The position numbers were made by a program, and so were the translations under genes. From positions 1 through 64,000 of the forward strand of contig NZ_NFLJ01000008.1 of the NCBI RefSeq assembly GCF_002160865.1: DNA of 64,000 nucleotides, given 5' to 3'. Source of the DNA: Massiliimicrobium timonense (GTDB lineage Bacteria > Bacillota_I > Bacilli_A > Erysipelotrichales > Coprobacillaceae). Numbering within the stretch: position 1 is the stretch's first letter; every line of letters begins with the position of its first letter. The notes below the pieces were generated by a model that worked only from the letters and a program-made list of their open reading frames with translations, was not told where the DNA came from and searched no databases. Shown piece by piece: positions 1 to 64,000 of the stretch.

Positions 1-79
1 TGGAGCCTCAAAATTTGCATATTTGGAACGAAGTCATCCACGACAATAGATATAATACCATATATTTTTCTATTTGAAA

Positions 80-114
80 ACTAAAAGCTGTTGACTTTTT
101 ACTTTGTCAACAGC
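80..114 (-). terminator. Terminator downstream of the Asp23-family gene
   Basis: A perfect 9-bp stem (GCTGTTGAC with GTCAACAGC) and a 10-nt loop are followed on the minus strand by TTTTAGTTTT. It lies about 30 nt past the stop of the Asp23-family gene and probably ends the efp-side transcription unit, so nusB/folD, which follow yqhY in B. subtilis, are not cotranscribed here. Confidence 0.75.
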
Positions 115-118
115 CTGA

Positions 119-140
119 AGTAAGAAAATCATTTCTTACT
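119..140 (-). terminator. Second hairpin just after the Asp23-family stop codon
   Basis: AGTAAGAAA and TTTCTTACT form a perfect 9-bp stem with a 4-nt loop, 4 nt beyond the stop codon. No clear T-run follows on either strand, so by itself it is more likely a 3'-end stabilising hairpin that precedes the true terminator. Confidence 0.4.
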
Positions 141-143
141 TGT

Positions 144-491
144 TTAATCAAATTCAATATTATCAACTTCAATATTAATGTGTTGAACATCAACATCAGT
201 CATCTGTTTAACAGCTACAGCTATTTTTTCCTGAATTTCTTTTGTTATTGATGAAATATTGACACCATATTTAATACGTACATGGATACAGATATAAACC
301 TCATTATCCTTAATTGTACAATTCACAACTTTCTTTGTACCCGGAATTTGAATTCCCTTAGATGTATCTAAAGAAACATTTTTCATTTCATTAACAGTTC
401 TTTTTGTAATTTCATCAAACACTTGAACATTCATAAGAATTTTTCCATTAACGCGTCCTTGTGTATAAGTATAATATTCATTATGTGCCAT
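144..491 (-). CDS. yqhY: Asp23/Gls24 family protein (YqhY-like)
   Basis: This 115-residue protein has the Asp23/Gls24 (DUF322) pattern: an N-terminal beta-rich half, then a VNISSI...VQ...DV helix-strand region and a C-terminal VQHINIEVDNIEF strand. Family members are small cytoplasmic or membrane-associated proteins. B. subtilis YqhY affects lipid metabolism, probably acetyl-CoA carboxylase activity. In B. subtilis the order is efp, spoIIIAA-AH, accB, accC, yqhY; here the gene follows spoIIIAH directly, so accB and accC are absent from the locus. It appears to have its own promoter (TTGTAT-17-TACAAT) in the gap. The YqhY name rests on that gene order; YloU is the alternative paralogue. Confidence 0.85.
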   Translation of the reverse strand: MAHNEYYTYTQGRVNGKILMNVQVFDEITKRTVNEMKNVSLDTSKGIQIPGTKKVVNCTIKDNEVYICIHVRIKYGVNISSITKEIQEKIAVAVKQMTDVDVQHINIEVDNIEFD

Positions 492-515
492 AACATTACC
501 TCTTTTCTATCTACT

Positions 516-544
516 ATTGTATATAAAAAGTGACAAAAATACAA
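516..544 (-). promoter_or_regulatory. SigA-type promoter of the Asp23-family gene
   Basis: TTGTAT, a 17-bp spacer and TACAAT lie 25 nt upstream of the start codon, in the gap after spoIIIAH. The -35 hexamer touches the end of spoIIIAH. This would keep vegetative expression of the Asp23-family gene independent of the sporulation gene upstream. Confidence 0.5.
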
Positions 545-547
545 GTT

Positions 548-1006
548 TTATTCTTCAATAAATTTAACTTCCACCTGATAAGAATCACCGACTAAATTCA
601 ATACTTCTTTGATAACCTTTGACGCATCTGAATGTGAGGCATCTTTTTTTAGAATCGTTACTTTAATTGTCTGCTGATCAATTTCAACATAACTTTCCGC
701 ATAGCCCATTTCTTTAAGTTTTGATACAATTGTTTTTTCTTTTTCAGTCACATTCTTTGTTTCACTGATTGTTTCTAGAGCCTCATTAATAGATTCAGAT
801 GTACTTGATTCTTTTGCAATAATTTCATTGTTCTTTGTAATAATATCTTCTCTTTTTTGATCTAATTGATTCTGTAATTGTTCAATGGTAGATATATCAT
901 TTTGTACAACCTCATTTTCAGATGTCGGTGGCAACATAATATAATAGATGGATAACACAAGAATAAGACTAAATAATGTTAAAAATGTAAAAGCCTGTTT
1001 ATTCAT
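548..1006 (-). CDS. spoIIIAH: Stage III sporulation protein AH (SpoIIIAH)
   Basis: SpoIIIAH is the mother-cell membrane protein that pairs with forespore SpoIIQ to form the channel across the forespore membranes. The product (152 aa from ATG 1006) has one N-terminal membrane helix (about residues 6-25), a Glu/Gln/Lys-rich linker, and a C-terminal domain with the family pattern KLKEMGYAESYVEI...VTILKK...KVIKEVLN, which folds like YscJ/FliF ring proteins. ATG 1006 is chosen over ATG 1012 because AAGGAG sits 7 nt before it but only 1 nt before the other. No spoIIIAA-AG genes precede it: efp does. A SigE-like promoter lies in the gap, as expected for a mother-cell gene. Confidence 0.88.
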   Translation of the reverse strand: MNKQAFTFLTLFSLILVLSIYYIMLPPTSENEVVQNDISTIEQLQNQLDQKREDIITKNNEIIAKESSTSESINEALETISETKNVTEKEKTIVSKLKEMGYAESYVEIDQQTIKVTILKKDASHSDASKVIKEVLNLVGDSYQVEVKFIEE

Positions 1007-1028
1007 ATTCATTCTCCTTTTTCTATAT

Positions 1029-1057
1029 ACTATATGAACAAACAGACTTAATTATGA
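1029..1057 (-). promoter_or_regulatory. SigE-like promoter of spoIIIAH
   Basis: On the minus strand TCATAAT, a 14-bp spacer and CATATAGT match the B. subtilis SigE consensus (KMATATT, 13-15 bp, CATACANT) at 6 of 7 and 7 of 8 positions. It lies between the efp terminator and the spoIIIAH ribosome-binding site, where a mother-cell promoter is expected. Confidence 0.6.
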
Positions 1058-1078
1058 AAAAAAGAGCTTACGCTCTTC
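1056..1078 (-). terminator. Terminator of efp
   Basis: AAGAGC, a GTAA tetraloop and GCTCTT are followed by seven T residues on the minus strand. The hairpin overlaps the efp stop codon and separates efp from the SigE-type promoter of spoIIIAH. Confidence 0.85.
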
Positions 1079-1628
1079 CTTGATATTTTCCATCTACAGT
1101 ATTGACAAGAACCATTTCACCTTCATTAATAAATAAAGGAACTTTGATTTGATATCCTGTTTCAATAGTTGCATTTTTTGTTGCCCCTGTTGCTGTATCA
1201 CCTTTCACTGCTGGTTCTGTTTCAGTTATCTGGAAAGCCACATTGACTGGTAATTGGACACCCAAAACTTCACTTTGATAACTTGTAACTTCAACTTCAT
1301 CAGATGGTTTTAAAAAGTTCTTTTCCCATTCCAGACGACTACCAGGAATTTCAATTTGTTCAAAAGTTTCATTATCCATGAAAACAAGCATATCTCCTGA
1401 ATCATAAAGATATTGCATTTTTCTTTTTTCAATCATCGCTAAATCAACTTTGGCAGTAGGATTATAAGAAACTTCTGTAATTGCACTTGTTCTCAAGTTT
1501 TTTCTTTTTACCATATATTTTCCTGATAAACGTCCTTGTTTATTCTGTTCATTAGAAATACATAAAAATAAATCATTATTTTCTGTATATGCATTTCCTG
1601 CTTTTAATTCTTTGATATTAACAGCCAT
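1068..1628 (-). CDS. efp: Elongation factor P (EF-P), arginine-tipped
   Basis: EF-P binds between the P and E sites and relieves ribosome stalling on polyproline. The 186-residue length and all three beta-barrel domains are standard; MQYLY, FMDNETFEQ, ETEPAVKGDTATG and the C-terminal NTVDGKYQGRA match the family closely. The tip loop of domain I is unusual. B. subtilis has PGKG with the modified Lys32, whereas this protein reads NKQGRLSGK, placing Arg33 at the tip. That resembles the NK-x-GR tip of EF-Ps rhamnosylated by EarP. The gene has its own SigA promoter and terminator, so it is probably monocistronic. Identity is certain; the modification state is open. Confidence 0.96.
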   Translation of the reverse strand: MAVNIKELKAGNAYTENNDLFLCISNEQNKQGRLSGKYMVKRKNLRTSAITEVSYNPTAKVDLAMIEKRKMQYLYDSGDMLVFMDNETFEQIEIPGSRLEWEKNFLKPSDEVEVTSYQSEVLGVQLPVNVAFQITETEPAVKGDTATGATKNATIETGYQIKVPLFINEGEMVLVNTVDGKYQGRA

Positions 1629-1659
1629 AATTTTCTCTCCTTTGCTATTATTCTTTAGA

Positions 1660-1688
1660 ATTATAGCAAATTTCTATCATGTTGTAAA
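1660..1688 (-). promoter_or_regulatory. SigA promoter of efp
   Basis: TTTACA, a 17-bp spacer and TATAAT on the minus strand lie about 30 nt upstream of the efp start, directly downstream of the last comG-operon gene. This is a near-consensus housekeeping promoter. Confidence 0.75.
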
Positions 1689-1712
1689 TAAATCATATGG
1701 GAATATCATCTT

Positions 1713-1868
1713 TTAACAGAATAAGACAATCATAAAATCAAAAGCCAATAGACAATAAACAAGTATTTTCAGCTTTTGTTTCTTATGATCATCAATAGGT
1801 GCTTTTTCACGATAACAGGTTAATAAAAAGCATAAAATCAATAAACCAAAAACAATATAATAAATCAT
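1713..1868 (-). CDS. 51-residue membrane protein ending the comG operon
   Basis: This small gene encodes 51 residues: a membrane helix (about 2-18), a charged middle with YREKAPIDDHKKQK, and a second hydrophobic helix (about 34-51). Its ATG overlaps the TGA of the preceding comGG-like gene as ATGA. A strong Shine-Dalgarno, GGGAGG, lies 6 nt before the start, which argues that it is translated. It is the last gene of the comG operon, before the efp promoter. The family is not recognised. The two helices and operon position suggest a membrane partner of the competence pseudopilus machinery, but that is only inference. Confidence 0.7.
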   Translation of the reverse strand: MIYYIVFGLLILCFLLTCYREKAPIDDHKKQKLKILVYCLLAFDFMIVLFC

Positions 1869-2266
1869 ATGTAACCTCCCTCAATATATTCAAAATTCAA
1901 GACAGTGCCTGTTTCTACTTCAATTTCTGTTAAAAATTGATACTGATAATCTATTGTTTCAATAGTAGTAACCACTTCATAATGATCACCCAAATCATCT
2001 ACCGTTGTTTCAATTTGATAATTTTGAAAAGAATAATCGTCACTTAATAAAATATCATTTTGAACACTGTCACTATAATATTTCACAAGAAATATCTCTA
2101 GATTTTTTTGTTTCATAAGTGTATCAATAGATTTCAAATTACGACCTGATTGCAAAATAGAAAATGCTGTTATAGATAATGCGAATGTCAACATCATAAA
2201 AACAATTAAAACAATCTGCAAAACAGATCCTCTATGATTCTGAAGTAATCTCTGATATATTTTCAT
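1865..2266 (-). CDS. comGG: ComGG-like competence pseudopilus component
   Basis: The 133-residue product has a short basic N-terminus (MKIYQRLLQNHRGS), one hydrophobic helix (about residues 14-35) and a soluble C-terminal domain, the architecture of ComGG. ComGG is the seventh comG product and the least conserved minor pseudopilin. ATG 2266 is chosen because AGAGGA lies 5-6 nt upstream. The start overlaps the end of comGF, so translation is probably coupled. No consensus GFTLxE processing site is present; the SVLQIVLIVF segment after RG takes its place, as in other ComGG proteins that lack a type III signal. The assignment rests on position and architecture. Confidence 0.65.
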   Translation of the reverse strand: MKIYQRLLQNHRGSVLQIVLIVFMMLTFALSITAFSILQSGRNLKSIDTLMKQKNLEIFLVKYYSDSVQNDILLSDDYSFQNYQIETTVDDLGDHYEVVTTIETIDYQYQFLTEIEVETGTVLNFEYIEGGYI

Positions 2267-2708
2267 CTGTTTCCTCTGCTTCTTGATGCATATTGGCATA
2301 TGTTAGTAAAAATGTGTAATTTTGACGATCTCTTGTCATATGTATATAAACGAAATCATTTTCTACAGAAAAAGAAACATCATCAATATCAAACAATAAT
2401 ATTTCAAATCCAGGTTTTTTAACCAGTCTTTTTTGATCCAACTGTAAAGATGTTTCTTCTTCTTCAAAATTCATATAACGAAAAGTATCACCAGCTTCTA
2501 AATATGCACACCCTAGTGTATATTGACTACATTGTTTTGCAGCTATGTAAATATCTTCATTATTTTGCGTATGATGTGTATAGGCATATCGTATAAGCTG
2601 AAAAAGACTTGTTAATGATAAAAGAATAATAAGCGTAATAGACAGTGATAATAATACCTCTACTAACGTAAAACCATTTCTATGATGCTGATGTAATCTT
2701 GAGAATAT
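2232..2708 (-). CDS. comGF: ComGF-like pseudopilin without a canonical start codon
   Basis: This frame encodes a prepilin: HQHHRNGFTLVEVLLSLSI is a textbook class III signal (cleavage G|F), followed by a hydrophobic helix and about 125 residues with two cysteines. It sits at the comGF position. From the in-frame TGA at 2715-2717 to the signal there is no ATG, GTG or TTG: the codons run GTA CAC ATA TTC TCA AGA TTA CAT CAG. A strong Shine-Dalgarno (AAAAGGAG, 2720-2727) lies inside comGE just upstream, so initiation in this stretch looks intended. ATA at 2708 (11 nt away) is used as a provisional start. Alternatives are a sequencing error or a frameshift from comGE. Confidence 0.6.
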   Translation of the reverse strand: MFSRLHQHHRNGFTLVEVLLSLSITLIILLSLTSLFQLIRYAYTHHTQNNEDIYIAAKQCSQYTLGCAYLEAGDTFRYMNFEEEETSLQLDQKRLVKKPGFEILLFDIDDVSFSVENDFVYIHMTRDRQNYTFLLTYANMHQEAEETDENISEITSES

Positions 2709-2872
2709 GTGTACTCACTCTCCTTTTCTAAAATCGTTTGATAATTTTCTTGAATATGGCTTTCTTTTTGATATAAAACAGAAAATAATCCCACAAAAAT
2801 GATAATCACAGTGATAAAAATTTCAAATGCCAGTAAACTCTCAATTAATGTTGCTCCATGATTATCGGACAT
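2663..2872 (-). CDS. comGE: ComGE-like minor pseudopilin
   Basis: The 69-residue product begins MSDNHGATLIESLLAFEI, a type III prepilin signal with cleavage after Gly6 and the conserved Glu at mature position 5, then a hydrophobic helix to about residue 32. It is short for ComGE (often 90-110 aa). ATG 2872 is chosen because GGAA lies 7 nt upstream and because the mature pilin should follow a short leader; it overlaps the comGD stop by 11 nt. The 3' end carries the Shine-Dalgarno of the next pilin, so the two genes overlap. It probably forms part of the tip complex of the DNA-uptake pseudopilus. Confidence 0.65.
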   Translation of the reverse strand: MSDNHGATLIESLLAFEIFITVIIIFVGLFSVLYQKESHIQENYQTILEKESEYTYSQDYISIIEMVLR

Positions 2873-3257
2873 AAAAAGTTCCACTTCCAATCTGATAAAC
2901 AAATTCATAACGCTGACTTCCACAGTGGTAAATCAATGTTTTTGCACCTTGAATATTTCCATTTTCATTAAAACTCAATTGATGTGATTCAAATGAATCA
3001 TTATCATCAAGCTGTAATGTTTCTTTTGACTGATTCCATCTATAAACAATATTTTGCTTTGAAAATAAAACATCAACCTGTGTTTTTTGTGTCATGGCTG
3101 TGAGTTTTGCCTGATAAAGAAATTGAATCATTTCATTGATTTTAACAGTATCACTTTTTTGTGGAACATGAATACGCATTGAAATACAAAACATCATATA
3201 GATAATAACAAGTACAAAAAGTGTTTCAATCATTGTAAAACCACCTTTATTTAACAT
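2862..3257 (-). CDS. comGD: ComGD-like minor pseudopilin
   Basis: The 131-residue protein starts MLNKGGFTMIETLFVLVII, a clear prepilin signal (cleavage G6|F7, Glu at mature position 5) and membrane helix. The C-terminal domain is beta-rich, with HQLSFNENGNIQGAKTLIYHCG, a pattern typical of ComGD/GspH-like minor pilins. ATG 3257 overlaps the comGC stop by 11 nt and gives the expected 6-residue leader. No good Shine-Dalgarno precedes it, so translational coupling is likely. The protein would be processed by a prepilin peptidase, but the gene for that enzyme is not in this window. Confidence 0.8.
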   Translation of the reverse strand: MLNKGGFTMIETLFVLVIIYMMFCISMRIHVPQKSDTVKINEMIQFLYQAKLTAMTQKTQVDVLFSKQNIVYRWNQSKETLQLDDNDSFESHQLSFNENGNIQGAKTLIYHCGSQRYEFVYQIGSGTFYVR

Positions 3258-3552
3258 AGGCTTGACCATTTTTAATAGCGATTTTTTTGCCATTTGGACA
3301 GACACCTTGTTTTTCTGTCAGATAGGGTTGACTGCCACTTGTTAAATCAGAGATGTTTCTAGGTAATTTACCATTTTCAATTTCATAAAGTAAAATTTGT
3401 GAATTGACAACTTCAATTTGAGCATCACATCCTTTATTTTTGACAACTGTATTTTTAGATGTCACATTAGGAATAACAAGTAATAAAATAATAAGTATAA
3501 CACTAATACAAAAAATCATCTCAATTAAAGTAAACCCTTTTTTATTCAACAT
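3247..3552 (-). CDS. comGC: ComGC major competence pseudopilin
   Basis: ComGC is the main subunit of the transformation pilus or pseudopilus that brings DNA to the cell surface. The 101-residue protein has a canonical class III signal, MLNKKGFTLIEM (cleavage G6|F7), a hydrophobic helix to about residue 28, and the ComGC-specific region CDAQIEVVNSQILLYEIENGK...ISDLT. Cys42 and Cys85 are placed to form the intramolecular disulfide known in the family. ATG 3552 is supported by AAAGGA 8 nt upstream. It lies 17 nt after comGB, the standard order. This is the best-supported pilin of the operon. Confidence 0.92.
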   Translation of the reverse strand: MLNKKGFTLIEMIFCISVILIILLLVIPNVTSKNTVVKNKGCDAQIEVVNSQILLYEIENGKLPRNISDLTSGSQPYLTEKQGVCPNGKKIAIKNGQAYVK

Positions 3553-3569
3553 ATGAATTGTCCTTTCTG

Positions 3570-4568
3570 TTATAGATTTGATATTGAATTCATCATTGGA
3601 ATAATAATCGCGATATAAATTGTAATAACAAAGATAGCTACAAAACAATAAACTGCCGGTATCAGATATTTTAAAAATCTTTTGATCCAGTAATCTAAAT
3701 ATTCATAGGTAGCTTGGATATAATAAGATAAAGCATTTTTTTGTTGAGGATTTTTCATATACATTTGAAAAAAAGAAATAAACAATTGATCAAAGTATTC
3801 AAAATCCTCCAGTATTTCTTCTAAATTCTCACCTCCATATAAACGATTATTCATTTCATATAAGACTATTTTTAAATCACTATCCGTCATTTGTTCATTT
3901 AAGACTTGAATAATTCTTGTACTATCCATATCCTCATTTAATAATTCATGAAAATACAAAGCAAACTTCAAAGAAAAATATTTTTGTAAAATTGTCTTAA
4001 ATACTGGCCATTTTAAATAAAGTTCAATGACCTTATATAATTTATGCTTAAGTCCATAAACAAGCCTGAAAATAAGATATAAGCTTAAAAATACAGCTAA
4101 TATAATCAAACAAGGCATAATGTAAAAGAAAGCAAATAAGATTTGAATCACAATTGATTTTTCAATCTGAAATGATAAAAATAACTGATTGACATTAGGC
4201 AATAAAACCAAAACAACAAATAACGAGAAAAGAAATAAAAATGTCATTAATATAGAGGGATAAGTTAATTGAGATTTTAATTGATTTTGATAATCCTCTT
4301 TCATCATGCATATATCCAGACTTTTTTTAATTGCTTCTGATAAACAATTCTTATTTTGAAAAAAACGAAAATATTCTTGAAATAAATGAGGTAATGAAGA
4401 CTGCAATAATACAGTTTCAATAGATTCACCATGATCCAGTTGTTTTAACATCTCATGAATTGCTGGATGATGAAGCATCTGCTGACATAAACTCAACGTT
4501 TCTTCAATACTGTAACCAGCATCTAACAAGCTATACATATTCTTCAATAAAAGATAATCTTTATTCAT
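3570..4568 (-). CDS. comGB: ComGB, polytopic inner-membrane platform protein
   Basis: ComGB is the GspF/PilC-type membrane platform that links the ComGA ATPase to pilin polymerisation. The 332-residue protein has two homologous cytoplasmic helical domains, each followed by membrane helices: a pair at roughly residues 115-180, and a C-terminal helix near 300-325 ending in a short tail. ATG 4568 is chosen because AGAGGA lies about 8 nt upstream. The start overlaps the comGA stop as ATGAATAA. Length and position between comGA and comGC fit the family. Confidence 0.9.
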   Translation of the reverse strand: MNKDYLLLKNMYSLLDAGYSIEETLSLCQQMLHHPAIHEMLKQLDHGESIETVLLQSSLPHLFQEYFRFFQNKNCLSEAIKKSLDICMMKEDYQNQLKSQLTYPSILMTFLFLFSLFVVLVLLPNVNQLFLSFQIEKSIVIQILFAFFYIMPCLIILAVFLSLYLIFRLVYGLKHKLYKVIELYLKWPVFKTILQKYFSLKFALYFHELLNEDMDSTRIIQVLNEQMTDSDLKIVLYEMNNRLYGGENLEEILEDFEYFDQLFISFFQMYMKNPQQKNALSYYIQATYEYLDYWIKRFLKYLIPAVYCFVAIFVITIYIAIIIPMMNSISNL

Positions 4569-5547
4569 TAGTGAGTTCCTCTTTAAACAAGGCCTGATTA
4601 AAACCAAGATTGACAAGTTCTAAAGCTGCCTTTTGAAATGATAAATAAGAACATGTATGCTCTTTGAGATATTGTTCAATATCCTTTTTCTTCATCAATT
4701 CTGATAAAACAATAGCCTGTTTATTTTGAATATCATATTTCATACGTTGTGAAATCACACCAATGACCACATCAAGAATATCAGCTTCATGAATTCCTAA
4801 ATTCATTAATCTTTTCATTGATAAAGGTGCATTACTGGCATGAATTGTTGTTAAAACAAGATGTCCAGTCAAAGCACATGTTAAAGCAATCTTCGCTGTT
4901 TTTTCATCACGAATTTCTCCTATCATAATCACATCGGGATCATGTCTTAAAATCTGTTTTAATGTATCATGATATGTAATTCCAATTTTTTCATTTAATT
5001 CAATTTGAAGACAACCATCTAAATGAATTTCAATAGGATCTTCAATCGTAATAATGTTTTTACGTGCTCCTGATAAAATTTGTTTTAATAAGGTATAAAG
5101 CGTGGTTGACTTACCAGAACCTGTAGCACCACTAATAAAAAACAAACCACTATTTTGTAAAGAAAGCCAATAGAGATAATCTTGAATTTCCTTTTGGTAT
5201 GTTAATTCTTCAATCGAACGTAATTCATGATTATTCAAAATTCTAATCACAATACTTTCAAATTCAAGAGAAGGTAAATAAGATACCCTTAAAAAATAAG
5301 TCTTTTGATTCATATTTATAGAAATATTACCTGTTTGAGGCATCAAACGATAATTCGTATGAATCATAGAACGATATTTAATAAAATTCATCAGCTTATA
5401 CCCTCTTTCATTTTCCATCACCTCATATTTCTTTAATTCTCCAAAAATACGAAACTGAATCTTCAAATCCTTTTTCAATAACAAATGAATATCAGTAGCA
5501 TTTTGGTTTAATGCACGATAAATCATCTTCTCAAATAGTTCATTCAT
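4561..5547 (-). CDS. comGA: ComGA, competence pilus assembly ATPase
   Basis: ComGA is the GspE/PilB-family traffic ATPase that powers pseudopilus assembly for DNA uptake. The 328-residue protein has Walker A GATGSGKST (residues 140-148), the Asp box TIEDPIE (about 167-173), Walker B DPDVIMIGE (about 203-211) and the His box GHLVLTTIHAS (about 228-238). The N-terminal domain is short and the zinc-binding tetracysteine motif is absent, as in other ComGA proteins. It is the first gene of the operon, preceded by GGAGGG and by an unusual promoter region shared with a double-glycine peptide. As in B. subtilis, the upstream neighbour is a YqgX-type hydrolase. Confidence 0.95.
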   Translation of the reverse strand: MNELFEKMIYRALNQNATDIHLLLKKDLKIQFRIFGELKKYEVMENERGYKLMNFIKYRSMIHTNYRLMPQTGNISINMNQKTYFLRVSYLPSLEFESIVIRILNNHELRSIEELTYQKEIQDYLYWLSLQNSGLFFISGATGSGKSTTLYTLLKQILSGARKNIITIEDPIEIHLDGCLQIELNEKIGITYHDTLKQILRHDPDVIMIGEIRDEKTAKIALTCALTGHLVLTTIHASNAPLSMKRLMNLGIHEADILDVVIGVISQRMKYDIQNKQAIVLSELMKKKDIEQYLKEHTCSYLSFQKAALELVNLGFNQALFKEELTNE

Positions 5548-5556
5548 AATAACCCT

Positions 5557-5592
5557 CCTATTATATATATACGCATTATTTTTGCATTTTTC
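5557..5592 (-). promoter_or_regulatory. Promoter region of the comG operon with shared GAAAAATGC-N20-TAATAGG motif
   Basis: On the minus strand GAAAAATGC is followed after exactly 20 nt (AAAAATAATGCGTATATATA) by TAATAGG, which runs into the ribosome-binding site. A TATAAT-like -10 is present, but no TTGACA-like -35: AAAAATGC occupies that place. The same two blocks at the same spacing occur upstream of the double-glycine peptide (38514-38549). A shared activator or alternative sigma factor is inferred. Confidence 0.55.
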
Positions 5593-5600
5593 TTTTTTTT

Positions 5601-5632
5601 CAATAAAAAAAGATCATATTTTTTATGATCTT
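5601..5632 (-). terminator. Terminator of the MBL-fold hydrolase gene
   Basis: AAGATCATA and TATGATCTT form a perfect 9-bp stem over an A5 loop, followed on the minus strand by seven T residues. The hairpin contains the last two codons and stop of the hydrolase gene and insulates the comG operon. Confidence 0.9.
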
Positions 5633-6237
5633 AAAAAAGGGTTATGCATTTGTTCATATTTTATAGAGCTTTCTTCACCATGTCCCGGTAATAAACGAGC
5701 ATCAAACTGTAATGTTTTTATCTTTTCCAAACTCTGTTTTGTTGTTAAATGTGAAGACGTTGGAAAATCATAACGTCCTATTGATCCAGCAAATAAAACA
5801 TCCCCACTGAATAATGCATTTTCCTGAGGAACATAAATCATGCTGCTTCCTTCACAATGCCCCTCTAACAGTAACCATTGAACAGTCATATTGGCTATAT
5901 TCATTGTTGGTGTTGCTTCTAATATAGGAGCTTTTAATGTCATTGGTTCCCCCATCATACTTGAAAGATTATATTCAGGTTTCGCAATTATTTCTAGTGA
6001 TTCTTTCTGGGTATAGATAGGACAATGATATTGATTATAAAGATAATCAACAGCTCCAATATGATCAAAATGACCATGTGTTAATAAAATAGCTTTGATA
6101 TCAAGTTCATTTTCTGTTAGAAAACGAGCAACTTTTTGTCCCTGTGCACCTGGATCAATCACAAAACATTCATGTTTCTCATTATAAACCACATAACAAT
6201 TTGTCTGCATTGTTCCTAAGATTAATTTTTTTATCAT
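5623..6237 (-). CDS. MBL-fold hydrolase, YqgX/GloB-like
   Basis: The 204-residue protein is a metallo-beta-lactamase-fold hydrolase of the glyoxalase II-like YqgX group. The metal ligands are THGHFDH (His54, His56, Asp58, His59), EGHCEGS, GDVLF and LPGHGEES, and the C-terminus NPFLR is typical of the group. The usual TPGHTPGS is changed to LEGHCEGS. YqgX proteins probably hydrolyse S-lactoylglutathione or bacillithiol thioesters; the substrate here is unknown. In B. subtilis yqgX also lies just upstream of comGA. Its start follows the rpmG terminator by only about 25 nt, with AAAGGAAG as ribosome-binding site. Confidence 0.88.
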   Translation of the reverse strand: MIKKLILGTMQTNCYVVYNEKHECFVIDPGAQGQKVARFLTENELDIKAILLTHGHFDHIGAVDYLYNQYHCPIYTQKESLEIIAKPEYNLSSMMGEPMTLKAPILEATPTMNIANMTVQWLLLEGHCEGSSMIYVPQENALFSGDVLFAGSIGRYDFPTSSHLTTKQSLEKIKTLQFDARLLPGHGEESSIKYEQMHNPFLRS

Positions 6238-6260
6238 ATATTTCTTCCTTTCCTATAAAG

Positions 6261-6280
6261 AAAAAAAGCCAAAAAGGCTT
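6261..6280 (-). terminator. Terminator-like hairpin after rpmG, before the MBL gene
   Basis: AAGCC-TTTTT-GGCTT followed by TTTTTTC on the minus strand overlaps the rpmG stop. The next gene's ribosome-binding site follows within about 15 nt, leaving no space for a promoter, so some read-through is expected. Confidence 0.65.
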
Positions 6281-6428
6281 ATTTCTTTTCTTTATGAGTA
6301 GTTTGTTTATTACATCTAGGACAGTATTTTTTTACTTCCATTCTTTCTGGATGATTTCTTTTATTTTTTGTATTAATGTAGTTTTCTTCTCCACATTCAG
6401 TACATTTTAAAATGATGTTTTCTCTCAT
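6279..6428 (-). CDS. rpmG: Ribosomal protein bL33 (zinc-binding form)
   Basis: This 49-residue gene encodes bL33: it begins [17 protein letters not shown] and contains CTEC and CPRC, the two CxxC pairs of the zinc-binding C+ form, with [18 protein letters not shown] between them. It belongs to the large ribosomal subunit near the E site. GGAGGTG lies upstream of ATG 6428. It sits between a class B PBP and the YqgX-like hydrolase. A zinc-independent paralogue, induced under zinc limitation in some Firmicutes, is not present in this window. Confidence 0.93.
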
Positions 6429-6503
6429 TTTTACACCTCCATCACGACTTTGCCATAATATAATAGCATAAACAATAATAAAATGCTATAAATTTTTTAC
6501 TTT

Positions 6504-8555
6504 TTATCCATATTTTTCAAAATACTTCTCAAATGCATATTTTGATAATGTCTGACATGTGCTTCCTGCTCCATTTGGTAATGCTTCTGCAATACATGCC
6601 ACAGCAATTTCAGGATCATCATATGGTGCATACCCAACAAAGGCACGGTTTGCCCAGATATCATATGTTCCTTCATGTAATACTTGGGCTGTTCCGGTTT
6701 TCCCAGCAGCTTCATAATCACCATTGACACTTTTTGCTAATCCAGAAACACACCCCATACGGAATCCTGTCTGAATGGTTTCAAATGCCATTTTATAGCT
6801 TGATACATCATCAAGAACTTTGACTTGATGCTGTAATAAAGAAATTTTTGTGCCATTTTCATCTTCAGTAAAAGATTCCATAAACAGATGTGGTTGAATT
6901 CTCTTGCCTCCATTGGCAAGTGTAGAAATATATTGTGCAAGTTGAATAGGAGTATAAGTGTCATATTGTCCAATCGCAAAATCCAGGAAGTTACCGGGTT
7001 GACGTTGTGTCACTTTTCCACGATAACCTAAGGCTTCACTTGGCAGGTCAATACCTGTTTTCACACCTAATCCCAGTTCACCTACATCTAAACGCATCTG
7101 ATCAAAAGCTGAATCTTTAATAGATAATGGCTGATCATATTCATATGTGCCCCCACCTAATAAAGTTGCGACATAAAACATATATATATTTGAAGATTGC
7201 GATAAAGCTTCAGCAGCGTTCAAGCGTCCTAATCCACCTGGATCCCACGAATATTTAGGTAATGTCCCGGCAATTTTAAATCCACGACTCGTATCATCAA
7301 ATTCTGTATACTGGTTTATCACGTTATGCTTCATTCCCGCATAAATTGTACCACCTTTAAATGCTGAACCAGGAGCAAAAGCATTTTGTACAGCACCTCC
7401 AGCTAATTCGTAGACATCCCCTTTACTGTCTTTTTGAACACCACACATGGCATAAATAGCCCCCGTATTAGGATCAATCAAAACCAGATAAATATTATGA
7501 TTATATTTATAAAGAGAGCCAGTAAAACCTTTCATCGTCTTTTCCATTTGTTCAGTAATAGATGACTGTAAATCCCAATCAATTGTCAAACGAATGTTAT
7601 CTCCTTTGGTTCCACTGGAAACAGTATTGACAACAGGATTTCCATCACTATCATAGCTTAATGAATAAGTTGCAGGTGTTCCAGCCAATATATCTTCATA
7701 TTGCATCTCCAAACCACTGATTCCCACACGAGAGTCATTATTATAATCTTTAGCTAAAAGAATATCTTTTGTACTCGCAGGTAATCCTGCTTTTTTCGTT
7801 GTCACTTTACCTAAAACGGATTTAAAATTAGCTCCATAAGTTGTTTCTCTAGACCAGTCATTCGTCACCTTAACACCACGTAAAATATCAGAATTTTCAC
7901 CAATCAGACTGGCTTCTTTAATCGTTAAACCTTCTAATAAAACAACTGAGCCACTGCTACAATTTTGAATCTTAGCATAAAGCATATAAAATTTAATATC
8001 ATCTTCAGATAGGTTTTCCTTAAGCATTGCACTTGTTATACGACTAAGCTGTAATTGATAAAGTTCATCACTTGTATAAGTCGATTTTTCTTCTTTAGTC
8101 AACAAACTATCTACCAGTTTTTCATTTTTCAAAATCAGATAATCTTTCTTATCTCTTTCGGTTACGCTTTTGGTATCGACATTAACATTTTTAACTAAGA
8201 AGTTAGCAATCATTTCCATTTCTTCTTTTGTTATATCTTGGACTGCATAATAAGTTGCACAATTGATATTTTTATTATAAGACAGTCTTTTATAATTACG
8301 GTCATAAATATTTCCACGAAATGTATCTTTTGTAAAAAGACTTGTATTGTATTGATCAAGCTTTGTTGTGTAATATTCTTGCTGGGTGATCTGTGTTAAA
8401 AATAAGCGAACTAATAAGATCACACCAACAACACCAATGAATCCCATTAAAATTTTAAATCTTCTTGAGATGACATTATCAGTTTGATTTTTAATTTGTG
8501 TTTCAATTTCTTTTTGTCCTTCAAATCGGATAGGATTTTTCTTAAAAAAACTCAA
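6504..8555 (-). CDS. Class B penicillin-binding protein, PBP2/MrdA type
   Basis: This is a peptidoglycan transpeptidase anchored by one N-terminal helix (about residues 34-53), with a PBP dimerisation domain and a C-terminal transpeptidase domain. The catalytic motifs are SAFK (about 396), SSN (about 451) and KTGT (about 616). Length (about 683 aa), the long insert before the transpeptidase and the GTYDIWANRAFVGYAP ending fit the elongasome-type PBP2 group of Firmicutes. There is no ATG: TTG 8555 is preferred over TTG 8561 because AGGAGG lies 10 nt rather than 4 nt upstream. A SigA promoter directly precedes it. Whether it serves elongation or division cannot be told from sequence alone. Confidence 0.9.
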   Translation of the reverse strand: MSFFKKNPIRFEGQKEIETQIKNQTDNVISRRFKILMGFIGVVGVILLVRLFLTQITQQEYYTTKLDQYNTSLFTKDTFRGNIYDRNYKRLSYNKNINCATYYAVQDITKEEMEMIANFLVKNVNVDTKSVTERDKKDYLILKNEKLVDSLLTKEEKSTYTSDELYQLQLSRITSAMLKENLSEDDIKFYMLYAKIQNCSSGSVVLLEGLTIKEASLIGENSDILRGVKVTNDWSRETTYGANFKSVLGKVTTKKAGLPASTKDILLAKDYNNDSRVGISGLEMQYEDILAGTPATYSLSYDSDGNPVVNTVSSGTKGDNIRLTIDWDLQSSITEQMEKTMKGFTGSLYKYNHNIYLVLIDPNTGAIYAMCGVQKDSKGDVYELAGGAVQNAFAPGSAFKGGTIYAGMKHNVINQYTEFDDTSRGFKIAGTLPKYSWDPGGLGRLNAAEALSQSSNIYMFYVATLLGGGTYEYDQPLSIKDSAFDQMRLDVGELGLGVKTGIDLPSEALGYRGKVTQRQPGNFLDFAIGQYDTYTPIQLAQYISTLANGGKRIQPHLFMESFTEDENGTKISLLQHQVKVLDDVSSYKMAFETIQTGFRMGCVSGLAKSVNGDYEAAGKTGTAQVLHEGTYDIWANRAFVGYAPYDDPEIAVACIAEALPNGAGSTCQTLSKYAFEKYFEKYG

Positions 8556-8582
8556 TCGCAATGCACCTCCTCGACTTATTAT

Positions 8583-8610
8583 ATTATATACAAACCAGAA
8601 AGTAAATCAA
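8583..8610 (-). promoter_or_regulatory. SigA promoter of the PBP gene
   Basis: TTGATT, a 16-bp spacer and TATAAT on the minus strand lie about 12 nt upstream of the AGGAGGTG ribosome-binding site. The lepA terminator lies immediately upstream, so the PBP gene starts its own unit. Confidence 0.7.
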
Positions 8611-8615
8611 CCCAT

Positions 8616-8643
8616 AAGAAAAAGAGAATTTCACAAATTCTCT
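8616..8643 (-). terminator. Terminator of lepA
   Basis: AGAGAATTT, a 3-nt loop and AAATTCTCT, followed by TTTTC on the minus strand, overlap the end of lepA. Confidence 0.85.
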
Positions 8644-10451
8644 TAATCATCATCAACAGATAGAATAGCCATGAAAGCTTCCTGTGGAATTTCTACACTT
8701 CCTACTGCTTTCATACGCTTTTTCCCTTCTTTTTGTTTTTCCAGTAATTTTTTCTTACGAGAAATATCCCCACCATAACATTTTGCTAAAACATTTTTAC
8801 GCATTGCCTTAATATTTGTACGAGCAATGACCTTCCCTTGAATAGCTGCCTGAATAGGCACTTCAAACATCTGTTTAGGAATAATTTCCTTAAGCTTTTC
8901 ACAAATAATACGACCACGATTATAAGCAAAATCTTTATGAACGATTGTTGATAAGGCATCAACAACTTCCCCATTTAACAAAATGTCCATACGTGTTAAA
9001 CGACTTTCCTTATAGCCATCTAACTCATAATCAAAAGAAGCATAACCTTTTGTACAAGATTTTAGTTTATCAAAGAAATCATAAACAATTTCACTTAAAG
9101 GAATCAAATAAATAACATTTCTTCTTAAATCATCAATATATTCAATATCCTGATACTCACCACGTTTAGATTGACAAAGTTCCATAATAGGTCCAACATA
9201 TTCACTCGGAGTCATAATAGATGCTTTGACATAAGGTTCCTCGATATGATCAATACGCTGTGGTCCCGGTAATGCAGCTGGATTATCTATTTCTACCATA
9301 GAACCATCCGTTAAATAACAATGATAAATAACAGATGGAGCGGTTGCAATCAATTCAAGATCAAATTCTCTTTCTAGACGTTCTTCAATGACATCCATAT
9401 GTAAAAGACCTAAGAAGCCACAACGAAACCCAAAACCTAAGGCTTGAGATGTTTCTGGTTCAAAGACAAGTGATGAATCACTGAGTTTCATTTTTTCTAA
9501 TGCTTCACGTAAATCTTTATATTTTGCATTATCAACTGGATACAGACCACAATAAACCATTGGATTTAATTTTCTATATCCAGGTAACTGTGTCTGTGAT
9601 GGATTTTCCAGTGTAGTAATGGTATCACCGACATGAACATCATTAATTGATTTGATAGAAGCTGCAATCCATCCAACTTCACCAGTCACCAGCTCATCTT
9701 TTTTGACTTCTTTTGGTGTTCTAACACCGACTTCAAGGACCTCATAAACAGCATCCGTCGCCATAAAACGAATGTGGTCACCCACACGAATACGTCCTTC
9801 TTTAATACAAACAAAGACAATGACACCACGATAACTATCATAGTAGGAATCAAAGATAAGTGCTTGTGTTGGATGTGAACTATCGCCACGAGGAGCTGGA
9901 ACATTTTTGACAATATCTTCTAATACATCTACAACATTCAATCCTGTTTTTGCAGAAATGAGTGGTGCTTCATCAGCTGGTAAACCAATAATATCCTCTA
10001 TTTCATGAATAACACGTTGTGGATCAGCACTTGGCAAGTCAACTTTATTGATGACAGGTAAAATTTCCAAATCATTATCTAAAGCCAAAAATACATTAGC
10101 AAGAGTTTGAGCTTCCACACCTTGAGCCGCATCAACCACAAGAACTGCTCCTTCACATGCGGCAAGTGAACGTGAAACTTCATAAGTAAAATCGACATGA
10201 CCCGGTGTATCAATCAGATGTAAAAGATAGGTTTCTCCATTTTTAGCCGTATACTGTAATTGCACAGCATTAAGCTTAATTGTAATACCTCTTTCACGCT
10301 CTAAATCCATACTATCAAGCAACTGTTCTTTCATATCGCGATCACTGACCGCCCCTGTTAATTGTAATATTCTATCTGCAAGAGTCGATTTTCCATGATC
10401 AATATGAGCAATAATAGAAAAGTTTCTCATATGTGACTGATCAATACTCAT
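8643..10451 (-). CDS. lepA: Elongation factor 4 (LepA) GTPase
   Basis: LepA/EF4 is a ribosome-binding translational GTPase that influences ribosome biogenesis and translocation. The 602-residue length is standard. G motifs are AHIDHGKST (about residues 14-22), DTPGH, NKVDLP and SAKTG. The LepA-specific C-terminal domain is present, with [32 protein letters not shown] and the basic segment [24 protein letters not shown] 10451 is preceded by GGGGAG. It is flanked by terminators on both sides and is probably monocistronic. Confidence 0.97.
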
Positions 10452-10505
10452 CTTTATCTCCCCTTTCTTTTCTTATCTATTTTACACAATTCTATCTGAA
10501 ATGAA

Positions 10506-10535
10506 AACAAAAAAATAGTCAAAATGACTATTTTT
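10506..10535 (-). terminator. Terminator of ssb
   Basis: AAAAATAGTCA-TTT-TGACTATTTTT followed by TTG and an AT-rich tract on the minus strand overlaps the ssb stop codon. Confidence 0.75.
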
Positions 10536-10860
10536 TCATAAAATATCTATCTAGGAATTCAACATGTTCTACTTTCACTTCCATGATCGTCGTTGAAAGA
10601 TGATCAGGCGTTTCAAATGTTTTTGATTGCAATCTCCCCTTAATTCCTAAAAAGCTTCCTGCTTCACAACAATCCATCACTTCCTGTGCTATGCCTTTCC
10701 ATAAAACACAGCTAATATAATCGTGATCTCTAATTCCTAGATTATTACGATAAGGTCTTTCTACATCGAGAATCAATGTCGCCAGTTTTACTCCCGTTGG
10801 CGTTTCTTTAAATTTTGGATTTTCGGCTAATCTGCCAATTAAAATAATTTCATTAAACAT
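10528..10860 (-). CDS. ssbB: Single-stranded DNA-binding protein, short SsbB-like form
   Basis: The 110-residue protein is a bacterial OB-fold SSB: MFNEIILIGRLAENPKF, GVKLATLILDV, YISCVLWKG, GSFLGIKGRLQ. It lacks the long glycine/proline linker and the acidic DDDIPF-type tip that recruits partner proteins to the replication SSB. That matches B. subtilis SsbB (YwpH, 113 aa), the competence-induced SSB that protects incoming DNA. ATG 10860 is chosen from the conserved N-terminus and GAGGAGGG upstream. The gene is monocistronic between its own promoter and terminator. The link to competence is inferred from length and from the comG operon in the same window. Confidence 0.85.
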   Translation of the reverse strand: MFNEIILIGRLAENPKFKETPTGVKLATLILDVERPYRNNLGIRDHDYISCVLWKGIAQEVMDCCEAGSFLGIKGRLQSKTFETPDHLSTTIMEVKVEHVEFLDRYFMKK

Positions 10861-10885
10861 TTTTATATTTTCCCTCCTCAATATG

Positions 10886-10914
10886 AGTATATAGGAAAAC
10901 ATAAAAATGACCAA
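10886..10914 (-). promoter_or_regulatory. Promoter of ssbB
   Basis: TTGGTC, a 17-bp spacer and TATACT lie on the minus strand about 25 nt before the start. The 140 bp upstream (10915-11055) hold only AT tracts and the acpS terminator; no gene was found there. Confidence 0.5.
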
Positions 10915-11032
10915 AATCACTCTTTTTCTACATTTTTGAACTCTTTTTTTATATTTTGGTATGTAAAAATAGTGTTTTTATATCAAAAAAACTCATTTTT
11001 ATGAAAAAACACGACCAATTTCATGATTTTGG

Positions 11033-11060
11033 ATAAAAAAAGTAAAGAAAATTCTTTACT
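11033..11060 (-). terminator. Terminator of acpS
   Basis: AGTAAAGAA and TTCTTTACT form the stem, with a run of seven T on the minus strand after it. It overlaps the acpS stop codon and closes the operon that begins with the lipoprotein gene. Confidence 0.85.
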
Positions 11061-11385
11061 TTTCAATCAAAACAAATGCAACAGCATACTTTTTTTCGTG
11101 TGAAATAGAAATATGAGCATGAGGATCATGTAAATAAGGAGCACCACTTTCATCATTAAGAATTTCAATGTCTTGAAAAGACATTGCTCCAATACCTACA
11201 TGACAAGCTTTCATATAAGCCTCTTTTCCAGCAAAACGTCCACCTAAAAACTCCAATTGTCTACGAGATGACTGTATTCTTGTAAATATTTCATATTCAC
11301 GAGAAGATAAAACACGTTTCACAAAATGAAGATTATGTATATCTAAACGTTCAAGATCAACAATATCCACCCCAATACCTTTCAT
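11056..11385 (-). CDS. acpS: Holo-[acyl-carrier-protein] synthase AcpS
   Basis: AcpS transfers 4'-phosphopantetheine from CoA to the acyl carrier protein, activating fatty-acid synthesis. The 109-residue protein has the family motifs GVDIVDLERL (metal-binding Asp7), GRFAGKEAYMKA (catalytic Glu about residue 57) and SISHEKKYAVAFVL. Its ATG overlaps the stop of the preceding gene as TAATG, so translation is coupled. It is the last gene of a unit running from the lipoprotein gene through rsuA, trmB and the thioredoxin. Confidence 0.95.
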   Translation of the reverse strand: MKGIGVDIVDLERLDIHNLHFVKRVLSSREYEIFTRIQSSRRQLEFLGGRFAGKEAYMKACHVGIGAMSFQDIEILNDESGAPYLHDPHAHISISHEKKYAVAFVLIEK

Positions 11386-11978
11386 TAATCTTTAAACTTC
11401 TTTTCATAAAGACTCATCAATTCATCTAAACTCATAGAATCATCAATTTCATCAATAAAAGAATCCTCATCTTTATTTTGAAAATCAAGTTTAAATTCAC
11501 CTGTACGTTCTTCAATGATTTTTAATTGATCTTGTTCTTCTTCAACAATATTTGCAATATTTCTTAAATTCTGTTCAACACTAGGTTCTTCCTTTTTTTT
11601 CTCCACTTTTTCTTCGACTTGTTCAAATGGTCCATAAAAAGGACTAATAATAGGAATCAATTCATCTGATTCTTTTTTAACCTTCTTTACTTTAGGTTTC
11701 ACTGTTTTTTTGACTTCTGGTTTTTTGATTTCTTTTAAACCCGTCATTGGTGAAATAATTTCACTCATACGATAGGTTGTTTCAACATTAACACTTTTTT
11801 TCGTTTCTTTCCTTTTAACATCTTCTTTTAGAACATCTTGTTTAGGTTCATTTTCTTCTACTTCATCATTATAAATCAAAGGTGTACTAAATTTTTCTTT
11901 ACGTCTTTGTTCTAAAACGGGATCAACCTTTTCATATAATTCTTCTTCATCTTCTTTTTTGAAAAACTTTTTAAACAT
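11385..11978 (-). CDS. Unknown acidic/basic protein with two ISPxxG motifs
   Basis: The family is not recognised. The 197-residue protein is hydrophilic, Lys/Glu-rich and probably largely disordered, with no signal peptide or membrane helix. Two short conserved-looking segments repeat: YRMSEIISPMTGLKEI (about residues 69-84) and LIPIISPFYGPFE (about 107-119), both with I-S-P-x-x-G after a hydrophobic run. The C-terminus MSLDELMSLYEKKF may be a short amphipathic helix. Such motifs in a disordered chain suggest a binding partner in the cytoplasm or at the membrane face. It starts with AAGGAGG and is coupled to acpS by a 1-nt overlap. Confidence 0.75.
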   Translation of the reverse strand: MFKKFFKKEDEEELYEKVDPVLEQRRKEKFSTPLIYNDEVEENEPKQDVLKEDVKRKETKKSVNVETTYRMSEIISPMTGLKEIKKPEVKKTVKPKVKKVKKESDELIPIISPFYGPFEQVEEKVEKKKEEPSVEQNLRNIANIVEEEQDQLKIIEERTGEFKLDFQNKDEDSFIDEIDDSMSLDELMSLYEKKFKD

Positions 11979-12018
11979 CCTGCTTTCCTCCTTACATATA
12001 TGTTCTATTTCTACAAAA

Positions 12019-12339
12019 TTATGCTATTTGATCAATAAAAGCTTGAATCTGTTGTTGGGTTTTTCTTAATTTATCTACATAACGTCCCACTTCTTGACCG
12101 TTGCGATAAGCCACAAAAGAAGGAATTCCCATAATATCTAAATCAATACATAAATCAACCATTTCATCTCTATCAATATAATAGAAAGTCCATTGTGGAT
12201 TTTGAGCAACTAAATCATCAATAAAAGTTTTTAAAAAATGACAATCAGGGCACCAAGTTGTTGAAAACACAAGCATGGCTTGACCTTGAATAGCTTGTTC
12301 ATAAGCTTGTAAATCACTAATTTTTGTTAAATTATCCAT
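12019..12339 (-). CDS. Thioredoxin-family protein with CPDC active site
   Basis: This 106-residue cytoplasmic thioredoxin-fold protein has the active site WCPDC (Cys30, Cys33) in place of the usual WCGPC, and the cis-proline loop GIPSF at about residue 76. Members with CPDC occur in Firmicutes alongside tRNA and translation genes; their redox partners are mostly unknown. It lies 1 nt after trmB and shares its operon. AAGGAG precedes the ATG. Thioredoxin fold is certain, but it may not be the principal TrxA. Confidence 0.88.
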   Translation of the reverse strand: MDNLTKISDLQAYEQAIQGQAMLVFSTTWCPDCHFLKTFIDDLVAQNPQWTFYYIDRDEMVDLCIDLDIMGIPSFVAYRNGQEVGRYVDKLRKTQQQIQAFIDQIA

Positions 12340-12340
12340 A

Positions 12341-12994
12341 TTATTTATCTCCTTTTAATCTTGTTTTTATTTGATATATAGGTCCAAATGGAGAAAATTT
12401 TCTTTCATATTCAGTTTGAATATTATCTTCATATCCCTCACTATGATGTAAATCCAGACAAACATCTTCAAAATAAAGTCCAAAGTTTTGAAAAGAAACC
12501 AGTGAATATTCAAATAAAGAACGATTGTCTGTTTTTAAAATCAATTCACCATCTAAAACCAAAATGTCTTGAAAAACCTCCAGAAAAGCTGGTGATGTCA
12601 ATCGTCTTTTTGTATGGCGTTTTTTAGGCCATGGATCACTAAAATTCAAATAAATACGATTGACTTCACCTTTTTCAAAAACATCTCTTAAAGAAATGGC
12701 ATCAGCTTTTAATAATTTCAGATTTGGTAAATGATTGTCCTGTATATCAATTTTTTTTACTGCACCAACCATCACACTGGGAAACTTTTCAATCCCAATA
12801 AAATTAATCTCTGGATAACGCGATGCATTTTCAATAATGAAATCACCTTTCCCCATCCCAATTTCTATATAAATGGGATGGTTATTCCCAAAAAGTTTAT
12901 GCCATTGATTTTTATATTGCACTCCATCTATGACAACCATATCATCATGTGCTGCCAAAATATCATTCGCTTTAGGGTTATTTCTTAAACGCAT
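12341..12994 (-). CDS. trmB: tRNA (guanine-N7-)-methyltransferase TrmB
   Basis: TrmB makes m7G46 in the variable loop of tRNAs using S-adenosylmethionine. The 217-residue protein has MRLRNNPKA at the start, the SAM motif IEIGMGKGDFI (about residues 43-53), the catalytic SDPWPKKRHTKRRL (about 119-132), LKTDN and the C-terminal TEYERKF. Length and motifs are typical. The start is preceded by GGGAGG. It is cotranscribed with the pseudouridine synthase upstream and the thioredoxin downstream. Confidence 0.97.
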   Translation of the reverse strand: MRLRNNPKANDILAAHDDMVVIDGVQYKNQWHKLFGNNHPIYIEIGMGKGDFIIENASRYPEINFIGIEKFPSVMVGAVKKIDIQDNHLPNLKLLKADAISLRDVFEKGEVNRIYLNFSDPWPKKRHTKRRLTSPAFLEVFQDILVLDGELILKTDNRSLFEYSLVSFQNFGLYFEDVCLDLHHSEGYEDNIQTEYERKFSPFGPIYQIKTRLKGDK

Positions 12995-13015
12995 ATATTC
13001 CTCCCATATTTTTAT

Positions 13016-13738
13016 TTATTGTAGCACAGTTTCGCTTTTTAATCTATCTAATTCTTCATCTGTTAATTCACGATAAGAGCCTAATTCCAGACTTTCATCC
13101 AAGACAAGATTTTTCATACGAATTCTTTTTAGATAAGTAACCTCTTTTCCAACAGCATGAAACATCTTTTTGATTTGATGAAATTTTCCTTCATATATTT
13201 CAACTTCAATTTCACTTTCATTCCCGTTAACAGATAATATCTTTAAATGTGCACTCTGGCATTGATAATCCTGATCAATGATAACACCGGATAAAAAAGT
13301 TTGAACATCATCATTTGTCACAACTCCCTGAATTTTAGCATAGTAGACTTTCGGACAATGTTTCTTTGGAGAAAGTAACTGATGAGCAAGTTGACCATCA
13401 TTTGTAATTAACAGCAATCCCTCTGTATCAATATCTAATCTTCCTACAGGAAATAAATCTTGACGATAGTTTTCTTCAATCAAATCAATGACAGTTGGAT
13501 AAAAATGATCCTCTGTTGCACTAACAAATCCAGCCGGTTTATTTAACATATAGTAAACATATTTTTGATACATAATTTCTTCATCATCAACATAAACCTT
13601 ATCACCAACAGGATCTACATGATGCTTATCTTTTTTGATAACTTCACCATTTACTTTAACATATCCATTTTTAATCAATTGTTTCACTTCTTTACGTGTT
13701 CCAAAGCCACAATGTGCTAATAATTTATCTAATCTCAT
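13016..13738 (-). CDS. Pseudouridine synthase, RsuA/RluB family
   Basis: The 240-residue enzyme has an N-terminal S4 RNA-binding domain (MRLDKLLAHCGFGTRKEVKQLIKNG) and a catalytic domain with GRLDIDTEGLLLITNDG, whose first Asp after RL is the catalytic aspartate. It also has the family signature LNKPAGFVSAT and KFHQIKKMF. Its size and compact linker suit the small-subunit (RsuA-type, 16S rRNA) group, but RluB/RluE-type specificity cannot be excluded. Its ATG overlaps the lipoprotein stop as ATGA. Confidence 0.92.
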   Translation of the reverse strand: MRLDKLLAHCGFGTRKEVKQLIKNGYVKVNGEVIKKDKHHVDPVGDKVYVDDEEIMYQKYVYYMLNKPAGFVSATEDHFYPTVIDLIEENYRQDLFPVGRLDIDTEGLLLITNDGQLAHQLLSPKKHCPKVYYAKIQGVVTNDDVQTFLSGVIIDQDYQCQSAHLKILSVNGNESEIEVEIYEGKFHQIKKMFHAVGKEVTYLKRIRMKNLVLDESLELGSYRELTDEELDRLKSETVLQ

Positions 13739-14202
13739 GGTTCTACCTCAATATATTTTTCTACTCTTTCTGTTTTGTCTTCATCCAAATAATAACTTAT
13801 ATAGAGCTTGACACTCTGCACTTGAGTTGTTTGTCCTGAAAGTTGAACACCTTTATAATAATGTTTTGACTTATCAACATAATGAACCTTTAAATGACTT
13901 ATCGAGTCATCAACAATACCTAAAACAGGACACATGTTCTGATCATTTTCATTAGCATAAGCCATTGCTTCAATATAATACATATCAACCTGTGGCTGAT
14001 CAATGATAAGATCATAACGATAGACATCCTCTATACGATTAAAAACAACTCTTACACAAAATGGATAATCTTTATCAAAATCGTGTTGTGTGATCAGTTG
14101 TTCCTTGATTTGATAATAGTCTTGAAACTGTTCATCTGAAGATGATGATTGACAGGCTACACATAATAATAAAATCATCATACCAATCCATATCTTCTTC
14201 AT
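13735..14202 (-). CDS. Putative lipoprotein
   Basis: The 155-residue product begins MKKIWIGMMILLLCVACQSSSSDEQ, a short lipoprotein signal with probable acylation at Cys17 (CVAC; Cys at -3 is uncommon). The mature part is soluble, acidic and beta-rich, with Tyr-rich strands such as YRYDLIIDQPQVDMYYIEAMAYA. The family is not recognised. It is the first gene of the unit that continues with rsuA-type synthase and trmB. An extended -10 promoter lies about 15 nt upstream of the start. Confidence 0.7.
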   Translation of the reverse strand: MKKIWIGMMILLLCVACQSSSSDEQFQDYYQIKEQLITQHDFDKDYPFCVRVVFNRIEDVYRYDLIIDQPQVDMYYIEAMAYANENDQNMCPVLGIVDDSISHLKVHYVDKSKHYYKGVQLSGQTTQVQSVKLYISYYLDEDKTERVEKYIEVEP

Positions 14203-14217
14203 ATCATCACCGCCTCT

Positions 14218-14226
14218 ATTATAACA
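14218..14226 (-). promoter_or_regulatory. Extended -10 promoter of the lipoprotein-rsuA-trmB-acpS unit
   Basis: TGTTATAAT (TGnTATAAT) on the minus strand, without a good -35. It lies upstream of GGCGGTGA and the lipoprotein ATG. The stretch 14227-14277 between it and the DUF1540 terminator shows nothing else. Confidence 0.55.
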
Positions 14227-14277
14227 AATTTGTATAAAGATAGCTATAATAAATCTTGACTCATCTAGAACTTGTCA

Positions 14278-14317
14278 TAAAAAAAGGCATTATTACGTTT
14301 CCATAATCATACCTTTT
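14278..14317 (-). terminator. Terminator of the cse60-DUF1540 unit
   Basis: AAAAGGTATGATTATG pairs with CGTAATAATGCCTTTT with one mismatch and a few wobbles, followed by TTT on the minus strand. It lies about 10 nt past the DUF1540 stop. Confidence 0.75.
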
Positions 14318-14327
14318 CTCATCTCTT

Positions 14328-14480
14328 TTACTGACGACATTCAAATGTATCACAAGCAGTTTGAGAAGTTTTCTTGGCTTCTACACAGTGACAATTTCCA
14401 ACATGAATACAATTCGCTTCACAACATCCGTCACAATAATATTTACAGTTATCTACGCTACATTTTACATCTTTAGCCAT
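14328..14480 (-). CDS. DUF1540 small cysteine-rich protein
   Basis: This 50-residue protein has ten cysteines in the DUF1540 arrangement: CSVDNCKYYCDGCCEANCIHVG, then the C-terminal TACDTFE motif. DUF1540 proteins are small, presumably metal-binding, widespread in spore-forming clostridia and Erysipelotrichia, and of unknown function. GGAGGTGA precedes ATG 14480. It follows cse60 after 20 nt with no promoter between, so the two are probably cotranscribed and end at a strong terminator. The association with a sporulation gene suggests spore or stress use, but this is inference. Confidence 0.85.
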   Translation of the reverse strand: MAKDVKCSVDNCKYYCDGCCEANCIHVGNCHCVEAKKTSQTACDTFECRQ

Positions 14481-14500
14481 AGTTTCACCTCCATATATTA

Positions 14501-14686
14501 TTATGCCTGTCTTTGAGATGAATATACAATCAAACAGCTAAAACTATATTCAAGTTGACCATGACATGATGTCAAAGCTACTTGATATTGCATATCTTGA
14601 ATATCAGGATTTTCTTTTTGAATAAATTCATTTAAGGCATCTTCTAAATCTAATTCGTGTCCTTTTTCAATAATTTTTATTTTCAT
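14501..14686 (-). CDS. cse60: Cse60-like sporulation protein
   Basis: The 61-residue protein matches the Cse60 pattern: KIKIIEKGHELDLEDALNEFI, then DIQDMQYQVAL and a C-terminal YSFSCLIVYS that corresponds to the YCFSAMIVY ending of the family. Cse60 is a SigE-controlled sporulation gene of unknown function in B. subtilis. No strong Shine-Dalgarno is visible before ATG 14686. It lies 39 nt after the aldose-epimerase-like gene and just before DUF1540. No convincing SigE promoter was found, so it may be read from the nagA unit. Confidence 0.75.
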   Translation of the reverse strand: MKIKIIEKGHELDLEDALNEFIQKENPDIQDMQYQVALTSCHGQLEYSFSCLIVYSSQRQA

Positions 14687-14725
14687 ATATTTATCATAAC
14701 ACCATGTCTATCAAAAATATGTCAT

Positions 14726-15604
14726 TTATTGACGAATCTCAATAGCAAACATACAAGTAAATTCTTGTTGTGGTTCTAAAGCAATCATACCTTCTTTGTC
14801 TTTAAATTCACCATGAAAATCAATATAATCTCCATGTCCATTCCAAGGTTCTAAAGCTAATAAACCACCGACATGTTTACTTGCCCAGATTCCTAAATGA
14901 GGATAATTTTCCATATGGAAATAAATGGCTTTTTGATGATGAATTGATTTTAACGCAACATAACTTGATTGAAAATCTTTCAATACAATCGCATCATTAT
15001 CTAATAAAGCTTGTCTTACAAAGAAACGTCTTTCATGATCAAAAAATGGTTTTGTGATACGTGACATGGCACGATGCGCCACATCTATAACTTTTTGATC
15101 AAGAGTTTCTTCTTTTTCAAATTCAACATAATAATCATTGCTGGATTCATGTTCCATGAATGGACAAGCAAAAGCAGGATGTCCTCCAATCTGGAAATAA
15201 ATTGTTTTATCATCAGTATTTTTGACAATACAGCGACATTCCAATGTGTTCTCTTTTAAAGTATAAATCACTTTTAAATCAAACAAATAAGGATATTGTT
15301 TTAAAATATCTTCATTAGGTGTGAGTTCAAATTCCACACATGTATCTGAAAGCTGATGGGTCATATACTCATTATGTCTAGAAAAACCATGTTGTGTCAT
15401 ATGATATGTTTTTCCATCAATCAGACATTCATCATTATGCAATGCTCCAATGATTGGAAAAAGAATAGGGGCACTACTTGCCCATAAAGCAGGATCTCTA
15501 CGCCACATATAATTAATATGATCATGTTGACCTATAATTTTAATAATTTCTGCTCCTTTAGCATTTAATTCAACTTCTAATTCACTGTTTTTTAAAGTTA
15601 CCAT
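14726..15604 (-). CDS. Aldose 1-epimerase-like protein (LacX group)
   Basis: The 292-residue protein is a galactose-mutarotase-fold enzyme of the LacX/YeaD-like group. Visible features are YMWRRDPALWASSAPILFPIIG, QHGFSR (first catalytic His), GGHPAFACP (second His) and LLALEPW (catalytic Glu). Family members interconvert anomers of hexoses or hexose phosphates; the sugar is not known. It follows nagA by 11 nt and is very likely cotranscribed with it, suggesting a role in amino-sugar use. GAGGAG precedes the ATG. Confidence 0.88.
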   Translation of the reverse strand: MVTLKNSELEVELNAKGAEIIKIIGQHDHINYMWRRDPALWASSAPILFPIIGALHNDECLIDGKTYHMTQHGFSRHNEYMTHQLSDTCVEFELTPNEDILKQYPYLFDLKVIYTLKENTLECRCIVKNTDDKTIYFQIGGHPAFACPFMEHESSNDYYVEFEKEETLDQKVIDVAHRAMSRITKPFFDHERRFFVRQALLDNDAIVLKDFQSSYVALKSIHHQKAIYFHMENYPHLGIWASKHVGGLLALEPWNGHGDYIDFHGEFKDKEGMIALEPQQEFTCMFAIEIRQ

Positions 15605-15615
15605 ATCTTTCTCCT

Positions 15616-16746
15616 CTATTTCATTTGTCCTTTAATCATTGTCTGTAAAATTTGAATATCATCATCAAAGAAGATAATATCTGCATAATTTCCTGCTTTG
15701 ATTTCTCCAAGTAATGGTTCATTTAAGCTTTGAGCTGGATTATAACTTGCAAGATTAACAGCTTCATTTAAAGTCAATCCTAGATGTTCATAAGCATTTT
15801 TAACAGCTGTATTCATAGAAACAATACTTCCAGCTAAAGTTCCATCAATCAATCTTGCTTCTCCATCTTTAACATAGACATCTTGATTTCCTAAAAGATA
15901 TTTTCCATTTTCCAGTCCAGCAGCTTCTAATGAATCAGTAATTAAAATAAGTTTATCTTTTCCTTTTGTACGTAATAATGCTTTTGCTGCAGCATAATTA
16001 ACATGGACACCATCTAAAATCAATTCAGCATAAACACTATCATTAATCATCACAGCTCCAACAACACCAGGAGCACGATGCGTTAAAGGTGTCATAGCAT
16101 TATAAGTATGTGTTCCAGAAGTGGCTCCTGCATCAATGGCTGCCTGTGCCTGTTCATATGTTGCATTTGTATGCCCTAAAGAAACAACTGTATTTTTATC
16201 TTTGAGATAGTCAATCAATTCTAAAGAATGTTCTAATTCTGGAGCAATAGAAATTTTTCTAACTACGTCTTGATGATCCTTCACAAAAGACTGATAGTTT
16301 TCAACAGTTGGTAAAATCATACATTCTTCTGGTTGCGCACCTTTGTATTTTTTATTAAAGAAAGGTCCTTCCAGATGTGTACCTAAAATCTGTGCTCCTT
16401 CTACTTGATCTTTATATGTTGCGATATTGTCAATAGCCTTTGTAATATCATCAACTGGCATTGTCATTGTTGTTGGTAAAAAAGATGTCACTCCTGTTTT
16501 TAAAGTTGCTTTTGAAATCGTATTTAAATCTTCAAAAGTTGCATACATTGTATCACTACCACCACGCCCATGTGTATGTACATCAATAAAACCAGGGCTG
16601 ACATAAGCTCCTTTAGCATCAATAATTTCTTCTTCTGTTGGTTGACGGTCACTTATTTCCATAATTTTATCACCATCAATAAATACATTTTTTTCTACAA
16701 TCTCATCATGTAGAATCACTTTCCCGTTTACAATACATTTTTTCAT
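15616..16746 (-). CDS. nagA: N-acetylglucosamine-6-phosphate deacetylase NagA
   Basis: NagA removes acetate from GlcNAc-6-phosphate, giving GlcN-6-phosphate for glycolysis or wall synthesis. The 376-residue protein belongs to the amidohydrolase superfamily: DVHTHGRGGSDTM (about residues 55-67), HLEGPFFN (about 123-130), GHTNATYEQ, GTHTYNAMTPLTHRAPG and the catalytic-Asp region ITDSLEAAG. Length is standard. AGGAGG precedes the ATG. It has its own SigA promoter and the epimerase-like gene follows. No nagB or GlcNAc PTS gene is in the window. Confidence 0.96.
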   Translation of the reverse strand: MKKCIVNGKVILHDEIVEKNVFIDGDKIMEISDRQPTEEEIIDAKGAYVSPGFIDVHTHGRGGSDTMYATFEDLNTISKATLKTGVTSFLPTTMTMPVDDITKAIDNIATYKDQVEGAQILGTHLEGPFFNKKYKGAQPEECMILPTVENYQSFVKDHQDVVRKISIAPELEHSLELIDYLKDKNTVVSLGHTNATYEQAQAAIDAGATSGTHTYNAMTPLTHRAPGVVGAVMINDSVYAELILDGVHVNYAAAKALLRTKGKDKLILITDSLEAAGLENGKYLLGNQDVYVKDGEARLIDGTLAGSIVSMNTAVKNAYEHLGLTLNEAVNLASYNPAQSLNEPLLGEIKAGNYADIIFFDDDIQILQTMIKGQMK

Positions 16747-16767
16747 TTTATACGTCCTCCTTTCTTT

Positions 16768-16796
16768 ATTATATGCTTATTATGAATATTCTTCAA
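16768..16796 (-). promoter_or_regulatory. SigA promoter of the nagA unit
   Basis: TTGAAG, a 17-bp spacer and TATAAT on the minus strand, about 20 nt before the nagA start. It directly abuts the rbfA terminator. No cre-like or NagR-type palindrome was recognised. Confidence 0.7.
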
Positions 16797-16832
16797 ATAA
16801 AAAAGATTTCTAATTGTTAGAAATCTTTTTTT
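16797..16832 (-). terminator. Terminator of the rimP-nusA-infB-rbfA operon
   Basis: AAAAAAGATTTCTAA and TTAGAAATCTTTTTT form a 15-bp perfect stem with a CAA loop, overlapping the rbfA stop. The T-rich arm serves as the U tract. Confidence 0.9.
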
Positions 16833-17163
16833 GATCATGTAATTCTTCAATAATACTTTCAATTTTATTTCCATATTCTAAAGATGTATCCATAATAAAC
16901 TGAAGTTCAGGACATTTACGAATTGTTAAACGTTTAGCAAGTAAACTACGGATAAATCCTTTAGAATGCTGTAGAGCTTCCATTCTTTTTTGAGGATTTT
17001 TATTCAAAAAAGATACATAAACTTTCGCAATAGATAAATCATTTGTAACTTCCACACCGGTAATTGTACAAAAACCAATAGATGGATCCTTAACTTCCAT
17101 TTGAATAATATCAGATAGTTCTCTTTGAATAATATTATTAAGTTTTTCTTTCTTTAACACCAT
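16810..17163 (-). CDS. rbfA: 30S ribosome-binding factor A
   Basis: RbfA is a KH-like cold-shock factor needed for late 30S assembly and 16S processing. The 117-residue protein has the family landmarks LNNIIQRELSDIIQ, VKDPSIGFCTITGVEVTNDLSIAKVYVS and RLTIRKCPELQFIMDTSLEYGNKI. No good Shine-Dalgarno precedes ATG 17163; it lies 13 nt after infB and may depend on coupling. It ends the conserved rimP-nusA-ylxR-ylxQ-infB-rbfA operon; truB and ribF, which follow in B. subtilis, do not. Confidence 0.95.
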   Translation of the reverse strand: MVLKKEKLNNIIQRELSDIIQMEVKDPSIGFCTITGVEVTNDLSIAKVYVSFLNKNPQKRMEALQHSKGFIRSLLAKRLTIRKCPELQFIMDTSLEYGNKIESIIEELHDQKKISNN

Positions 17164-17176
17164 AAAAGATTAACGC

Positions 17177-19027
17177 CTACTTTCTTTCAACTTCTTCCAT
17201 AATGAATCCTTCAATAATATCTCCTTCTTTAATATCATTGTAGTTTTCAATTGTCATACCACATTCATAACCAGCTGATACTTCCTTTGCATCATCTTTA
17301 AATCGTTTTAAAGAAGCCAGTTTTCCTTCATAAATGACAACCCCTTGACGAATCAAACGAATTCCACAATCACGACGAATATAACCATCTGTTACATAAG
17401 AACCAGCAATATTTCCTACTTTAGATACTTTAATAACTTGTCTGATTTCTGCCTGACCTGTAACAACTTCTTCCAATTCTGGAGCCAACATACCTCGCAT
17501 AGCAGCTTCAATTTCTTCAACCATCTTGTAGATAATATTATGCAGTCTGATTTCTACTCCTTCTTCTTCTGCTTTACGTCTGACATTAGCATCTGGACGT
17601 ACATTAAATCCATAAATAATAGCCTTTGAAGCACTTGCTAATAAGACATCTGATTCACTGATTGCTCCCACTGTTGAACGAATAACATTGACACGAACAC
17701 CATCAATATCAATTTTTTCTAATGATCCCTTAACAGCCTCAGCAGTTCCATTCACATCAGCTTTAACAATAATATTCAAATGAGCCACTTGGCCTTCTTT
17801 AATTTGATTAAATAAGTCATCTAAGCTCATAGCTGAGCTGACGCCACGATCTTGTTCCTGTTTTGCCTTTTGTCTTTCTTCTCCAACATGACGAGCCATT
17901 TTTTCTGTTTCAAATGCCATGAATTTATCACCAGCAACAGGGACATCATTTAAACCTGTAATTTCAACAGGTGTAGATGGTCCGGCTTCTTTCAATTCTT
18001 TTCCATGATCACCTAACATTTGACGCACACGACCAAAAGCTGTTCCTACAACAATAGGATCCCCAGCTCTTAAAGTTCCATTTTGAACAAGCAATGTGGC
18101 AACAGGACCACGTCCTTTATCCAAACGTCCTTCTACAACACTACCATAAGCATAACGTTTTGGATTAGCTTTTAAATCTGCAAGTTCAGCAACAACAGTT
18201 AGTGTTTCCAATAATTCTTCGATACCAATTCCCTTTTTAGCTGAAATGTTACAGTAAACAGTATCTCCACCCCATTCTTCAGGCATAAGTCCCAATTCAC
18301 TCATTTCACCTTTAATACGTTCTGGATCAGCACCCTCTTTATCAATTTTGTTAATTGCAACAACAATTGGAACACCCGCAGCTAAAGCATGGTCTACAGC
18401 TTCTTTTGTCTGTGGCATCACACCATCATCAGCAGCGACAACAATGATAACGATATCTGTTAATTGAGCTCCTCGAGCACGCATAGCTGTAAAAGCTTCA
18501 TGTCCAGGTGTGTCTAAGAAAGTAATCTTCTTACCACCCACTTCAACTTGATAAGCACCGATATGTTGAGTAATACCGCCAAACTCCCCTTCAGCAACTC
18601 TTGATTTTCGAATATAATCAAGCAATGTTGTTTTTCCATGATCAACATGTCCCATAATTGTGACAACAGGTGGTCTACCAACTAAATCAGCTTCATCATC
18701 AACAATTTCAATATCTTCAAAATTAATCTCACTGACAACAACTTTCTTTTTAGCCTCATATCCATATTCCAGACAAATGAGTTCAACCTGTTCATCAGTT
18801 AATGATGAATTGATTGTCACCATAGTTCCAAGCATAAATAAAACTTTAATGACATTGGCTGGTGTTTGCCCAATCATTTCTGCTAATTCACCAACAGTAA
18901 TTCCATCTTCATACTCAACAATTCCATCACCTAATTTCTTTTCTTCCTTTTTTTGAGGAATATTAGAAATTAATTTCTTTTTCTGATGATTTCCTTTCTT
19001 TTTTGCAGATGTATTCTTTTTTGCCAT
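17177..19027 (-). CDS. infB: Translation initiation factor IF-2
   Basis: IF-2 delivers initiator tRNA to the 30S subunit. The 616-residue protein starts with a short Lys-rich N-terminal region and an IF2N domain ([20 protein letters not shown]), then the GTPase with [17 protein letters not shown] and NKIDKEG, an EF-Tu-like domain II, and C1/C2 domains ending [19 protein letters not shown]. It is about 100 residues shorter than B. subtilis IF-2 because the N-terminal linker is short. ATG 19027 ([11 protein letters not shown]) is chosen over an upstream in-frame start because AGGAGG lies about 8 nt before it. Confidence 0.97.
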
Positions 19028-19040
19028 AATATCAACCTCC

Positions 19041-19334
19041 TCATTTTGATTTGATTTTATTTGCAAAACCTTTATCCAATATACCTATAGCCACACGATT
19101 ATCTTTACCAATAGCTCTTGAAATTTCTTCAATCGTTCCATCAATTTGGTAATCGACATGATAATAAGTACATTTATCCATGTATCTTTTTTTTGTATTT
19201 TCACTGGCATCCTGTGCAATCAAAACAAAGTATGCTTTTTGACTGCGAATAGACTTCAATAAAATATCTCCCGTCGCTATTTTTCTGGCACGCATGGCCA
19301 GTCCTAATAAAGATACCTTATTTTTATCCAACAT
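19041..19334 (-). CDS. ylxQ: L7Ae-family RNA-binding protein YlxQ
   Basis: The 97-residue protein is the L7Ae/L30e-fold RNA-binding protein found between ylxR and infB in most Firmicutes (also called RplGA). The pattern is [36 protein letters not shown] and the [13 protein letters not shown] region. Relatives bind kink-turn RNA; YlxQ's own target is not firmly known. Its ATG overlaps the end of ylxR by 11 nt, so translation is probably coupled. Confidence 0.93.
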
Positions 19335-19578
19335 ATTTTTTTAATTCCTCATAAATCGTATCTGGAATATCAACTTCCAGAGATTTCCTTAAAACACCTT
19401 TCTTTTGAGCAAGTTCAATAGCTTCCAGACTTCTTTTTAAATAAGCACCTCGTCCATTCATCTTACCAGTAGGATCAACAAAAACTTCTCCCTCTTTATT
19501 TCTAACGACACGAATCAACTCTTTTTTAGGGAGTTGTTCCTGCGTTGCGACACATTTTCTTAAAGGTATTTTTCGCAT
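19324..19578 (-). CDS. ylxR: YlxR (RnpM-type) RNA-binding protein
   Basis: The 84-residue protein carries the DUF448 signature RKCVATQEQLPKKELIRVVRN and DPTGKMNGRGAYLKRS. In B. subtilis YlxR binds RNase P RNA and modulates its activity, hence the name RnpM. The start follows GGGGTGA. It lies 12 nt after nusA and overlaps ylxQ, the usual operon order. Confidence 0.93.
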   Translation of the reverse strand: MRKIPLRKCVATQEQLPKKELIRVVRNKEGEVFVDPTGKMNGRGAYLKRSLEAIELAQKKGVLRKSLEVDIPDTIYEELKKYVG

Positions 19579-19590
19579 TCAAAATCACCC

Positions 19591-20931
19591 CTATTTTTCA
19601 TCATAATATTTATCAAATTCATCATAATCGATATCTTCATCATATTTTGGATCATAATCATAGTCTTCATACTCATCATCATAATCCTCATCATAATCAT
19701 CAAATGTTTCTTCATCATGGTTATCATCTTCTACCATATCATCTTCTTGAAGATCAGCAACCATTTGATGTTCTTCACTTTCAAAAGTTTCTTCTTCATC
19801 ATGATCCGGTTCAATAACTTCATCCTGTTTTGTCATTTCTGCTTCAAATGATTTTTCAAATTCAGCATCAGCTCCATAAACAATACCTTCACGTGCAGCT
19901 TCACTGACTGATTTAATATCAATCTTCCATCCTGTTAAACGGACAGCCAAACGGGCATTTTGACCTCTTTTTCCAATCGCTAATGATAATTGATTATCTG
20001 GAACAATAACCAATGCACTATGATCATCTTCATGAATATCAACATGAACGACATCAGATGGTGAAAGAGCATGAGAAATATACACAACAGGATCTTCGCT
20101 CCACTCAATGATATCCACCATTTCACCATTTAATTCATTTACAACATTACGAACACGTGATCCCTTCGGTCCAACACAGGCACCAATTGGATCAATATTT
20201 TCATGACTTGTATAAACAGCGATTTTACTACGATCTCCAGCTTCACGAGATACAGATTTAATTTCTACAGTGCCATCATAGATTTCAGGAACTTCCATTT
20301 CGAACAATCTTTTCACTAATCCTGGTTCCGTTCTTGAAACACCAATATGTGTCCCTTTGGTATTACGTTCAACATCACTGACATAAACTTTAATACGTTG
20401 TCCTTCATAAATCTTTTCACCTGGAATTTGTTGTTTTAAAGGCAACAGAGCTCCTGTTCTACCAATATTGATAATCGCAAAACGTTCTTCCACACGATCA
20501 ACAGTTCCATTAATAATATCATCTTTTTTATCAATATATTCATTATATAATGTTTCTTTTTCAGCTTCTCTAATTTTTTGTTTTAAAAGCTGTTTTGTCT
20601 GAATGGCTGCTAAACGCCCAAAGACTTCAGGATCAACTTCAGTGACAACATCATCACCTACTTGATATTTTGGATTAATCATCTGTGCTTCTTCTAAAGA
20701 TAATTCATAATCTTCATCATTCACATCATCAACAACATGTTTAATTTCATATAAACGAATTTTTCCAGTGATTTCATTAATTTCCACACGAATAATAGAT
20801 TCAGGACCCCCATAATTCTTTTTATATGATTTTTCTAGTGCTTCTTTTAAAGCATCAAGAACAATTTCTTTCTTGATTCCTTTTTCACTTTCTAATAAAT
20901 CAAGTGCCTGAATAAATTTTTTACTAGCCAT
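19591..20931 (-). CDS. nusA: Transcription factor NusA with long acidic C-terminal tail
   Basis: NusA binds RNA polymerase and controls pausing, termination and antitermination. The 446-residue protein has the N-terminal RNAP-binding domain, an S1 domain (INGTVDRVEERFAIINIG), and two KH domains (VDPIGACVGPKGSRVRNVV-like and QLSLAIGKRGQNARLAVRLTGWKIDI). B. subtilis NusA stops near residue 371. Here about 85 further residues follow, extremely rich in Asp, Glu and Tyr (DDYDEDYDDEYEDYDYD). This is neither an AR repeat of the E. coli type nor a known domain. The tail may mimic nucleic acid or dock RNAP; function unknown. Confidence 0.96.
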   Translation of the reverse strand: MASKKFIQALDLLESEKGIKKEIVLDALKEALEKSYKKNYGGPESIIRVEINEITGKIRLYEIKHVVDDVNDEDYELSLEEAQMINPKYQVGDDVVTEVDPEVFGRLAAIQTKQLLKQKIREAEKETLYNEYIDKKDDIINGTVDRVEERFAIINIGRTGALLPLKQQIPGEKIYEGQRIKVYVSDVERNTKGTHIGVSRTEPGLVKRLFEMEVPEIYDGTVEIKSVSREAGDRSKIAVYTSHENIDPIGACVGPKGSRVRNVVNELNGEMVDIIEWSEDPVVYISHALSPSDVVHVDIHEDDHSALVIVPDNQLSLAIGKRGQNARLAVRLTGWKIDIKSVSEAAREGIVYGADAEFEKSFEAEMTKQDEVIEPDHDEEETFESEEHQMVADLQEDDMVEDDNHDEETFDDYDEDYDDEYEDYDYDPKYDEDIDYDEFDKYYDEK

Positions 20932-20946
20932 TTTTTATGATCCTCC

Positions 20947-21408
20947 TTAAAATTGAACAGCTAACCTTATAAATGCTATATCATTGTAATCAATGATACA
21001 TTTTTTCTTTATATTTTTTACCATATACTGCAATTCAATACGTGTACCTTCCACACTTAGAATTGTTCCATAAACATCATTCATTCCTAATGTTGGATTC
21101 TTAAATTGAATATACACATATTCACTGACAGAATCTTGCACCTTTTGTAATGTTTTTAAAGGTTTTTCAGCACCGGGAGAAGATACTTCCAAATAATATT
21201 CATCAGCAATCAAATCTTCTTGATCTAACATCTCACTAATGGCTTCACTGACAGCCACACATGTATCCATATCTAGATGCCCACTATTCTTTTCAATAAA
21301 AATGCGTAAGTACCATTCATTTTTTTCTTTGACATATTCAATGTCATCAAGATAAACATCATGTTCATCAAGTATGGGTTGAATAAGTTGTTTTATTTTT
21401 TCTAACAT
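20947..21408 (-). CDS. rimP: Ribosome maturation factor RimP
   Basis: RimP assists 30S subunit assembly. The 153-residue protein has both domains: an N-terminal alpha-beta domain (WYLRIFIEKNSGHLDMDTCVAVSEAISEMLD, then YYLEVSSPGAEKPL) and a C-terminal SH3-like domain. GGAGG precedes ATG 21408. It is the first gene of the nusA-infB operon and is preceded 25 nt upstream by a strong hairpin with a weak U tract. Confidence 0.96.
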   Translation of the reverse strand: MLEKIKQLIQPILDEHDVYLDDIEYVKEKNEWYLRIFIEKNSGHLDMDTCVAVSEAISEMLDQEDLIADEYYLEVSSPGAEKPLKTLQKVQDSVSEYVYIQFKNPTLGMNDVYGTILSVEGTRIELQYMVKNIKKKCIIDYNDIAFIRLAVQF

Positions 21409-21425
21409 ATAATCCTCCGTCTACA

Positions 21426-21454
21426 AATATAAACGAGAGGGTTCCCCCTCTCGT
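21426..21454 (-). terminator. GC-rich hairpin in the gap between polC and rimP
   Basis: ACGAGAGGG and CCCTCTCGT form a perfect 9-bp stem with a 4-nt loop, then TTTATATTTG on the minus strand. Only 24 nt separate it from the rimP ATG, so no promoter fits between. It may be the polC terminator with read-through or an attenuator in the rimP leader. An AT-rich TATATTATAA stretch at about 21466-21475 could be a -10 upstream of it. Confidence 0.65.
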
Positions 21455-21521
21455 AAATCACTGATTACTTTTATAATATAACATAATCAATCACAAAAAA
21501 CAATGCTTTCATCATTATTTT

Positions 21522-24500
21522 TTACCATAAATCAAATAATGATAACTGATTTTCTTCTGACATATTTTCAAAAGCTCCCAGCTTTGTTAAAAAGTCAATT
21601 TGATTATTTGTTAATTTTGTACGTTTCATCACATCTTCTTTTGATAAAAACTTATTGTGTTGACGTGCTTCAACGACACTATCACCGACCGATGTTCCTA
21701 GTCCATCAATAGAAACAAATGGCGGTAACAAAGCAGTATCATCATCTGGATCCATAATAAAATTTTGTGAATCTGATTTTTCTAAAGAAATATTACTAAA
21801 ATGATAACCACGTTCAAACATCTCTAAAGCAATTTCAAAAACAGAAATCAAAGCTTCTTCTTTATTAGAAATCTTGATACCATTTTGTTTGTCATTCAAA
21901 ATACTTTGATATTTATGATACACAGCATCACGCCCTTGAATCATAGTTTCAATATCATAAGCATCGCAACGTGTTGTAAAATAAACCGCATAGTACTCTC
22001 GAGGATAATACAGCTTCCACCAAGCTACACGAACAGCACTTAAAACATAAGCTGCAGCATGAGCTTTAGGGAACATGTATTTGATTTTCTTACATGATTC
22101 AATATACCACGTTGGGACATCATGTTGTCGCATTAATTCTTCATATTTCTTTTCTGGAAAGACAACTGGTGATTTTCCTTTACGAACACATTCCATAATA
22201 TCAAAGGCATCTTTATTTGGTAATCCTTTTTCAATTAAATAGACCATGATATCATCACGACATCCAATAACTTCTTTTAAAGTACATGTTCCAGAACTAA
22301 TTAAAGTTTCTGCATTTCCCAAATAAACATCCGTTCCATGTGAAAGACCTGACAAAATGACAAGATCGCTAAAAGACGTTGGATGTGTCTGTTCAAGCAT
22401 TCCACGTACAAACTTCGTTCCGAATTCTGGTAATCCTAAAGCACCTGTCTTACAATTCAAAAAACTCAAATCAATTCCCAAAGCATCCGTAGAATTAAAT
22501 AAACTCATGACCTTAGGATCATTGGTTGGAATATCCTTAGGATTAACACCCGTTAAATCCTGCAACATTCTTATAACTGTTGGATCAACATGACCTAAAA
22601 TATCAAATTTCAAAACATTATCATGAATGGCATGGAAGTCAAAATGTGTCGTTTTCCACTCAGCACTCAAATCATCAGCAGGATATTGATAAGGTGTAAA
22701 ATCAAAAACATCCATATTTTCTGGAATAACAATAATCCCTCCGGGATGCTGACCAGTTGTACGTTTCACCCCCGTACATCCTTTGGCTATTCTTTCTAAC
22801 TCTGCTTGACGCATCGTATTTTCTTTTCCCATTAATTCAGCATATCCTTTAGCATAACCATATGCCGTTTTTTCAGCTACTGTTGAAATCGTTCCAGCAC
22901 GATAAACATGACTTTCTCCAAAAATTTCTTTTGTATAAGCATGAGCGGTTGGTTGATAATCTCCAGAGAAGTTTAAATCAATATCTGGGACTTTATCAGC
23001 ATTAAAACCTAAGAATGTTTCAAATGGAATATTATGTCCATCCCCTTTTAAAGGATGTCCGCATTTTGGACATGTTTTATTTGGTAAATCATATCCATTA
23101 GCAATATAACCTTCTGGTAAAAACTCATTATATTGACAATGTGGACAATAATAATGTGGAGGTAAAGGATTTACTTCTGATATATTAGCCATTGTCGCAA
23201 CAAAGGATGATCCTACCGATCCTCGACTTCCTACTAGATATCCTGCTTCATTTGATTTTTTAACCAGTTTATGAGCAATATAATAAATCACACCAAAACC
23301 ATGTTTAATAATATTATCCAATTCTTTTGTTAAACGTTTTTCAACAATATCCGGTAAAACTTCCCCATATTGTTTATGAGCATTATCAAAACAGAGTTGA
23401 CGTAAATTTTCATCTGCATTATCAATATGTGGTGTAAACAATTTGTCATGGACAACATGGAACGTTCCATCAATCATATCCGCAATCTTATTTGTATTTT
23501 CAACAACATATTCATATTTTTCATCTTCACTTAAATAAGACAGACTATCCATCATTTCTTCAGTTGTTCGTAAATATTCATCCGGTGTCCAGGCAGTGGG
23601 ATTAGAACGATCTGTCAAAGGATGCAAAGCTCCTCCCAGTCCAATTTTAGGGTTACAAGTAAAGACATCTCTAAAAATTTTATCTTTTTGATCAAGGTAA
23701 TGAACATCACCAGTCGCTACAATCATTTTTCCCATGTCTTTAGCTGTATCTACAATACGACGTAAAATACGAATTAAATCTTCCTTTGTATCAATACGAC
23801 CACGTTCCACAAAATATTGACAAATATCTAATGGCATAATTTCAATATAATCATAAAATGCCATCGCCTGTTTTAATTCATCAAGACTTCTTGTCATAGC
23901 CAGATCAAAGATTTCTGAGTTATAGCAGCCACTTCCAAACAGCAATCCTTCACGATAAAATTCAAGTCGTTCACGAGGAATACGGGATGTTTTTTCAAAA
24001 TAAGTTGTGTTCGCTTCTGAAACAAGTTTAAACATATTCTTTAATCCTGTTTTATTTTTCGCAAGGACACACATATGTTTAGGACGGACAATCTTATAGG
24101 CATTAGGACATTCCATTGCATTCATGTCCAGCACATCATAATATCCCTGTTGCATTAAATCATGTAGCATCATATTGAAAACACCTGCCAGAACTTCAGC
24201 ATCATAATCAGCACGGTGAGCATCATCACCATCATATGGAATACGATAATGCCTTGCAACATTTCCTAAACGATACCCTTTTAAATCAGGAAGTAACTTC
24301 CAAGCCAGAGTTAATGAATCAATGGCTGGATTTTTTAATTTTGGATAACCATAACGTACAAGAATTTCATTTAAAAAACCTACATCGAATGTCGCATTAT
24401 GAGCTACAATGACATCATCTTGAAAGAAATCAAGAATTTGTGGAATGAATTCTTCAATGGTTGGGGCATCTTTGACATCATCATTTGTAATATGAGTTAA

Positions 24501-25844
24501 CTGTGTAATCTTTTGTGAAATATGCTTTTTTGGTTTAATTAAGCTTTGAATACGACCAATTTCCTGTCCATTTTTTATCTTGACAGCACCAAACTCGGTA
24601 ATATCATCATCCATAACAGATAAACCAGTTGTTTCCAAGTCAAAAGAAACAAATGTCAAATCCTTAAGAGAAGCTTTTCTTTCATTATAAACAACAGTAA
24701 AAGCTGGATCAATCATATACATTTCTACACCATAAATCATTTTGATTTTATGTTTAAGACTGGCACTTTGCGCTTCAGGGAAAGACTGAACATTACCATG
24801 ATCTGTAACTGCAATAGCCTGATGTCCCCAATAAGCAGCTCTTTCAATATATTCAGAAATACTGCCAATTCCATCCATCGCTGACATTTTAGAATGGACA
24901 TGTAACTCAACACGTTTTTTCTCTGCCTGATCTTGACGAACTTTAGGCGAAGGTATCACTTCTACTTCTCGAGCGATAATCACAGTATCTTTCATATAGG
25001 CATCGTATTCAACATTTCCTTTGACACGAACCCATTTATCCCCTTTTTTAACCTTATTCATTTCTTCAATACTATTTCCACCCTTGTTTTCAAAACGTTT
25101 GACTACAATACTATTGGTATAATCCGTCACATACAAAGATTGAATTGTCTTCCCTGATTTAACCTTCTTAGAATCTTCTTTAAAAATATATCCTTGAATC
25201 ATGACTTCTTTAACAGTATCATCAATTTCATCAATAGATATCGCAAAATAATCTTTTTTATAACCCTGATATTTAGGTTTATGTTCCTTTTTTACAGTCA
25301 CTTCTTTCTGTTCAAAAGTTTTCATATCAACTTGTACTTCGTTTAAAGCATCCATTTCTTCTTGAATAGATTGATATGTCTGATTATTTTGATCAATATA
25401 TGCATGAAAACCAATCTGCATTCCAAATTTATTAAAATATTTGTCAAAAATCTTATATAATTTTTCTAATTGTTGTAATTGTATCTCATTAACGACTTCA
25501 ATACGAAGGGTATTATCTTCAAAAGAAAGTAATTCTTCTTTAATAAAGTCAATTTGCGGAAAACGTTGTTTTAAACCATCAAAAATAAAAAGTGCATATT
25601 CGATGACATCTTTTTGGGTATAGGAAGATGCCCAATCAAAAAGAAATTCACATGGATAAGGAAATTCATTTTTTGCTGAAAATAATAAACGAATTTCATT
25701 TAATGGCACAATATGCGCAGAACCAATATAAAATGTATAAGAATTATCTTTATGTACAACTACACGTTCAATATACGCATGTTTTAAAGCATTCACTTCA
25801 TCTTGAAGATGCAGTTGCTTCAATAAAATAAGCATTTTATCCAT
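21522..25844 (-). CDS. polC: DNA polymerase III alpha subunit, PolC type
   Basis: PolC is the replicative polymerase of low-GC Firmicutes. The 1440-residue protein has an N-terminal domain, an OB domain, a PHP domain (RVELHVHSKMSAMDG, about residue 313), an inserted DEDDh proofreading exonuclease (SFDLETTGL about 400; HNATFDVGFL; HRADYDAE), a four-cysteine zinc site (CPHC about 898, CPKC about 920), and the palm with VPDIDLNFSGDY (about 953). ATG 25844 is chosen over TTG 25847 on spacing from AGGAGG. It follows rseP after a hairpin; proS, present between them in B. subtilis, is absent. Confidence 0.98.
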   Translation of the reverse strand: MDKMLILLKQLHLQDEVNALKHAYIERVVVHKDNSYTFYIGSAHIVPLNEIRLLFSAKNEFPYPCEFLFDWASSYTQKDVIEYALFIFDGLKQRFPQIDFIKEELLSFEDNTLRIEVVNEIQLQQLEKLYKIFDKYFNKFGMQIGFHAYIDQNNQTYQSIQEEMDALNEVQVDMKTFEQKEVTVKKEHKPKYQGYKKDYFAISIDEIDDTVKEVMIQGYIFKEDSKKVKSGKTIQSLYVTDYTNSIVVKRFENKGGNSIEEMNKVKKGDKWVRVKGNVEYDAYMKDTVIIAREVEVIPSPKVRQDQAEKKRVELHVHSKMSAMDGIGSISEYIERAAYWGHQAIAVTDHGNVQSFPEAQSASLKHKIKMIYGVEMYMIDPAFTVVYNERKASLKDLTFVSFDLETTGLSVMDDDITEFGAVKIKNGQEIGRIQSLIKPKKHISQKITQLTHITNDDVKDAPTIEEFIPQILDFFQDDVIVAHNATFDVGFLNEILVRYGYPKLKNPAIDSLTLAWKLLPDLKGYRLGNVARHYRIPYDGDDAHRADYDAEVLAGVFNMMLHDLMQQGYYDVLDMNAMECPNAYKIVRPKHMCVLAKNKTGLKNMFKLVSEANTTYFEKTSRIPRERLEFYREGLLFGSGCYNSEIFDLAMTRSLDELKQAMAFYDYIEIMPLDICQYFVERGRIDTKEDLIRILRRIVDTAKDMGKMIVATGDVHYLDQKDKIFRDVFTCNPKIGLGGALHPLTDRSNPTAWTPDEYLRTTEEMMDSLSYLSEDEKYEYVVENTNKIADMIDGTFHVVHDKLFTPHIDNADENLRQLCFDNAHKQYGEVLPDIVEKRLTKELDNIIKHGFGVIYYIAHKLVKKSNEAGYLVGSRGSVGSSFVATMANISEVNPLPPHYYCPHCQYNEFLPEGYIANGYDLPNKTCPKCGHPLKGDGHNIPFETFLGFNADKVPDIDLNFSGDYQPTAHAYTKEIFGESHVYRAGTISTVAEKTAYGYAKGYAELMGKENTMRQAELERIAKGCTGVKRTTGQHPGGIIVIPENMDVFDFTPYQYPADDLSAEWKTTHFDFHAIHDNVLKFDILGHVDPTVIRMLQDLTGVNPKDIPTNDPKVMSLFNSTDALGIDLSFLNCKTGALGLPEFGTKFVRGMLEQTHPTSFSDLVILSGLSHGTDVYLGNAETLISSGTCTLKEVIGCRDDIMVYLIEKGLPNKDAFDIMECVRKGKSPVVFPEKKYEELMRQHDVPTWYIESCKKIKYMFPKAHAAAYVLSAVRVAWWKLYYPREYYAVYFTTRCDAYDIETMIQGRDAVYHKYQSILNDKQNGIKISNKEEALISVFEIALEMFERGYHFSNISLEKSDSQNFIMDPDDDTALLPPFVSIDGLGTSVGDSVVEARQHNKFLSKEDVMKRTKLTNNQIDFLTKLGAFENMSEENQLSLFDLW

Positions 25845-25862
25845 CAAAATAACCTCCTATAT

Positions 25863-25887
25863 CAAAAAGGGATTGAAATCCCTTTTA
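25863..25887 (-). terminator. Terminator-like hairpin between rseP and polC
   Basis: AAAAGGGAT-TTCA-ATCCCTTTT, a 9-bp perfect stem whose second arm ends in T residues. It overlaps the rseP stop; the polC AGGAGG follows only about 5 nt after it, so polC must be read through this structure or from a promoter inside rseP. Confidence 0.7.
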
Positions 25888-26967
25888 TTGAAATATTCTT
25901 AAAATATCTTGATACGTGACAAAAATCATTAACAACATGACAAGTCCTAAACCACATAACTGCAAAGCAACCTTTACTTTTTCTGGTAATTCACGTCCAA
26001 TAATCTTTTCAACAATCGCAAAAATGACTTGGCATCCGTCCAATGCAGGAATAGGCAATAAATTAAAGATACCAACATTGACAGAAAGCAAAGATAATAA
26101 ATTTAAAATGTAAGTGATCTGCCCTGTTTCAGTCACTTGTGAAGTCACTTGATAAATACCAACCGGTCCAGATAATTGCGTCACGGTTTCACTAAAGCGT
26201 GTAATCAGTTGACTCAAAGCCGCAAAAATAGCCATACTCATTTCACCAATAGAAATAAATGTATACTGAATAGCTTCAGCCACATTCATAGAACGTGTTG
26301 CCTGATAAATGCCTAGTTTATAAGCTTGTGAAGACTGGTCATACTTTAATGTTGCCTGTAAAGTTTCTGTTTTTCCTTGACGATCAACCTTCAATTTCAC
26401 ATGAATGGTATCAGCTGTTGTATTCAATCCTTTTTGTGTTAATTGAATATCTTCAAAATTGGATACCAGAATCACTTCTCCAGTTTCATTCACAGTCAAT
26501 TCTTGAAGCACATCTCCAGCTTTTAAACCAGCCTGTTGAGCAGGAGAATTCTCTATGACCTGCCCTATTTGAGCATTTTGAACAGGTAATTGACCACTGA
26601 TTACATTCACTCCAAAAGTCACGACAATAGCCAATACAAAGTTCATGAAAACACCAGCTAAAAAGATAATGACTTTTTGGTATGTTTTAATTCCTTTTAA
26701 AGTGCGTTCAATAGGAATATCTTTTAATTCTTCATCATCACTTTGTTCTTCACCTGCCATTGAAACAAAACCACCAAATGGTAATGCTCGAATTTCGTAT
26801 TCTGTTTCTTTTCCTTTTTTAGACCATATCTTTGGTCCAAAACCAATGGAAAAATGAGAACAATAAACACCAAATATTTTTGCAGCAATAAAATGTCCAA
26901 ATTCATGAATGATAATAATCGTTCCTAATATTAATAAAAATACTATTAAAGTAATGATTGTCTGCAT
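25885..26967 (-). CDS. rseP: RIP metalloprotease RseP (RasP)
   Basis: RseP/RasP is a membrane-embedded site-2 zinc protease that cleaves anti-sigma factors and remnant signal peptides. The 360-residue protein has HEFGH at residues 21-25 in the first membrane helix, a PDZ domain (ENSPAQQAGLKAGDVL, about 136-151), and the third zinc ligand region NLLPIPALDGCQ in the penultimate helix. The arrangement dxr-rseP-polC is the standard Firmicute order. It starts 1 nt before dxr's stop. Confidence 0.96.
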   Translation of the reverse strand: MQTIITLIVFLLILGTIIIIHEFGHFIAAKIFGVYCSHFSIGFGPKIWSKKGKETEYEIRALPFGGFVSMAGEEQSDDEELKDIPIERTLKGIKTYQKVIIFLAGVFMNFVLAIVVTFGVNVISGQLPVQNAQIGQVIENSPAQQAGLKAGDVLQELTVNETGEVILVSNFEDIQLTQKGLNTTADTIHVKLKVDRQGKTETLQATLKYDQSSQAYKLGIYQATRSMNVAEAIQYTFISIGEMSMAIFAALSQLITRFSETVTQLSGPVGIYQVTSQVTETGQITYILNLLSLLSVNVGIFNLLPIPALDGCQVIFAIVEKIIGRELPEKVKVALQLCGLGLVMLLMIFVTYQDILRIFQ

Positions 26968-28119
26968 CTATATTTCTCCTACTCTTTCTCGTACAAAATT
27001 TCTTGCCCATTGATCAATTTCAATAAGCTGTTCTAAAGTGGGATGATCAACCCAATGATGTGCTCGCATCGTTTCCTCAACATATTTTTCAATATCTAAA
27101 AATGCAATTTTTTTAGATAAAAACAGTGCATTAGCCTGTTCATTTGCACCATTTAAAACACATGGCATGGAACCACCTTTACGTCCAGCTTCATAGGCTA
27201 AAGCTAAAGCATGGAAGCGATGAAAATCTGGTTTTTCAAAATGAAGTGTTCCTATATCACTTAAAGATAAATGTTTACCACCAAGTAAAGGCAAACGATG
27301 AGGATACGTTAAAGCATATTGAATAGGTAAACGCATATCTGGTGTCCCCAGTTGAGCAATAATGGCAGTATCTTGATATTCAACCATAGAGTGAATAATA
27401 CTTTCTGGATGAATCAGCACTTCAATATCATCATAATCAACATCAAAAAGCCATTTGGCTTCCATCACTTCTAACCCTTTATTAAAAAGCGTTGCACTAT
27501 CAATTGTAATTTTTGCTCCCATTGACCAATTAGGATGTTTTAAAGCATCTTCAACGCTCACATGTTCTAGTTCACTTCTTGATTTATCACGGAAACTCCC
27601 ACCACTGGCTGTCAAAATAATCTTACGAATCTCCCCATGATATTCACCATTAAGAGATTGAAAAATAGCAGAATGTTCACTATCCACTGGCAATAATTGT
27701 ACATTGTTTTCTTTGACCAATGGAATGATTAAATGACCCGCAACAACCAATGTTTCCTTATTGGCTAAAGCAATATCTTTATGAGCCTGAATAGCTTTCA
27801 TTGTAGGAACTAATCCAGCAAACCCTACAATCGCATTTAAAACAATATCAATTTGTGGTAAAGTTGCAATTTGAATTAAACCATCCTGCCCACAATAGAA
27901 ATGAACATCTTTATATTTTCTTTGAAGATATTCCATATCTTCTTGTTTTTGTACACAAATATGTTTTGCGTGAATAACAGTCATGATTTTTTCTAACAAA
28001 TCAATATTTTTCCCAGCACTCATGGCAACAATTTCAAATTCATCACGATGATGTCTAACAACATCAACCGTCTGTTGACCTATCGAACCAGTTACTCCTA
28101 AAACACATATTTTTTTCAT
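26968..28119 (-). CDS. dxr: 1-deoxy-D-xylulose 5-phosphate reductoisomerase
   Basis: Dxr converts DXP to methylerythritol 4-phosphate, the committed step of the non-mevalonate isoprenoid pathway. The 383-residue protein has the NADPH site GVTGSIGQQT (about residues 7-16), ALANKETLV, the metal and substrate residues in PVDSEHSAIFQ, LTASGGSFRD and NHPSW-like HPNWSMGAKITIDSATLFNKGLEVMEA. It lies with uppS and cdsA, which use isoprenoid and phospholipid precursors. Confidence 0.98.
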   Translation of the reverse strand: MKKICVLGVTGSIGQQTVDVVRHHRDEFEIVAMSAGKNIDLLEKIMTVIHAKHICVQKQEDMEYLQRKYKDVHFYCGQDGLIQIATLPQIDIVLNAIVGFAGLVPTMKAIQAHKDIALANKETLVVAGHLIIPLVKENNVQLLPVDSEHSAIFQSLNGEYHGEIRKIILTASGGSFRDKSRSELEHVSVEDALKHPNWSMGAKITIDSATLFNKGLEVMEAKWLFDVDYDDIEVLIHPESIIHSMVEYQDTAIIAQLGTPDMRLPIQYALTYPHRLPLLGGKHLSLSDIGTLHFEKPDFHRFHALALAYEAGRKGGSMPCVLNGANEQANALFLSKKIAFLDIEKYVEETMRAHHWVDHPTLEQLIEIDQWARNFVRERVGEI

Positions 28120-28120
28120 A

Positions 28121-28909
28121 CTAAGCCACCACCATTGTTATAAAATGAAGTAAAATACCAAAAACCATTGCATTAAATAAAATCGAATCGAATCGATCCA
28201 AGATTCCACCATGTCCTGGTAACAACTGAGAGAAATCTTTCACTTCAAATATTCGTTTCATACTACTAAATGTTAAATCTCCTATCTGACTTGTTATTGT
28301 TAAAATGAAACACATGACAATAAACCATACTAACGGCATATCTATTTGAATATATGCGCCATAAGCTCCAGAAAGAACAGTTCCTAAAATGATTCCACCA
28401 ATTGAACCTTCAATGGTTTTTTTAGGAGAAAGACGAGGATTCAACTTATGTCTTCCTAAACACATCCCCGTAAAATATGCCCCTGTATCCGTTCCAAAAG
28501 TAGCCAAAGCCAGAATTAAAATATAATCAAAGCCATATGTTAAACGCAATTGATAAAGCATATGTAATCCCATACCAATTAAAACACCTGCTGTAAAATA
28601 ATAACTTAATCTCAAAAAATTGATACCATCATCAAACATACTACAGGCCATCAATACAATCATGTATAAAATCATGATTTCACTTGAAATCAACAATGAC
28701 TGATCAAAAAATAATGAATAAAACACAAACAATCCAACAATAGGATAAAGATAAAAATGAGCACGAGGACGATTACAGATAGAAAGCATTTCAAAAACAG
28801 CAACCCCTGCAACAATACCCAGTAAAATTTTAAAAGCTATTCCACCTAGAATAACACATGGCAGAATGACTGCTAAAAGGATCAATCCTGTGATAATGCG
28901 TGTTTTCAT
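28121..28909 (-). CDS. cdsA: Phosphatidate cytidylyltransferase CdsA
   Basis: CdsA makes CDP-diacylglycerol from CTP and phosphatidate, the branch point of phospholipid synthesis. The 262-residue integral membrane protein has seven or eight hydrophobic helices and the C-terminal signature SQIGDLTFSSMKRIFEVKDFSQLLPGHGGILDRFDS. Also visible is ATFGTDTGAYFTG and SPKKTIEGSIGG. Its ATG overlaps the uppS stop as ATGA. Confidence 0.97.
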   Translation of the reverse strand: MKTRIITGLILLAVILPCVILGGIAFKILLGIVAGVAVFEMLSICNRPRAHFYLYPIVGLFVFYSLFFDQSLLISSEIMILYMIVLMACSMFDDGINFLRLSYYFTAGVLIGMGLHMLYQLRLTYGFDYILILALATFGTDTGAYFTGMCLGRHKLNPRLSPKKTIEGSIGGIILGTVLSGAYGAYIQIDMPLVWFIVMCFILTITSQIGDLTFSSMKRIFEVKDFSQLLPGHGGILDRFDSILFNAMVFGILLHFITMVVA

Positions 28910-29655
28910 TTGACGACACCTCCAAATCTTCTTTCTCTACCTTGATATACAGCAATTGCATAATGTAGCCTTTCTTCATCAAAATCAGGCCATAATGTAT
29001 CATCAAAAACAAATTCAGCATAAGCCAATTGCCAAAGCAGAAAATTAGAAAGACGTTTTTCTCCACTGCTTCTTACCATCAAATCAACTGGTGGTAAATC
29101 TTTTGTCATTAAATGCTTTTCAAAATAATCTTCATTAATATCATCTAATGAAATCTGACCATGTTTATATTCTTCACAAATGATTTTCGTTGCTTCAACA
29201 ATCTCATCACGCCCACCATAAATAAAAGCAAAAGTTAAAATCAAACCATGATTACGTGATGTCTGTGATACAGCTTCTTCAATAATACGTCTTGTTTCTA
29301 AAGGTGCCATTTCCAAATGTCCAATATAACGAATCGAAACATCATTATCCATCAATTCTTTTAAATATAATTGAAAAAATTCTTTAGGCAATTTAAAAAT
29401 ATAATCCACTTCACTTGCTTCTCGTTTAAAATTTTCTGTAGAAAAAGCATAAACTGTCATTGCTTTTACACCTAAACGATTGGCTTCTAAAGCCAAAGTT
29501 CGTATTGTTTTTGTTCCTTCATGATGACCATACGTACGTGGCATCTTTCTTTTTTTAGCCCAGCGACCATTGCCATCCATTATAAAAGCAATGTGTTGAG
29601 GAATATTGTTCATATCTAAATCATATTCTATTTCTCTTTTTTTCTTAAAAAACAT
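28906..29655 (-). CDS. uppS: Isoprenyl transferase UppS
   Basis: UppS condenses isopentenyl diphosphate with farnesyl diphosphate to undecaprenyl diphosphate, the wall-precursor lipid carrier. The 249-residue cis-prenyltransferase has HIAFIMDGNGRWAKKR (catalytic Asp), GHHEGTKTIR, TVYAFSTENFKR and the C-terminal LMVRSSGEKRLSNFLLWQLAYAEFVF. GAGGTGA precedes the start. It opens the uppS-cdsA-dxr-rseP-polC unit with an extended -10 promoter. Confidence 0.97.
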   Translation of the reverse strand: MFFKKKREIEYDLDMNNIPQHIAFIMDGNGRWAKKRKMPRTYGHHEGTKTIRTLALEANRLGVKAMTVYAFSTENFKREASEVDYIFKLPKEFFQLYLKELMDNDVSIRYIGHLEMAPLETRRIIEEAVSQTSRNHGLILTFAFIYGGRDEIVEATKIICEEYKHGQISLDDINEDYFEKHLMTKDLPPVDLMVRSSGEKRLSNFLLWQLAYAEFVFDDTLWPDFDEERLHYAIAVYQGRERRFGGVVK

Positions 29656-29679
29656 ACTGTCACCTCATAACCTTTTTGT

Positions 29680-29688
29680 ATTATAACA
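29680..29688 (-). promoter_or_regulatory. Extended -10 promoter of the uppS unit
   Basis: TGTTATAAT (TGnTATAAT) on the minus strand, about 25 nt before the uppS start. No good -35 hexamer is present at 16-18 bp. Confidence 0.6.
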
Positions 29689-29730
29689 TAAAAGAAAGCA
29701 ACATGCGAACTCTTATCAAAAAATATTCAA

Positions 29731-29759
29731 CAAAAAAACTCCTGCTTTATGCAAGAGTC
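29731..29759 (-). terminator. Terminator of the rpsB-tsf-pyrH-frr unit
   Basis: ACTCTTGC, an ATAAA loop and GCAGGAGT pair (with two G-T wobbles), followed by TTTTTTT on the minus strand, 10 nt past the frr stop. Confidence 0.85.
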
Positions 29760-29767
29760 AAAAGAAA

Positions 29768-30313
29768 CTAGACAGTCATTAAATCATTTTCTTTTTCTTT
29801 TGTTAATTGATCAATGATTTTGACATATTGATCAGTTAATTTTTGAACTTTTTCTTTACCAAGTTTTACTTCATCTTCAGTTAATTCAGCCTTTTCAACA
29901 TCATCATTAGCACTTCTACGAATATTACGTAAAGCAACTTTTGCTTCTTCAGCATATTTTTTTGCTTGTTTGACATACTCTTTTCTTGTTTCCTCTGTTA
30001 ATGCTGGAACATTGATACGTATGATTTCTCCATCATTTTGAGGTGTCAAACCAAGATTAGCTTCATAGATGGCATGTTCAATATCTTTTAAACTGTTGCG
30101 ATCATAAGGCTTAATAACCAATTGACGTCCTTCAACAACAGAAATACCAGCTGTTTGATTTAAAGGTGTCATTTCACCCCAATAATTCACTTTCACTCTA
30201 TCAAGCATCGTTGGATTTGCACGACCTGTTCTTACAGAAGAAAGTTCATGTTTAAAAGCTTCAATTGATTTTTCCATTTTTTCTTTTGTTTCTTCTAAAA
30301 TAAGATCTAACAT
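29768..30313 (-). CDS. frr: Ribosome recycling factor
   Basis: RRF splits post-termination ribosomes with EF-G. The 181-residue length is typical. Family sequence is clear: [52 protein letters not shown] and [31 protein letters not shown]. The start overlaps the pyrH stop by 7 nt, with GGAGGG upstream. It ends the rpsB unit at a strong terminator. Confidence 0.98.
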
Positions 30314-31035
30314 GTTTTATTCCCTCCTTTCGAAATAATTGTACCTATAGATTCGCCATTACATGCACGAGCAATATTACCATCTTCCTGCATATTAAAT
30401 ACACAAAGATCAATACCATTATCCTTACATAATGTAATAGCTGTCTGGTCCATAATATGTAAATCTTCATTTAAAACATCTAAATAAGTGATATGATCAT
30501 ATTTTTTAGCATTAGGATCAACTTTTGGATCAGCAGAATAAACACCATCAACACCATTTTTAGCCATTAAAATAACATCTGCATTCATTTCTGCAGCACG
30601 TAAAGCCGCTGTTGTATCAGTAGTAAAGAATGGACTTCCTGTTCCTGCTCCAAAAATGACAATACGATTTTTTTCCAAATGACGAACAGCCCTTCTTCTA
30701 ATATAAGGTTCTGCCACTTCTTTCATATCAATAGCTGATAATAATCGAGTATCTAAACCAATCGCTTCTAATGCATTTTGTAAAGCCATACCGTTCATCA
30801 CAGTCGCTAACATACCCATATAGTCAGCTGCTGCTCTTTCCATACCCATGTCACTGCCTGTTTTTCCACGCCAGATGTTTCCACCACCACAGACAATAGC
30901 AATTTCAACACCTAAATCTTTTGCATCTTTAATTTGTCTGGCAACATCAGCCACGACTACAGGATTAATGCCAAACCCCTGTTCACCAGCTAATGCTTCA
31001 CCACTTAATTTTAGTAAAACTCTTTTGTACTTCAT
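30307..31035 (-). CDS. pyrH: UMP kinase PyrH
   Basis: PyrH phosphorylates UMP to UDP; it belongs to the amino-acid-kinase fold. The 242-residue protein has [13 protein letters not shown] at the start, GGGNIWRG, the [10 protein letters not shown] and [21 protein letters not shown] regions, and [19 protein letters not shown] 31035 (MKYKRV) is chosen over an in-frame upstream ATG because GGAGGAGA precedes it. It follows a weak hairpin after tsf. Confidence 0.97.
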
Positions 31036-31056
31036 ATGATCTCTCCTCCATTTTAC

Positions 31057-31082
31057 AAGAAAAGGGCACAATAAGTGTGTCC
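31057..31082 (-). terminator. Weak terminator-like hairpin between tsf and pyrH
   Basis: GGACACA, CTTAT loop and TGTGCCC (one A-C mismatch), then TTTTCTTG on the minus strand. The pyrH ribosome-binding site follows about 10 nt later, so it is probably an attenuating or processing hairpin inside the operon. Confidence 0.5.
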
Positions 31083-31098
31083 TCTCTATAAATTTCAA

Positions 31099-31986
31099 TT
31101 ATCCTCTCATTTGAGCAGCAACTTCTTCAGCAAAGTTTTCTTCACGTTTTTCCATTCCTTCACCAACTTCAAAACGTACCATTTCTAAAACTTTTCCGTT
31201 TCCTAAATATTGAGCTACTGTTTGATCAGAATCTTTAATGAACGCTTGATCTACTAAGCACATTTCTTTTAAGTTTTTATTTAAACGACCTTCAATCATT
31301 TTTTCAATGATATTTTCTGGTTTTGGTTTTGCACTCTTAGCATTTTCTTCCATAGCTTGGGCTTTTAAAACAGTTCTTTCGTGTTCTAAAATTTCAGCAG
31401 GAATAGCTGTTCTATCAATATATTGAGGAGCAATTGCAGCAACTTGCATAGCAATGTCTTTTGCTTTCACTTCATCAATACCAGCAGCTTTTACTAAAGC
31501 ACACATTTTTCCACCCATATGTGAATAAGCACCAAAGATTTCATCATCATTTTTTGTCATCACTGCAAATCTTCTTAAGCTTAATTTTTCACCAATTTTA
31601 CCACTCTTTTCAGCAATAACAGTTCCTAAATCTTTACCATCAACATCTAACTGTAAAGCAGCTTCAACATCTTGAGGTTTTGCATTAACAATTGCTTTTG
31701 CTGTTAAAGCAACTAATTCCTGGAACTCAGCATTTTTAGCAACGAAATCTGTTTCAGAGTTCACTTCAACAATTGCTGCAGCATTTCCATCTACGACAAA
31801 TGCTGTTAAACCTTCAGCCGCAATACGATCTGCTTTTTTTGCAGCTTTTGCAATTCCTTTTTCTCTTAACCAGTCAAAAGAAGCCTCTAAATCACCATCA
31901 CAAGCTTCAAGTGCCTTTTTACAATCCATCATTCCAGCACCAGTTTTTTCACGTAATTCTTTTACTAATTTTGCACTAATAGCCAT
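31099..31986 (-). CDS. tsf: Elongation factor Ts
   Basis: EF-Ts is the nucleotide exchange factor of EF-Tu. The 295-residue protein has the N-terminal UBA-like domain and signature LREKTGAGMMDCKKALEA, the VNSETDFVAKNAEFQ core motif, and a C-terminal dimerisation region with GRLNKNLKEMCLVDQ and ending VAAQMRG. ATG 31986 (MAISAKLVK) is chosen over an in-frame upstream start because AGGAG precedes it. It follows rpsB after a terminator-like hairpin. Confidence 0.97.
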   Translation of the reverse strand: MAISAKLVKELREKTGAGMMDCKKALEACDGDLEASFDWLREKGIAKAAKKADRIAAEGLTAFVVDGNAAAIVEVNSETDFVAKNAEFQELVALTAKAIVNAKPQDVEAALQLDVDGKDLGTVIAEKSGKIGEKLSLRRFAVMTKNDDEIFGAYSHMGGKMCALVKAAGIDEVKAKDIAMQVAAIAPQYIDRTAIPAEILEHERTVLKAQAMEENAKSAKPKPENIIEKMIEGRLNKNLKEMCLVDQAFIKDSDQTVAQYLGNGKVLEMVRFEVGEGMEKREENFAEEVAAQMRG

Positions 31987-32011
31987 TTTTTTCTCCTCCA
32001 TCATTTTTTAT

Positions 32012-32037
32012 AAAAAAAGGAAAGCATAAGCTTCCCC
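32012..32037 (-). terminator. Terminator-like hairpin between rpsB and tsf
   Basis: GGGAAGC-TTAT-GCTTTCC (7 bp, one G-T) followed by seven T on the minus strand. The tsf ribosome-binding site follows after about 10 nt. Partial termination here would lower tsf relative to rpsB, a known arrangement in other bacteria. Confidence 0.75.
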
Positions 32038-32046
32038 TCTTATTCA

Positions 32047-32913
32047 TTATGCTTCAGTTTTTTCTTCTTTAACTTCAGCTGGTTTGCTTACTTCAGCATT
32101 TTTGTTATTTCTAGGACGTCCAGCATTTTTATATCTAGGTCCTTTTTGTTTATTTTCTTCTACAGAAGCGACAGCATCATTCATAGATACTTCTTTATCA
32201 TCTTCATCTTTCACATAAGCAACTGTGACTGGTTCATCTTTTGCTTCACATACAGCATCAGCCATAGCAGCAACAATTAATTTAACAGCTCTAATAGCAT
32301 CATCATTAGCTGGGATCACATAATCCACTTCATCAGGATCACAGTTTGTATCAACAATACCAAACACAGGAATACCTAAGATTCTTGCTTCTGCAACTGC
32401 ATTGTGTTCAACTTTAGGATCAACAACAAATAAAGCATTTGGTAATCTTCTCATTTCTTTGATACCACCTAAGTTCTTTTCTAACTTAGCTTTTTCTTTC
32501 ATAAGAAGAACTGCTTCTTTCTTTGTAAATAATTCTAAAGTTCCATCTTCTTCCATTTTTTCTAATTCTTTTAATCTTCTAATTCTCTTTTGAATTGTTT
32601 TAAAGTTAGTTAATGTTCCACCTAACCAACGAGAATTCACATAGAAACTTCCAGATCTTTCAGCTTCAGTTTGAACAGCTTCTTGAGCCTGTTTTTTTGT
32701 ACCTACAAATAAAACTTTTCCACCTTTCGCAACGATATCCATTAAAGCTGCATAAGCTTCATCAATTTTATCAGATGATTTCTTTAAATCAATGATATAG
32801 ATACCATTTCTTGCTGTGAAAATGTATGGAGCCATTTTTGGATTCCATCTTTTTGTCTGATGTCCAAAATGAACACCAACTTCTAATAATTTTTTCATTG
32901 AAATTACTGCCAT
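32047..32913 (-). CDS. rpsB: Ribosomal protein uS2
   Basis: uS2 is a late-assembling 30S protein. The 288-residue product has [44 protein letters not shown] and the [40 protein letters not shown] core. About 45 residues beyond the usual end form a charged low-complexity tail ([16 protein letters not shown]). ATG 32913 is chosen over an upstream in-frame start because AGGAGGAAG precedes it. A SigA promoter and about 100 nt of leader lie upstream. Confidence 0.97.
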
Positions 32914-33018
32914 TGTAACTTCCTCCTTTTCGTTTTTTCCTCCATTGTTTCTAACACAAACCACCAATCGGCACTCGGTTCATGAATTCACAATGTGTGT
33001 ATTTCTAATACCCGTAGT

Positions 33019-33047
33019 ATAATACCATAACACATCAAAAAAAACAA
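33019..33047 (-). promoter_or_regulatory. SigA promoter and leader of the rpsB unit
   Basis: TTGTTT, a 17-bp spacer and TATTAT with a TGn extension lie on the minus strand just after the spoIVFB stop. The transcript would carry a leader of about 100 nt (32914-33012) containing CCGAGTGCCGATTGGTGG; an S2-binding autoregulatory structure is possible but was not recognised. Confidence 0.65.
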
Positions 33048-33056
33048 GATACTTTC

Positions 33057-33827
33057 CTATTTTTTTATATTTTTTAAAAGAATCTCAACCATTTCTTTTT
33101 CATCTTTTATTTTTCCTTCCATCAGATAATAATTATGAAACCCTCTACGATAAATCAAATGCTGATGAACAATGGGTGGACACTTATTTAAAAAAGAAGG
33201 AATCATCCCATAATATGTTCTTAAATACACATAAATAAACCGATAATAACAAACCAGCTGATAAAACAGATATCCTATAATAATCAGTGTATTTGTCTGT
33301 AAATAAAAAAGAAAGAGTAAACAATAAACAAAGATAGATATTTTTAATGTTGTTAATAATGCTTTCTTTAAATCTATAATACTTTGTAAAAGCAAGCTTA
33401 GAAATCTACCACCGTCCAAAGGATAGATAGGTAAAAGATTAAAACACAAAACAAACATATTCATTGTTAATAAAAAGTCCTGATAAACACCATGACTTAA
33501 CATTTGAATTCCTGCATAAATAAACAAATGACTACATGGTCCAGCAAGAACAACACACATTTCTTTCCAAATGGGCTGAAAATAAAAATCTTCTAAATAC
33601 AAATAAGCACCAAAAGGTAAAATTTCAATTTTTTGAATTTGAAAACGAAAATAATATGCCATCAAAAGATGACATATTTCATGCAAACAGACAATTCCCA
33701 GTGTAGAAAGATACCATTTCAAATAGCCTCCCAGCCATGCAAAGACAAAATAAAGGAGTGTTAGAGGATGAATAGAAACTTTAAGATATAAGTTCTTCAA
33801 ATGTTGAATAATCAATTTCCTGTTCAC
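33057..33827 (-). CDS. spoIVFB: SpoIVFB-like intramembrane metalloprotease
   Basis: SpoIVFB is the site-2 protease in the outer forespore membrane that activates pro-SigK. The 256-residue M50 protein has the zinc motif HEICH (residues 49-53) in a membrane helix, further hydrophobic helices, and the second motif NLLPIYPLDGGR (about 130-141). It follows minC-minD-spoIVFA, exactly the B. subtilis order. The start is uncertain: GTG 33827 overlaps spoIVFA by 47 nt without a good Shine-Dalgarno, and TTG 33815 is an alternative. No terminator follows; rpsB begins from its own promoter. Confidence 0.85.
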   Translation of the reverse strand: MNRKLIIQHLKNLYLKVSIHPLTLLYFVFAWLGGYLKWYLSTLGIVCLHEICHLLMAYYFRFQIQKIEILPFGAYLYLEDFYFQPIWKEMCVVLAGPCSHLFIYAGIQMLSHGVYQDFLLTMNMFVLCFNLLPIYPLDGGRFLSLLLQSIIDLKKALLTTLKISIFVYCLLFLFYLQTNTLIIIGYLFYQLVCYYRFIYVYLRTYYGMIPSFLNKCPPIVHQHLIYRRGFHNYYLMEGKIKDEKEMVEILLKNIKK

Positions 33828-34368
33828 CTTGTGTAAAAATAATCATAACCTGATTGTCATATGTTCCTAAAATTGTAGCTTCTTCAACTTGATCATATAA
33901 GCCTACAAAAACATCCTGCATATTTCCAAAAGTCACTTCGACATTATTTTCCAAAAGAATCGTCACATAGTTTCCAAGTAGATTTTGTTTCCCAACATAA
34001 ATCACACGCCCTGTTGCAAAATTCAACACTTCATTTGTTTGACTTTTATAATAATTATCTTTAACATGCGTGTAACTCACAGTTGAAGAAACAGTCATTG
34101 ATGAATCCTGATTTTGAAAAGATAGGAAGTGTTGATTAAACCATTTGGTCACTTGAGAAAACTGCAAATCATTTAAAACGTAATCTCTTATATAGTCACC
34201 ATGAGGACTCACCTTAACATAGGCACAAATCGCAATACCTACAAGTAAAGCAACCATTGCCTTAATCATCCCATTATATATTTTGGTAAAATGATGGTCA
34301 GTCAATACAGGGTGACGACAAGCCTTTCTTTTTTCTATTCGTCTTTTGATGTCATCAATATCATTCAC
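33781..34368 (-). CDS. spoIVFA: SpoIVFA-like membrane protein with degenerate M23 domain
   Basis: SpoIVFA holds SpoIVFB and its inhibitor BofA together and is cleaved by SpoIVB. The 195-residue protein has a cytoplasmic N-terminus, one membrane helix (about residues 31-49) and a C-terminal LytM/M23-like beta domain (TGRVIYVGKQNLLGNYVTILLENNVEVTFGNM). The domain lacks the HxH and other zinc ligands, so it is a pseudo-peptidase, as in SpoIVFA. GTG 34368 is preceded by GAGGTGA. A SigE-like promoter overlaps the minD end. Assignment relies on domain and gene order. Confidence 0.8.
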   Translation of the reverse strand: MNDIDDIKRRIEKRKACRHPVLTDHHFTKIYNGMIKAMVALLVGIAICAYVKVSPHGDYIRDYVLNDLQFSQVTKWFNQHFLSFQNQDSSMTVSSTVSYTHVKDNYYKSQTNEVLNFATGRVIYVGKQNLLGNYVTILLENNVEVTFGNMQDVFVGLYDQVEEATILGTYDNQVMIIFTQGEQEIDYSTFEELIS

Positions 34369-34386
34369 AAGTTTTCACCTCATTTT

Positions 34387-34415
34387 AACTTATGAAAAAG
34401 ATTATAAAAATATTA
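34387..34415 (-). promoter_or_regulatory. Possible SigE promoter of spoIVFA-spoIVFB
   Basis: TAATATT (7 of 7 to KMATATT), a 14-bp spacer and CATAAGTT (6 of 8 to CATACANT) lie on the minus strand, the -35 overlapping the minD stop. This is weaker than the other two SigE-like sites because the -10 deviates. Confidence 0.4.
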
Positions 34416-35189
34416 TCCAAAAAGACGTTCTAATAAAGCTTTTCGTTTATTTTTTTGAAATGGAACTTCCTGTCCTTCCAGACGTTTGACAATACGATCA
34501 AAACAACGATAAAGATTTTCTTTTTTATTCATATAAATTGGTATTCCCTTATTATTCGCTTCAATCATATCATGTTCATCAAAAACGATACCAATTAAAG
34601 GAATAGACAAAATATCATAAGCTTCTTTTAATGAAGGGCAACGTCCTTTGAAAACATCTGTTTCATTATATTTATTGACAAGCATATGTAACTGATCCAC
34701 ACCCTGCTTTAAAAGTAAACCAACAACACGATCAGCATCTCTTAGAGAAACTATATCTAGATTCACTACAACAATGGCTTCCTTTGATAAACCACTGGCA
34801 TATTGAAATCCTTTTTCAATCCCTGCAGGACTATCAATCAAAATATAATCAAAATCTTTTTTCAACTGTTCAACGACTTTAATCATATAGTCAAGATTCA
34901 AGTTTTCAAAAGATAGTGCTTTACATGCTGGTAAGAGATACAACGAAGGCATACGTTTATCTTTGACAAGAATTTGCTGGAGAGAACATTTATTAGAAAT
35001 CACATCTTTAAGATCATAAATGACACGATTTTCTAATCCCAGCATAACATCTAAGTTTTTTAATCCAAAATCAGCATCTATTAAACAGACTTTTTTATTT
35101 GTATGAGCCAAAGCATAACCCAAATTAATAGTCACGCTGCTTTTCCCAACGCCACCTTTACCCGACGTAATCACAATTGTTCGACACAT
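34413..35189 (-). CDS. minD: Septum site-determining ATPase MinD
   Basis: MinD is the membrane-associated ATPase that positions the division-inhibitor MinC. The 258-residue protein has the deviant Walker A SGKGGVGKSS (residues 9-18), DADFGLKNLD, DSPAGIEKG and the C-terminal amphipathic membrane-targeting helix KRKALLERLFG. The start at 35189 overlaps minC by 32 nt. The order mreC-mreD-minC-minD-spoIVFA is conserved with B. subtilis. Confidence 0.96.
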   Translation of the reverse strand: MCRTIVITSGKGGVGKSSVTINLGYALAHTNKKVCLIDADFGLKNLDVMLGLENRVIYDLKDVISNKCSLQQILVKDKRMPSLYLLPACKALSFENLNLDYMIKVVEQLKKDFDYILIDSPAGIEKGFQYASGLSKEAIVVVNLDIVSLRDADRVVGLLLKQGVDQLHMLVNKYNETDVFKGRCPSLKEAYDILSIPLIGIVFDEHDMIEANNKGIPIYMNKKENLYRCFDRIVKRLEGQEVPFQKNKRKALLERLFG

Positions 35190-35748
35190 ATTTTTCCTCC
35201 TTAGCCAAAATAATCTGATTATCTTTATAATAGATGCTTGTGAGTGCAGAAGTTGTCAAATCATGTAAGCACTGTTGATTTATTATAATTTGTGCTTTTT
35301 GGAAATCATGACCATATATTTTGACATCTTCATTCATTGCGACAATTGTTCCTTTGACTGTATTTAAAAAATAAACATCCTGATAACAATAAACATAGCT
35401 CCCTGTATTCACGATACCTAAAAATAATGTTTCATAATCAATTACCATTTCTTCACCATTATGCAACTGTTCTTTTCTGATTTGAACACGATGAGGTTGT
35501 TGTAAAAGTGTCATTCCATCAAATAAGATTCGCTCTTTTTGATTTAACAACATCAATAATTGTCCTAACTCATCATTAGACACTTCTCGACAACCAAAAT
35601 CAAAAAAAGCTCTTGGATAATAACCCTCCTGTATAAATAGAGGTTGATCCAAAAGCTGATCTAAATCTTCTAAAAACTGATCAAAAGAACAGTTTTCCTG
35701 TACTTTCATAATAAGTCTGCCATTAATTCCTTTGACTTCAATATTCAT
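35158..35748 (-). CDS. minC: Septum site-determining protein MinC
   Basis: MinC blocks FtsZ polymerisation away from midcell. The 196-residue protein has an N-terminal domain and a C-terminal beta-helix with the family pattern GSYVYCYQDVYFLNTVKGTIVAMNEDVKIYGHDFQKAQIII, which dimerises and binds MinD. N-terminal similarity is low, as usual. It is flanked by mreD (1-nt overlap) and minD (32-nt overlap), so translation is coupled. Confidence 0.88.
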   Translation of the reverse strand: MNIEVKGINGRLIMKVQENCSFDQFLEDLDQLLDQPLFIQEGYYPRAFFDFGCREVSNDELGQLLMLLNQKERILFDGMTLLQQPHRVQIRKEQLHNGEEMVIDYETLFLGIVNTGSYVYCYQDVYFLNTVKGTIVAMNEDVKIYGHDFQKAQIIINQQCLHDLTTSALTSIYYKDNQIILAKEEKYVSNNCDYVG

Positions 35749-36272
35749 TATTCCACCTCAATTTTCACTTTATTGTAAATCCAGTAAACCCCAATAGATA
35801 AGATTCCATTAAACAATAACGTTGGTAACAATTGCATCACAACAAATGAAACCATTGGATATCTTGTCATGTTGGTAATCCACATCAACCAATATACAAT
35901 ACATTCTTGAGCGAATATTGTCAAAATACAAAATATGATTGATTCAATGATATTTAAAGTGTCTAATTTAAAAAGATAAGAACGAACAAAGGCGATTAAA
36001 CAATAAATAAGGATATATATGGCTAAAGAGTTAGCATAAACAATAGAATAATAAACACTGCATAGAGTTGCAAAAAAGTAACGTTCTGCTCCTGCTTCAA
36101 TGGTTCTAACAAGCAAAGCAAACATCATTAAACCAAGACATGGTGTAATTGTTATACTTGTTTTCGTAAAATTATAGGGCAAAAAATAATGAATTGTACT
36201 ATCGACAACAAAACAAAGGAACACCACTAAAAAGCATTTGACCAGATAACTATCCTGAACACGTTTTCTCAT
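35748..36272 (-). CDS. mreD: Rod shape-determining protein MreD
   Basis: The 174-residue integral membrane protein has five or six hydrophobic helices with few conserved residues, typical of MreD, a component of the elongation machinery. It directly follows mreC with an ATGA overlap and precedes minC. Sequence similarity to MreD is recognisable mainly by topology and position. Confidence 0.85.
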   Translation of the reverse strand: MRKRVQDSYLVKCFLVVFLCFVVDSTIHYFLPYNFTKTSITITPCLGLMMFALLVRTIEAGAERYFFATLCSVYYSIVYANSLAIYILIYCLIAFVRSYLFKLDTLNIIESIIFCILTIFAQECIVYWLMWITNMTRYPMVSFVVMQLLPTLLFNGILSIGVYWIYNKVKIEVE

Positions 36273-37126
36273 TGCGTATTCACCCTTTGTACTACAGCTA
36301 CATCATTTAATTCATTAAAATCAACACTTGGCGTTACATCACAAACTGATTCTGTGGCATCATCACCACTTGTATAATTTTCAACAGTACCCACTAAAAT
36401 GCCCTTTGGACTTTTTCCAACACCACCTAAGCCACTCGTTACAACTTTCGCATTTTTTTCAATTTTTTCAACATCACTTAATAAAGTAATAGAATATTTA
36501 TGTGTATTAATATCATAACGATTCAATAATCCATAGTATTCATCTTCGCCACTTATAATCATGACTGGCAATTGAGATTTGGCAGTTTCACTTGATAATA
36601 ATGAAACTGTCGCAGAAATTTCACTCACATTAGTAATCGTTCCAATCATTCCCTGGGCATTTATAACGGCCATTCCTTCCTGTACCCCAGAAATCTTACC
36701 AAGATTAATGGTTACCTGATTATTCCAGTTTTGTGCATCCCTAGCAATAACATTCGTATATTTCACTTGATATTCAGTTGGTAAATATTCAATATCCATG
36801 ATTTCTTTTAAATCATTTAATTCATTAGTAAGAACCTCATTCATAGCACTTTCTCGAGCTAGATTATCTAACTGTTCCTTTAATTTCGCATTTTCTTCAT
36901 AAACATCTTTTAAATCATTATATTCTTCAAACAGACCAGTTACATATTGAATAGGAGCTTTAATGATATAATACTCCAGATTAGCTATAGTATCTTTAAA
37001 TATAATTTCTATTCCTGAAGCCGAACGACTTGTCACCAATGTTACCACAGAAAATAAAACAAGGATAACAGTGACAATAACAATTCTTTTTTTCTGTTTC
37101 GTCCATTTATTGCCTTTTCTATACAA
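36269..37126 (-). CDS. mreC: Rod shape-determining protein MreC
   Basis: MreC is the bitopic elongasome scaffold that activates PBP2-RodA. The 285-residue protein has a basic N-terminus, one membrane helix (about residues 15-35), a coiled coil (about 65-95, NDLKDVYEENAKLKEQLDNLA) and two beta domains with VIARDAQNWNNQVTINLG, GVQEGMAVIN and the GLGGVGKSPKGILVG segment. TTG 37126 is chosen over GTG 37135 because AGAGGTGA lies about 6 nt upstream. mreB is missing between radC and this gene. A strong SigA promoter precedes it. Confidence 0.93.
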   Translation of the reverse strand: MYRKGNKWTKQKKRIVIVTVILVLFSVVTLVTSRSASGIEIIFKDTIANLEYYIIKAPIQYVTGLFEEYNDLKDVYEENAKLKEQLDNLARESAMNEVLTNELNDLKEIMDIEYLPTEYQVKYTNVIARDAQNWNNQVTINLGKISGVQEGMAVINAQGMIGTITNVSEISATVSLLSSETAKSQLPVMIISGEDEYYGLLNRYDINTHKYSITLLSDVEKIEKNAKVVTSGLGGVGKSPKGILVGTVENYTSGDDATESVCDVTPSVDFNELNDVAVVQRVNTQ

Positions 37127-37151
37127 AAATATCACCTCTTGTCATTCATAC

Positions 37152-37180
37152 ATTATAATATCTCCATATAAAAAAAGCAA
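37152..37180 (-). promoter_or_regulatory. SigA promoter of the mreCD-minCD unit
   Basis: TTGCTT, a 17-bp spacer and TATAAT on the minus strand, in the gap after radC where B. subtilis has mreB. Confidence 0.75.
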
Positions 37181-37219
37181 TTCATAAAAAATCTTTTATC
37201 AAATTCCTATATTTTCACA

Positions 37220-37900
37220 TCATTCATGATAAAAAAACAACTGTTTAGCTTGTATACTATAAAACTGATTCCAGCCAACAATAATATGATCCATCACTTC
37301 AATTGCCATCATTTCTCCAAGTTTTTGAAACTGACTGGTTAATAAAACATCTTCTTCACTAGGCAATGCATCCCCACTAGGATGATTATGAATCAAGACA
37401 ATTTTGGCACTATTGACAGCTATTGCTTCTTTAAAAACTTCTCTAGGTGTGACAACACTCATATTTAATGAACCAATAAAAATAGTTTTTTCTTTAATCA
37501 CTTTATTTTTATTATCTAAGCATAACAACAAAAAATGTTCCTGTTTTAAAAACATTAGCTGATTATGCACTCTTTCAAAAATATCCAAAGGATTCAAAAG
37601 AGATTTTTCCATTGTAGAAACATCTTTTAATCTCTTAGCAATTTCTATAATACTTAATATTTCAATCGCTTTTGCCTGTTTAATTCCCTTTAAAGCTGTT
37701 AAATCGGCATAGGTCACATTACTCAATTGAGCAAAGCCACCAATTTGTTTTAAAAGACGTTGTGAAAGCTGAATAACTGATTCACTTTTATGTCCGGTCC
37801 TTAAAATCAATGCCAATAATTCTACATTACTCAAATTTTCTATACCATAAGTTAACGCTTTTTCTCTCGGATTTTCTTCTAATGGTAAAGTTTTGATCAT
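37220..37900 (-). CDS. radC: RadC family JAB-domain protein
   Basis: The 226-residue protein has an N-terminal helix-hairpin-helix region (LKGIKQAKAIEILSIIEIAKR) and a C-terminal JAMM/MPN metal-binding motif HNHPSGDALPSEED. Despite the name, a DNA-repair role is unproven; radC is competence-induced in several naturally transformable Firmicutes. It overlaps the SpoIIB-like gene upstream by 4 nt (ATGA) and precedes mreC, as in B. subtilis where maf lies between spoIIB and radC. Here maf is elsewhere (50931-51485). Confidence 0.93.
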   Translation of the reverse strand: MIKTLPLEENPREKALTYGIENLSNVELLALILRTGHKSESVIQLSQRLLKQIGGFAQLSNVTYADLTALKGIKQAKAIEILSIIEIAKRLKDVSTMEKSLLNPLDIFERVHNQLMFLKQEHFLLLCLDNKNKVIKEKTIFIGSLNMSVVTPREVFKEAIAVNSAKIVLIHNHPSGDALPSEEDVLLTSQFQKLGEMMAIEVMDHIIVGWNQFYSIQAKQLFFYHE

Positions 37901-38253
37901 GACACATCACCTTGAGATAAATTATCTAAAAGCATTTGAGTTGTCATAGATGAAGGAACTGTATAAGTTTTCATAATTCCTTTTACTTGTGCGGCATGTT
38001 TTTCAATGTCTTCTTTTTGTTCACTAATCATAGATAAAACATAATATTGATCATTTTTCATATAAGTATAGCCTTTAATACCCATGTCTTTGAGTTCTTT
38101 TAATTTTTGATCTTTATTGTCTGCTTCTTTATAAATCCCTACTTGATAGGCATATAATGTTTTTTGCCCTAAAGAACATCCATATGTAAAGACCAGCATA
38201 AAAGCCAATGAGCAAATCAAAGCCATGATAACAACTTTCCATTCAAACTTCAT
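37897..38253 (-). CDS. SPOR-like membrane protein, candidate SpoIIB
   Basis: The 118-residue protein has a short cytoplasmic N-terminus, one membrane helix (about residues 5-24) and a C-terminal domain of about 65 residues with a SPOR-like repeat: YAYQVGIYKEADNKDQKLKEL and GYTYMKNDQYYVLSMI. SPOR domains bind denuded septal glycan. In B. subtilis the SPOR protein SpoIIB lies between comC and maf-radC, so this short protein occupies the spoIIB position. ATG 38253 is chosen because AGGGGTGA sits 6 nt upstream; ATG 38259 and GTG 38262 overlap the Shine-Dalgarno. The SpoIIB link is inference from topology and synteny. Confidence 0.65.
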   Translation of the reverse strand: MKFEWKVVIMALICSLAFMLVFTYGCSLGQKTLYAYQVGIYKEADNKDQKLKELKDMGIKGYTYMKNDQYYVLSMISEQKEDIEKHAAQVKGIMKTYTVPSSMTTQMLLDNLSQGDVS

Positions 38254-38287
38254 TTTCATCACCCCTTCTATTATATGCTTTCATGCA

Positions 38288-38320
38288 TAAAAATATGAAA
38301 GGCTTAAAGCCTTTCATATC
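38288..38320 (-). terminator. Terminator of the double-glycine peptide gene
   Basis: ATATGAAAGGCT and AGCCTTTCATAT form a perfect 12-bp stem with a 3-nt loop, then TTTTT on the minus strand, 2 nt past the stop. The peptide gene is therefore a self-contained unit. Confidence 0.9.
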
Positions 38321-38321
38321 A

Positions 38322-38486
38322 TCAATCACGCCATTCAATACTGATGAGTCTTGGTATTGAAATTCTTCCCTTTTTAGATTTAATGATCTTATAGGCTGCA
38401 GCTCCTAAAATTAAATAAAGTAAAGCTGTCGCAATAAGACTTCCTCCTTGAATTTCACATTGTTGCTGTAATGTTAACTCTTTCAT
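38322..38486 (-). CDS. Double-glycine leader peptide, putative bacteriocin or pheromone
   Basis: The 54-residue product begins MKELTLQQQCEIQGG, a classic double-glycine leader (Leu at -12, Glu at -5, Ile at -4, GG at -2/-1) cleaved by bacteriocin-type ABC peptidase transporters. The mature part would be about 39 residues: a hydrophobic helix (SLIATALLYLILGAAAY) followed by a basic segment KIIKSKKGRISIPRL and an ending IEWRD. ATG 38486 has GGAAGGG upstream; ATG 38504 (GGGAG upstream) would add six residues. It has its own terminator and the comG-like promoter. No transporter or immunity gene is adjacent. The class is not identified. Confidence 0.75.
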   Translation of the reverse strand: MKELTLQQQCEIQGGSLIATALLYLILGAAAYKIIKSKKGRISIPRLISIEWRD

Positions 38487-38513
38487 GTTGACCCTTCCTT
38501 TCATCAGTAGCTC

Positions 38514-38549
38514 CCTATTATTTATATATACATTTTTTTCGCATTTTTC
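38514..38549 (-). promoter_or_regulatory. comG-like promoter of the double-glycine peptide
   Basis: GAAAAATGC, 20 nt (GAAAAAAATGTATATATAAA) and TAATAGG on the minus strand match the comGA upstream region in both blocks and in exact spacing. As there, no TTGACA-type -35 is visible. It begins immediately after the valS terminator. Confidence 0.55.
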
Positions 38550-38560
38550 TTCTTAAAAAT

Positions 38561-38590
38561 GAAAAAAAGTGAAATTTTTTTCAATTTCAC
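38561..38590 (-). terminator. Terminator of valS
   Basis: GTGAAATT, a GAAAAA loop and AATTTCAC are followed by TTTTTTTC on the minus strand, 1 nt after the valS stop. Confidence 0.9.
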
Positions 38591-38591
38591 T

Positions 38592-41213
38592 TTACATTTG
38601 ATTTAATTTATCTTTCATTGTATTAAATTTTGATTGATAATCAGCCAGTTTCTGTTTTTCCTGTTCAACTTTTTGAGCAGGTGCCTTAGAAACAAAGTTA
38701 GGATTAGAAAGCATGGATTCACAACGCTTGATTTCATTTTCAAGCTTTTTAATTTCATCTTCCATTTTTTTCTTTTCAGCTTCTAAATCAATATAATCAC
38801 CTAGTTCAATAATCAATGCATTTCCACCTTTAATCATTTCTGTTGCTACATTTGAAGATGTTTCAACATTATATCCAAAACAACGTGCATGACATAACTT
38901 ATAAATATATGGAGAAAGATTTTCCAATAAATTTTCAAGCTGGTTATCCTGTGTTTGAATTGAATAAGCAATTTCAATAGCATTTTTTATAACATATTGG
39001 GCTCTTAAATTTCTAATCCCTTTAATAATATCAATCAAATAAACAAACTGATCTTGAATTATTTCATTATTGAAATCCGGATTAACTGTTGGCCATTTTG
39101 CAATACAGATAGATGGCTGTAAATGAGGAATTGATAAATAAATTTCTTCTGTTACAAAAGGCATGAATGGATGTAATAATCTAACTATTGCGTTTAATAC
39201 ATAAACCAGTGTATTTTGGGTTGCTTTCTTTTCTATTTCATCATCACTGTTTAAATGAACTTTTGATAATTCAATATACCATGAACAAAAATCATCCCAG
39301 ATAAAGTTATACAATTCACTACCAACATTAACAAATTCAAACTTATCCATATTCTCATCAACTGAAGTAATGACTTCGTTTAAACGATTTAAAATCCATT
39401 GATCAGCCAAATTCAAATGGTCAAAAGATAAATTCTGATAAGACATATCATCATCAATATTCATTAAAACAAATCGAGCACTATTCCATATTTTATTGAT
39501 GAAATTCCATGCCGCATCTAGTTTTTCTGGAATATATCTTAAATCCATACCCGGTGCAGAATTAGTTGTTAAAAAGAAACGTAAAGTATCCGCTCCATAT
39601 TGATCAATAACATCCATTGGGTCAACACCATTACCTAAAGATTTAGACATCTTTCTACCCTGTTCATCACGAATCAAACCATGAATCAAAACATTTTGAA
39701 ATGGTCTTTGTCCTGTAAATTCTAATGACTGGAAAATCATTCGAGAAACCCAGAAAAAGATGATATCATAACCTGTTACCAATGTATCTGTTGGAAAATA
39801 ACGTTGATAAAGTTCACTTTCTGTATTTGGCCATCCCATTGTTGAAAAAGGCCATAATGCACTTGAAAACCATGTATCAAGCACATCTTCATCCTGTTTC
39901 CAGTTTTCAATGTCTTGTGGTGGCTCTTTTCCTACATAAATTTCTCCTGTTTCTTTATGATACCATGCAGGAATTTGATGTCCCCACCATAATTGACGTG
40001 AAATACACCAGTCTTCAATATTTTCCATCCATTGTTTAAAAGTCTTTTCAAAACGTGGTGGCACGAATGAAACTTTAGAATCTTTCATCTGATTTTCTAA
40101 GGCTGCATTCGCTAATGGTTTCATTTTGACAAACCATTGCTTAGATAAATAAGGTTCTACAATAGCATGACTTCTTTCAGAATGCCCTACTTGATGCATA
40201 TGTTTTTCAATATGATCAACGACACCTCTTGATTCAAAATCGTGAACTAGAGCTTCACGACATTCAAAACGATCCATTCCCTGATAAGGTCCACATAATT
40301 CATTCATTGTGCCATCATCATTCATACATTTAGGCATTGCTAATTGATATTTTTTAGCAAGAGCAAAGTCATTAGGATCATGCGCAGGTGTACATTTCAT
40401 AACAGCTGTTCCAAAGCTCATATCAATATAACTATCTGCCATAATTGGTAAGGCTTCACCATTAGCCGGGTTAATAGCATGTTTTCCAACCAGATGCTGA
40501 TATCTTGTATCATCAGGATGAACAAAGATAGCCTGATCGGCAAACATTGTTTCTGGACGTGTTGTTGCGATAACTAGATTTTCACCTGTTTCCACAACTT
40601 CGTAATTGAAATAATACATATGTCCTTCAATTTCTTTATGAATAACTTCAATATTAGATAAAGCCGTGCGTTGTACTGGATCCCAGTTAATAATACGTTC
40701 TCCTTGATAAATATAACCTTTTTTATAAAGTGTTACAAAAACAGTTTTGACTGCTTCACTTAATCCTTCATCTAATGTGAAACGTTCTTTTGTGTAATCA
40801 AGAGAAAGACCTAATTTTTCCCATTGACTACGAATAATAGAAGCATATTCTTCTTTCCAAGACCATGCTTTTTCTAGAAATTTTTCACGTCCTAAATCAT
40901 AACGAGAAATTCCGTCTTCTCTTAGACGTGCTTCCACTTTAGCCTGTGTTGCAATCCCCGCATGATCCATTCCCGGTAACCACAAAGCATCATAGCCTTG
41001 CATTCTTTTATAACGAATAATCATGTCTTGTAAAGTTGTATCCCAAGCATGTCCCAAGTGAAGTTTTCCTGTTACATTTGGTGGTGGAATAACAATACTA
41101 TATGGTTTTTTAGAAGTGTCTCCAGCTTCAAAATAGTGATGATCTAACCATGTGCGATATTTCCCTTCTTCAACAGCTTTATGATCATATTTCGTCGCTA
41201 ATTCTTTCTTCAT
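38592..41213 (-). CDS. valS: Valyl-tRNA synthetase
   Basis: ValS charges tRNA-Val. The 873-residue class I synthetase has the HIGH-type motif [16 protein letters not shown], an editing (CP1) domain with [13 protein letters not shown] and [10 protein letters not shown], the KMSKS motif [14 protein letters not shown], an anticodon-binding domain and a C-terminal coiled coil ([22 protein letters not shown]). ATG 41213 is chosen because GGGAG lies 9 nt upstream, and it overlaps the upstream membrane-protein gene by 29 nt. Expression is presumably controlled by the T-box before that gene. Confidence 0.98.
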
Positions 41214-41871
41214 TATTTTCAACTCCCTCTTTCAAATCTTCTTCTGGTATTTCATAATCATAGAAATCTTCCTTATGATCTAAAACATATTGCGTTAATT
41301 TTTCATTGACATTTGTTGTGCTGACAAGAGTAATAAACTCATTGGTAAAGTCAGTAAAATTATAGCGTGAATAATCTCCCATTTCTGGATCATCTTCATC
41401 ATCATCTTCGTCATTTTCAATAATTTCAGCAAAACGTCTTGCTGCTTTCATTAAATCAGCCAATTCATGTGCTCCAATTTTTTCAAATATATCTACGATC
41501 ATTGGCACAAATGGTTGACTGGCAGGACTTAAAAAGAAACTATGTAATGATGCATTACGACCTTCTAAAGATGTTGTAATCATATAAATGCCATAAACTG
41601 TTTTTTCACTTTCGTTCATTTGTTCAAAATAATGTTCAAAATCATCATTTTCTTTTCTCATACAATGAAACAAAGCAGCTGCTGTCACATCTTCTCTAGG
41701 ACATACATCTAAGACACCCGGTCTTAAATATGAATATTTTTCTTTCTTTTCCTCATATTCCAGTAATGCTTTTTGACGTTGTGCCTTTCCTTCATTAATT
41801 CTTTTCATAAAGAAATAACCTAAAAAAATCAAAGCCGCAATAAATAATCCCCATATAATATAATTTGCCAT
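41185..41871 (-). CDS. Unknown N-terminally anchored membrane protein in the valS unit
   Basis: The family is not recognised. The 228-residue protein has one N-terminal membrane helix (about residues 4-22), a basic stretch, a helical cytoplasmic domain ([21 protein letters not shown]..., [26 protein letters not shown]), then an acidic segment [12 protein letters not shown] (about 163-174) and an acidic C-terminus. It starts right after the T-box terminator and overlaps valS, so it is under valine-tRNA control together with the synthetase. Why a membrane protein should be so controlled is unclear. Confidence 0.8.
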
Positions 41872-41886
41872 TTTTCTCCTCCTTCA

Positions 41887-42109
41887 ATAAAAAAGAACAT
41901 TCGTATAAGGACGAATGTTCGTGGTACCACCTTAATTTATATACTGATCGTATACCTCAAAACTTTAACGCAGTTCTACGTGTTTACCTACTCCTCTTTC
42001 AGAAAACAGACTCAAAGGCTACCTTCCATTTCTTCTTCTATCTCTTTCCACCACCCAGAGATTCTCTATCAGAATACAAAATGTACTCCTCCTCATCAAC
42101 GTCTACTAT
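41887..42109 (-). promoter_or_regulatory. T-box riboswitch of the valS unit
   Basis: The minus-strand leader has the T-box sequence AAGGTGGTACCACG (41920-41933) and a terminator with a perfect 10-bp stem GAACATTCGT/ACGAATGTTC followed by TTTTTTATT (41887-41920). The leader of about 220 nt has the usual length; Stem I-like sequence GAGGAGGAGTACA lies near its 5' end. GTA at about 42020-42022, in GGTAGCC, is a candidate valine specifier, not verified by folding. Uncharged tRNA-Val would pair with the T-box and prevent termination. Confidence 0.9.
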
Positions 42110-42138
42110 ATTCTAACAAACCTCATTATGAAAGTCAA
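42110..42138 (-). promoter_or_regulatory. SigA promoter of the T-box valS transcript
   Basis: TTGACT, a 17-bp spacer and TAGAAT on the minus strand, directly upstream of the T-box leader. The -35 abuts a 28-bp tandem repeat at the end of ysxE. Confidence 0.8.
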
Positions 42139-42194
42139 TTATAACTGTGTAATAAAATGATGAACATTATAACTGTGTAATAAAATGATGAACA
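42139..42194. repeat. Perfect 28-bp tandem duplication at the 3' end of the ysxE-like gene
   Basis: Two identical adjacent 28-bp copies (42139-42166 and 42167-42194). The copy at 42167-42194 contains the last codons and stop of the ysxE-like gene; the other repeats them beyond the stop as noncoding DNA. Perfect identity suggests a recent slippage duplication. The protein is unchanged. Confidence 0.95.
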
Positions 42195-43072
42195 GAATCT
42201 AAATAATATAATAAACGTGACAATTTAATGATATTATCAATCTCATCATGTTCAAATTGAATAATAGGTACAATATTCATTAAACAACAAAGCAAAAGTT
42301 TTTCTTCTTTTCTTAGTTCAAATTTTTTTAAATAAGATTGACTTAAACAATCTAAATCAAAAAGAATATCTGGTATTTTTTGATACATATCAAATATATC
42401 GTAAATAGGTAAATCCATTTCCATATAATCCAATGAAATCAAACATTTATGTTTTAGTGAAATATGCTGATAATCAAAATTTTTATAAGTCAGACATATA
42501 CGAATAGAATGACATTCTTGAATACATTTCATATACTGCGATAGATATTGCTTTGCCAAAGCTAAAGCATCATATATACGATAATAATTCATAACCAGCA
42601 TCCATTGACTTGGTGAACGGTAGACTTCATTTTCATAGCTTTCTATCATTTTTTCATAATATTGAAAACGTTCATTGATGACCTTTAAGACATCCTTTTC
42701 AAGAGTGTGAAAATATTGCTGATTCACTTTCATATCATAAAAACTATGTTCATGTAAATAAGCTAATGTTTCAAAATAAAATTGAATCTTCATTTCCTTA
42801 AGATGTTGTGATCCGCTTTCAATAAAAGGCATTAAATAAAGATATTGATGCTGATAAATAGTTAAATATTCATGATGAAGATTAGGTATAATATGAACAA
42901 AACATGATAAATTTAATGTTTCCACTAAATCATACATGTTTTGTAAAGATTTTTGAGATGTGATTTTCACTACAAAATAACCTTCATGACACTTCAGTTT
43001 AAAAACATGGCTGCTTAACTTAATTTCACCAATCACATGAAAATCATAATTTTTTAAAATAACATCTTTCAT
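42167..43072 (-). CDS. ysxE: YsxE/CotS-like spore coat protein
   Basis: The 301-residue protein resembles the CotS/YsxE/YutH group, degenerate aminoglycoside-phosphotransferase-like proteins found in spore coats. Visible features are the N-lobe strand pattern HVFKLKCHEGYFVVKIT and the hinge region YLYLMPFIES. The catalytic loop HxD is replaced in KNFDYQHISLKHKCLISLDYM, so kinase activity is doubtful. In B. subtilis the order is spoVID-ysxE-valS, as here. Its ATG overlaps the spoVID stop as ATGA, and both are probably read from the SigE-like promoter. Confidence 0.8.
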   Translation of the reverse strand: MKDVILKNYDFHVIGEIKLSSHVFKLKCHEGYFVVKITSQKSLQNMYDLVETLNLSCFVHIIPNLHHEYLTIYQHQYLYLMPFIESGSQHLKEMKIQFYFETLAYLHEHSFYDMKVNQQYFHTLEKDVLKVINERFQYYEKMIESYENEVYRSPSQWMLVMNYYRIYDALALAKQYLSQYMKCIQECHSIRICLTYKNFDYQHISLKHKCLISLDYMEMDLPIYDIFDMYQKIPDILFDLDCLSQSYLKKFELRKEEKLLLCCLMNIVPIIQFEHDEIDNIIKLSRLLYYLDSVHHFITQL

Positions 43073-43743
43073 ATCACATAAGGTATAATCACAATCGTTC
43101 CTGACGTCAAAGAACGTTCATGATTATAAGATTTTAAAGCATATTCATCTATTTGATAATGTCTGGCGATTGTTTCATAACTATCACCATCTTGAACAAC
43201 ATAAAAATAATATGTTCCCAGATCTTCCTCCAGATCATCGTTTTCTTCTAAAACAGGTACTTCTTTTGGTTTTTCTGAAATGACTGAGTCATTGACAGCT
43301 GATTCCTGCTTATCTATAACATCTACAATTTTTTCTTCTTCTCTCAATAACTTTTCAATTTCTTCTGCTGAATCCATATCATGATCTTGTTCAACGGTAT
43401 CAACAACACGATCTTCATCATCAAGAACTCCATAGACACAAGCTTGAATCACGAGTGATAAATTTCCATCAACCAAGTGATAATCAAAATCCTCAACTTT
43501 CACATGAAAATCTCTCTTATCAGTAATTTTCTCAAATAAAGCAAAAATATCTAAATCTATCGTTTCATGAAACTGATGTTTTTCCTGTTTATCTTTATAT
43601 TCACCATTAATCATGATACTGCCAATCGCACGCATCCCATCTGTTTCCATTTTATAACGTATAGATTCATCAACAGATATAGAAATCAACTCATTTAATT
43701 GATGATTTAAATCAACCTTTTTCTTAAAATAAATTTTCTGCAT
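43069..43743 (-). CDS. spoVID: SpoVID-like spore coat morphogenetic protein
   Basis: SpoVID directs coat encasement of the forespore. The 224-residue protein is shorter than B. subtilis SpoVID (575 aa) but keeps both ends: an N-terminal beta domain (YFKKKVDLNHQLNELISISVDESIRYKMETDGMRAIGSI, comparable to the SpoVID N-terminus), an acidic middle (about 120-180), and a C-terminal LysM domain (YYFYVVQDGDSYETIARHYQIDEYALKSYN). The very acidic repeat region of the larger protein is reduced. ATG 43743 is chosen for GGAGGG upstream. SigE-like promoter sequences match control of spoVID in B. subtilis. Confidence 0.85.
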   Translation of the reverse strand: MQKIYFKKKVDLNHQLNELISISVDESIRYKMETDGMRAIGSIMINGEYKDKQEKHQFHETIDLDIFALFEKITDKRDFHVKVEDFDYHLVDGNLSLVIQACVYGVLDDEDRVVDTVEQDHDMDSAEEIEKLLREEEKIVDVIDKQESAVNDSVISEKPKEVPVLEENDDLEEDLGTYYFYVVQDGDSYETIARHYQIDEYALKSYNHERSLTSGTIVIIPYVI

Positions 43744-43760
43744 ACAATCCCTCCTAACAA

Positions 43761-43788
43761 ACTGTATGCTTTTATTGAAAGAATATGA
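43761..43788 (-). promoter_or_regulatory. SigE-like promoter of spoVID-ysxE
   Basis: TCATATT (7 of 7 to KMATATT), a 13-bp spacer and CATACAGT (8 of 8 to CATACANT) lie on the minus strand, about 17 nt upstream of the start codon. It is the best SigE match in the window. Confidence 0.75.
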
Positions 43789-43804
43789 ACATTCTTTCAA
43801 TAAA
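43771..43804. repeat. Perfect 14-bp inverted repeat overlapping the SigE-like promoter
   Basis: TTTATTGAAAGAAT, a 6-nt centre and ATTCTTTCAATAAA form a perfect palindrome. It spans the -35 and spacer of the spoVID promoter and abuts the EIIB terminator. No U tract follows on either strand, so it is not a standard terminator; an operator or a transcript-end hairpin are possible. Confidence 0.85.
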
Positions 43805-43828
43805 AAAAGTAGACTTTAACATCTACTT
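43802..43828 (-). terminator. Terminator of the PTS EIIB gene
   Basis: AAGTAGA, a TGTTAAAG loop and TCTACTT, then TTTTTATT on the minus strand. It contains the stop codon of the EIIB gene. Confidence 0.85.
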
Positions 43829-44131
43829 CTTCGTTTGAATAAGTTCTAATGCCTGTTTTAAAACAGATTTTCCATTCATCATTCCATAATCTTTCATATC
43901 TATATGAGCAACAGGTACACCCGGTGCTTCAGCTTCAATCTTACGTTGAGCATAACGAACTTGTGGCCCTAATAAAATAATATCTGCTTTTGCAGCATTG
44001 GCTTTCACTTCATTTGCTCCAACAGCCCATATATCAGCTTCAATACCTTGTTCTGATGCCGCTTTAATCATTTTCTCTACAAGCAAGCTTGTTGACATAC
44101 CAGAAGCACAGCATAACATAATATGTATCAT
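43823..44131 (-). CDS. PTS system lactose/cellobiose-type EIIB component
   Basis: The 102-residue protein is a soluble EIIB of the lactose/chitobiose family. The phosphocysteine lies in MLCCASGMSTSLLVEKM (Cys7 or Cys8), followed by the usual VGANEVKANAAKADIILLGPQVRYAQRKIE and an AHIDMKDYGMMNG region. It would pass phosphate from EIIA to a sugar carried by EIIC, but no EIIA, EIIC or sugar hydrolase is adjacent. ATG 44131 is chosen for AGGAGG upstream. The gene is monocistronic, with its own promoter, a palindrome upstream, and a terminator. Confidence 0.9.
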   Translation of the reverse strand: MIHIMLCCASGMSTSLLVEKMIKAASEQGIEADIWAVGANEVKANAAKADIILLGPQVRYAQRKIEAEAPGVPVAHIDMKDYGMMNGKSVLKQALELIQTKK

Positions 44132-44152
44132 TTTCTTCCCCTCCTCGTAATT

Positions 44153-44181
44153 ATTATACATAAATTATTTTCATTTGTTAA
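44153..44181 (-). promoter_or_regulatory. SigA promoter of the EIIB gene
   Basis: TTAACA, a 17-bp spacer and TATAAT on the minus strand, about 22 nt before the EIIB start. Confidence 0.7.
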
Positions 44182-44188
44182 GAGTTGG

Positions 44189-44207
44189 TTTGACTTAAGT
44201 CGTCAAA
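44189..44207. promoter_or_regulatory. Palindrome upstream of the EIIB promoter
   Basis: TTTGAC-TTAAGTC-GTCAAA, an inverted repeat with a nested GACTTAAGTC palindrome, lies 8 bp upstream of the -35. This is where an activator or regulator of the orphan EIIB could bind. No known operator consensus was recognised. Confidence 0.4.
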
Positions 44208-44227
44208 GCTTTCTTCATTTATCATAT

Positions 44228-44833
44228 TTATTTTATTTCATCATGATTATCACAAAGCTTAAAAATATCCTGCCATAATTCATCAATACCCACTTTATTC
44301 AAACTAGAGAAACGAACAAACATATCTCCTTTTTGAAAATCTAAAGTTTCTTTGATACGTTTTTCATTTTTCTTTAAATCATTGCGTTTTAACTTATCTT
44401 CTTTTGTAGCAACAACGATGACTGGTATTTGATAATATTTAGCATATTGATACATTTGAATATCATCACGTGTTGGTTTATGACGATAGTCAACAATTAA
44501 AATCAAACCTCTTAATAATTCTCGATCTCTCAAATACGTATCAATCATATCAGCAAAGCTTTCTTTAATAGCATCACTTACCTTTGCATAACCATAACCA
44601 GGCACATCTACAAGACAAACTTCATCATTAATGTTAAAAAAGTTTAATGTTCGTGTTTTTCCGGGTGTTCCCGATACTTTGGCCAGTTTTTGATGATTTG
44701 TGAGTGTATTAATCAAACTTGATTTTCCTACATTACTACGCCCAGCCAGACATATTTCAGGTAAATCATGATCAGGCCACTGTGATTTCCATGCGGCACA
44801 AAGCAAAAACTGTGCTTTATTCACTTTATACAT
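44228..44833 (-). CDS. engB: Ribosome biogenesis GTP-binding protein EngB (YsxC)
   Basis: EngB/YsxC is an essential GTPase in 50S assembly. The 201-residue protein has G1 GRSNVGKSSL (about residues 32-41), G2 TPGKTRTLNFF, G3 DVPGYGYA and G4 TKEDK. GGAG precedes the ATG, only a few nucleotides after the T tract of the lon terminator-like hairpin. lon-engB is the B. subtilis order. Confidence 0.97.
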   Translation of the reverse strand: MYKVNKAQFLLCAAWKSQWPDHDLPEICLAGRSNVGKSSLINTLTNHQKLAKVSGTPGKTRTLNFFNINDEVCLVDVPGYGYAKVSDAIKESFADMIDTYLRDRELLRGLILIVDYRHKPTRDDIQMYQYAKYYQIPVIVVATKEDKLKRNDLKKNEKRIKETLDFQKGDMFVRFSSLNKVGIDELWQDIFKLCDNHDEIK

Positions 44834-44847
44834 AGTTTTCTCCTTTC

Positions 44848-44876
44848 AAAAAAAGCCACTGATAAATCAGCAGCTT
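44848..44876 (-). terminator. Terminator-like hairpin between lon and engB
   Basis: AAGCTGCTGA-TTTA-TCAGTGGCTT (10 bp, two wobbles) followed by TTTTT on the minus strand. The engB ribosome-binding site begins about 3 nt after the T tract, so engB depends on read-through or a promoter within lon. Confidence 0.75.
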
Positions 44877-47203
44877 TATTGTTTCACTAAAGCATTTTCC
44901 AAAACAGTATCAATATTATCTGCTAATATAATATTTAAATCATTTTGAACAGATTGAGGAATATCATCAATATCTTTTTCATTATCTTTAGGAATGATAA
45001 TTGTACGAATACCACTGCGATGTGCAGAAATAGATTTTTCCTTCAAACCGCCTATAGGAAGGACTTGACCTCTCAATGTAATTTCGCCCGTCATAGCAAC
45101 ATCATCTCGAACTGGACGATTACTGAAAGCCGATAAAATTGCAGTTGTTAATGTGACACCAGCACTTGGCCCATCTTTTTTCACTGCCCCTTCTGGAACA
45201 TGAATATGAATATCCTGTTTATCAAATTCAATATTTTCTAATCCATATTTTTGTGAATTAGCTTTCATATAATCTAAGGCAATAGATGCTGATTCTTTCA
45301 TCACATCACCTAATTGACCGGTAATAATAAATTTCCCACTACCTGCAAAGTGATTGACTTCAATCGGTAAAATATCTCCACCATATTGTGTATATGCCAT
45401 TCCAGTCACTACACCAACTTGAGGTTTATCTAATTTTTTAGTATGTTCAAATGGAGCTTTACCAAGATATTCTTCTAAATCTTCAACATTTAAAGACAAT
45501 ACTAAAGACTGATCTTTCAGTATTTTCAAAACAGCTTTACGACAGATTTTGGCAATCAGTCTTTCTAACTGTCTAACTCCCGCTTCACGTGTATAATGAC
45601 GAATCACATACATCATTGCTTCATCACTTACTTGTAATTGTTCTGGTTTTAAACCATGAACAGCAAGTTCTTTTTTCAATAAATGTCTTTTCGCAATTTC
45701 TAATTTTTCCTGTTCTGTATAAGAAGAAATTTCAATAATTTCTAATCTATCTCTTAATGGATCTGGAATGCTTCCCAAATCGTTCGCTGTCGCAATAAAT
45801 AATACTTTTGATAAATCATAAGGTTCTTCTAAATAGTTATCAGAGAAAAACTGATTTTGTTCTGGATCAAGAACTTCCAGCATTGCACTTGTCGGATCAC
45901 CCTTATAATCACTAGACATCTTATCTATTTCATCTAACAGGAAGACAGGATTAATAACACCTGCTTTTTTCATACCTTGAATAATTCTTCCTGGCATAGA
46001 GCCTAAATAAGTTCTACGATGTCCTCTAATTTCAGCTTCATCTCTTACACCACCTAAAGAAGCCTTTACAAATTTTCTTCCTAAAGCTCTGGCAATAGAT
46101 TTAGAAATAGAAGTTTTACCAACACCTGGTGGACCAACTAAACAAATAATTGGCGCATTTAAAGACTGTGTCATTTGTTTAACAGCTAAATGTTCAACAA
46201 TTCTTTCTTTTGGTTTTTCTAATCCAAAATGATCTTCATTAAGAATTCTTTCAACTTCATTGATATCCTGTGTATCTTCAGTTTCCTGATACCAAGGTGT
46301 TTTCATCACCCAATCAATATAAGTTCTGACAACATTTGCTTCTGAAGAAGCAGGTGGCATCATATCATAACGTTTTAATTCTTCTTCAATCTTATCTTTA
46401 ATATGTTGAGGATAAGGTTGATTTTGAATTTCTTCACGAATATAATCCGTATCATCTTCTTTACTTGGCGTATCCCCAAGTTCTTCTTTAATCGCACGAA
46501 GTTTTTCTCTTAAATAATATTCTCTTTGATTTTCATCAATACTTTCTTTGACCTTGATATTAATTTTTTCTTCGATTTCGTTAATTGTTTTTTCTTCTTC
46601 CATACTGGCAAGAACCAACAATAAACGTTTATTAATATCACATTCAGATAAAATTTGTTGTTTTGTCTTTAATTCAACATTAATATATTGTCCAATCGTA
46701 TCAGCCAATGCACTGGCACTCATCCCTTGAGATAAGCTGGCAAAGACTTCACGTGGAAAAACTTGAAGATTTTTATGCATTGTCTGCATTTGATCAGTAA
46801 TTTTTCTAACCAAAGCAATTTCTTCAGCACGATCTCCATGAATATCTTCAAGATATTTTGTTTTCGCAAAAAGACAACCATCTCTTTCTTCAAGATTTAA
46901 GATTTCAACTCTTTTTTGACCTTCAACAGTCAATTTAATTGTTCCATGATTATCTCTTTTAATTCTTCTTTTAATCTTACATAATGTTCCATAATGATAA
47001 ACATGATCAAAATCTGTATTTTCATCAAGTGGATTTTTTTGAGAAATAAATACAACATTTTCATCAAATTCATTCACACTTAATTCAATTGCTTTCAGAC
47101 TAAAACTTCTTCCTACATCTAAAGAAATTTCATGAGATGGAAAAACAACCATCCCTCTGGTACAAATGACGGGTAAATCAACAACAATATCTAATTCATC
47201 CAT
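44876..47203 (-). CDS. lon: ATP-dependent protease Lon
   Basis: Lon degrades misfolded and regulatory proteins. The 775-residue LonA-type protein has the N-terminal substrate-binding domain, a coiled-coil linker, the AAA+ module with GPPGVGKTS (about residues 355-363) and LLDEIDKM, and the C-terminal protease with the Ser-Lys dyad in KDGPSAGVTL and GGLKEKSISAHRSG. GAGG precedes the ATG. A SigA promoter lies upstream; no CIRCE or CtsR site was found. Confidence 0.98.
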   Translation of the reverse strand: MDELDIVVDLPVICTRGMVVFPSHEISLDVGRSFSLKAIELSVNEFDENVVFISQKNPLDENTDFDHVYHYGTLCKIKRRIKRDNHGTIKLTVEGQKRVEILNLEERDGCLFAKTKYLEDIHGDRAEEIALVRKITDQMQTMHKNLQVFPREVFASLSQGMSASALADTIGQYINVELKTKQQILSECDINKRLLLVLASMEEEKTINEIEEKINIKVKESIDENQREYYLREKLRAIKEELGDTPSKEDDTDYIREEIQNQPYPQHIKDKIEEELKRYDMMPPASSEANVVRTYIDWVMKTPWYQETEDTQDINEVERILNEDHFGLEKPKERIVEHLAVKQMTQSLNAPIICLVGPPGVGKTSISKSIARALGRKFVKASLGGVRDEAEIRGHRRTYLGSMPGRIIQGMKKAGVINPVFLLDEIDKMSSDYKGDPTSAMLEVLDPEQNQFFSDNYLEEPYDLSKVLFIATANDLGSIPDPLRDRLEIIEISSYTEQEKLEIAKRHLLKKELAVHGLKPEQLQVSDEAMMYVIRHYTREAGVRQLERLIAKICRKAVLKILKDQSLVLSLNVEDLEEYLGKAPFEHTKKLDKPQVGVVTGMAYTQYGGDILPIEVNHFAGSGKFIITGQLGDVMKESASIALDYMKANSQKYGLENIEFDKQDIHIHVPEGAVKKDGPSAGVTLTTAILSAFSNRPVRDDVAMTGEITLRGQVLPIGGLKEKSISAHRSGIRTIIIPKDNEKDIDDIPQSVQNDLNIILADNIDTVLENALVKQ

Positions 47204-47231
47204 AATTCATGACCTCCTTTGTATCTTCATT

Positions 47232-47260
47232 ATTATATAGAATAATGAGTCACTTGTCTA
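47232..47260 (-). promoter_or_regulatory. SigA promoter of lon-engB
   Basis: TAGACA, a 17-bp spacer and TATAAT on the minus strand, about 28 nt before the start. Confidence 0.7.
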
Positions 47261-47272
47261 TTCATATGTCTT

Positions 47273-47299
47273 AATAAAACAAGACGCTTGAAGCGTCTT
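47273..47299 (-). terminator. Terminator of tig
   Basis: AAGACGCTT-C-AAGCGTCTT (effective 7-bp stem with a 5-nt loop), then GTTTTATT on the minus strand, overlapping the tig stop. Confidence 0.85.
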
Positions 47300-48578
47300 A
47301 TTTTACATTATCTTTAATCAATTGAACAGCTTTACGAGTTGCTAAATCATTTTTAATTTGTCCCAACTGTCCTTCAAAAAGTTTTTTCACTTCATCGAAT
47401 TCTCTACCATAATAAGTAGCAATTTCTTTTACTTCTTCATCAACTTCATCATCACTGACTTCGATATTTTCTGCTTTAACGATTTCAGATAAAATTAAAT
47501 TAAATTTTACACGCTTTTCAGCTTGTTCTCTCATTTCAGCTTTCATATCATCAAGTGTTTTTCCAGTTAACTGTTGGAATAAATCCATTGTTAAACCTTG
47601 TTGAGATAAATTTTGTTCAACTTCTCTTAACATCAAATCAATTTCAGATTCAATCATTGCATCAGGAACTTCAAGTGGTGTATTTTCAATCACAGCATTG
47701 AAAATATCATCACTGAATTTAGCTTCAGCTTCATTTTGTTTTCTATTTTTGATTTGTTCTTTTGTATAAGTTTCAAGATCAGCCAATGTTTCAACACCAT
47801 CAACATTAACATCTTTTGCTAATTCATCATCAATTTCTGGTAAAACTTTAGATTTAATTTCATGAACTTTCACTTTAAAAGTTGCTTTTTGTCCTGCTAA
47901 ATCAGCCATTTGGTAATTTTCTGGGAAAGTCACTTCGATTTCTTTTTCTTCACCAATTCCCATTCCAATTAATTGTTCTTCAAACCCTGGAATGAAAGAC
48001 CCTGAACCAATTTCCAGTGGATGATTTTCACCTTTTCCACCTTCAAAAGCCACACCATCTTTAAATCCTTCAAAATCGATTACAGCAGTATCACCGTTTT
48101 CTACTTGACCTTCTTCTTTAATCACTAATTCAGCAAATTGATTTTGATAATTTTTTAATTCAGCTTCAATTTCTTTCTTTGTGACTTTCACTTGAGTCTT
48201 TTTCACTTCTAACCCTTTATACTGACCTAATTTCACTTCTGGTGCAACTGGTGCAGTAACTGTTAATTTAAGTACTTCTTCTGAGATTTCATCAATTTTA
48301 ACTTCAGGTTGCCCTACTGGATGAATATCATTATCCAATAAAATACCTGAATAATTTTGTTGTAAAATCATATCAGTTGCTTCTTCTAAAATAGCTCCTT
48401 TACCAAGTCTGGCTTTAATCATTTGTTTAGGTACATGCCCTTTTCTAAAACCATCCATTTTGACATTTTTAGCTAATTTGTCTAAAGCTTTCTCTTGTGC
48501 TTTTTTCCATTCTTCAGTTGTGAAAGTCACTTTGACTTCCATCATTGATTTTTCAAGTTTATTACAAACTGTTTCCAT
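47298..48578 (-). CDS. tig: Trigger factor
   Basis: Trigger factor is the ribosome-bound chaperone and peptidyl-prolyl isomerase. The 426-residue protein has the ribosome-binding tail with GFRKGHVPKQMIKARLG, the FKBP-like domain (GDTAVIDFEGFKDGVAFEGGKGENHPLEIGSGSFIPGFEEQLIGM) and the C-terminal chaperone arms. GGAGGAAG precedes the ATG. It has its own promoter and terminator and is followed by lon; clpX, which lies between in B. subtilis, is absent. Confidence 0.97.
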   Translation of the reverse strand: METVCNKLEKSMMEVKVTFTTEEWKKAQEKALDKLAKNVKMDGFRKGHVPKQMIKARLGKGAILEEATDMILQQNYSGILLDNDIHPVGQPEVKIDEISEEVLKLTVTAPVAPEVKLGQYKGLEVKKTQVKVTKKEIEAELKNYQNQFAELVIKEEGQVENGDTAVIDFEGFKDGVAFEGGKGENHPLEIGSGSFIPGFEEQLIGMGIGEEKEIEVTFPENYQMADLAGQKATFKVKVHEIKSKVLPEIDDELAKDVNVDGVETLADLETYTKEQIKNRKQNEAEAKFSDDIFNAVIENTPLEVPDAMIESEIDLMLREVEQNLSQQGLTMDLFQQLTGKTLDDMKAEMREQAEKRVKFNLILSEIVKAENIEVSDDEVDEEVKEIATYYGREFDEVKKLFEGQLGQIKNDLATRKAVQLIKDNVK

Positions 48579-48608
48579 TTATACTTCCTCCATTATTTCA
48601 ACACGCTT

Positions 48609-48637
48609 ATTATACATGAAACAATCTTATAATGCAA
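48609..48637 (-). promoter_or_regulatory. SigA promoter of tig
   Basis: TTGCAT, a 17-bp spacer and TATAAT on the minus strand, about 30 nt before the tig start and just past the upstream TPR gene. Confidence 0.8.
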
Positions 48638-48643
48638 CTCTTT

Positions 48644-49567
48644 TTAACACTCAACTTGCTTGAGTGCTAAAATTTGTTCTTCGATTGCTTCTAAATCACA
48701 ATAATATAAAATTTCTAATTCTGACAAGTCAACATCTATTGAAAGCAATGTCGCAACATAATAATGTATAGCAGCTGCCCAGACATTGAAATCCATCTCA
48801 TCGATTTCCTGTGGATAAAATGAATACAATAGATATTCCAGATATTCTTGACATTGTTCAAAAAGTGATGGGTTTTCACTTTCCAAAGCATTTTCTAAAT
48901 ATTTCAAAATGCCTTGATAGGCAAGTTGTTCTAAAACCAGTGGCATATAACTAGGATTGAAAGAATAGTATTGCCCAAACTTCTCTACTTCCATTTCTTC
49001 ATCAACCTGTTGATCAATCATGATTTCAATCAACAATGTTTTTGCAAAGAAATGTTTATGAGGGTCAATAAGATATTCTCTTATCGTTGGAATCAGCATA
49101 CGTACATTTAATTGCTGTAACTGATCAATCGCCATATATAACAAATCTTCATTGCAATCTTTTTTATTTAATAACTGTTCAATTTCTTCCACCGAAAAGA
49201 TTTGATTTTGACTTTCTACTTCATATCTTGCTTCTTTCTTTTCTAATAGAATTTCATCATAAGCCGTATTAAATAAATTTTCATACTGATAAGGAATATA
49301 AGGCATAGATAATTCTTCAATTAAAAGATCAATTGCTTCTTCATAACATCCTAATTCCTTTAATGCCATGATATACATTGATACCACATCATAATAAGTT
49401 TCTTTTGCTAAGGATTTTGCATGGATACCTTCCACTCTGGCTTTCTCATATTCACCAAGTCCAATAAGGCATACAAGTCTTAAATATCTTGTTGTTTCAT
49501 CATTCATATCATGAAGATGTTTTAAGGCTTGAAGATATTCACCGTTTTCAATTAATTCTTCAATCAT
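48644..49567 (-). CDS. TPR-like cytoplasmic protein (DUF3196-like)
   Basis: The 307-residue protein is all-helical and acidic. The N-terminal third has TPR-type helix pairs (IEELIENGEYLQALKHLHDM, LRLVCLIGLGEYEKARVEG, MYIMALKELGCYEEAIDLLIEELS). The C-terminal part resembles the DUF3196 proteins that often accompany tig in Mollicutes and Erysipelotrichia. No enzyme motif is visible; a scaffold or chaperone-associated role is possible. ATG 49567 is chosen because AGGGGTGA lies about 6 nt upstream. A hairpin, CACTCAA/TTGAGTG, overlaps the stop but lacks a T tract. Confidence 0.75.
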   Translation of the reverse strand: MIEELIENGEYLQALKHLHDMNDETTRYLRLVCLIGLGEYEKARVEGIHAKSLAKETYYDVVSMYIMALKELGCYEEAIDLLIEELSMPYIPYQYENLFNTAYDEILLEKKEARYEVESQNQIFSVEEIEQLLNKKDCNEDLLYMAIDQLQQLNVRMLIPTIREYLIDPHKHFFAKTLLIEIMIDQQVDEEMEVEKFGQYYSFNPSYMPLVLEQLAYQGILKYLENALESENPSLFEQCQEYLEYLLYSFYPQEIDEMDFNVWAAAIHYYVATLLSIDVDLSELEILYYCDLEAIEEQILALKQVEC

Positions 49568-49597
49568 TTTGTTCACCCCTTTTGACTTGTACGTGAT

Positions 49598-49626
49598 ATT
49601 CTATCAAAGTTCTTGTATTTAAGCAA
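49598..49626 (-). promoter_or_regulatory. SigA promoter of the TPR gene
   Basis: TTGCTT, a 17-bp spacer and TAGAAT with a TGn extension on the minus strand, just after the pfkA terminator. Confidence 0.75.
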
Positions 49627-49658
49627 ATCATTTTTATATGTTTTGCTTTATTTTCTTT

Positions 49659-49694
49659 AAAAAACTGTTATACATCAACATGCATAACAGTTTT
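49659..49694 (-). terminator. Terminator of pfkA
   Basis: AAAACTGTTAT and ATAACAGTTTT form a perfect 11-bp stem over a 12-nt loop, with TT after the T-rich arm on the minus strand, a few nucleotides past the stop. Confidence 0.85.
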
Positions 49695-49697
49695 CTT

Positions 49698-50816
49698 TTA
49701 TTCATCTCCAAAGCAAACACCAATTGCTTTAGCAGCACGAACCAATTCACCATTTGGATCAACACGTTTTTGTTTACCAAATTTAGCATCACCAATAACT
49801 TCCTCTAAAGACGTATAATCCATTTGTTCCCCATGAAGTGTGACGACATTGCCAAATAATCCCTCATCAATCAATTCACAGGCTTTTACACCAAAGCGAA
49901 TAGACAGAATTCTATCATATGGACTAATATCTCCACCACGAATAATATGTCCTGGATTTACAGAACGAACTTCATGATTAGGAATCACTTTTTCCAAATC
50001 ATCAGCAACTTTTGCTGCTAAACCACTATAACGAACTGGATCAGGTGAATCTTCTACAATTTTACCAATGACTTTTGTACCATCTGCATATTTAGCACCT
50101 TCAGCTACAGCAATAACTGTATATGGTAACCCTTGTTCATCACGTTTTGCGATATGTTTTGCAATGTTTTCAATTGTAAAAGGAATTTCAGGAATCAAAC
50201 ATACTCCAGCATTTCCAGCCAATCCAGAATATAAGGCAATCCATCCAGCATCTCTACCCATTAATTCACAACAAATCACACGATGATGTGATTTCGCTGT
50301 TGTCTGTAAACGATCAATGAATTCTGTTCCAACACTCATAGCACTAATGAAACCATAAGTTAAATCTGTACTTGATAAATCATTATCCATTGTTTTAGGA
50401 ACTCCAATCACTTGAACACCTTTTCTTGAAAAATCTCTGGCACTCGTTAAAGTTCCATCTCCTCCTAAAACAACAAGCACATCAACACCGGCTTTTTTCA
50501 AGTTCTCAACACCGACATCACTCACATCTTTTTTTACTTTTCCACCTTTTCCATCATCAACTAAATAATCAAAAAGGTTGTCTTTGTTAGAACTATAAAG
50601 AATTGTTCCCCCTTCTTTATAAATGCTTTCTACTTTTTCTTCTGTTAATTCAATATAATTATTGTTATATAAACCACGATATCCATAAACATAACCAATA
50701 ACTTCCCAACCATATTTACGAATAGCTGTCTTTGTAATTGTTCTAATCACAGCATTTAATCCTGGACAGTCACCACCACCAGAAAGCAATGCAATTCTTT
50801 TTACTTTCTTTTCCAT
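49698..50816 (-). CDS. pfkA: 6-phosphofructokinase
   Basis: PfkA makes fructose 1,6-bisphosphate, the committed step of glycolysis. The 372-residue protein is longer than E. coli/Bacillus PfkA (about 320 aa) and belongs to the long or mixed-substrate subgroup: LSGGGDCPGLNAVIR at the start, GGDGTLTSA, VPKTMDNDL, MGRDAGWIALYSGLAG and PNHEVRSVNPGHIIRGG. Gly in GGDG (E. coli 104) is typical of ATP use, but Lys in PKTMDND (position 124) is typical of PPi enzymes, so phosphodonor is not certain. ATG 50816 is chosen for GGAGG 8 nt upstream. A cre-like site precedes its SigA promoter. Confidence 0.94.
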   Translation of the reverse strand: MEKKVKRIALLSGGGDCPGLNAVIRTITKTAIRKYGWEVIGYVYGYRGLYNNNYIELTEEKVESIYKEGGTILYSSNKDNLFDYLVDDGKGGKVKKDVSDVGVENLKKAGVDVLVVLGGDGTLTSARDFSRKGVQVIGVPKTMDNDLSSTDLTYGFISAMSVGTEFIDRLQTTAKSHHRVICCELMGRDAGWIALYSGLAGNAGVCLIPEIPFTIENIAKHIAKRDEQGLPYTVIAVAEGAKYADGTKVIGKIVEDSPDPVRYSGLAAKVADDLEKVIPNHEVRSVNPGHIIRGGDISPYDRILSIRFGVKACELIDEGLFGNVVTLHGEQMDYTSLEEVIGDAKFGKQKRVDPNGELVRAAKAIGVCFGDE

Positions 50817-50849
50817 ATCAATATCCTCCACATTTATTTTCCATTCTCC

Positions 50850-50878
50850 ATTATAATAAAAATCAACACAGAAAACAA
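50850..50878 (-). promoter_or_regulatory. SigA promoter of pfkA
   Basis: TTGTTT, a 17-bp spacer and TATAAT on the minus strand. The cre-like site lies 5 bp upstream of the -35. Confidence 0.75.
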
Positions 50879-50883
50879 CAAAA

Positions 50884-50901
50884 AATGAATACGTTTACAA
50901 T
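50884..50901 (-). promoter_or_regulatory. CcpA cre-like site upstream of pfkA
   Basis: ATTGTAAACGTATTCATT on the minus strand fits every position of the cre consensus WWTGNAARCGNWWWCAWW. It is centred about 50 bp upstream of the predicted transcription start, a position where CcpA activates rather than represses, as in the las operon of lactic acid bacteria. Confidence 0.7.
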
Positions 50902-50930
50902 TTTTTTCATAAAAACAAAAGATAGAAATG

Positions 50931-51485
50931 CTATTTTTGATGTAAACATTCCATAACTTTTGTTACAGGCAGGCCAATCACATTATCTAAATCACCAACA
51001 ATATGATCAACAAAACAATCTGCCTTACCTTGAATCCCATAGGCACCAGCTTTGCCAACCCACTCCTTTGAAGCAAGATAATCGGGAATCAATGAGCTGA
51101 TATCACGAAAATAAACTTCTGTTTTTTCACAAAATGTTTTTATATCATGTCCAATGTAAATGGCGACAGCTGTATAAACAAGATGTTTTTGATGAGAAAG
51201 ACGTTCTAAAATATGTCTAGCCATCCTTTCATCTTGAGCTTTTCCAATAACTTCATCTTCAAAATAAACAATAGTATCTGCCCCAATGACAATATCATCG
51301 GGATATTTTTGATGAATAGGAAATGCTTTTCTTTGTGCTAAATCACAAAGTCTTTTTTCAATAGGTAATGATTCATTAAGTGTTTCATCAACAAAAGAAG
51401 CATCGACTAAAAAGTCAATGCCTTCTCTTTCTAGCAATTCCTTTCTACGGGGAGAAGTACTTGCTAAAATAATTTTTTTAGTCAT
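50931..51485 (-). CDS. maf: Maf-family nucleotide pyrophosphatase
   Basis: Maf proteins hydrolyse non-canonical or dTTP/UTP nucleotides and in B. subtilis are linked to septum arrest. The 184-residue protein has the signature [15 protein letters not shown] at residues 5-19, [18 protein letters not shown] and [14 protein letters not shown] 51485 (MTKKIILAS) overlaps the pnp stop by 8 nt, so translation is coupled. B. subtilis keeps maf next to radC; here it follows pnp. Confidence 0.95.
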
Positions 51486-53616
51486 GTTCTTTATCTTTCT
51501 TTTCTTCTTTATGAATTGGTTTAGGCAATAATGCTTTTCTTGAAACATTAACACCCTTATCTGTAATCTTTGTGACTTTTACCTTAATGATATCCCCTAA
51601 TTTTAAAACATCTGAAGCCTTATGAATACGTTCATGAGCAATATCACCCACATGTAAGAATCCATTTGTTCCTTCAAATAATTCTACAAATGCATACTTA
51701 TCTTCTACACGTACAACTTTTCCATCATAAATTTCACCCACTTGAGCTTTTCTCACAATGTTTTCAATCAGTTTTGCAGCAGTTTCAATAGCTTCTTGGT
51801 CATAATGGTAAATAGTAACACGACCATCTTGTTCAATATCAATTTTGACATCATTTGATTTTTCAATAATTTCATTAATTGTTTTTCCACCAGTTCCAAT
51901 AACATCTTTAATTTGATCTGGTTCAATCTTCATCATATAAACTTTTGGAGCATAAGGACTCAAATGATCTCTTGGTTCATTGATAGCTGACATCATACAA
52001 TCCATAATTTGTTGACGTCCTGCTTTTGCTTGTGCTAAAGCTTCCTGTAAAATTTCTTTAGTAATTCCATCAATTTTGATATCCATCTGCAAAGCACAGA
52101 TTCCATTTTTTGTTCCAGCAACTTTAAAATCCATATCTCCCAGATGATCTTCCATACCTTGAATATCAGTTAAAATTGTATAATCATCACCTTTTTTTAC
52201 AAGTCCCATAGCGACACCGCTGACAGGATTGCTGATAGGTACCCCAGCTGCCATCAATGCCATCGAAGATGCACAAATAGAAGCCTGTGATGATGAACCA
52301 TTAGATTCCAGTACTTCTGAAACAACACGGATAGTATATGGGAATTCTTCTTCATTAGGAATGACTTGAGCTAAAGCTCTTTCACCTAAAGCTCCATGAC
52401 CAATTTCACGACGACCCGGCGCTCCCATTCTTCCTGTTTCTCCAACCGAATATGGTGGGAAATTATAGTGGTGCATGAAACGTTTTTGATCTTCTAGTCC
52501 TAATCCATCAATTTTTTGATGTTCTCCTAAAGCCCCTAATGTACAAACAGATAATACCTGTGTTTCTCCACGAGTAAATAAAGCTGAACCATGTACTCTA
52601 GGCAACAAATCTACTTGAGCATCTAAAGGACGCACTTCATCAATACGTCTACCATCTGGACGTACTTTATCTTCTGTAATCAATCTTCTGACTTCATCTT
52701 TTTCTAAATCATGTAAAACAATTTTGACTTGTTTTAAAACAGATTCCTGTTCTTTTAAATCAGCATATTCTCTAGCCTCAAATAAAGCAACAACTTCTTC
52801 ATTAATCGTATCAATCGCTGCATATCTTTCCAGTTTACCAGGAATAGACACAGCAGAAATCATTCTTTCTTTAGCAAGAGCTGTCACTTCATCAACAATA
52901 TTTTGATCTAACTCAAATAATGGAATTTCTATTTTTTCTTTTCCATATAAAGTTACAATTTCTTCTTCAAAAGCAATCAATTGTTTAATAGCTTCATGTC
53001 CAAACATCAAAGCATTTAACATCGTTTCTTCATCCACTTCTTTAGCATCTGCTTCAACCATGTTAATGGCTTCTTTTGTTCCAGCAACTTCAAGATTGAT
53101 TAAACTTCTTTCCATTTCTTCAGGACCTGCATTAATTGTAAATTCACCATCAATCAATCCCACATTAACTCCTGCAATTGGTCCATTAAATGGAATATCT
53201 GATAAACATAATGCCAGTGACGCTCCTAACATTGCTGCCATTTCTGGTGATGCATTCTGATCAACAGACAACACTGTATTCACAACTTGAACTTCATTTC
53301 TAAAACCATCAGCAAATAAAGGTCTGATAGGTCTATCAATCATACGTGCTGTTAAAGTTCCATGTTCACTAGGACGACCCTCTCTTTTTAAGAAACCTCC
53401 CGGAATCTTACCAACAGAATATAATTTTTCTTCATATGTAACTGTCAAAGGAAAAAAGTCAACATCTTTAGGTTCTTTTCCCGCAACAGCAGTAGATAAA
53501 ATCACTGTATCATCGTATCTCACTAAAACCGAACCATTAGCCTGTTTAGCCAGTTCCCCTGTTTCAACAGTGATTTTTTTTCCATAAAAATCTAAACTCA
53601 TTACATGTTTCGACAT
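51478..53616 (-). CDS. pnp: Polyribonucleotide nucleotidyltransferase
   Basis: PNPase is a phosphorolytic 3'-5' exoribonuclease central to mRNA decay. The 712-residue protein has two RNase PH domains ([87 protein letters not shown]), a KH domain ([13 protein letters not shown]) and an S1 domain ([16 protein letters not shown]). GAGGTGA precedes the ATG. It follows rpsO, the common order, but has its own promoter after the rpsO terminator. Confidence 0.98.
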
Positions 53617-53648
53617 ATTATCATTTCACCTCATTCATTATCTTTGTC

Positions 53649-53676
53649 ATTATAGCATATTTTTATTTAATAACAA
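53649..53676 (-). promoter_or_regulatory. SigA promoter of pnp-maf
   Basis: TTGTTA, a 16-bp spacer and TATAAT on the minus strand, about 33 nt before the pnp start and after the rpsO terminator. Confidence 0.7.
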
Positions 53677-53700
53677 AACATTTCTTCATGATATTTATTC

Positions 53701-53729
53701 AAAAAGAAAAGATATTCACTATGAATATC
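53701..53729 (-). terminator. Terminator of rpsO
   Basis: GATATTCA-TAG-TGAATATC followed by TTTTCTTTTT on the minus strand, next to the rpsO stop codon. Confidence 0.88.
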
Positions 53730-53730
53730 C

Positions 53731-53997
53731 TTATCTTCTTAAACCTAATTTGTCAACTAATGCAGTATATCTGTCAAGATCTTTATTTTTTAAATATTTT
53801 AATAAATCCCTTCTTCTACCGATTTTCTTTAAAAGACCTCTATTTGAATGATAGTCTTTTTTATGAACTTTAAAATGTTCATTTAATTTGTTAATATCAG
53901 CAGTTAATACAGCAATTTGTACTTCTGGAGAACCTGTATCTCCTTCTTTTGTTGCATATTCTTTCATAATAGCAGTTTTTTCTTCTTTAGTTAACAT
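53731..53997 (-). CDS. rpsO: Ribosomal protein uS15
   Basis: uS15 is a primary 16S-binding protein. The 88-residue length and sequence are standard: [65 protein letters not shown] precedes the ATG. A strong promoter and a leader of about 77 nt lie upstream; autoregulation by S15 through its leader is common in bacteria. Confidence 0.98.
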
Positions 53998-54074
53998 TTG
54001 TTTTCCTCCTTATTTTGTACTTAGCCATGTCCAAGAAATAGGTCGAGGACTCTTACATCCTAGATATAGCCGCA
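53998..54074 (-). promoter_or_regulatory. rpsO 5' leader, possible S15 autoregulatory region
   Basis: The leader runs from the predicted start of transcription to the ribosome-binding site and contains GAGTCC and TTGGAC segments able to pair across a 14-nt loop. A defined S15-binding fold was not recognised by eye, so regulation is only suggested by the gene and the leader length. Confidence 0.3.
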
Positions 54075-54080
54075 TTTGTA

Positions 54081-54108
54081 ATTATAAAGAAAGCTTAGAA
54101 AAAGTCAA
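54081..54108 (-). promoter_or_regulatory. SigA promoter of rpsO
   Basis: TTGACT, a 16-bp spacer and TATAAT on the minus strand: near consensus, as expected for a ribosomal protein gene. Confidence 0.85.
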
Positions 54109-54124
54109 GATATTTTCATAAAAA

Positions 54125-54985
54125 TCATTCTTTATCCTTATTTTGCTGTTTTGTTATGATCAAAGCCAAAATCAACAACAAAAAACTTACAAAATGAATA
54201 AAATCAAAAGACTCCTGTAAAAAAACAAGTGATTCCAAATACGTAAAAATAGGATTCAAACTGAGAAAGAAACTCGTCTGTACTGCCCCAATTTGAGCTA
54301 TTGCTTTCATATATGTCACTTGTATATAAGCAAAACCTACACCTGATATCATTAAAAATAATCCCCATTGCCATAATGGCAATGTCAACAAACGATCAAA
54401 TGCCAATTGTCCATCCACCCAGCTATGTATCCATAAAAAAAGTGAACCATATAACAATTCATAAAAAGTAAAACTTATACTAGGTTCAATATGCCACTTC
54501 TGGATTAAAATATTTCCTAAAATATACAATGTCATTCCTGCCAGTAAATAATAAAAACCACTTTGTATTGAAAAAATTTGAAAACGAATAGACAAGAGAA
54601 AAGCAAAGAGTGATAAAAACATACCCATCCACTCTTTTAATGAAAGATGGTATTTCAAAAAAAGCAAAGAGAGAAGAAAAGTAATCGTTGGTGACAAAGC
54701 ATTCATTAATGCATTATCAATACCTTTCACTTGATTCATTCCTATAAATGTTAAAAAGAAATTGAGATATATGGACAAAAGTGAAATGATTAACATTTTC
54801 TTTTTATCAAAATTATTTAAAGAAATGTGATGAAAATAAAGATAGATACCTAAAAAAACAAAAGAAAAAAGAACACGGAGAAAGGCTAAAAAAAGAAAAG
54901 GAAGATGATGAAGTAATAATTTCATAACAATGATATTACTACCCCAAAAGAAACTGGCAAGAAACAACTGAAAATAAATGGACAT
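54125..54985 (-). CDS. DMT/EamA-family permease
   Basis: The 286-residue protein has ten hydrophobic helices in two EamA-type halves: FLASFFWGSNIIVMKLLL, GMNQVKGIDNALMNALSPTITFLLSLLFLKYHLSLKEWMG in the first and SFFLSLNPIFTYLESLVFLQESF in the second. Such drug/metabolite transporters export amino acids, nucleotides or drugs; the substrate is not predictable. ATG 54985 is chosen for GGGGTGA upstream. It lies 42 nt after pyrD with no terminator seen, so it may belong to the pyr unit. Confidence 0.88.
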   Translation of the reverse strand: MSIYFQLFLASFFWGSNIIVMKLLLHHLPFLFLAFLRVLFSFVFLGIYLYFHHISLNNFDKKKMLIISLLSIYLNFFLTFIGMNQVKGIDNALMNALSPTITFLLSLLFLKYHLSLKEWMGMFLSLFAFLLSIRFQIFSIQSGFYYLLAGMTLYILGNILIQKWHIEPSISFTFYELLYGSLFLWIHSWVDGQLAFDRLLTLPLWQWGLFLMISGVGFAYIQVTYMKAIAQIGAVQTSFFLSLNPIFTYLESLVFLQESFDFIHFVSFLLLILALIITKQQNKDKE

Positions 54986-55027
54986 ACAATTCACCCCATA
55001 TAGTATGTCCATTCTTTACGCATTTAT

Positions 55028-56702
<1,675 letters not shown>

Positions 56703-57977
56703 CTATTTTTCCTCCAAATCATTATATTCACCATTAACAATATTCGCAACAATACGACCATAACATTCTGCCCCTAAAAAAGGTGTATTTGCTGATTTTG
56801 ATTTTAAATCTTTTTCTTCAATAATAAAATGTTCATTCAAATCAAAGATACATAAATTAGCTAATGAACCTTCCTGAATTTGACAATCCAGACGTAAAAC
56901 TTGAGCTGGTCCTACTGTCAAAGCATCCAAGATTGTTTCTAAAGACACAAGATTCTTCTTGACAAGATAAGTATACAACAAGGAAAAAGCATGTTGTAAA
57001 CCAATAATACCAAATGGTGCTTTTTCAATACTTGTGGCTTTTTCCTCTCTGGCATGTGGCGCATGGTCTGTCGCAATAACCGTAATTGTTTTTTCATTCA
57101 AACCTTTGATTAATGCCTGATGATCCTCTTTACTTCTTAATGGGGGATTCATTTTATATTGTGGTGAACAATCTTGAATATTATCTTCTGTCAAAATCAA
57201 ATGATGTGGTGAAGCTTCACCTGAAACGCACAATCCTTCCTGTCTTGCCTGATGTAACAAATCAACCGTTTCTTTTGTAGAAATATGGCAAATATGATAA
57301 CGATTATGATATTGTCTGACAATATCTAAATCTCTAGCCACTTGTTTATATTCAGAAGCACTATTAATACCTATAAGATGATGTTCTTTGGCATAATGTC
57401 CTTCATGAATACATCCCCCATGCAATTCACTTTCATCTTCACAATGAGCGACAATAATCGAGTCCAGATTTCCAGCCAGTTGCATAGCTAAATCCATCAT
57501 ATCATCATTTTGAACACCTTTGCCATCATCTGAAAAACCTAAAACAATATCCTCTTGAATGAGTTGTGCCATATCCACAAGTTTTTGACCTTTTAAATTT
57601 TCAGTAATCGCACTATATGTATAAACATTGACACAGGCATCATGGACCACTCTCTGTTTAAAATCTTCAACAGCTTCTAGATCATCCATACATGGTAATG
57701 TATTTGCCATAGCTACAATCGTTCCATATCCTCCATATAAAGCACTTAAGCTCCCTGTATGAATAGTTTCTTTGTGTTCAAAACCTGGTTCTCTTAAATG
57801 TGTATGTATATCTATGAAGTTATGTGAAGCATATTTTCCCTGTAAATCAATAACCGGTTCAAAACCTGTTATATTTTCGTCTATCTTTTCAATATATCCA
57901 TTTTTCACAAGAATATCTGTTTTCTTAAAAATACCCTGATGATATAAATGAACATTTTTTAATAAATAACTATTCAT
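56703..57977 (-). CDS. pyrC: Dihydroorotase
   Basis: PyrC cyclises carbamoyl-aspartate to dihydroorotate. The 424-residue class I amidohydrolase has the metal motif DIHTHLREPGFEHKETI (about residues 58-74), AHCEDESE, HICHISTKETVDLL, EASPHHL and the catalytic region ATDHAPHAREEK. The start overlaps pyrB by 8 nt. Sequence and length are standard. Confidence 0.96.
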   Translation of the reverse strand: MNSYLLKNVHLYHQGIFKKTDILVKNGYIEKIDENITGFEPVIDLQGKYASHNFIDIHTHLREPGFEHKETIHTGSLSALYGGYGTIVAMANTLPCMDDLEAVEDFKQRVVHDACVNVYTYSAITENLKGQKLVDMAQLIQEDIVLGFSDDGKGVQNDDMMDLAMQLAGNLDSIIVAHCEDESELHGGCIHEGHYAKEHHLIGINSASEYKQVARDLDIVRQYHNRYHICHISTKETVDLLHQARQEGLCVSGEASPHHLILTEDNIQDCSPQYKMNPPLRSKEDHQALIKGLNEKTITVIATDHAPHAREEKATSIEKAPFGIIGLQHAFSLLYTYLVKKNLVSLETILDALTVGPAQVLRLDCQIQEGSLANLCIFDLNEHFIIEEKDLKSKSANTPFLGAECYGRIVANIVNGEYNDLEEK

Positions 57978-58842
57978 CTTCTAATACCTTATGAAGCATT
58001 GCCATTCTTACATAAACACCATTTCGCATTTGTGTAAAAATACGACTCTTCTCACTTTCTACCAATTCATCTTTAATCTCTACATCACGATTAATAGGTG
58101 CTGGATGCATAATAATCGCATTATCTTTTAAACGTTGATATCTTTCTAAAGATAGTCCATAAATCTGGTGATATTTCTCTTTAGAAAAATTTTCATCTCC
58201 CACATGACGTTCATGTTGTACTCTTAACAACATCACAACATCCATATCTTCAATGACATCATCAAAATCAACATAATGATAACCTTCCTGCTTATACTCT
58301 AAAGGTCCTGATGTATAAACATTCATACCCAGCCTTTGCATAACATGATAATTAGAATGTGCAACACGAGAATGTAAAATATCACCAACAATCACCACAT
58401 TCAAACCTTCAAAATGTCCAAATTCCTCTTTAATTGTCATTAAATCCAGTAATGATTGTGAAGGATGATTTCCTTTACCATCTCCAGCATTTAAAATAGG
58501 CACTTTTAATTTCTCTAATTGTTTAAAATAATCTTCTTCAGGATGACGAATTACCAAAGCATCACAACCAATACTTTCAAATAATTTACAAGTATCATAT
58601 AAAGTTTCCCCTTTTTTTAAACTAGAGTTACTGGCTTCAAAGTTTTGTGTTCGACACCCTAAATTACCAGCTGCCATATCAAAACTATAATGCGTTCTTG
58701 TAGAAGGTTCAAAGAAAAGATTTGCTACAACCTTTTTTTGATGATAATCAACCACTTTGCCATTTTTAAAAGCAATCGCTTCATCAAGAATATCTTGAAT
58801 CTGTGCTAATGATAAATCATTTAAATCAACTATTTTTTTCAT
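57970..58842 (-). CDS. pyrB: Aspartate carbamoyltransferase catalytic subunit
   Basis: PyrB condenses carbamoyl phosphate with aspartate, the first committed pyrimidine step. The 290-residue protein has the phosphate-binding motif FFEPSTRTHYSF (STRT present; the following residue is His, a tolerated variable position), GDGKGNHPSQSLLDL, LRVQHERH and the C-terminal MHPAPINRDVEI. No regulatory-chain gene (pyrI) accompanies it. It overlaps coaD by 4 nt (ATGA), so it is in an operon with coaD instead of a classical PyrR-controlled pyr operon. Confidence 0.96.
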   Translation of the reverse strand: MKKIVDLNDLSLAQIQDILDEAIAFKNGKVVDYHQKKVVANLFFEPSTRTHYSFDMAAGNLGCRTQNFEASNSSLKKGETLYDTCKLFESIGCDALVIRHPEEDYFKQLEKLKVPILNAGDGKGNHPSQSLLDLMTIKEEFGHFEGLNVVIVGDILHSRVAHSNYHVMQRLGMNVYTSGPLEYKQEGYHYVDFDDVIEDMDVVMLLRVQHERHVGDENFSKEKYHQIYGLSLERYQRLKDNAIIMHPAPINRDVEIKDELVESEKSRIFTQMRNGVYVRMAMLHKVLEDE

Positions 58843-59330
58843 AAAGCCTCCTTGTTTTTCTTAAATTTCTTTTCTAAAGCTTCTTCAACAACAGGTGGAA
58901 CAAGCCCTGTGACATGATGCTGATGAGAAGCCATTTCTTTGACCGATGAAGATGAAATAAAGGAATGATTAGGTCTTGTCATAAAGAAAACCATATCTAC
59001 ACTATCATCCAGATATTGATTAGAAAAAGCCATCTGTAATTCATATTCAAAATCCATTGTGGCTCTTAATCCTCTAACCAATATTGGCGCATTCATTTTT
59101 TTAGCATAGGACACTGCCAGATCCTGACTATAATCAACACGCACATTATCAAAACAACTTGTGACTTCTTTTAATAATTCTAAACGTTCTTTCAAAGAAA
59201 ATAACGTTGTTTTTTGAGGATTGACAAAAATAGTCACATACAAAATATCGTACATTTTACTCGCACGTTCAATAATATCTAAATGTCCACTTGTGACTGG
59301 ATCAAATGTTCCCGCATAAACTGCATTCAT
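58839..59330 (-). CDS. coaD: Phosphopantetheine adenylyltransferase
   Basis: CoaD adenylates 4'-phosphopantetheine in CoA synthesis. The 163-residue nucleotidyltransferase has AVYAGTFDPVTSGHLDIIERA (T/HxGH motif), RGLRATMDFEYELQMA and FISSSSVKEMASHQHHVTGLVP. It overlaps rsmD and pyrB by 4 nt each. The rsmD-coaD pair is conserved in Firmicutes. Confidence 0.97.
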   Translation of the reverse strand: MNAVYAGTFDPVTSGHLDIIERASKMYDILYVTIFVNPQKTTLFSLKERLELLKEVTSCFDNVRVDYSQDLAVSYAKKMNAPILVRGLRATMDFEYELQMAFSNQYLDDSVDMVFFMTRPNHSFISSSSVKEMASHQHHVTGLVPPVVEEALEKKFKKNKEAL

Positions 59331-59887
59331 GATTTTTTCTCCTTATAAACTAATATCTGTAAAGATGTAATTCCATAATTTTGTTGTTTCTTTAAAACAA
59401 AAGGTTCTTTGACATCAATTGCTTCTTCTTTTAAATCTTCAATGACAATGATGCATTGATCACAAAGCATATGATGTTCAACCAAAAAATCTAAGATTTT
59501 TTGATGAATTTTCATCTGATAAGGGGGATCTAATAAAACCAGATGAAAACTGACTTGTTCTTGTGCTAATTTCAATAAAGCTTTACTATAATCCAACTTA
59601 TAAACATGAACCTGATTTTCAATACCTAATGTCTTGATATTATGTTGAATAGTCGCAAAAGCACGATATTGTTTATCAACACTATATAATTCATCCATCC
59701 CTCGACTGATGGCTTCAATTCCCAAACCACCACTACCAGCAAATAAATCCAGACATCGTCCTCCTTCAAAATAAGGACCTATCATATTAAATAAATTTTC
59801 TTTATTTTTATCCGTTGTTGGTCTTGTCAATTTAGAATCAACACTTTTCAACTGTCGGCTTTTCAATTTTCCTGCAATGACTCTCAT
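59327..59887 (-). CDS. rsmD: 16S rRNA (guanine966-N2)-methyltransferase RsmD
   Basis: RsmD methylates G966 of 16S rRNA. The 186-residue SAM enzyme has MRVIAGKLKSRQLK, TRPTTDKNKENLFNMI, CLDLFAGSGGLGIEAISRG (SAM motif I, about residues 45-63) and the catalytic LLDPPYQ (NPPY-type, about 119-125). It precedes coaD and follows ylbF as in B. subtilis ylbF-ylbG-ylbH-ylbI, with ylbG missing. Confidence 0.96.
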   Translation of the reverse strand: MRVIAGKLKSRQLKSVDSKLTRPTTDKNKENLFNMIGPYFEGGRCLDLFAGSGGLGIEAISRGMDELYSVDKQYRAFATIQHNIKTLGIENQVHVYKLDYSKALLKLAQEQVSFHLVLLDPPYQMKIHQKILDFLVEHHMLCDQCIIVIEDLKEEAIDVKEPFVLKKQQNYGITSLQILVYKEKKS

Positions 59888-59896
59888 TTTTCTACC

Positions 59897-60244
59897 TCAT
59901 AACTGATAACGTTCTATTTTTAAATCACAACTAATATCTTGAAAAACTACCTGTGTCACTTCTTCTAATAAATCATTCAATTGATGATAAGAGTGATAAT
60001 AATTTTGTATATCAGAATGCTGATTCATTTCCTGATAAACTTCCTGTAACTGTTTTTTTACTTCAGCTTGTCCAACATCAACAGAATAATCTCTCATTTT
60101 TAAATAATCTTCCATTAACGTCTGATATCTTGATAACAAGGCCATCGTCTGACTTTGATAGAGCTGACTTACAGCCTCTTGATAGCGAATAAACTCATCT
60201 GTTTTCATAATTGCTTCAATTAATGCATCAATCTTTTCATACAT
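59897..60244 (-). CDS. ylbF: YlbF-family protein
   Basis: YlbF, with YmcA and YaaT, forms the complex that supports RNase Y-dependent mRNA processing, sporulation, competence and biofilm formation in B. subtilis. The 115-residue protein is helical with the family pattern EFIRYQEAVSQLYQSQTMALLSRYQTLMEDYLKMR and a C-terminal helix. ATG 60244 is chosen because AGGTGA lies 5-6 nt upstream. It is followed by rsmD and preceded by ylbE and ylbD, the B. subtilis order. Confidence 0.88.
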   Translation of the reverse strand: MYEKIDALIEAIMKTDEFIRYQEAVSQLYQSQTMALLSRYQTLMEDYLKMRDYSVDVGQAEVKKQLQEVYQEMNQHSDIQNYYHSYHQLNDLLEEVTQVVFQDISCDLKIERYQL

Positions 60245-60253
60245 AACTTTCAC

Positions 60254-60439
60254 CTATAATAACATATCTAACATCTGTAATAATGTTCCCACTCTTTCAA
60301 TACGATCAGCGAAAGTCATTTTATTTTCAATCTTATATTGCTGAATAAGAGCAGGAAACTCTTGAGGATATCGTGATAAAATCAGATACCATTTGGGATG
60401 CATTCTTAAGTATTGACGTAATGACTCATCAATCATCAT
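60254..60439 (-). CDS. ylbE: YlbE-like protein
   Basis: The 61-residue protein matches YlbE: LRQYLRMHPKWYLILSRYPQEFPALIQQYKIENKMTFADRIERV. Function is unknown. The start (ATG 60439 or 60436) overlaps the end of ylbD, so translation is probably coupled. Recognised from the sequence pattern and the ylbD-ylbE-ylbF order. Confidence 0.8.
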   Translation of the reverse strand: MMIDESLRQYLRMHPKWYLILSRYPQEFPALIQQYKIENKMTFADRIERVGTLLQMLDMLL

Positions 60440-60737
60440 ACCACTGTCTATTTTGTGTCTTTGGTTGTTCCTTTACAACAAAGGTACTGACTAAATTTAA
60501 AATTTTCTGTAATCCTTCAAAACTTTTAGACAATGCATCCAAATCAATATTCTTTAAAATATCAAGCATTCCAGTTAAATCCATATGACTTTTCTTATAA
60601 GTATCCCACATTGGATCATCTTCACCATATAAAACATAAAATTCATAAAGCTGCTGCCATGTATAATGTCCATTAGCAACTTCTTCTCTGATAGCTGGAA
60701 TTGTTTTCACAAAAGCCTTAAAATCATCTATTTGCAT
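60429..60737 (-). CDS. ylbD: YlbD-like putative spore coat protein
   Basis: The 102-residue protein matches YlbD: MQIDDFKAFVKTIPAIREEVANGHYTWQQLYEFYVLYGEDDPMW. YlbD is annotated as a putative coat protein in Bacillus, on limited evidence. ATG 60737 is chosen for GGGTGAG upstream. A C-terminal Gln/Lys-rich tail follows. The gene sits between the SEDS protein gene and ylbE. Confidence 0.8.
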   Translation of the reverse strand: MQIDDFKAFVKTIPAIREEVANGHYTWQQLYEFYVLYGEDDPMWDTYKKSHMDLTGMLDILKNIDLDALSKSFEGLQKILNLVSTFVVKEQPKTQNRQWYDD

Positions 60738-60766
60738 ATATCTCACCCATAATAAGATATGCAAAA

Positions 60767-61981
60767 CTACTCCATCTGTTCTTTTAAAAGATCTCGATTA
60801 TATCTTGCAATGAGAGATTGTGCAATACCTAACCCCATCATAGCTGCTAAAGTTGATGAACCCCCTGAAGAAATCAACAGCAACGGAACACCAGTCATAG
60901 GAATAAACCCCGAAACTCCACCTACATTGACTAATAGATGGGTAAAAAAGTACAGCCCTACACCATAAAGAATTAATTTACTTTTGGTATCTTTAATTCT
61001 TAAACCATAATGAAACATCTTATATATAATAATGATATAAGGAATTAAAAACAACAGAAAACCGGCCAAACCTAATTCCTCATATATAATAGCTACAATA
61101 AAATCATTATGTGATTCTGGAATATATCCATATTTTTGGGTTGATGCTCCAAAACCTTTACCAAACAAACCTCCAGAAGCAAAGGCAATCAATGCGTTAG
61201 TTAACTGCCAGCCATCTCCCTCAATATCTCCTAAAGGATTCAACCATGTATAAATACGCCCTAACTGATAAGGTTTTAAAATAAAGGTCGCTGTTAAACA
61301 AACAAAAATGATTCCAACAGCTAATAAAACAAGCGAAGCTTTCTTATACTTAGAGTAATAAGGTCGAGGGGTAATAAAAAACAACATCATACAAATAAAA
61401 GCTAAAATCAAAGAACTCCCCATATCCTTTTGTAAAAAAACACCTACGAAAAAGACAACAAAAATCGCAATGATGGGTCTAAACACACAATACCATGCTT
61501 TACGCTTTTGAAGTTCCTCTCTTTTATGACGAGTAATATTTCGAGGAATCTGACAATATTCTTCTATTTCTCCAAAATGGAAAGAAAGGAAAAGAATCAT
61601 AATAATCTTCATAAACTCTGCTGGTTGCAAGGAAAAAGGACCTAAGCGAATCCATGCATGAGAACCTTTTCCATCTTCAAAAAATAAACAAACCAGCATT
61701 AACACTAATCCAATACCATAATATACCCACGTTGAATTGGCTTCAACCCAGCTTTTTTTAAAACAGCGTGTTAAAAAAATCATGATGCCAAAGCCTACCA
61801 GTACAAAGATGGTCTGTTTAATCATATTCATAGAAGCATACATGGCTCCCATTTTTGCAGATTGTCCAACTGATGCACTTCCAATCATCACAATCCCATA
61901 TATCGTTAAAATAACCACACAAAAATAAACAGTCTTATCAACACCACGTCTTTTAAAAATTCTTTTTAATAAATTTATCAT
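60767..61981 (-). CDS. ftsW: SEDS glycosyltransferase, FtsW/RodA family
   Basis: SEDS proteins polymerise lipid II into glycan strands together with class B PBPs. The 404-residue protein has about ten membrane helices, the IRLGPFSLQPAEFMKI loop with the SEDS Gln-Pro-Ala-Glu signature, QKDMGSSLIL, PESHNDFIVAIIYEELG (the conserved extracellular acid region) and GVPLLLISSGGSS near the C-terminus. In Firmicutes the copy next to ylb genes and UPF0223 is usually FtsW. RodA or SpoVE cannot be excluded. Its start overlaps the UPF0223 gene as ATGA. Confidence 0.9.
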   Translation of the reverse strand: MINLLKRIFKRRGVDKTVYFCVVILTIYGIVMIGSASVGQSAKMGAMYASMNMIKQTIFVLVGFGIMIFLTRCFKKSWVEANSTWVYYGIGLVLMLVCLFFEDGKGSHAWIRLGPFSLQPAEFMKIIMILFLSFHFGEIEEYCQIPRNITRHKREELQKRKAWYCVFRPIIAIFVVFFVGVFLQKDMGSSLILAFICMMLFFITPRPYYSKYKKASLVLLAVGIIFVCLTATFILKPYQLGRIYTWLNPLGDIEGDGWQLTNALIAFASGGLFGKGFGASTQKYGYIPESHNDFIVAIIYEELGLAGFLLFLIPYIIIIYKMFHYGLRIKDTKSKLILYGVGLYFFTHLLVNVGGVSGFIPMTGVPLLLISSGGSSTLAAMMGLGIAQSLIARYNRDLLKEQME

Positions 61982-62247
61982 CGCATGTCAATCCAATCAT
62001 GATCTTTTGCTTTTTGAAAAACTTGATATATAGAATAATGAGAAACTTTTTCAAAAGCAGCATCAATTTGTTTTTGTTCACTCTTAGAATCAACAACTTT
62101 TATATATTGACGATAACACTTCATAAAATCATCTTTAGAGATACCTTCTTCATACGCTTTTTCTACAGCGTTATACAATGCCATAACATCAATAATATCC
62201 TGTGTATCCCAAAATGGACTTAATGGATAATCGTACATCTTCTTCAC
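61978..62247 (-). CDS. UPF0223 family protein (YktA-like)
   Basis: The 89-residue protein matches the UPF0223/YktA pattern: YDYPLSPFWDTQDIIDVMALYNAVEKAYEEGISKDDFMKCYRQYIKVVDSKSEQKQIDAAFEKVSHYSIYQVFQKAK. Function is unknown. It is the first gene of the unit that runs to the SEDS gene and beyond; a TATAAT at about 62265-62270 probably belongs to its promoter. The start follows GGAAGTGAAG. Confidence 0.88.
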   Translation of the reverse strand: MKKMYDYPLSPFWDTQDIIDVMALYNAVEKAYEEGISKDDFMKCYRQYIKVVDSKSEQKQIDAAFEKVSHYSIYQVFQKAKDHDWIDMR

Positions 62248-62362
62248 TTCCTATCTTTTTTCATATTATACATGATATGAATTAAAAATAAAATAAGAAT
62301 TGGGTAGAAACACTAGCAAATTTGTAAATAAAGAATAGATTAAAGTGAAAGGAGGGATTTGA

Positions 62363-62578
62363 ATGAACTCTTGTTATAATTATGGAGGATGTGGCTGCAA
62401 TAGCTTTATGCCAACATTTGGATGTAATCCATTTGGTTGCAGTGGATGCTGTAATAGCTATCCTGTCATGACAACTGGTTGTGGTGGTTTTGGTTATGGT
62501 AATGGATGTACTTGGTTTGCAATTGTATTAGTTGTCTTCTTATTGCTTATTATCTGTGGTTGCACAAAAATCTGTTAA
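62363..62578 (+). CDS. YjcZ-like glycine/cysteine-rich sporulation-type peptide
   Basis: The 71-residue peptide has a Gly/Asn/Cys-rich N-terminal two thirds (CNYGG-type repeats with ten cysteines in the first 45 residues) and one C-terminal membrane helix, FAIVLVVFLLLIICG, then CTKIC. The helix with preceding Gly-rich segment is the mark of the YjcZ/sporulation-peptide family. AAAGGAGGG lies 7 nt before the ATG. It is one of only two plus-strand genes and has a terminator directly after. No clear SigK or SigE promoter was found upstream. Confidence 0.8.
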   Translation: MNSCYNYGGCGCNSFMPTFGCNPFGCSGCCNSYPVMTTGCGGFGYGNGCTWFAIVLVVFLLLIICGCTKIC

Positions 62579-62585
62579 TCTAAAA

Positions 62586-62614
62586 AATATGCTAGATTTC
62601 TAGCATATTTTTAT
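62586..62614 (+). terminator. Terminator of the YjcZ-like gene
   Basis: AAATATGCTAG, an ATTT loop and CTAGCATATTT followed by TTATT on the plus strand, 8 nt after the stop. Confidence 0.85.
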
Positions 62615-62620
62615 TGTTTA

Positions 62621-62629
62621 TGATACAAT
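62621..62629 (+). promoter_or_regulatory. Extended -10 promoter of def
   Basis: TGATACAAT (TGnTACAAT) on the plus strand without a good -35. It lies immediately upstream of the ribosome-binding site GAGGTGA (62637-62643), giving a very short leader. Confidence 0.5.
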
Positions 62630-62651
62630 ACTTGGCGAGGTGATTAACAAC

Positions 62652-63221
62652 ATGATTTTAATGAAAGATATTATTGATGATCATCATCCTTTAATCCGTG
62701 AAATTTCTCAACCTGTGGCGATGCCATTAAGTCAGGAAGATGAACAATTATTGCTGGACATGCACGAGTTTCTTGTCAATTCACAGGATGAAGACATTTC
62801 TGAAAAATATCAGTTACGTCCAGCAGTCGGTATTGCAGCTGTACAATTAGGTGTTTTAAAAAGAATGTGTGCTATTCATGTTTTGACATATGATCACGAT
62901 GGAAATATAAAAAAAGCAGATGACTATGCTCTTGTTAACCCTAAAATTGTATCATATACAGAAAAACAGTCCTATTTAAAAGATGGTGAAGGATGCTTAA
63001 GTGTCAACGAAGAAAGAGAAGGCTATGTTCCAAGACATGCTAAAGTTACTGTAAAGGGTTATGATGTTTTAACCCATCAAGATGTGACAATTGTCGCAAG
63101 AGGTTTCTTATCAATCTGTCTACAGCACGAACTTGATCACTTTGATGGTGTTCTATTCTACGATCACATTAATAAAAACAATCCTAAAGCACCGATTGCT
63201 AATGCGATGATTGTAGAATAA
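62652..63221 (+). CDS. def: Peptide deformylase
   Basis: Def removes the N-formyl group from nascent proteins. The 189-residue enzyme has motif 1 VGIAAVQLG (Val in place of the usual Pro), motif 2 EGCLS (metal Cys) and motif 3 HELDH (two metal His and catalytic Glu). It is of the type 2 (Gram-positive) size with an insertion between motifs 1 and 2. ATG 62652 is chosen over GTG 62640, which is inside the Shine-Dalgarno GAGGTGA. It runs opposite to most genes here and ends at its own terminator. Confidence 0.96.
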   Translation: MILMKDIIDDHHPLIREISQPVAMPLSQEDEQLLLDMHEFLVNSQDEDISEKYQLRPAVGIAAVQLGVLKRMCAIHVLTYDHDGNIKKADDYALVNPKIVSYTEKQSYLKDGEGCLSVNEEREGYVPRHAKVTVKGYDVLTHQDVTIVARGFLSICLQHELDHFDGVLFYDHINKNNPKAPIANAMIVE

Positions 63222-63244
63222 AATGATATATTATCTTTTCAAAT

Positions 63245-63272
63245 GATTTCCAAAATTATGGAAATCTTTTTT
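63245..63272 (+). terminator. Terminator of def
   Basis: GATTTCCA, a 6-nt loop and TGGAAATC followed by TTTTTT on the plus strand. Confidence 0.9.
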
Positions 63273-63294
63273 GTATAAACATATCTTAAATATC

Positions 63295-63337
63295 AAAAAA
63301 GAATTATGATTCACTATAAATCATAATTCTTTTTTAT
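63295..63337 (-). terminator. Terminator of the PLP-enzyme gene
   Basis: AAAAAAGAATTATGATT and AATCATAATTCTTTTTT form a 17-bp perfect stem with a 7-nt loop, directly after the stop. Being symmetrical, it could act in both directions and back up the def terminator. Confidence 0.9.
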
Positions 63338-64000
63338 TAATCAATTTGTTCAAACGCCTGATTTAAATCATCAATCAAATCTTCAACATTTTCTAACCCT
63401 ACAGAAATACGAATTGTTCCTTGTTGAACACCACCAGCCAGTCTTTCTTCCTCACTCATTTGTGCATGTGTTGTTGAAGCAGGATGTGTTAATAAACTTC
63501 TTGAATCAGCAAAATTTGTGACATGGGTAAATAACTGGATATGATTAATAACAGACTTACCAGCCTCTAGTCCACCTTTCACACCAAAAGTAAACAAACC
63601 TCCAAATCCTTTTGGAAAATATTTTTGACACAATTCATATGAACTATGACCTTCTAATTCAGCATAACTCACCCATTCTACTTTTTCATGATTCTGTAAA
63701 AATTCAGCAATTTTTCTTGAGTTTTCAACATGTCTATCCATACGTAATGATAATGTTTCTAATCCAAGCAAAGTCATATAAGCATTAAATGGTGACATAC
63801 ACCCACCTAAATCACGCAATGTTTTTGCGACAGCTTTCGTACAAAAAGCACTTTTCCCTAAATCAGCATAAACAATATCATGATATGCTTTATCCGGTGT
63901 TGTCATTAATGGATATCTTTCATTATGCCAGTCAAAATTTCCACTGTCTACAATAATTCCACCCATGACATTACCATGTCCAGCAATATATTTTGTTGTG
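63337..64000 (-). CDS. O-acetylhomoserine sulfhydrylase-like PLP enzyme (partial)
   Basis: The gene runs off the right edge: 221 C-terminal residues are visible and the N-terminal half is missing. The window edge encodes TKYIAGHGNVMGGIIVDSG, containing the PLP-binding lysine of the Cys/Met metabolism family. GGCMSPFNAYMTLLGLETLSLRMDRH, the LFTHVTNFADSRSLLTHPASTTHAQ segment and GTIRISVGLENVEDLIDDL are typical of O-acetylhomoserine aminocarboxypropyltransferases, which make homocysteine (or methionine) from O-acetylhomoserine. A methionine gamma-lyase is less likely. It ends at a strong terminator facing def. Confidence 0.92.
   Translation of the reverse strand, partial: TTKYIAGHGNVMGGIIVDSGNFDWHNERYPLMTTPDKAYHDIVYADLGKSAFCTKAVAKTLRDLGGCMSPFNAYMTLLGLETLSLRMDRHVENSRKIAEFLQNHEKVEWVSYAELEGHSSYELCQKYFPKGFGGLFTFGVKGGLEAGKSVINHIQLFTHVTNFADSRSLLTHPASTTHAQMSEEERLAGGVQQGTIRISVGLENVEDLIDDLNQAFEQID

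Follow-up and report, generated by a model that had tools for sequence, protein, structure and literature searches.

The window, which is the whole stretch of 64,000 nucleotides that was analysed, contains a comG operon and, some 33 kb away, a small locus where a gene for a double-glycine peptide is followed by a 121-aa reading frame and radC (Table 1). The two share an upstream element. The pattern GAAAAATGC-N20-TAATAGG has two exact matches in the window, at 5557-5592 (-) upstream of comGA and at 38514-38549 (-) upstream of the peptide reading frame, and a TATATA tract lies inside the N20 'gap' of both copies. This is what the first-pass annotation of this DNA had described, together with the lack of a TTGACA-like -35, and both observations were made again here. 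The peptide reading frame had been placed at 38322-38486; the frame was correct and the longer coordinates in Table 1 start from the first ATG instead of the second.

About 0.0001 exact matches per 64 kb are expected by chance according to our calculation, a figure that refers to a pattern chosen after it had been seen. The fair tests are genome-wide, and the whole genome was therefore searched.

The earlier parsing of the element, with GAAAAATGC and TAATAGG as the two promoter boxes, had to be revised. TAATAGG was rejected as the -10 because at comGA it continues into the Shine-Dalgarno sequence AGGAGG and overlaps the expected transcript start, and because TATAAT is lost in many copies. The -10 is probably TGCGTAT, located inside the former gap and 11 nt after AAAGAAAAA, and these two blocks are now read as the boxes. 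Most of the signal is carried by the -10-like block TGYRTATAT and by the A-tract preceding GAAAAAT. With this parsing, transcription would start approximately 7 nt past TGCGTAT.

Table 1. Features of the comG and peptide loci, with positions in the window
Feature	Position	Strand	Evidence or remark
comGA (328 aa), ATPase for DNA uptake, opening the comG operon	4561..5547	(-)	Pfam T2SSE, E=1.9e-76
ComGB-like and prepilin-like ORFs after comGA	down to about 1865	(-)	by eye
comG operon promoter	5557..5595	(-)	exact match; register conserved at comGA of sister genera
comG promoter, -35-like AAAGAAAAA	5595-5587	(-)	11-nt spacer, then -10-like block
comG promoter, -10-like TGCGTAT (probable)	5575-5569	(-)	followed by TATATAATAGG as far as the presumed start and the Shine-Dalgarno
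radC, 226 aa, downstream of the peptide gene	37220..37900	(-)	NCBIfam PRK00024.1, E=8e-71
121-aa ORF between peptide gene and radC	37897..38262	(-)	no NCBIfam match
Sigma-70-like promoter ahead of the 121-aa ORF	38299-38270		
Hairpin and T5 directly 3' of the peptide gene, terminator-like	38292..38320	(-)	-20.4 kcal/mol, z=-5.3
Double-glycine peptide gene	38322..38504	(-)	60 aa if the first ATG is used, 54 aa with the second
Peptide promoter	38514..38552	(-)	exact match; element also upstream of orthologous peptide genes
Peptide promoter, -35-like GAAGAAAAA	38552-38544	(-)	11-nt spacer to -10-like block
Peptide promoter, -10-like TGTATAT	38532-38526	(-)	

The element in the genome and in related genera

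The pattern first seen lies within a longer one, AAAGAAAAA-N11-TGYRTATATAWATARTAGR. The whole-genome search gave the two exact copies and a number of close variants, and their alignment resulted in the refined form GAAAAAT-N10-TGYRTATATAWATARTAGR, usually with an A-tract ahead. When three mismatches are allowed, this form has 13 matches in the own genome and none for the reversed pattern, and the five genomes of the genus together have 45 matches and again none reversed. Among 43 genomes of the family, 96 matches with at most two mismatches were found in 14 genomes of 7 genera, compared with 2 in total for the reversed control. The element occurs across Massilimicrobiota as well as in five or more sister genera. 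When about 85,000 species genomes were scanned for exact copies, only Massilimicrobiota gave matches.

The 13 copies in the own genome precede comGA, dprA (PF02481, E=2e-75), the peptide gene, a 173-aa gene, a 106-aa gene and eight Rpn-type cases, which are PD-(D/E)XK 'transposase_31' (Rpn) genes, truncated ends, or a contig end beside the same leader. Relatives add recA (PF00154, three genomes), a DNA methylase (one genome), PDDEXK_2 and DUF1016 nucleases and, in G001, a 144-aa gene and cinA; the 144-aa gene is likewise behind the element in G020. The finding of recA and cinA refers to the relatives. The regions upstream of dprA have the same element in the lineages g15, g16 and g19; in g7 the version there contains GAAT. 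The list of competence genes is incomplete: no copy of the element was found at comEA-comEC, which is located in the ruvAB operon, and neither comF nor comC was located.

The core SigX regulon of streptococci includes comG, dprA, radC, cinA, recA and dpnA (PMC5069739), and the list of genes behind the element largely overlaps it. The first-pass annotation had suggested that one regulator drives DNA uptake and a secreted peptide together, and had proposed a genome-wide search for enrichment before competence genes. The idea of a shared promoter survived this search: the element precedes comG, for DNA uptake, and dprA, recA and the cinA locus, for DNA processing, with the exception that comEA-comEC does not belong to the group.

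Rpn-type genes number in the dozens behind this promoter, with many copies per genome and long open frames in most of them. The 78 distinct proteins found behind the element include 15 with PF04754 and 15 with PF12784. The own genome has seven PF04754 genes; the element is present at all five that have upstream sequence, and the other two begin at contig ends. One of the five, on contig C25, has the element with 5 mismatches.

Several smaller observations concern the other genes. The 173-aa protein (L101:5773-6294 (-); orthologs in G001-G004, G008, G027, G032 and G033) always has the promoter element upstream and is 86-98% identical across three genera. Neither Pfam nor NCBIfam gave a match to it and no PDB sequence matched convincingly, it is PemK/MazF-like by eye only, and its predicted structure (pLDDT 48) is unusable. 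The 106-aa gene (L103:6246-6566 (+), and orthologs behind the promoter element) adjoins a pair of genes with dipicolinate-synthase-like sequences, as judged by eye, and the model of its protein (pLDDT 81) has a weakly SecB-like predicted fold (E 0.007). Proteins of about 150-180 aa matching only the N-terminal 80 residues of DprA are encoded at L274:869-1348 (-) and L275:870-1313 (-), with matches in over ten family genomes, and a split DprA-like ORF pair is located at L273:1734-2438 (+). The comGA match in G001 (G001:C1:2427009-2427977 (+)) contains internal stops, 1 TGA and 2 TAG, possibly due to a frameshift. Near-copies of the -10 half, with a common downstream sequence and without the A-tract, are found outside competence at G000:C62:9153, C67:9757 and C77:6429; the one that was read precedes a family-4 glycosidase gene. 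They possibly represent another regulon or chance.

Promoter layout and the candidate sigma factor

In Listeria, sigma-H promoters have the consensus RMAGGRWWW-N11-12-RRMGAAW and drive comGA from a site 19 nt from the gene (PMC4754846). The window and sister genera have AAAGAAAAA or GAAGAAAAA, which agrees with the -35 of this Listeria consensus in 8 of 9 positions. The spacer is 11 nt at comGA, dprA and the peptide gene and 12 nt at the gene for a C39-peptidase exporter in most orthologs, which is the sigma-H range of 11-12 nt. The -10 of the own genus, TGCGTAT, agrees with RRMGAAW in five of seven positions and falls short of it by having GTAT instead of GAAT.

Comparison of the regions upstream of comGA in the family shows that the register is constant and that the -10 varies by lineage. 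TGCGTAT is found in the own genus and in g11, g15 and g19, and g20 has mostly GTAA. In g16 the site is GAAGAAAAA-N11-AGTGAAT (14 of 16 consensus positions, 6 of 7 in the -10), and two g8 genomes have GAAGAAAAA-N11-AGCGAAT (15 of 16, with all 7 in the -10). No such site was evident upstream of comGA in a few genera. Scanned for freely, the sigma-H consensus fails to discriminate in DNA this AT-rich, and a fixed-register test was therefore used. With the 11-nt spacer, the summed sigma-H score of 15 representatives was 176 compared with 160±3.9 for shuffled sequences, and none of 1000 shuffles was as high. When the own genus and g19 were removed, the nine with a leader promoter scored 112 against 98±3.1, again with no shuffle as high (0/2000).

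A gene for a 204-aa sigma factor is found in the order cysS-mrnC-rlmB-sigma-secE-nusG-rplK, the neighbourhood of sigH in Firmicutes. The best NCBIfam hits of the protein are SigH models, with E-values from 1e-21 to 8e-19 that are under the curated cut-offs. This sigma factor is found in 42 of the 43 genomes of the family, and its most similar versions are those of genera that have the GTAT element. The -10 variants are clustered in a tree of the sigma factor, but the clustering also tracks species descent, so it is consistent with a link and not decisive. The other sigma factors in the genome are RpoD, the sporulation set and three small ones that each adjoin an RsgI-like gene. We infer that SigH is the sigma factor reading the element. 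In Bacillus subtilis, sigma-H drives spoIIA. The element was not seen in the upstream regions of dacF, spoIIA and spoIIGA that were read, and because of this absence the SigH studied here may be specialised in competence.

The regulon is real and almost certainly one for competence, and control of the sigma-H/ComX type is the best reading of it. We put the probability that the promoter is read by a SigH/ComX-type sigma factor, in a competence regulon that includes the peptide, the exporter and the Rpn nucleases, at roughly 0.77. The sigma factor encoded between rlmB and secE-nusG would recognise the element and, when active, turn on the comG pseudopilus, DprA, RecA and the cinA locus. It would also turn on many Rpn/PD-(D/E)XK nucleases, two further conserved proteins, and the double-glycine peptide with its putative C39-peptidase exporter, and the cells would become transformable. 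Some observations speak against this reading: the GTAT of the own-genus -10 departs from GAAT, the element is absent upstream of comEA-comEC and of the sporulation genes that were read, and the own genome has three near-matches outside competence.

The element might instead be bound by a separate protein, an activator or repressor of competence acting together with ordinary sigma-A. The TGYRTATATAWATARTAGR block of about 19 bp, which is longer than most -10 elements, would suit such a protein, as would an inverted repeat around the -10 of the exporter promoter and the TATAAT inside some copies. However, the related pneumococcal ComX site TTMCGAATADWNWRRD, directly ahead of the start, is likewise 20-30 bp (PMC6560143), and a TTGACA-like -35 for sigma-A is lacking. 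A sigma-A -10 at TATAAT would place the start inside or past the Shine-Dalgarno sequence, AATAAT replaces TATAAT in many copies, and the two blocks 11-12 nt apart, with GAAT in homologous promoters, fit sigma-H. We consider a separate regulator unlikely.

It is very improbable that the element merely rides on dispersed Rpn-type repeats and marks a mobile family instead of a regulon. Rpn-type genes are the largest group behind the element and close Rpn paralogs have upstream sequence in common, but the element also precedes single-copy genes (comGA, dprA, recA, the exporter and the 173-aa gene) in several genera and with unrelated flanks, and Rpn subfamilies have it in common while their leaders range from 11 to about 100 nt. 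Coincidence of ordinary promoters and Shine-Dalgarno sites in AT-rich upstream DNA, for which the 68% AT of the window and the overlap of TAATAGGAGG with the Shine-Dalgarno sequence might speak, is refuted by the genome-wide counts against the reversed pattern and by the fixed register across genera.

The peptide and its putative exporter

The peptide has the leader MKELTLQQQCEIQGG followed by a hydrophobic and conserved mature part of 39 residues, and had no Pfam or NCBIfam match above the cut-offs. Orthologs were found in G001, G004, G032 and G033, giving five genomes of two genera, and the gene is always located before the 121-aa gene and radC. The element precedes the orthologs in G004, G032 and G033, and a variant form is found in G001. 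The mature peptide is identical in 30 of 39 residues between the genera, and the codon differences are 21 synonymous and 13 nonsynonymous. A hairpin, which the terminator scan did not list, and a sigma-70-like promoter are found between the peptide gene and the genes that follow, and the element promoter therefore serves mainly the peptide. Given this strong hairpin and the intervening promoter, radC is no longer counted as definitely cotranscribed with the peptide gene, and its transcription from the element may depend on readthrough.

A full-length ABC exporter with a C39 peptidase was found in all eight genomes tested, so that both features of the double-glycine class, the GG leader and the C39 exporter, are present. 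The exporter gene has a conserved neighbourhood of housekeeping genes and lies between an aminotransferase gene and ybeY, cdd and era in the three genomes read. No peptide gene is found alongside it, and it is the only orphan C39 peptide exporter. The same element, as AAAGAAAAA-N12-TGCGTATATA or a close variant, precedes the exporter gene in 7 of 7 orthologs, and was missed by the pattern search because the spacer is mostly 12 nt. The link between DNA uptake and the peptide is thereby stronger than the first-pass annotation had proposed. The peptide and the exporter, chromosomally unlinked and under the same competence promoter, form a natural pair, in which the exporter would cleave and secrete the peptide. 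An inverted repeat, CCTCTTACTTTT...AAAAGTAAGGGG, surrounds the exporter -10 (L349:5361-5415 and orthologs) and is a possible second operator.

The role of the peptide could be as a signal, in killing or in something else. The first-pass annotation had suggested that lysis by a bacteriocin is coupled to transformation. The coupling of the peptide to the competence promoter holds, but bacteriocin-mediated lysis would be one possibility among others, because the peptide is conserved and no recognisable immunity gene is found beside its gene. Elsewhere in the window, a T-box leader (41904-42108 (-), Rfam RF00230, 130.8 bits) is located upstream of a 228-aa ORF and a valS-like gene at 38592-41222.

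Relation to known competence systems

The closest relations are with the sigma-H-dependent competence promoters of Listeria (comGA, comEA and coiA; PMC4754846) and the competence genes that sigma-H activates in Lactobacillus sakei (PMC3364868). The present system resembles them in having two blocks spaced by 11 nt near comGA, a -35 of AAAG type and a sigma-H-like sigma factor, with comG and dprA among the targets (PMC4754846, PMC3364868). It differs in that the -10 is TGCGTAT and not RRMGAAT, that comEA-comEC is left out, and that Rpn nucleases, the peptide and the exporter are included.

The resemblance to streptococcal ComX/SigX lies in comG, dprA, recA and cinA; radC is close by, and one genome adds a DNA methylase (PMC5069739, PMC6560143). 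The -10 GCGTATA resembles the streptococcal cin-box TMCGAATA, which is not matched exactly, as the own genus has TGCGTATA. Unlike in streptococci, the -35 is an A-tract and not a T-rich stretch, the site sequence is different, the sigH locus holds the sigma gene, there are many Rpn genes, mostly with long open frames, and both the peptide and the exporter are under the competence promoter itself. Pneumococcal BriC and ComAB are comparable by type, BriC being a conserved double-glycine peptide under competence control and ComAB an exporter of C39 type; BriC is under ComE, with the early genes, whereas the promoter found here is of sigma type and like that of late genes (PMC6560143).

A literature search found no paper on competence regulation in this group of gut bacteria, which has been little studied. 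Control of competence by sigma-H/ComX is already known, and what is new is the organism group, the diverged -10, the expansion of Rpn genes and the pair of peptide and exporter. The system offers a case beyond streptococci where DNA uptake is linked to a predicted exported peptide and to its putative exporter. Now that the promoter is defined and a candidate sigma factor and a list of genes are available, the natural transformability of gut bacteria of the Erysipelotrichia type becomes directly testable.

The findings also suggest a role for the large and poorly understood Rpn/'transposase_31' family. Rpn proteins of Escherichia coli (YhgA-like, PF04754) belong to the same Pfam family as the predicted nucleases found here behind a competence promoter (PMC5350276, PMC10327210). 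They act as endonucleases on DNA and increase recombination that does not depend on RecA (PMC5350276), and other members have been reported as anti-phage toxin-antitoxin systems (PMC10327210). The simplest inference is that the Rpn nucleases would work on incoming or damaged DNA during competence. A wider proposal is possible but somewhat doubtful. Rpn nucleases might be ancient and ordinary members of Firmicutes competence that act on or recombine incoming DNA, and the Rpn pseudogenes under ComX control in pneumococci would then be relics of them; the same sigma factor might, by making a conserved exported peptide and its dedicated exporter, couple competence to a social or lytic peptide through a promoter that evolved separately from streptococci. 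The leaders of several Rpn genes measure 80-100 nt; the hairpin fold is less clear in other subfamilies, and the leader at L011:1531-1640 (+) forms a long hairpin (z=-2.8).
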